Source: Synergistaceae bacterium
Lineage (GTDB): Bacteria > Synergistota > Synergistia > Synergistales > Aminobacteriaceae
Length of the DNA: 14,394 bases
NCBI GenBank assembly: GCA_017475805.1
Contig: JAFVEW010000122.1
Coordinates: 1 to 14,394 of the forward strand
Direction: 5' to 3'
The stretch's first letter is position 1; the number at the start of each line of letters is the position of its first letter. The position numbers and the translations under genes are program-made. Positions 1 through 14,394 of the stretch are shown here, piece after piece. The notes beneath the pieces were generated by a model. It saw only the letters and a program-made list of their open reading frames with translations, was not told the origin of the DNA and did not search any database.

Positions 1-75
1 AATAAATAAATTAAAAGGGATTACCTAGATGGGCTGCTTACCCACCCGGTAAAATCCCCGAACAGTGGATACGGT

Positions 76-159
76 TTATGATTTGAACGCGTGGATAAGA
101 TCCGCAATAGCTCGTATCAAGTCGGTTAAGGCTTGGACGAGTTTTATTATTCTCCTCAT
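76..159 (-). CDS. 27-aa cationic amphipathic micro-peptide, copy A
   Basis: An ATG at 159 opens a 27-codon frame ending in TAA, preceded by a strong Shine-Dalgarno (AAAGGGGGTG) about five bases upstream. After a basic start (MRRIIK) the peptide is three heptads: residues 7-13 LVQALTD, 14-20 LIRAIAD and 21-27 LIHAFKS. Hydrophobic residues at 4, 8, 11, 15, 18, 22 and 25 alternate by 4 and 3 and give one clean apolar face; net charge is about +3. I do not recognise the family. Length and character recall small membrane-active peptides such as type I toxins or delta-haemolysin-like peptides, but no homology is claimed. The copy-to-copy changes keep the heptad pattern, which supports translation. 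Its own 3' terminator and antisense promoter would lie left of the window. Confidence 0.72.
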   Translation of the reverse strand: MRRIIKLVQALTDLIRAIADLIHAFKS

Positions 160-248
160 ATTCCCACCCCCTTTCCTTTTTCAGTACTCAGAGATGAGCC
201 TCTGGTAAGTCCTCGCTCCTGTAAAAGCGAACGCCTCGCCTACAAAAT

Positions 249-257
249 ATTTTAGCA
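249..257 (-). promoter_or_regulatory. Extended -10 promoter of micro-peptide copy A
   Basis: Read on the minus strand this is TGCTAAAAT, an extended -10 with no good -35. Transcription would start near 242 and leave a leader of about 83 nt. The leader holds two small hairpins, at 214-233 and 189-204. The site overlaps the -35 of the opposite-facing promoter. Confidence 0.6.
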
Positions 258-280
258 TAGAAATTTAATCGTGATATAAT
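252..280 (+). promoter_or_regulatory. Antisense promoter between copies A and B
   Basis: TTAGCA, a 17-base spacer and a perfect TATAAT point rightward toward the 3' end of micro-peptide gene B. The -35 TTAGCA overlaps the minus-strand TGCTAA of the peptide A promoter, so the two promoters are back to back and share bases. The same arrangement recurs one repeat unit further on. Confidence 0.65.
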
Positions 281-286
281 AAAGAC

Positions 287-476
287 AGGAAAAAGAGTGC
301 GCCCCGACGAGGGAGAGCTGGACACTCTTGTTAAAAATTGGGCTGCCGAAGCTGGGCTCGTGATTCCCACCCTCGGACTTACATCCTGACGGATAGGATT
401 ACGATTTGAAAGCACGGATTAACTCCGCTAATGCTCTGATAAGCTCAGTTAAGGCTTTGACGAGCATTATTATTTT
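287..476 (+). ncRNA. Candidate antisense RNA against micro-peptide B
   Basis: Predicted from the TATAAT at 275-280. It would run through the complement of the peptide B terminator, its 3' untranslated region and nearly all of its coding sequence. A possible end is the inverted repeat AATGCTC (430-436) with GAGCATT (462-468) followed by a T-rich stretch. The 3'-overlapping convergent layout matches type I systems such as BsrG/SR4 and TxpA/RatA. Start and end are inferred, not shown. Confidence 0.42.
289..329 (-). terminator. Terminator-like hairpin of micro-peptide gene B
   Basis: On the minus strand AAGAGTG (from 329) pairs with CACTCTT (ending 293), and T residues follow. The loop contains CCTCGTC, which can pair with the GGCGAGG near the 5' end of the peptide mRNAs. 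Confidence 0.55.
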
Positions 477-482
477 CCTCAT
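399..482 (-). CDS. 27-aa cationic amphipathic micro-peptide, copy B
   Basis: ATG at 482 with Shine-Dalgarno AAGGGGGTGAG just upstream, ending in TAA after 27 codons. The peptide begins MRKIIM, followed by heptads LVKALTE (7-13), LIRALAE (14-20) and LIRAFKS (21-27); net charge is about +4. Against copy A the changes are conservative (R/K, D/E, I/L) or synonymous, the pattern expected of a translated, selected peptide. This is the only copy in the window with a complete cassette: leader, ORF, terminator and a facing antisense promoter at 252-280. Function unknown; a toxin-like or membrane-active role is an inference. Confidence 0.74.
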   Translation of the reverse strand: MRKIIMLVKALTELIRALAELIRAFKS

Positions 483-567
483 CGTTCTCACCCCCTTGTA
501 TTCAATACTCAGGGATAAGGTCCTGGCAACCTACGTTCCTATGGAAGCGAACGCCTCGCCTGAAATT

Positions 568-576
568 ATTTTAGCA
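568..576 (-). promoter_or_regulatory. Extended -10 promoter of micro-peptide copy B
   Basis: TGCTAAAAT on the minus strand, identical to the copies at 249-257 and 889-897. Predicted start near 561. The leader has hairpins at 534-553 (CGTTC with GAACG) and 510-525 (CAGG with CCTG). Confidence 0.6.
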
Positions 577-599
577 TAGAAACTTAATCGTGATATAAT
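571..599 (+). promoter_or_regulatory. Antisense promoter between copies B and C
   Basis: TTAGCA, a 17-base spacer and TATAAT, same geometry as at 252-280, directed at micro-peptide gene C. No equivalent TATAAT follows the TTAGCA at 892-897, so the array ends there. Confidence 0.65.
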
Positions 600-605
600 A
601 AAAGA

Positions 606-795
606 CAAGAAAAAAGAGTGCGCCCCGGCGAGGGAGAGCAAACGCTCTATAAAAATAAATGGGTTGCCATTGATGGGCTTCAGGAATCCACCTTTGGACT
701 TACACCCGCTAAGTGGGATTACGCTTTGAGTTCACGAATTAAATCCGTGAGAGCTCGTATAGAGTTTGTAAGGACTTGTACGAGCTTTGTGATTC
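606..795 (+). ncRNA. Candidate antisense RNA against micro-peptide C
   Basis: Predicted from the TATAAT at 594-599. It would cover the terminator, 3' region and most of the coding sequence of copy C. A possible end is the perfect 7-bp stem AGCTCGT (752-758) with ACGAGCT (780-786), though the T-tract behind it is poorer than in copies A and B. Boundaries are inferred. Confidence 0.4.
609..648 (-). terminator. Terminator-like hairpin of micro-peptide gene C
   Basis: On the minus strand an AGAGCG arm (648-643) can pair, with a small bulge, with the CACTCT arm (620-615), and six T follow. The region between contains CCTCGCC (633-627), an exact complement of the GGCGAGG in the 5' leader. Confidence 0.5.
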
Positions 796-802
796 TCTCC
801 AC
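719..802 (-). CDS. 27-aa amphipathic micro-peptide, copy C (GTG start)
   Basis: Same position and Shine-Dalgarno (AAGGGGGTGAG) as copy B, but the start codon is GTG. The peptide begins MERITK and continues with heptads LVQVLTN (7-13), SIRALTD (14-20) and LIRELKA (21-27); net charge is about +2. It is the most diverged copy: one core leucine is serine (residue 14), and an acidic residue appears at position 2. The spacing of the hydrophobic face is otherwise kept. It is first in transcription order from the right and has the only promoter not overlapped by an antisense promoter. Function unknown. Confidence 0.66.
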   Translation of the reverse strand: MERITKLVQVLTNSIRALTDLIRELKA

Positions 803-888
803 GTTCTCACCCCCTTTCCTTTTCAGTACTCAAGGATGACCCTTAGCAAATCCTCGTTCCTGTAAAAGCGAACGCCTCGCCTGAATTC

Positions 889-897
889 ATTTTAGCA
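889..897 (-). promoter_or_regulatory. Extended -10 promoter of micro-peptide copy C
   Basis: TGCTAAAAT on the minus strand. Start expected near 882. The leader hairpins are CGTTC with GAACG (855-874) and AAGG with CCTT (832-844). Confidence 0.58.
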
Positions 898-984
898 TAG
901 AATTTTGTTTTTTAGCTTTCGTGCGCGAAGGACTGAACAATAGTCGATAGATGAAAAGACCAAAAATATATTTGAATTTTTGCA

Positions 985-1025
985 GAAAGAGAGGGAGGAC
1001 AACTTATTCTCTATTTGCTCCCTCT
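985..1025 (-). terminator. Rho-independent terminator after glutamate dehydrogenase
   Basis: On the minus strand, 11 bases past the gdhA stop, AGAGGGAG (1025-1018) pairs perfectly with CTCCCTCT (997-990) across a 20-base loop, followed by a short pyrimidine tract CTTTCT. The stretch from 905 to 985 holds nothing else I can support. Confidence 0.65.
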
Positions 1026-1036
1026 TAATTTTTTAT

Positions 1037-2311
1037 CTATAAAAACGTTCCGCGCATTTTCACAACGTCCGCAACTCTTTGAATGGCTGCCATCGTTGCT
1101 GCACGTCTCATTGTTACTTTCTTGGCCTTCGAGTAATCCCAGACCCTTTTGAAATTCCCTTTCATGATTCTAACGAGTTTGTCGTTATATTCTTCTTCGC
1201 TCCAGAAAATTCCCTGCAAGTTTTGAGCCCATTCAAAATATGAACCGATTACGCCGCCTGAGTTCGCTAAAAAGTCAGGGACAATAGCGACGCCTTTATC
1301 AGCAAGAATTTCATCGCCTTCAGGGGTAACAGGACCGTTTGCGCCTTCGACGATATAGCGTGCTTTGACTTTATCGGCTGTCTTTCGATTAATCATTCCG
1401 TCGCGTGCACACGGGAATAAAAAATCAGCGTCAACGAATAAATCTTCTTCGATTTTTTCGCAATTTCCGACTTTATCAAAGCCCGTTAATAATTTTTTAG
1501 GATTTGAATTAACGACCTCAAAAGCCTTGTCAATGTCAATGCCGTGTTCTGAATAATACGAGCCTGTTATGTCGCTTATGGCAACGACTTTAACGCCTGC
1601 GTCGCGAAGAGTTTTAGCTGTGTAGCTCCCGACATTGCCGAAGCCCTGAACGATAGCCGTAACAGAGTCGGAATTTTTACCGAGCACTTTCATAAACTCA
1701 AGGCCGCAAGTTGCTACGCCGCGTCCTGTTGCTTCATGGCGTCCATAACTTCCCCAAAATGTTACAGGCTTTCCTGTTAATAAAGCAGGTTCTAAATCTC
1801 CGCGCATTTTGCAGATAGTGTCGACGATCCACACCATTTCTTGGCCTCCTGTGTTCATGTCAGGGGCAGGAATATCGCTCCAGCGTCCTAAAATCGGAGC
1901 AATTCGAGCACCGAAAGTTCGAGAAAGTTTTTCTTTTTCCTTCTCAGACATATTTAGAGGGTCGCAGGCTACTCCGCCCTTGCCGCCGCCGTAAGGAATC
2001 CCTGCTAACGAACATTTCCATGTCATTAAGATTGCAAGAGCTTCACATTCGTCCATATCGACTTCAGGGTCATAACGAATCCCGCCTTTTGAAGGGCCTA
2101 ATGCCGTCGAATGTTGAACGCGATAGCCTTCAAAGACGTTAACGCTTCCGTCGTCCATTTCGACAGGAATTGAGACTTGGACTCTGCGTTCAGAATGACT
2201 CAAGATTGAAATTAATTTCTCATTGAGTCCCATTTCGTCAGCTGCGCCGTAAAATTCCTGCAAAGCTGTATCGAGTAAAACATTTGAAGATTTTCGTCGT
2301 TCCTGTTTCAT
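1037..2311 (-). CDS. gdhA: Glutamate dehydrogenase (Glu/Leu/Phe/Val dehydrogenase family)
   Basis: Catalyses reversible oxidative deamination of glutamate to 2-oxoglutarate and ammonia with NAD(P)+, in the cytoplasm; in amino-acid-fermenting anaerobes it usually works in the catabolic direction. At 424 residues it is the usual length for the small hexameric class. The N-terminal dimerisation/substrate domain shows LGPSKGGIR (71-79), the glycine-rich PYGGGKGG with catalytic Lys111, and DIPAPDMNTG with Asp151. The C-terminal Rossmann domain carries GFGNVG (223-228) and EGANGPVTPEGDEIL. Cofactor preference cannot be read with confidence. The start at 2311 is the first possible one, since an in-frame TAA lies nine bases upstream, yet it lacks a visible Shine-Dalgarno. 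It is followed by its own terminator and preceded by the pth terminator, so it is probably monocistronic. Confidence 0.96.
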   Translation of the reverse strand: MKQERRKSSNVLLDTALQEFYGAADEMGLNEKLISILSHSERRVQVSIPVEMDDGSVNVFEGYRVQHSTALGPSKGGIRYDPEVDMDECEALAILMTWKCSLAGIPYGGGKGGVACDPLNMSEKEKEKLSRTFGARIAPILGRWSDIPAPDMNTGGQEMVWIVDTICKMRGDLEPALLTGKPVTFWGSYGRHEATGRGVATCGLEFMKVLGKNSDSVTAIVQGFGNVGSYTAKTLRDAGVKVVAISDITGSYYSEHGIDIDKAFEVVNSNPKKLLTGFDKVGNCEKIEEDLFVDADFLFPCARDGMINRKTADKVKARYIVEGANGPVTPEGDEILADKGVAIVPDFLANSGGVIGSYFEWAQNLQGIFWSEEEYNDKLVRIMKGNFKRVWDYSKAKKVTMRRAATMAAIQRVADVVKMRGTFL

Positions 2312-2320
2312 TTCTATTTA

Positions 2321-2350
2321 GTGAGGAATTAGGAGTTAGGAGTGAGGAGT
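2321..2350. repeat. Dispersed short purine-rich repeat upstream of gdhA
   Basis: The plus strand reads as degenerate repeats of AGGAGTTAGG / AGTGAGGAGT. A close relative sits inside the copper ATPase gene (4000-4031) and weaker ones at 2440-2472 and 6046-6090. It separates the strong Shine-Dalgarno at 2391-2398 from the gdhA start. Confidence 0.55.
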
Positions 2351-2383
2351 TTTTTTACTCTTCGCCCTTAAGTCCCTGTCCAT
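2336..2383 (-). CDS. Possible 15-aa leader ORF upstream of gdhA
   Basis: ATG at 2383 is placed seven bases after a near-perfect Shine-Dalgarno (AAGGAGGG) and opens a 15-codon frame (MDRDLRAKSKKTPHS) whose stop lies 24 bases before the gdhA start. It is in frame with gdhA but separated from it by two TAA codons. Its 3' part lies in the short dispersed repeat. It could couple translation to gdhA, or be the remnant of an older start region. Real translation is uncertain. Confidence 0.35.
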   Translation of the reverse strand: MDRDLRAKSKKTPHS

Positions 2384-2419
2384 CACTCTACCCTCCTTGC
2401 TAATGAATTTTATTTTATT

Positions 2420-2451
2420 AAAAAAAGAAGCAGGTTTTTAATTCCTACTTC
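2420..2451 (-). terminator. Rho-independent terminator of the rplY-pth operon
   Basis: On the minus strand GAAGTAGG (2451-2444) pairs with CCTGCTTC (2434-2427), eight pairs with one G-U, followed by seven T. The left arm includes the pth stop codon TAG, so the terminator starts inside the gene. Confidence 0.82.
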
Positions 2452-3011
2452 TCTAATTTCTCATTCTTAATTGCATTTACAAGCGTCATAGCTTTTTGAA
2501 TGTCTTTCTCAAGCCACATGTTCACAGCTCGTTCAACGTTATCGACGATAGCGGGCAAATTATTTCGTTCTTCTTCGTTAAAATGTCCAAGAACATAATT
2601 AATCATATCGCCCGGAGCTTTGCCGATCCCGACTCTTAAGCGCGGAACTTCAAGGCTTCCTAATGCTCCTAAAATTGAAATTAGGCCGTTATGACCGCCT
2701 GCAGAGCCGCTCGCACGGAGTCTTAACTTCCCGAACGGCAGAGCCATATCGTCGTAAATTATTAAAACGTCGCTTAAATCTATCTTATAAAAATTCACGG
2801 CCTCGCCTATAGCTATTCCGCTTGAGTTCATGAAAGTTAAAGGCTTCAAAAAAATTATGTTGCCGTCTTTCCAAAACTCAGCATGAAATTTGTTTTGAGG
2901 CGAGCCTAAATTTTTGTTATTAACAATATGGTCAACGCATAGCCAGCCCATGTTATGCCGGGTGAAAGCGTATTCAGTTCCTGGATTACCAAGACCGGCT
3001 ATGAGTTTCAT
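2445..3011 (-). CDS. pth: Peptidyl-tRNA hydrolase
   Basis: Cleaves the ester bond of peptidyl-tRNA released from stalled ribosomes, recycling tRNA; cytoplasmic monomer. The 188-residue length is normal. The signatures are all present: GLGNPG with Asn9, the catalytic His19 in TRHNMGW, Asn62 in PLTFMNSSG, Asp88 in IYDDMALPFGKLRLR, and Asn108 in SAGGHNGL, matching E. coli Asn10, His20, Asn68, Asp93 and Asn114. The start lies three bases after the rplY stop, the classic ctc-pth order known from Bacillus, so the two are co-transcribed. The last residues (KNEKLEK) are encoded by DNA resembling the dispersed purine-rich repeat. Confidence 0.97.
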   Translation of the reverse strand: MKLIAGLGNPGTEYAFTRHNMGWLCVDHIVNNKNLGSPQNKFHAEFWKDGNIIFLKPLTFMNSSGIAIGEAVNFYKIDLSDVLIIYDDMALPFGKLRLRASGSAGGHNGLISILGALGSLEVPRLRVGIGKAPGDMINYVLGHFNEEERNNLPAIVDNVERAVNMWLEKDIQKAMTLVNAIKNEKLEK

Positions 3012-3014
3012 GAG

Positions 3015-3686
3015 TTATTTTTTCTCCTCTTCTTCGTCGCCTTCTTTGGCTGCTTTGCCCTTGGCTACGACTTCGACATCAGCTGCTGCTGTCTGTTCTT
3101 CTTCAGGTGTTGACTCTTCAACGCCGCGTGAAGTTACAACGATAGCTACAACCTCTTCAGGGTCTGCAAGTGCCGCAACGTTTTCAGGAAGTTTCAAATC
3201 TTTGACGTGGATAGCGTCGCCGACATTGAGAGCTGAAACATCAATCGTAATAACATCGGGAATACTCATCGGAAGAGTCTCGATTTCAAGCTCGTGAGTG
3301 AATTCAAGAACGCCGCCGTCCTTAACGCCCTGTGATTCTTCGCGTCCGACGACTTCAACAGGAACGTTGATTGTAATCTTTCGGCCTTTAACGAGGTGTA
3401 AGAAGTCAACGTGAAGGGGCATATCCGTTAACGGGTGTCTCTGAGCTTCGCGGATAATGCAAAGTTCTTCACTGCCGTCAGGAAGTTTGACATTAAGACG
3501 TGTAGACTCCCAGCGTCCTGCTAAAATCTTTTCGATTTCGCGCATGTTGACTTTGCCTTTGATGTTTTCTTTGATTTCCGGTCCGTAGATAATGCAAGGT
3601 ACGTAGCCTGCGCGGCGGATTCTTCCGTTCTCGCCTTTGCCTGTTTTCTCACGGGACTCCATCACTAACGTTACTATGTTCGCCAT
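3015..3686 (-). CDS. rplY: 50S ribosomal protein L25, general stress protein Ctc type
   Basis: Binds 5S rRNA in the large ribosomal subunit. It is the two-domain Ctc/TL5 form (223 residues): an N-terminal L25 beta-barrel (about 1-95) with the family motif around EAQRHPLTDMPLHVDFLHL, a C-terminal TL5 beta domain (about 97-190), and an acidic, charged tail from about 191. The Shine-Dalgarno AAAGGAG precedes the ATG at 3686. First gene of an operon with pth. The promoter is likely the TGCTAAGAT extended -10 at 3731-3739, divergent from the copper ATPase. Confidence 0.95.
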   Translation of the reverse strand: MANIVTLVMESREKTGKGENGRIRRAGYVPCIIYGPEIKENIKGKVNMREIEKILAGRWESTRLNVKLPDGSEELCIIREAQRHPLTDMPLHVDFLHLVKGRKITINVPVEVVGREESQGVKDGGVLEFTHELEIETLPMSIPDVITIDVSALNVGDAIHVKDLKLPENVAALADPEEVVAIVVTSRGVEESTPEEEQTAAADVEVVAKGKAAKEGDEEEEKK

Positions 3687-3730
3687 GATTAAAAAATTTC
3701 TCCTTTGAAATTAAAATAAACTGCGTAATT

Positions 3731-3739
3731 ATCTTAGCA
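3731..3739 (-). promoter_or_regulatory. Extended -10 promoter of rplY-pth
   Basis: Minus strand TGCTAAGAT, 45 bases upstream of the rplY start, one base different from the TGCTAAAAT motifs of the peptide genes. No convincing -35. Confidence 0.5.
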
Positions 3740-3749
3740 CACTTTAAGC

Positions 3750-3755
3750 TATAAT
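3750..3755 (+). promoter_or_regulatory. Probable -10 of the copper ATPase gene
   Basis: TATAAT 34 bases upstream of the ATG at 3790, followed by the Shine-Dalgarno TTAAGGAG. No good -35 at 16-18 bases. I see no clear inverted repeat that would mark a CsoR or CueR operator. Confidence 0.45.
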
Positions 3756-3789
3756 TTTGCAAAAAAAGTTTTAAGGAGAAAGAATTTCC

Positions 3790-6042
3790 ATGTCTGAATC
3801 TGATAAATGTAAATATAACGTTACGGGAATGTCATGCGCGGCTTGCAGTGCCCGTGTCGAAAGAGTCGTGAAAAAAGTTCATGGCGTCGAGTCTTGCGCT
3901 GTGAGCTTATTGACAAATTCAATGACCGTTGAAGGCTCGGCGGATTCGTCTGCAATAATAGCGGCTGTCGAAAAAGCAGGTTACGGAGCTTCACTTCAAG
4001 TTAGGAATGAGGAGTTAGGGGTGAGGAGTGAAACATCAAAAGAAGATGCTCTTGAAGATAAAGAGACTCCTGTTCTTAAAAAAAGATTATTTTCTTCGTT
4101 AATATTTTTGATTATTCTCATGTATTTTTCGATGGGACATATGATTAACTTGCCCTTGCCGGAATTTTTTGAAAATAATCATGTCGCTGTCGGACTCGCT
4201 GAGTTATTATTAGCCGGAATAATAATGGTAATAAATCAAAAATTTTTTATTTCAGGTTTTTCGAGTTTAATTCTGCTTGCCCCTAACATGGATACTCTCG
4301 TTGCTGTCGGAGCTTCGGCTTCTTTCGCTTGGAGTGTCTTTGTTTTATTTGCTATGACCGTTCCTCACGCAGGTAAGTATGCGATGAGTGATTTCTATTT
4401 TGAGAGTGCAGGAATGATTTTGACTTTAATAACCGTCGGCAAAATGTTAGAGGCCCGCTCGAAAGGTAAAACGACCGATGCAATTAAAAGTTTAATGAAA
4501 CTCGCTCCAAAGACCGCTAATTTAGTTCGAGGCGATAAAGAAATCACTGTGCCGATTGAACAAGTTAAGCGCGGCGATGTTTTTGTAATTCGTCCGGGCG
4601 AGAATATTCCCGTTGACGGTCTTGTCATTGAAGGTACAAGCGCAGTGAACGAATCAGATTTGACCGGCGAGAGTATTCCAGTTGATAAAGCAGCGGGCGA
4701 TTCAGTTTCAGCAGCAACGTTAAATCAATCGGGCTTCTTAAAATGTGAAGCGACTCGCGTTGGACAAGATACGACTTTATCTCAAATTATTAAAATGGTA
4801 AGCGACGCCGCCGCAAGTAAAGCTCCAGTTGCTAAGACTGCCGATAAAGTTTGCGGAATTTTTGTTCCGTCAGTGATTTTAATTGCGATTTTAGTCGTAA
4901 TAGGCTGGCTTATAGCAGGAAAATCATTCGGCGACGCTTTGTCTTACGGAATCGCAGTTTTAGTCATAAGCTGTCCTTGTGCACTTGGCCTCGCTACTCC
5001 TGCGGCTATCATGGTCGGGAGCGGAGTCGGAGCTAAAAACGGAATTTTATTCAAGACTGCCGCGTCTTTAGAGCAAACAGGAAAAATAAAAATCGCTGCT
5101 CTCGATAAGACAGGGACAATAACAAGCGGCGAGCCTGAAGTTACGAATTTAATCACAGCTCCTCATGTTAGACCCGAAGAATTAATCGCGGCGGCTTGTT
5201 CCCTCGAAGCTAAGAGCGAACACCCGCTTGCAAAAGCTATCGTGGAATACGCGAAAGAAAATAATATTCAGCCTGATGACATTAAAAATTTCAGTGCAAT
5301 TCCCGGCAACGGTTTGAAAGGCGTTATAGCTGATGACGAAATCGAATTGACGGGCGGCAGCGTTAAATTTATAAAAGAAAATTTCAAAGTCGCTGATTAT
5401 TTCGTCAAACAAACCGACGAATTAGCAGAGCAGGGTAAAACGCCTTTAATGTTTGTTCGCGGCACAAAACTTTTAGGAGCTATAGCCGTCGCTGATGTTA
5501 TTAAACCTGACAGTAAGGACGCTATCTCAGAGCTTCAAAAAATGGGAATAAGGGTCGTCATGCTCACGGGCGATAATGAGCAGACAGCTAAGGCAATCGC
5601 AGAAGAAGCAGGTGCTGATGAAGTTATAGCTGGAGTTTTGCCGGACGGTAAAGAAAACACTATCCGCGAACTTCAAGCGAGAAATAATTTCAAAGTTGCT
5701 ATGGTCGGCGACGGAATTAACGACGCCCCGGCTTTAACTCGCGCTGATACAGGCATAGCGATAGGAGCAGGGACTGATATTGCCATTGATGCTGCTGACG
5801 TTGTTTTAATGAAAAGCAGTTTGAAAGACGTCCCGGCGGCTGTGAAGTTGAGCCGCGCCGTTTTGCGGAACATTCATGAAAATTTATTCTGGGCTTTTAT
5901 TTATAATGTCATAGGAATTCCTTTAGCGGCAGGCTTATGGGGCTGGAAACTTGATCCGATGTTCGGAGCTGCGGCGATGAGTCTTTCAAGTTTCTGTGTC
6001 GTTACGAACGCATTAAGATTAAATCTTTTGAAATTAAAATAA
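3790..6042 (+). CDS. copA: Cu(+)-exporting P1B-type ATPase
   Basis: Pumps cuprous ion out of the cytoplasm at the cost of ATP, an inner-membrane protein for copper tolerance. One N-terminal heavy-metal-associated domain carries GMSCAAC (Cys16, Cys19). Membrane segments follow from about residue 100, with the transport motif CPC at 395-397. Cytoplasmic machinery: TGES (292-295) in the actuator domain, phosphorylated Asp439 in DKTGT, SEHPL (476-480) in the nucleotide-binding domain, GDGINDAP (640-647). Tyr705-Asn706 and Met730-Ser731 with Ser733 in the last helices match the Cu(+) subclass. At 750 residues it is normal length. Residues 71-82, between the metal-binding domain and the first helix, are encoded by a short dispersed repeat and look like an in-frame insertion in a tolerant linker. 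No copper chaperone or regulator lies beside it. The Ag(+)/Cu(+) distinction cannot be made. Confidence 0.95.
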   Translation: MSESDKCKYNVTGMSCAACSARVERVVKKVHGVESCAVSLLTNSMTVEGSADSSAIIAAVEKAGYGASLQVRNEELGVRSETSKEDALEDKETPVLKKRLFSSLIFLIILMYFSMGHMINLPLPEFFENNHVAVGLAELLLAGIIMVINQKFFISGFSSLILLAPNMDTLVAVGASASFAWSVFVLFAMTVPHAGKYAMSDFYFESAGMILTLITVGKMLEARSKGKTTDAIKSLMKLAPKTANLVRGDKEITVPIEQVKRGDVFVIRPGENIPVDGLVIEGTSAVNESDLTGESIPVDKAAGDSVSAATLNQSGFLKCEATRVGQDTTLSQIIKMVSDAAASKAPVAKTADKVCGIFVPSVILIAILVVIGWLIAGKSFGDALSYGIAVLVISCPCALGLATPAAIMVGSGVGAKNGILFKTAASLEQTGKIKIAALDKTGTITSGEPEVTNLITAPHVRPEELIAAACSLEAKSEHPLAKAIVEYAKENNIQPDDIKNFSAIPGNGLKGVIADDEIELTGGSVKFIKENFKVADYFVKQTDELAEQGKTPLMFVRGTKLLGAIAVADVIKPDSKDAISELQKMGIRVVMLTGDNEQTAKAIAEEAGADEVIAGVLPDGKENTIRELQARNNFKVAMVGDGINDAPALTRADTGIAIGAGTDIAIDAADVVLMKSSLKDVPAAVKLSRAVLRNIHENLFWAFIYNVIGIPLAAGLWGWKLDPMFGAAAMSLSSFCVVTNALRLNLLKLK
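4000..4031 (+). repeat. Dispersed short repeat inserted in frame in copA
   Basis: Reads GTTAGGAATGAGGAG followed by TTAGGGGTGAGGAGTGA and is translated as VRNEELGVRSE. It closely resembles the noncoding copy at 2321-2350. Confidence 0.6.
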
Positions 6043-6045
6043 TTT

Positions 6046-6090
6046 CTTAATCTCCTAATTCTTACTCTCTAACTCCTTCTTAGAATTAAT
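6046..6090 (-). repeat. Weak copy of the purine-rich repeat between copA and tolC
   Basis: The minus strand contains AAGGAGTTAGAGAG and GAATTAGGAGA, matching the repeat at 2321-2350 only partly. TAATTCT (6056-6062) and AGAATTA (6082-6088) also form an inverted repeat, without a T-run, so it is a poor terminator. Confidence 0.35.
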
Positions 6091-6091
6091 G

Positions 6092-6097
6092 TATAAT
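6092..6097 (+). promoter_or_regulatory. Probable -10 of the tolC-mnmE gene run
   Basis: TATAAT 43 bases before the ATG at 6141, followed by the Shine-Dalgarno AGAAGGAG. The -35 is poor. It is the only promoter-like site I see upstream of the packed genes to 12466. Confidence 0.42.
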
Positions 6098-6140
6098 TAC
6101 GAGAAATTTCAAGATAGCATTTTTTAGAAGGAGTTTTTTC

Positions 6141-7541
6141 ATGAAAATCCCGCAATATAAAATTTTTTGCTTAATGTTAATAATTTCGGCTATGTCGATT
6201 GAGCCTGCTTATGCTCGCGTTTCAATGACTTTGCCGCAGTATATTCAAGAAATTTTATTAAATAATCATTCTTTGAAAGCAAGCGTTAAAAACGTCGAAG
6301 CCGATTATTATTCTGTCTTAGCTTCCGTAGGTTATCAACGGCCGTCGACTTCAGCATCATCATCATTTTCTTATGCTACGCGACAAGCAACGGAAGATAA
6401 CGTAACGGCCGGAAATTTAGCTTTGAGGCTTTCACAACGAATTGATATTTCAGGAAGTTATAAATTAGACGAACAGCAAAATATTTTAGGCTATGAAGTT
6501 TCACGCGCTAATTTTGACAACACTGTTAATACCTTAATCGCAGCCGCCGAAGAAACTTGGTGGTCGGCAGTTCTTGCTCGCGAAAATGTTAAACTTCAAA
6601 GAGAAATTCTCACACAGCGCAGTGAAAATCATAGAATTACAATGGAAAAATATAATCAGGAATTAGTCCCGCGACTTGATATAGTCCGAAGCGATGCACA
6701 AGTTGTTGAAGCCGGAAGTCTCGTTAAGAACGCCGAGACAACTTATCTGAATTTATTAGCAGAGCTTTCATTAATGGCTGGCGGTCTTGATGTCGAGCCC
6801 GTTGAGGCAGAATTACAAGTCCCTGTATTCGATGTCGCGCTGAATTTCGATGATGCTCTTGAATATCGTCCTGATGTAAAAGCGGCAAAATTAAATTTAG
6901 AACGCGCAAAACTCGTTAAAAAACTCACAGCGAAAGGGCTTTCACCGACGCTTGATTTTGCTTTTCAGTTTACTCCGTGGTCTGACCCTGAAGCCTTCAC
7001 AACGCCTAATAGTAAACAGGCCGGAGCATCTTTGACTTTAACTTTGCCGATAACTGACGGGAACACTACAAAATATAAAGTCATGAACACTGAGCGATTA
7101 ATTCAGGCTGCCGAAGCTAATCTTAAAGGACTTGAAGAATCGACGCGCCGTGATATTACTGTAGCGATTAATAACTGGCGAAACGCTGCTGCTGCTGAAC
7201 AAGATAAAAAAATTCAGGTTGAACGTTCCGAAGAAGAATTAAAAATCACTGAATTAATGTATAACGAAGGCATGGGAGCACAGATCGATTTAATCAACGC
7301 TCAGACAGCTTATCAGGCAGTCAAAACAGAATATCTCGATGCCGTCAAAAATATGTACGTTGCTCTCGTAGCGTTAAGAAAAGCTATCGGTGATTATTCT
7401 CCCGACGAGGACGGAACTTGGCGCGAAGCTGTCCAGCGTTACGGAAAAGGCAATGAGATTTTAGGCGAGCCCGGATTAAAGACTCTCCGGACTGACATGA
7501 AAAAGCTCAAGGCCAAGAACTCTAAGAAAGATAAAAATTAA
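6141..7541 (+). CDS. TolC-family outer-membrane efflux protein
   Basis: Outer-membrane channel of a tripartite efflux or type I secretion system, a trimer that crosses the outer membrane and reaches into the periplasm. A signal peptide (residues 1-25, ending EPAYA) is followed by two repeated OEP domains of long amphipathic helices, roughly 30-210 and 235-420, with typical phrases such as NAAAAEQDKKIQVERSEEEL and YNEGMGAQIDLINAQTAYQ. Length (466) is usual. The C-terminal tail is lysine-rich. No membrane-fusion protein or inner-membrane pump lies alongside, so the partner is elsewhere; the nearby copper ATPase is not a normal TolC partner. The lytic transglycosylase starts three bases after the stop, which suggests translational coupling. 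Its presence shows a diderm envelope. Confidence 0.9.
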   Translation: MKIPQYKIFCLMLIISAMSIEPAYARVSMTLPQYIQEILLNNHSLKASVKNVEADYYSVLASVGYQRPSTSASSSFSYATRQATEDNVTAGNLALRLSQRIDISGSYKLDEQQNILGYEVSRANFDNTVNTLIAAAEETWWSAVLARENVKLQREILTQRSENHRITMEKYNQELVPRLDIVRSDAQVVEAGSLVKNAETTYLNLLAELSLMAGGLDVEPVEAELQVPVFDVALNFDDALEYRPDVKAAKLNLERAKLVKKLTAKGLSPTLDFAFQFTPWSDPEAFTTPNSKQAGASLTLTLPITDGNTTKYKVMNTERLIQAAEANLKGLEESTRRDITVAINNWRNAAAAEQDKKIQVERSEEELKITELMYNEGMGAQIDLINAQTAYQAVKTEYLDAVKNMYVALVALRKAIGDYSPDEDGTWREAVQRYGKGNEILGEPGLKTLRTDMKKLKAKNSKKDKN

Positions 7542-7544
7542 AAT

Positions 7545-8102
7545 ATGAAAAGACTCGCTCTGAAACGAAAATTTTTATTTGCTCTGCTATTGATATTAAT
7601 CTTAGCGTATGCCGCCGAAGCTGCAACTTCAAAGGCCGATAATATCGCGAATTTATTTACGCGGGTTAATCCGTCATTGACTGCGAAAAAAGCTCAAGAT
7701 TACGCGGCTATCATCATTCAAGCTGGTGAAAAATTCAAGCAAGACCCTTATGTTATCGCGGCTTTAATCGTTCACGAATCGACAGTTAATAATAAAGCTG
7801 TATCAAAAGGCGGCGACTACGGCTTGATGCAAATCCGCTGGAAAGTTCACGCTAAGGCGATAAAGCAGAGATTTCCTAAAGTAAAGAAATCGAGCTATAT
7901 GTTTGACGCAAGGACTAATATTTTTTACGGCACTTAGATTTTCTCAGACTGATTTAAGAAAGCAGGAGGAAATTGTCAGTGCGGCGTTTCACGTTACAGC
8001 GCGGGCAACAAGAAATTAGTTAATAAAGTTACAGCTACAGTAAATGAACTAAACAACAGTGCTAAGAAAAAAGTTACGCCCAAGAACAAAAAGAAAAAAT
8101 AA
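7545..8102 (+). pseudogene. Lytic transglycosylase (SLT domain) interrupted by TAG and TGA
   Basis: A secreted peptidoglycan-cleaving enzyme by family. A signal peptide (1-26) precedes an SLT domain with catalytic Glu78 in LIVHEST, then GGDYGLMQI (89-97), then DARTNIFYGT (121-130). After this comes TAG (7935-7937), four codons (IFSD), and TGA (7950-7952). The same frame then continues with FKKAGGN, GVSRYSAGNKKLV and a lysine-rich end, stopping at TAA 8100-8102. Homologues usually read YGTK...LxxAGGN...RYSGGN here, so the sequence beyond the stops is the true C-terminus and no frameshift occurred. Each stop is one substitution from a plausible codon (AAG or AAA; TGC or TGT). TAG and TGA end other genes in the window, so the code is not altered. 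As read, the product is a 130-residue protein lacking the end of the fold, probably inactive. Confidence 0.8.
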
Positions 8103-8118
8103 AGGAGAATTAGTCAGC

Positions 8119-9264
8119 ATGAAAAAAATTTGTTTTAGTTTAATAATTTTGCTTACGTTTTGCGGAGCAGCTTCGGCTCATATAATTTATACAACTGAAG
8201 CAGGAAGTTTAGGTCTTATCAGTGTTAGCAACGAAACAAGTTCAGAACTATCCGGTATTGAATACAATGGTGGTAACGGCTCTGTCGTTGCGTCATACTG
8301 GGAAAATAACACTTCTAATGGCGCAGGAAATTCAAAAATAATTTTGATAACTCCTACCGAAGATACAACACTTTCAGGTGATACGGCTGTAAGATTTTCT
8401 TCGTCTGAAACGCTTTCATCACCGATTGATGATGATCCGATAGTTTTAGAAGGTTCTTATGGCACGCCTATTATTTGCGGAACTAACAGCGGCGGGAGTT
8501 TATATCTTGCTACAGGAGCTTCGCTGCGAGAATATAAAACTTCAGATTTTAGGTTTTATAACACTTACACTTATTTAAGCGATGATCTTGTACCGAGCCC
8601 AGAAATAAAAGCAGTTACAAAAAACGATTCTCGCGTTTATGTCCTTGTTGCTCTGAACAATAATATTTCTAATGACATAGTTGTAACACTCGACGGAACA
8701 TTAAATCCCAAATCAGAATATTCAGGGAAATGGGAAGTTTCAACTTCAAAAAATACTTATACAATGAATTTTATCAGCGACTCGCGAATAGTAGTCGGTG
8801 CTGACGACGGAGTTTATAGGGTAACAAATGCTTTGACAGCTTCATTAGTATCGTCTGACTATCCAGTCGTAGCAATTCAAAAAGACACTGGTAAGGGCTT
8901 TTATTACATCACTCAATCTGAAACAGAAGGCGGAAAAACAAATTCGCTTTACCATTACACTACGACAGATACCAATCCGTCAGCTTTACTCACGGCCACA
9001 GGCGACGGCGCACAGCTTGTAAAAGATTCAAAATACAATGTTTTAGGCGTCATGATTGGCGAGCAAATTACGCTTGTAAATATGGAAGATGACTCGTTTA
9101 TACAAACATATTCATCAACAAATTTAAGCGGCAAGCCCATAAGTATCGCGGCGTCTTCAACGTCGGGAAACTCTGCTGATACAAGCAGCGGCTGTATGAT
9201 CGGCGGCGCAGGTTTAGCAATGATGGCCGCTTTATTAGCATCGTTAAAGTATAAAAGGGCGTGA
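8119..9264 (+). CDS. Secreted protein with Synergist-CTERM-like sorting tail
   Basis: A 381-residue exported protein of unknown function. A signal peptide (1-20, ending GAASA) precedes a long beta-rich, Ser/Thr/Asn/Gly-rich body without cysteine pairs or a catalytic motif I recognise; repeated short strands could form a propeller-like fold, but I cannot assign one. The C-terminus (356-381) has SSGC, a hydrophobic segment (about GGAGLAMMAALLASL) and a basic end KYKRA: the layout of the Synergist-CTERM sorting domain (TIGR04564), in which a Gly-Cys precedes the membrane segment and the protein is probably cut and anchored by a dedicated enzyme. The start at 8119 is chosen because AAAGGAG lies 11 bases upstream and a good signal peptide begins there; an upstream in-frame ATG at 8059 lies within the preceding pseudogene. 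Confidence 0.82.
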   Translation: MKKICFSLIILLTFCGAASAHIIYTTEAGSLGLISVSNETSSELSGIEYNGGNGSVVASYWENNTSNGAGNSKIILITPTEDTTLSGDTAVRFSSSETLSSPIDDDPIVLEGSYGTPIICGTNSGGSLYLATGASLREYKTSDFRFYNTYTYLSDDLVPSPEIKAVTKNDSRVYVLVALNNNISNDIVVTLDGTLNPKSEYSGKWEVSTSKNTYTMNFISDSRIVVGADDGVYRVTNALTASLVSSDYPVVAIQKDTGKGFYYITQSETEGGKTNSLYHYTTTDTNPSALLTATGDGAQLVKDSKYNVLGVMIGEQITLVNMEDDSFIQTYSSTNLSGKPISIAASSTSGNSADTSSGCMIGGAGLAMMAALLASLKYKRA

Positions 9265-9269
9265 AATTT

Positions 9270-9881
9270 ATGACACACAAAAATAAAATTATCACAATAG
9301 GCCGTGAATTTGGCTCAGGAGGCCGCGAGTTTGGAAGGAAATTAGCTGAATTAATCGGCTTCCCTTACTATGACCGCGAAATAATAATCGAAATTTCAAA
9401 ACGTACCTCTTTATCAGAAAAATATGTTCAGAATATCGCTGAACATAAGCCGATTATTCCGTTCCCAATTCATACGGGCAGGACGTTTTTTGCTGTAATG
9501 CCTGACTATGGTCAATCGGTGCAGGCTGAACAACATACTATAATTCGCGAGCTTGCGGCAAGTTCAAATTGTGTAATTGTCGGGCGCGGAGCTGATTATA
9601 TTTTACGTGAGTCAAAACCTTTCAGAATTTTTGTATATTCTGATTTAGAAAGCAAAATTAAACGCTGTCGTGAAAATCAAAGCAAAGACTATGAACACGA
9701 CGAAATGAATGATAAAGAGCTTGCGAAAAGAATCGAGCAGATTAATAAATCTCGTGCGGATTATTACGAGTTTTATACCGGGCAAAAATGGGGCGACAAA
9801 TTAAATTATGATCTTTGTGTAAATACAAATTTTGTTTCGCCTCAAAAATTAGCGGAAGCTGTTAAAAACTTAATTTCTTAA
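9270..9881 (+). CDS. Cytidylate kinase-like family protein
   Basis: A P-loop nucleotide kinase of the cytidylate-kinase-like family (PF13189), distinct from the essential Cmk. The N-terminal KIITIGREFGSGGREFGRKLA gives the phosphate-binding loop at residues 11-19, then PYYDREII, and near 120-170 a basic region (RCREN...KRIEQINKSRADYY) that matches the LID of the family. Members are annotated as probable (d)CMP kinases, but the substrate is rarely tested. I choose ATG 9270 (203 residues), with AAAAGGG 10 bases upstream; a GTG at 9261 overlapping the previous stop is possible but has its Shine-Dalgarno too close. Co-directional between the sorted surface protein and the tRNA-nucleotidyltransferase-like gene. 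Confidence 0.85.
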   Translation: MTHKNKIITIGREFGSGGREFGRKLAELIGFPYYDREIIIEISKRTSLSEKYVQNIAEHKPIIPFPIHTGRTFFAVMPDYGQSVQAEQHTIIRELAASSNCVIVGRGADYILRESKPFRIFVYSDLESKIKRCRENQSKDYEHDEMNDKELAKRIEQINKSRADYYEFYTGQKWGDKLNYDLCVNTNFVSPQKLAEAVKNLIS

Positions 9882-9903
9882 ATTAATCAAAGGAGATGAA
9901 CCT

Positions 9904-11169
9904 ATGCGTAATTATCTTGATGTTCTCCAAAAAATCGAAGAAACAAAAGCAAAGGCTTGGCTCGTCGGCGATACAGTCCGAATGATTCAAATGGGTATTC
10001 AGCCCGAATTAATCACGCTTGCAATCGATTCTGACGATATGTATAGCGTAGCTCTCGCGCTTGGTACAGGAACGGTCGATGCAAGAGGTCCTTATCCGGC
10101 CTTGCGCGGTGAACTTTTAGGCGTTCCGTTCAGAGCTTTTAGTCTTAGAGGCGCGACAATCGAGGACGATTTAGCCTGCAGAGATTTAAGCATTGAAGCT
10201 ATTGCAATTCGCAGCGACGGCGGTATTGTTGACCCGTTCGGCGGACGTTTTGACATTCGTAACAGAGTAATAAGACTGACGGGCGATAATGTTGACCTAA
10301 TCAACGATGACCCATTAAGAATCTTGCGAATGTTGAGATTTTCAGCCGAGTTAGAAATGGATATTTTCTGGAAAACTCAAAGCGACGTCCGAGAATTTTT
10401 ATCTGAACATGCTGAAAGAATGTCTGAAATCCCTGCTGAACGCTGGGGACGCGAAATTATGAAAGGCATAACCCGAAGGCCATACAAATTTATTAGGCTT
10501 TGTGACTCTTACCATTTAATTCCGTTCTTCCTGAAAGAATTAGAAGACCTTAAGAGCGACAAAAGACTCTATGAACATGTTTTGAAGGTCTTAGGCGTCA
10601 TTGAAAACAAACTCGATACTACTAAAATTATGCAGAGCGACGCATTTGTATTAGCCGGGCTTCTTGGTAATATCGGCACAAAAACTTTAGACGGCCGCGA
10701 CAGAAATAAATTCACGGACAGGCTCGTTAATGAATATCTAACGCGCTGGAATGTCAATTCAGGAACTATTGATGAGGTTATTGCAATCATCAATCGCTAC
10801 AAAGATTTTTACAAACCCGTTACCGAGTTAGAATTTTGCAGAGACGTCCTTGAATATTCGGAAGAGGCTATAGAAGTTGCGTTAGAGTTCGCTAAATGCG
10901 TTGTCGAATCGGAAAACAAGGTCGAAAAATACAGCGAAGTTCTTGAAGATAACACTTGGAATTTGAATCAAGTCTTGAGACGCTTTAATAACGTCAGACT
11001 TCAAACCGAAGGCTCAGATCGTTACATGACAGGCCGCGAAGTCATGGCTCTTTTGAACATGAAGCCGGGCCGCCGCGTCGGTGAGTTGTTAGAAGGACTC
11101 GACTTAGCAGTTGGAACAGGAAAAGTCAGCAATCGCGCAGGAGCAGAGGCTTGGTTGAAAGCACAATAG
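9904..11169 (+). CDS. CCA-adding enzyme/poly(A) polymerase homologue lacking the catalytic DxD
   Basis: A class II tRNA nucleotidyltransferase/poly(A) polymerase fold by sequence: a head domain, then DPFGGRFDIRNRVIRLTGD (about 113-131), NDDPLRILRMLRF (about 135-147) and AERWGREI (about 179-186), with an alpha-helical body to 421. Canonical members have VGGAVRDLLLG....DIDxAT at the start. Here the aligned segment (21-42) reads VGDTVRMIQMG then IQPELITLAID: the two metal-binding aspartates are Leu36 and Thr38, and the GG and RD of the flexible loop are altered. The third carboxylate survives (Asp94 in CRDLSIEA), but the usual RRDFTINA is degraded. The frame is intact and of normal length, so this is a maintained protein, probably without nucleotidyl transfer activity; an RNA-binding or regulatory role is a guess. 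Good Shine-Dalgarno AAAGGAG. Overlaps mnmE by 19 bases. Confidence 0.85.
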   Translation: MRNYLDVLQKIEETKAKAWLVGDTVRMIQMGIQPELITLAIDSDDMYSVALALGTGTVDARGPYPALRGELLGVPFRAFSLRGATIEDDLACRDLSIEAIAIRSDGGIVDPFGGRFDIRNRVIRLTGDNVDLINDDPLRILRMLRFSAELEMDIFWKTQSDVREFLSEHAERMSEIPAERWGREIMKGITRRPYKFIRLCDSYHLIPFFLKELEDLKSDKRLYEHVLKVLGVIENKLDTTKIMQSDAFVLAGLLGNIGTKTLDGRDRNKFTDRLVNEYLTRWNVNSGTIDEVIAIINRYKDFYKPVTELEFCRDVLEYSEEAIEVALEFAKCVVESENKVEKYSEVLEDNTWNLNQVLRRFNNVRLQTEGSDRYMTGREVMALLNMKPGRRVGELLEGLDLAVGTGKVSNRAGAEAWLKAQ

Positions 11170-12466
11170 CAGCAATTTCGACGGCACTCGGCGAGGGAGG
11201 CATAGCGATAATCAGGGTCTCCGGTGCTGAGGCCGTCAATATTTCTACAAAAATTTTGATATTCCTGGCAAGCTATATTTAACAAATTTAATAGACGATG
11301 ACGGGAATATTTTAGACCGCGTCTTAGCCGTTCATTTCGCAGGGCCTAAAAGCTATACTGGCGAAGATATTTTTGAAATTCATACTCACGGCGGAATTTT
11401 TATAGCGCGCTTATGCCTTGAACTTTTGATTAAAAACGGTGCGGAATTAGCTCAACCCGGCGAATTTACACGCAGAGCATTTGCAAACGGACGGATCGAT
11501 TTATCACAGGCCGAAGGAGTTTTAGGAATAATAAAAGCTCAAAGCCTCGAAGCCCTCAAAGCATCAGCAAGGACTTTAAGCGGCGGACTTTCTGAGAAAA
11601 TCCAAGAAATTCACGCGAAAATCTTAAACGTTCAGGCTAATTTTGAAATTAATTTAGATTTCCCGGAAGGCGAAATTTTTAACTCAAACTTCAACGCGGC
11701 GAGCGAAATTTCAAAAATTAAGGACGAACTTGAAAATCTTTTGTCGCGCTGTGAAGCAGGAATGATTTTTAATAACGGCGTCAAAATCACAATCGCAGGC
11801 CGTCCTAACGTTGGTAAATCTTCGCTGCTGAATGCAATTTTAGAGAAAAATCGAGCAATCGTTACAGAAATTCCAGGCACTACTCGCGATATTATCAGCG
11901 AAAAAATTTTGATTAATTCTCTGCCTGTGATTCTTTCAGACACTGCGGGACTTCGCGACACTGAAAATATTATCGAGGCCGAAGGAATTAAACTCGCTAT
12001 GACATCAGCGAATGAAAGTGATTTATGTTTGTTTGTAATCGACGGCTCGGAAAAAATTTCAGATAATGAATTAAATTTTATAAATTCGCTTGACGATCGC
12101 GTTATCGTTGTAATTAATAAATCGGACTTAAAACAGGCTCAAGATTTTAATTTTGCGTCTCAGGTTCATGTCTCTGCAAAAAATCAAACGGGCATTGAAG
12201 AATTAAAATCAGCTATTTTCAACAAAGCTATAAAAAATCCGTCTTTAGACGGCGAACTTAACGCTTCAGCGGCACAACTTAAGGACATTCGCGAGAGTCT
12301 TGAACTCATAAGCGATGCCTACGAACTCGCAAGCAAGGACTCAGAGCCTGACATTATAGCGGGTTTACTTAATGACGCGAGAGTAACTTTAATGCGCGTG
12401 CTTGGCTTGGACGTTGGCGACGAACTTTTAGATTTTATGTTTAATCGATTCTGCGTTGGTAAATAA
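11151..12466 (+). pseudogene. mnmE: tRNA modification GTPase MnmE with a one-base frameshift
   Basis: MnmE, with MnmG, installs the cmnm5 group on wobble uridine of certain tRNAs. The likely start is TTG 11151, seven bases after AGGAG and inside the end of the previous gene; it gives MVESTIAAISTALGEGGIAI, a typical N-terminus. The frame hits TAA at 11280-11282 after 43 codons. One extra base in the A5T4 run at 11249-11257 would restore TKIFDIPGKLYLTN and continue through SYTGEDIFEIHTHGG, the formate/THF-binding region, the G domain (GRPNVGKS near 11798-11821, DTAGLRDT near 11939-11962, NKSD near 12116-12127) and the conserved C-terminal FCVGK with its cysteine. Everything else is intact, so the loss is very recent or the lesion is a homopolymer sequencing error. 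As read, only an N-terminally truncated product could be made. Confidence 0.88.
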
Positions 12467-12479
12467 AATTAATTTTTTA

Positions 12480-12488
12480 TGATATAAT
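12480..12488 (+). promoter_or_regulatory. Extended -10-like site just past mnmE
   Basis: TGATATAAT, a textbook extended -10 right after the mnmE stop. The next gene on this strand begins only at 13923, and a hairpin lies where the transcript would start, so it may be chance or may serve a very short RNA. Confidence 0.3.
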
Positions 12489-12498
12489 TCAAACAGTT

Positions 12499-12531
12499 AA
12501 ATTCTCGATGTGAGCCGGGAATTTATTTTTT
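12499..12531 (+). terminator. Rho-independent terminator after mnmE
   Basis: AAATTCTCG (12499-12507) pairs with CGGGAATTT (12516-12524), nine pairs with one G-U, loop of eight, then ATTTTTT. It would end the tolC-mnmE run. From here to 12669 the DNA is AT-rich with no gene I can support. Confidence 0.7.
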
Positions 12532-12552
12532 ATTACTACATTTATTACTACA
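12529..12552. repeat. Perfect tandem 12-bp duplication
   Basis: TTTATTACTACA occurs twice without a gap, starting in the T-tail of the mnmE terminator. Probably a replication-slippage product; no function visible. Confidence 0.85.
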
Positions 12553-12669
12553 AAATTTTCAATTTTGATTCGCAATCACAAAGTTTCGTGAAAAATTTTT
12601 GAAATAAAAACCGCAATTTATTTTTGAGAGCCTCATCCTTAAGGATAGCGCGATAAAAAATTTGACAAA

Positions 12670-12703
12670 TAAAAAAACAGGCCACTTGTGTTGCGCAGCC
12701 TGT
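12670..12703 (-). terminator. Rho-independent terminator of the lipoprotein gene
   Basis: On the minus strand ACAGGC (12703-12698) pairs perfectly with GCCTGT (12682-12677), followed by a run of T, 21 bases past the lipoprotein stop codon. Confidence 0.82.
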
Positions 12704-12723
12704 CATGATTTCCGTAAATGTTT

Positions 12724-13779
12724 TTACTGTTTTATCATCGTGTATTCAGCAACATAATCATAATATTCATCTTCAACCATCAAGCTCCCTGTTTCTCTTA
12801 CCTCTGCTGTTGTCGCCGAAGTAACTGTTATGGTAACGTTCCCCTCCGTGAGACTGCTATCACTGTCGGGAAACGTGGCTTTCCAAGTGTCGCTTCCAAT
12901 ATTTGTAAGTTTTATGGATTTGTCGATATCAGGTATAAACAGCAGTCTTCTAACGAAATAGCCATCTTGATAGACATACCATACGCGATACTGCGAAAAG
13001 GTGGCTGTCCCTGAGGTGTCAAATTCTCCTAAAATTGCGCGATGATCAATCGTAAATGAATAAGTTCCTGTTAAACCTGTCCCCGTTCCTGAACCGCTTG
13101 AGGCTACCCATGTTCCTGATAGTTGGTCTAAGCTATATGTATTCTGCGTTTCATTATTGTTAGTTGCTTTTGAAAGTGTGTATTGAGCAGAATAGTCATA
13201 TGGCACGCCATCAACGTATGCAGTTCCCGATTCGTTCACGCTCGCTGTCGTAGTTGAAGTAAGAGTAATTTTGAACACCCGATTATCATTGCCGTAGGAA
13301 AAAACAAGCCGCCAAGTATCAGTTCCAGCTTTTACAAGAGTTATCAGCTCGTCGTCAGATCTAAATGATACAGTCGTAACGTAGCTGCCATTCTGATAAG
13401 CGTCCACGTCTTCACAAGCTGTCAGAACAGTCATTCCGTCATCATCAAATTCTCCGAGTGTTGCACGTACTCCAATATTTAGTGAATAAGTACCGCTTGC
13501 GCCCGTTGCTGTTCCCGAGACATTTGAAACGTACCACGTTCCCGTCAATTGATTTAAGCTATATGTGTCTTGCACATCCATATATGGTGTTGTGTAATCT
13601 TCTTCCTGATTAACTTCGTCACTCGTATCATTATCGTTGTCATCCACTATATCATTAGTTGTTTGTGAAGCTGTTTTGTTATTGTATTGCTTCGGATCAT
13701 CATTACATCCCCCTGAAACAACCGCTAAAAACATTAAAACAACTAAAACCCAACACAGATTTTTCTTAGCAATCATCAT
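12724..13779 (-). CDS. Putative lipoprotein with two tandem lipocalin-like beta domains
   Basis: A 351-residue exported protein I cannot name. The N-terminus is a basic start, a hydrophobic core and VVSGGC with Cys25 as the probable lipidated residue; the box is a little unusual (Ser-Gly-Gly before Cys). An Asp/Asn/Thr-rich linker (26-70) follows, then two copies of a domain of about 135 residues. They begin TYSLNQLTGTW (72-82) and TYSLDQLSGTW (214-224), continue with GTYSxxI, a hydrophobic R-A-x-LGEFD, then SDTWK or TDTWR and TxTTAxVxExG, and end DYxAxYT. The L-x-G-x-W opening and beta-rich pattern suggest a lipocalin-like barrel, an inference. The domains have diverged considerably, so the duplication is old. 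Its promoter has a G9 tract in the spacer, pointing to phase-variable expression. It stands alone, with its own terminator. Confidence 0.82.
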   Translation of the reverse strand: MMIAKKNLCWVLVVLMFLAVVSGGCNDDPKQYNNKTASQTTNDIVDDNDNDTSDEVNQEEDYTTPYMDVQDTYSLNQLTGTWYVSNVSGTATGASGTYSLNIGVRATLGEFDDDGMTVLTACEDVDAYQNGSYVTTVSFRSDDELITLVKAGTDTWRLVFSYGNDNRVFKITLTSTTTASVNESGTAYVDGVPYDYSAQYTLSKATNNNETQNTYSLDQLSGTWVASSGSGTGTGLTGTYSFTIDHRAILGEFDTSGTATFSQYRVWYVYQDGYFVRRLLFIPDIDKSIKLTNIGSDTWKATFPDSDSSLTEGNVTITVTSATTAEVRETGSLMVEDEYYDYVAEYTMIKQ

Positions 13780-13829
13780 GAATCAAGACCTTCCAAATAA
13801 AATTAAGTGGAAAATATTAAGTAATTTTT

Positions 13830-13860
13830 ATCTTACCCCCCCCCAATTTATTTTTGTCAA
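13830..13860 (-). promoter_or_regulatory. Lipoprotein promoter with G9 tract in the spacer
   Basis: On the minus strand a perfect -35 TTGACA (13860-13855), ten bases, nine consecutive G (13844-13836), then -10 TAAGAT (13835-13830). The spacer is 19 bases, two longer than the optimum. Slippage in the G-run would change the spacer and hence promoter strength. Start near 13823, leader about 44 bases. Confidence 0.68.
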
Positions 13861-13884
13861 GGAAAATTTTTCATGTGCTAAAAT
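13854..13884 (+). promoter_or_regulatory. Promoter of the LprI-like gene, overlapping the lipoprotein -35
   Basis: TTGTCA (13854-13859), a 19-base spacer and TAAAAT (13879-13884) preceded by TGC, forming the TGCTAAAAT extended -10 seen elsewhere in the window. Its -35 overlaps the divergent TTGACA on five bases. Confidence 0.6.
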
Positions 13885-13922
13885 TTTTAGAAAAAACTCT
13901 CAAGGAGGTTTCATTTTAAGTC

Positions 13923-14394
13923 ATGAAAAAATTTATTTCAGTCTTGGCACTTTTGATTTTAGTCGCGGCACCGGCTTTCGCTTTGAGCGATGCTGAATAT
14001 CTCAAAATGAAACGCAATAATCAGAGCTTCGCTCGCGCAGATCGAAAATTAACTAACACATGGAACAAGTTGAAAAAATCTCTCCCCGAAGATGCCTTTG
14101 AACAACTCCAGAAAAATCAGCGCGAATGGATTAAAAAAGGCCGCGATGATGACGCAAAAAAATACATCAAAGAAGGCTATTCGCGCACAGAGGCTTACAC
14201 TTTTGCGACAAACGACAGAGCTAATAAGCTCCCTGATATTGCCGCAATGTACGAAGAAGACGAGCCTCAAACTGAGCCGGGTTTCCCGTTAGACGAGGAC
14301 GATGATAATAAAGGCGAAATCGAAGAAGGACGCTTCAAAAAAGATTCAGATACGGACGAAATAATTTACGAAGGAAATTACACCAGACACACAG
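13923..14394 (+). CDS. Secreted LprI/DUF1311-like protein, partial at the window end
   Basis: The open frame runs off the right edge with 157 codons and no stop. A signal peptide (1-20, ending APAFA) precedes a helical domain with the LprI (PF07007) pattern: RADRKLTNTWNKLKKSL (38-54) and LQKNQREWIKKGRDD (62-76), matching the family's aDxxLN..Y..L and L..aQ..W...RD; family members often have Tyr where Trp47 stands and a Cys after RD that is absent here. LprI of mycobacteria is a lysozyme inhibitor, and many relatives are uncharacterised, so inhibition of lysozyme is only a possibility. From about residue 112 the protein becomes strongly acidic (EEDEP, DEDDDNK). AAGGAGG lies about 14 bases before the ATG, a rather long spacing. 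Divergent from the phase-variable lipoprotein. Confidence 0.75.
   Translation, partial: MKKFISVLALLILVAAPAFALSDAEYLKMKRNNQSFARADRKLTNTWNKLKKSLPEDAFEQLQKNQREWIKKGRDDDAKKYIKEGYSRTEAYTFATNDRANKLPDIAAMYEEDEPQTEPGFPLDEDDDNKGEIEEGRFKKDSDTDEIIYEGNYTRHT

Follow-up and report, generated by a model that had tools for sequence, protein, structure and literature searches.

The window, meaning the whole 14,394-nt stretch of Synergistaceae DNA that was analysed, carries on the minus strand of its positions 1–904 three tandem, diverged units of about 320 nt each, with spacings of 323 and 320 nt (Table 1). Each unit consists of an extended −10 box, a structured leader of about 80 nt, a strong GGGGGTG Shine-Dalgarno (SD) sequence and a 27-codon ORF, and all the elements that an earlier note on this DNA had claimed for three diverged minus-strand units (27-aa peptide, strong SD, own extended −10) could be located. 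The three peptides share 12 invariant positions out of 27, with identities to the first of 74% and 59%. Sense terminators lie within the window for units 2 and 3; unit 1 runs off the left end of the window, and its terminator and antisense promoter are therefore outside the view.

Table 1. Features of the three tandem units; positions are those of the window, and regulatory elements are predictions.
Feature	Positions	Strand	Remark
Unit 3 sense promoter, extended −10 TATGCTAAAAT	889..899	−	similar in relatives
Unit 3 mRNA 5' address GGCGAGG	875..881	−	partner is loop 633-627
Unit 3 predicted anti-SD UCCUU	832..836	−	from fold; coordinates by hand count on leader
Unit 3 Shine-Dalgarno AAAGGGGGTG	808..817	−	
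Unit 3 peptide	719..802	−	GTG start, 27 aa
Unit 3 intrinsic terminator	615..648	−	loop CCTCGCC at 633-627
Unit 3 antisense promoter TTAGCA-17-TATAAT	571..599	+	putative RNA start ~606
Unit 3 antisense terminator in peptide ORF	751..796	+	hairpin 751-787, weak T-rich tail
Unit 2 sense promoter, extended −10 TATGCTAAAAT	568..578	−	
Unit 2 mRNA 5' address GGCGAGG	554..560	−	partner is loop 312-306
Unit 2 Shine-Dalgarno CAAGGGGGTG	489..498	−	occlusion predicted
Unit 2 peptide	399..491	−	27 aa (ATG 482) or 30 aa (upstream GTG 491)
Unit 2 intrinsic terminator	293..329	−	loop CCTCGTC at 312-306
Unit 2 antisense promoter TTAGCA-17-TATAAT	252..280	+	putative RNA start ~287
Unit 2 antisense terminator in peptide ORF	429..478	+	hairpin 429-469, T-rich tail
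Unit 1 sense promoter, extended −10 TATGCTAAAAT	249..259	−	
Unit 1 mRNA 5' address GGCGAGG	234..240	−	partner off window
Unit 1 Shine-Dalgarno AAAGGGGGTG	165..174	−	
Unit 1 peptide	76..159	−	ATG start, 27 aa
Unit 1 3' UTR, truncated at window end	1..75	−	no terminator found
Unit 1 antisense terminator	110..152	+	hairpin 110-141, T-rich tail; promoter would be off window

Of 20 genomes queried with the three window peptides, 15 gave matches at E≤1, nine of them below 1e-4. The search across Synergistota suggested by the earlier note did return a recurrent peptide, with a 36-peptide profile matching 51 of the 81 genomes of one Synergistota family at E≤0.01, and all 47 genomes matched phylum-wide (185 genomes) at E≤1e-4 fall in this same 81-genome family. 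Copy number varies among genomes and reaches 14 per genome (E≤0.01). At least three copies among the matches listed for the 36-peptide profile are interrupted by an in-frame stop, and the leader is missing from some copies, indicating that decay of copies occurs. The neighbouring glutamate dehydrogenase, used as a query, retrieved 25 Synergistota loci, the nearest of which (94%) belongs to an uncultured Fretibacterium; none of these loci has a peptide copy within its flanks, which are short in several, so this location seems variable. A DNA pattern of the window leader gave no match in genome contigs or in viral contigs, and the peptide profile reached further than this pattern. Six pattern stretches to the peptide alignment appeared in viral contigs, none of them confirmed, and phage and plasmid records searched with one 27-aa peptide gave no match. 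For comparative analysis, 113 loci and the window (1.04 Mb) were collected as a family set, in which a profile search produced 131 matches in 129 ORFs.

To compare synonymous with nonsynonymous change, the 131 matches were reduced by the 22 gapped ones (including window unit 1) and by 19 whose E exceeded 1e-6, and further removal of stretches with a stop (at least four) and of identical cores left 85 cores, both here and for the antisense terminator described below. Window unit 1 is absent from these two sets as well as from the 5'-3' and antisense-promoter sets. The results showed pN/pS values of 0.31, 0.38 and 0.42 for pairs with 1–9, 10–15 and 16–21 differences, respectively, and of about 0.5 for the most distant pairs. 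The pN/pS of the other five reading frames ranged from 0.56, in one antisense frame, to 2.4; the low antisense value is expected if both strands are constrained, but the contrast between frames is not clean. Entropy by codon position was 1.08, 0.58 and 1.51, and a few copies carry in-frame heptad insertions. Judged by these comparisons of sequence, the peptide ORF is a gene under protein selection. The proposal that the amino acids are kept while the DNA changes thus holds for the family as far as pN/pS is concerned; constraint at the RNA level, however, also acts on the leader and on parts of the ORF.

The 36 peptides are 26–38 aa long, are nearly free of Cys, Gly and Pro (3, 1 and 2 of 1096 residues) and have net charges of +1 to +6 with a moderate mean hydrophobicity of 0.10. 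Their hydrophobic moment averaged 0.52 compared with 0.22 for shuffled sequences, although it reached p<0.01 in only 20 of the 36. AlphaFold, given the 30-aa form of unit 2 as a single sequence, predicted one helix spanning residues 2–29 with a pLDDT of 96. A cationic amphipathic helix of membrane-active appearance is predicted. Type I toxins are described as transmembrane helices in PMC8309996, whereas the present peptides, being of moderate hydrophobicity, appear more interfacial.

The statement that the peptide matches none that is known was borne out for the 36 peptides by searches of Pfam, NCBIfam, PHROGs and PDB, none of which produced a convincing match. Pfam and NCBIfam contain models for Hok, Ldr, Fst and similar toxins; each database gave five weak matches (best E 0.0029 and 0.0049, respectively), none of them to a type I toxin family or above the curated cut-off, and we read them as chance. 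The PHROGs matches (best E 0.013), including those of 8 of the 36 peptides to phrog_1263, a family of unknown function, were read in the same way, and PDB returned no match. Membership in the phenol-soluble modulins was also considered and rejected, a single peptide of the 36 having matched the NCBIfam PSM-alpha model at E 0.024.

The terminator loop of each copy was found to be complementary to the first ~7 nt of that copy's own transcript; in class C copies, the pairing address is positioned about 35 nt into the transcript, behind a hairpin. With 28 copies dropping out for want of a −10 box in the 135–245 nt range and eight (including window unit 1) for want of a terminator, 93 copies were available for scoring. 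Their own 5'-3' score was 17.9 as compared with 13.69 in 2000 permutations (sd 0.30, max 14.68) and 14.5 with reversed leaders. The difference was retained with 48 cluster representatives plus 12 low scorers (17.5 versus 13.68; sd 0.37, max 15.2 of 5000). Seven or more contiguous 5'-3' pairs are present in at least 80 of the 93 copies, and 12 scored under 17. Among the best 81 copies we counted 32 motif pairs, some of them differing just by wobble or length; GGCGAGG/CCTCGCC, GGGAAGC/GCTTCCC, GGGGATTT/AGATCCCC and GGATGAC/GTCATCC are examples. RNAalifold placed the 5'-3' helix outermost in each of three subgroups (15, 19 and 15 sequences), which serves as an illustration and not as an independent test because the subgroups had been selected among high scorers according to their 5' motif.

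Occlusion of the SD was analysed in the 80 copies with a recognised SD among the 81 with a 5'-3' score of at least 17. The mean unpaired probability of the SD was 0.157 compared with 0.372 in shuffled surroundings, being lower in 74 of 80 copies, and in the predicted fold the SD pairs with an upstream segment in 69 of 80. Removal of the terminator left the predicted SD access unchanged (0.151 versus 0.158) in a fold that cannot model a pseudoknot, so this fold gave no sign of translation being gated by the 5'-3' helix. A second switch, in which the anti-SD of the nascent RNA is captured by a segment upstream of it, was tried and set aside, since it was not clearly above control (0.286 versus 0.326; 43 of 69 copies, with some malformed rows in this test). 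The sense −10 reads TAAAAT in 39 of the 81 copies, TAGAAT in 30, TATAAT in 10 and TACAAT in 2; because the search pattern fixed most of those letters, its weakness was not used as evidence for an excess of antitoxin. By prediction and covariation, the mRNA of the putative toxin appears to be closed, its SD being occluded and its 5' end paired with its 3' side.

The earlier note had also placed an antisense promoter between the units. Plus-strand TTAGCA-17-TATAAT promoter sequences, with TG preceding the −10, do occur at 252–280 and 571–599; they would serve units 2 and 3, the only ones with this promoter inside the window. A promoter scan of the window alone found three such sites against 1.9 ± 1.3 in shuffles, which is barely above chance, and the support for this promoter therefore comes from relatives. 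In the 81 of 93 copies with a 5'-3' score of at least 17, 76 have an exact antisense TATAAT at a distance of 2–25 nt past the end of the sense terminator, compared with 2 of the 174 other hairpin-plus-T terminators of the same loci, scanned within 45 nt (Fisher p 5e-56), and four of the remaining five have TAAAAT as antisense −10. Dinucleotide shuffling retained the box in a mean of 7.7 copies (max 16; 500 shuffles); this proper shuffle replaced a crude 'dinucleotide' version that mixed poorly and kept the motif in a mean of 39.9 and a maximum of 53 of the 81. The exact box is present in 46 of 48 cluster representatives. A five-of-six match occurs in all 81 copies as well as in 39 of the 174 background terminators; it is the exact box alone that separates the two sets sharply.

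At its other end, the predicted antisense RNA would stop within the peptide ORF, where the codons around IIKLV...LIRA, read backwards, form a hairpin with a T-rich run behind it. Such a terminator was detected in 70 of the 85 cores with a mean score of 19.0. By contrast, synonymous shuffling with genome codon usage retained it in 28.7 copies (max 33; score 3.8), and shuffling with family codon usage in 53.3 (max 65; score 7.7), with 30 shuffles each. The gapped matches, analysed without a shuffle control, had it in 21 of 22 cases, window unit 1 included, and loci L047, L048, L069 and L155, whose peptides have diverged, retain the hairpin with other stem letters. Of the 15 cores devoid of the terminator, 13 belong to class C and the other two reside in L124 and L069. 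Scanning leader and ORF in the 21 copies whose address lies 20 or more nt in gave 13.0 against 9.8 in shuffles, and no convincing alternative antisense terminator was found in the class C leader. The signals of a putative cis-encoded antisense RNA gene are thus in place, class C being mostly without the terminator, and the predicted antisense RNAs of the window run from about 287 to 478 and from about 606 to 796 (~190 nt). Rfam gave no match at gathering threshold over the whole window; at a relaxed threshold, a hit of region 1–1040 to NEAT1_2 (E 4.8) was read as chance.

In the main part of the family, selection on the ORF, the antisense promoter and terminator, the predicted SD occlusion and the covarying 5'-3' pairing agree with the type I architecture that had been proposed from the window alone. 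We consider it likely, with a probability of about 0.7, that the units are modules of type I toxin-antitoxin-like character, each complete in itself; for the family, a type I toxin-antitoxin function is the reading with the best support rather than a demonstrated one. Of its components, ORF selection, 5'-3' pairing and the two antisense signals are those supported by comparison among relatives. Transcription of the sense gene would yield a short mRNA for a cationic amphipathic helix that, we infer, would act on the cell's own membrane. At full length this mRNA would be inert, though presumably stable, with its SD bound by the upstream anti-SD and its 5' end bound by its own terminator loop. 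The antisense RNA would start just past the sense terminator, run back across it and the 3' UTR into the ORF, cover most of the latter and stop at the terminator encoded in the peptide codons. By binding the 3' half of the mRNA it would neutralise the toxin gene through duplex cleavage, as with RatA or SR5, presumably by RNase III.

This binding probably begins as a kissing contact at the terminator loop, because the first hairpin loop of the antisense RNA has the same letters as the 5' end of the mRNA. An address of 7–8 nt would be common to the mRNA 5' end and the first antisense loop, and since both would pair with the terminator loop of the toxin mRNA, self-closure and antisense attack would compete for one site. 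With the antitoxin terminator lying in the toxin codons, the needs of the RNA would in addition have shaped these codons and perhaps the amino acids of the toxin. We know of no other system with such RNA logic, that is, a shared address together with a terminator in toxin codons. We lean somewhat towards the fuller claim, that this is a new type I family, the first in Synergistota, characterised by shared-address competition at the terminator loop and an antitoxin terminator in toxin codons.

The same features could also belong to a secreted cytolytic or signalling peptide comparable to leaderless bacteriocins or phenol-soluble modulins, targeting other cells, with its dose tuned by the antisense RNA. 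A short cationic amphipathic helix with almost no Cys, Gly or Pro, the many diverged copies per genome and the one contact with the PSM-alpha model would suit such a peptide. However, clustering of the two nearest ORFs of at least 90 aa on each side (295 ORFs in 193 clusters) revealed no partner gene common to several classes, and hence no transporter or immunity gene recurring across them. The genes that do recur in the flanks, their names checked with Pfam in two examples each, are a CDC48-type AAA ATPase gene preceded by class C copies in 14 loci, a flagellin gene adjoining class D arrays in 13 loci, eight of which have a PTS sugar transporter at the opposite side of the array, and an S-layer-homology gene near copies in four loci; the class D arrays hold one to four peptide matches each, some partial. 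Since an antisense gene at nearly every copy also fits self-toxicity better, we regard secretion as unlikely. Slightly less probable still is a small protein without toxicity that has a membrane or regulatory role and is controlled by the antisense RNA, for example a stress-induced membrane-binding helix. The conserved chromosomal places beside flagellin and the CDC48-type ATPase suggest lasting host use, and the blank result for one query peptide in phage and plasmid records points the same way, but an occluded SD, 5'-3' closure and an antisense RNA together exceed the needs of a harmless peptide, and copy number varies with some copies broken.

That the structured RNA is itself the active regulatory product and the peptide a by-product could account for the strong conservation of RNA structure, part of it within the ORF. 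This is nevertheless very improbable in view of the codon-position pattern, a pN/pS well below 1, the in-frame heptad insertions and the strong SD preceding the ORF. Finally, the plus-strand TATAAT could be a chance occurrence or part of the sense terminator U-tract with no antisense RNA made, as the near-chance scan of the window alone might suggest; its frequency behind the family terminators as against other terminators (76/81 versus 2/174) and the independent selection of the antisense terminator leave this hardly credible.

Returning to the type I reading, the txpA/RatA, bsrG/SR4 and bsrE/SR5 systems are convergent genes, with an antisense RNA that likewise matches the toxin mRNA on its 3' side. 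In the account of PMC6562991, the overlap in Bacillus subtilis type I systems amounts to 100–140 bp at the 3' side, where pairing of RatA or SR5 is followed by duplex cleavage. The present family has no sequence relation to these systems that we could find and differs from them in its amphipathic peptide of 26–38 aa, in an antisense terminator inside the ORF, in its many tandem and dispersed copies and in its phylum. In Helicobacter, the antisense RNA covers the 5' part of the toxin mRNA. Several chromosomal copies, a long-distance 5'-3' interaction, SD occlusion and a constraint of mRNA folding on the coding sequence are shared with aapA/IsoA as described in PMC6733600, in which the 3' end carries the anti-SD. 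Here, by contrast, pairing joins the 5' terminal nucleotides to the terminator loop, and the anti-SD is predicted to be a local one. The hok/Sok mRNA also folds back on itself, a structure that coupled covariation revealed (Gultyaev 1997, cited in PMC6733600), but here no leader ORF was noticed, the antisense RNA would lie at the 3' side and the peptide is unrelated. TisB of tisB/IstR-1 is presented in PMC8309996 as a 29-aa helix with a charged strip, acting on the membrane and made from an mRNA with an inhibitory 5' UTR; IstR-1, however, is encoded elsewhere, whereas a predicted antisense gene lies here opposite nearly every copy tested. The closest systems are thus RatA and SR4 for geometry and AapA and Hok for the folded mRNA, with no membership by sequence found in any of them.

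A literature search returned no report of a type I toxin-antitoxin system from Synergistota or Synergistetes. According to PMC12390103, a paper of 2025, type I systems were known only from Proteobacteria, Firmicutes and Tenericutes before the cyanobacterial case that it presents, and this narrow range is blamed there on similarity-based search. The best reading of our results is a lineage-restricted new type I-like family, the first in its phylum so far as we could find in the literature. The features described provide a search recipe, namely a tiny ORF, an antisense −10 behind its terminator, an antisense terminator in the ORF and a 5' end matching the terminator loop. The family also offers many natural variants of one RNA mechanism, suited to compensatory-mutation tests, and would represent a case of opposite-strand RNA signals selected within a coding sequence. 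Its carriers appear to be gut bacteria of one little-studied group, each holding many copies of a tiny gene, and the existence in Synergistota of a dense, multi-copy type I family would illustrate the extent of what is being overlooked.

A diverged second peptide type, with a core like KLLWALTALTAAIAELIRVIKM, was found in some arrays and at single sites among the fetched loci of relatives (L047, L048, L069 and L155), and at these four loci the predicted antisense terminator hairpin is retained while its letters differ. In L047, L048 and L069 this type adjoins the canonical peptide, and the two could act together as a two-peptide system.

Another divergent class of peptides, class C, occupies a conserved position ahead of the gene for a CDC48-type AAA ATPase (L072, L073, L114, L116, L120, L122, L125, L128, L130, L135, L154, L160, L161 and L163), and some of these loci hold a tandem pair of two peptide types. 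In class C mRNA an extra 5' hairpin precedes the 5' address, the short stretch complementary to the terminator loop of the same message.

Short intergenic repeats resembling TTAGGAGTTAGGAGTGAGGAG are present in the window and also upstream of the peptide copy in L067, where one of them occupies the site at which that peptide gene lost its leader; they are possibly a dispersed repeat. The N-terminal part of mnmE lies in one frame and the remainder in another, and this apparent split seems to be a frameshift or an assembly error. The transglycosylase SLT ORF ends early, covering profile positions 3-73 of 117, and is followed by more open stretches in other frames. The halves of a predicted protein of 351 aa look alike, and a Pfam search with it gave no match at E<=0.001.

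Positions of the repeats and other genes in the window
Feature	Position	Strand
TTAGGAGTTAGGAGTGAGGAG-like repeats	2320-2350	
Transglycosylase SLT ORF	7545-8102	+
mnmE	11085-12466	+
mnmE apparent split	near 11231-11282	+
351-aa predicted protein	12724-13779	-

A recurrent locus beside flagellin carries from one to four peptide matches (L104, L113, L115, L117, L121, L123, L124, L126, L132, L134, L137, L141 and L151), and this differing number is natural copy-number variation.
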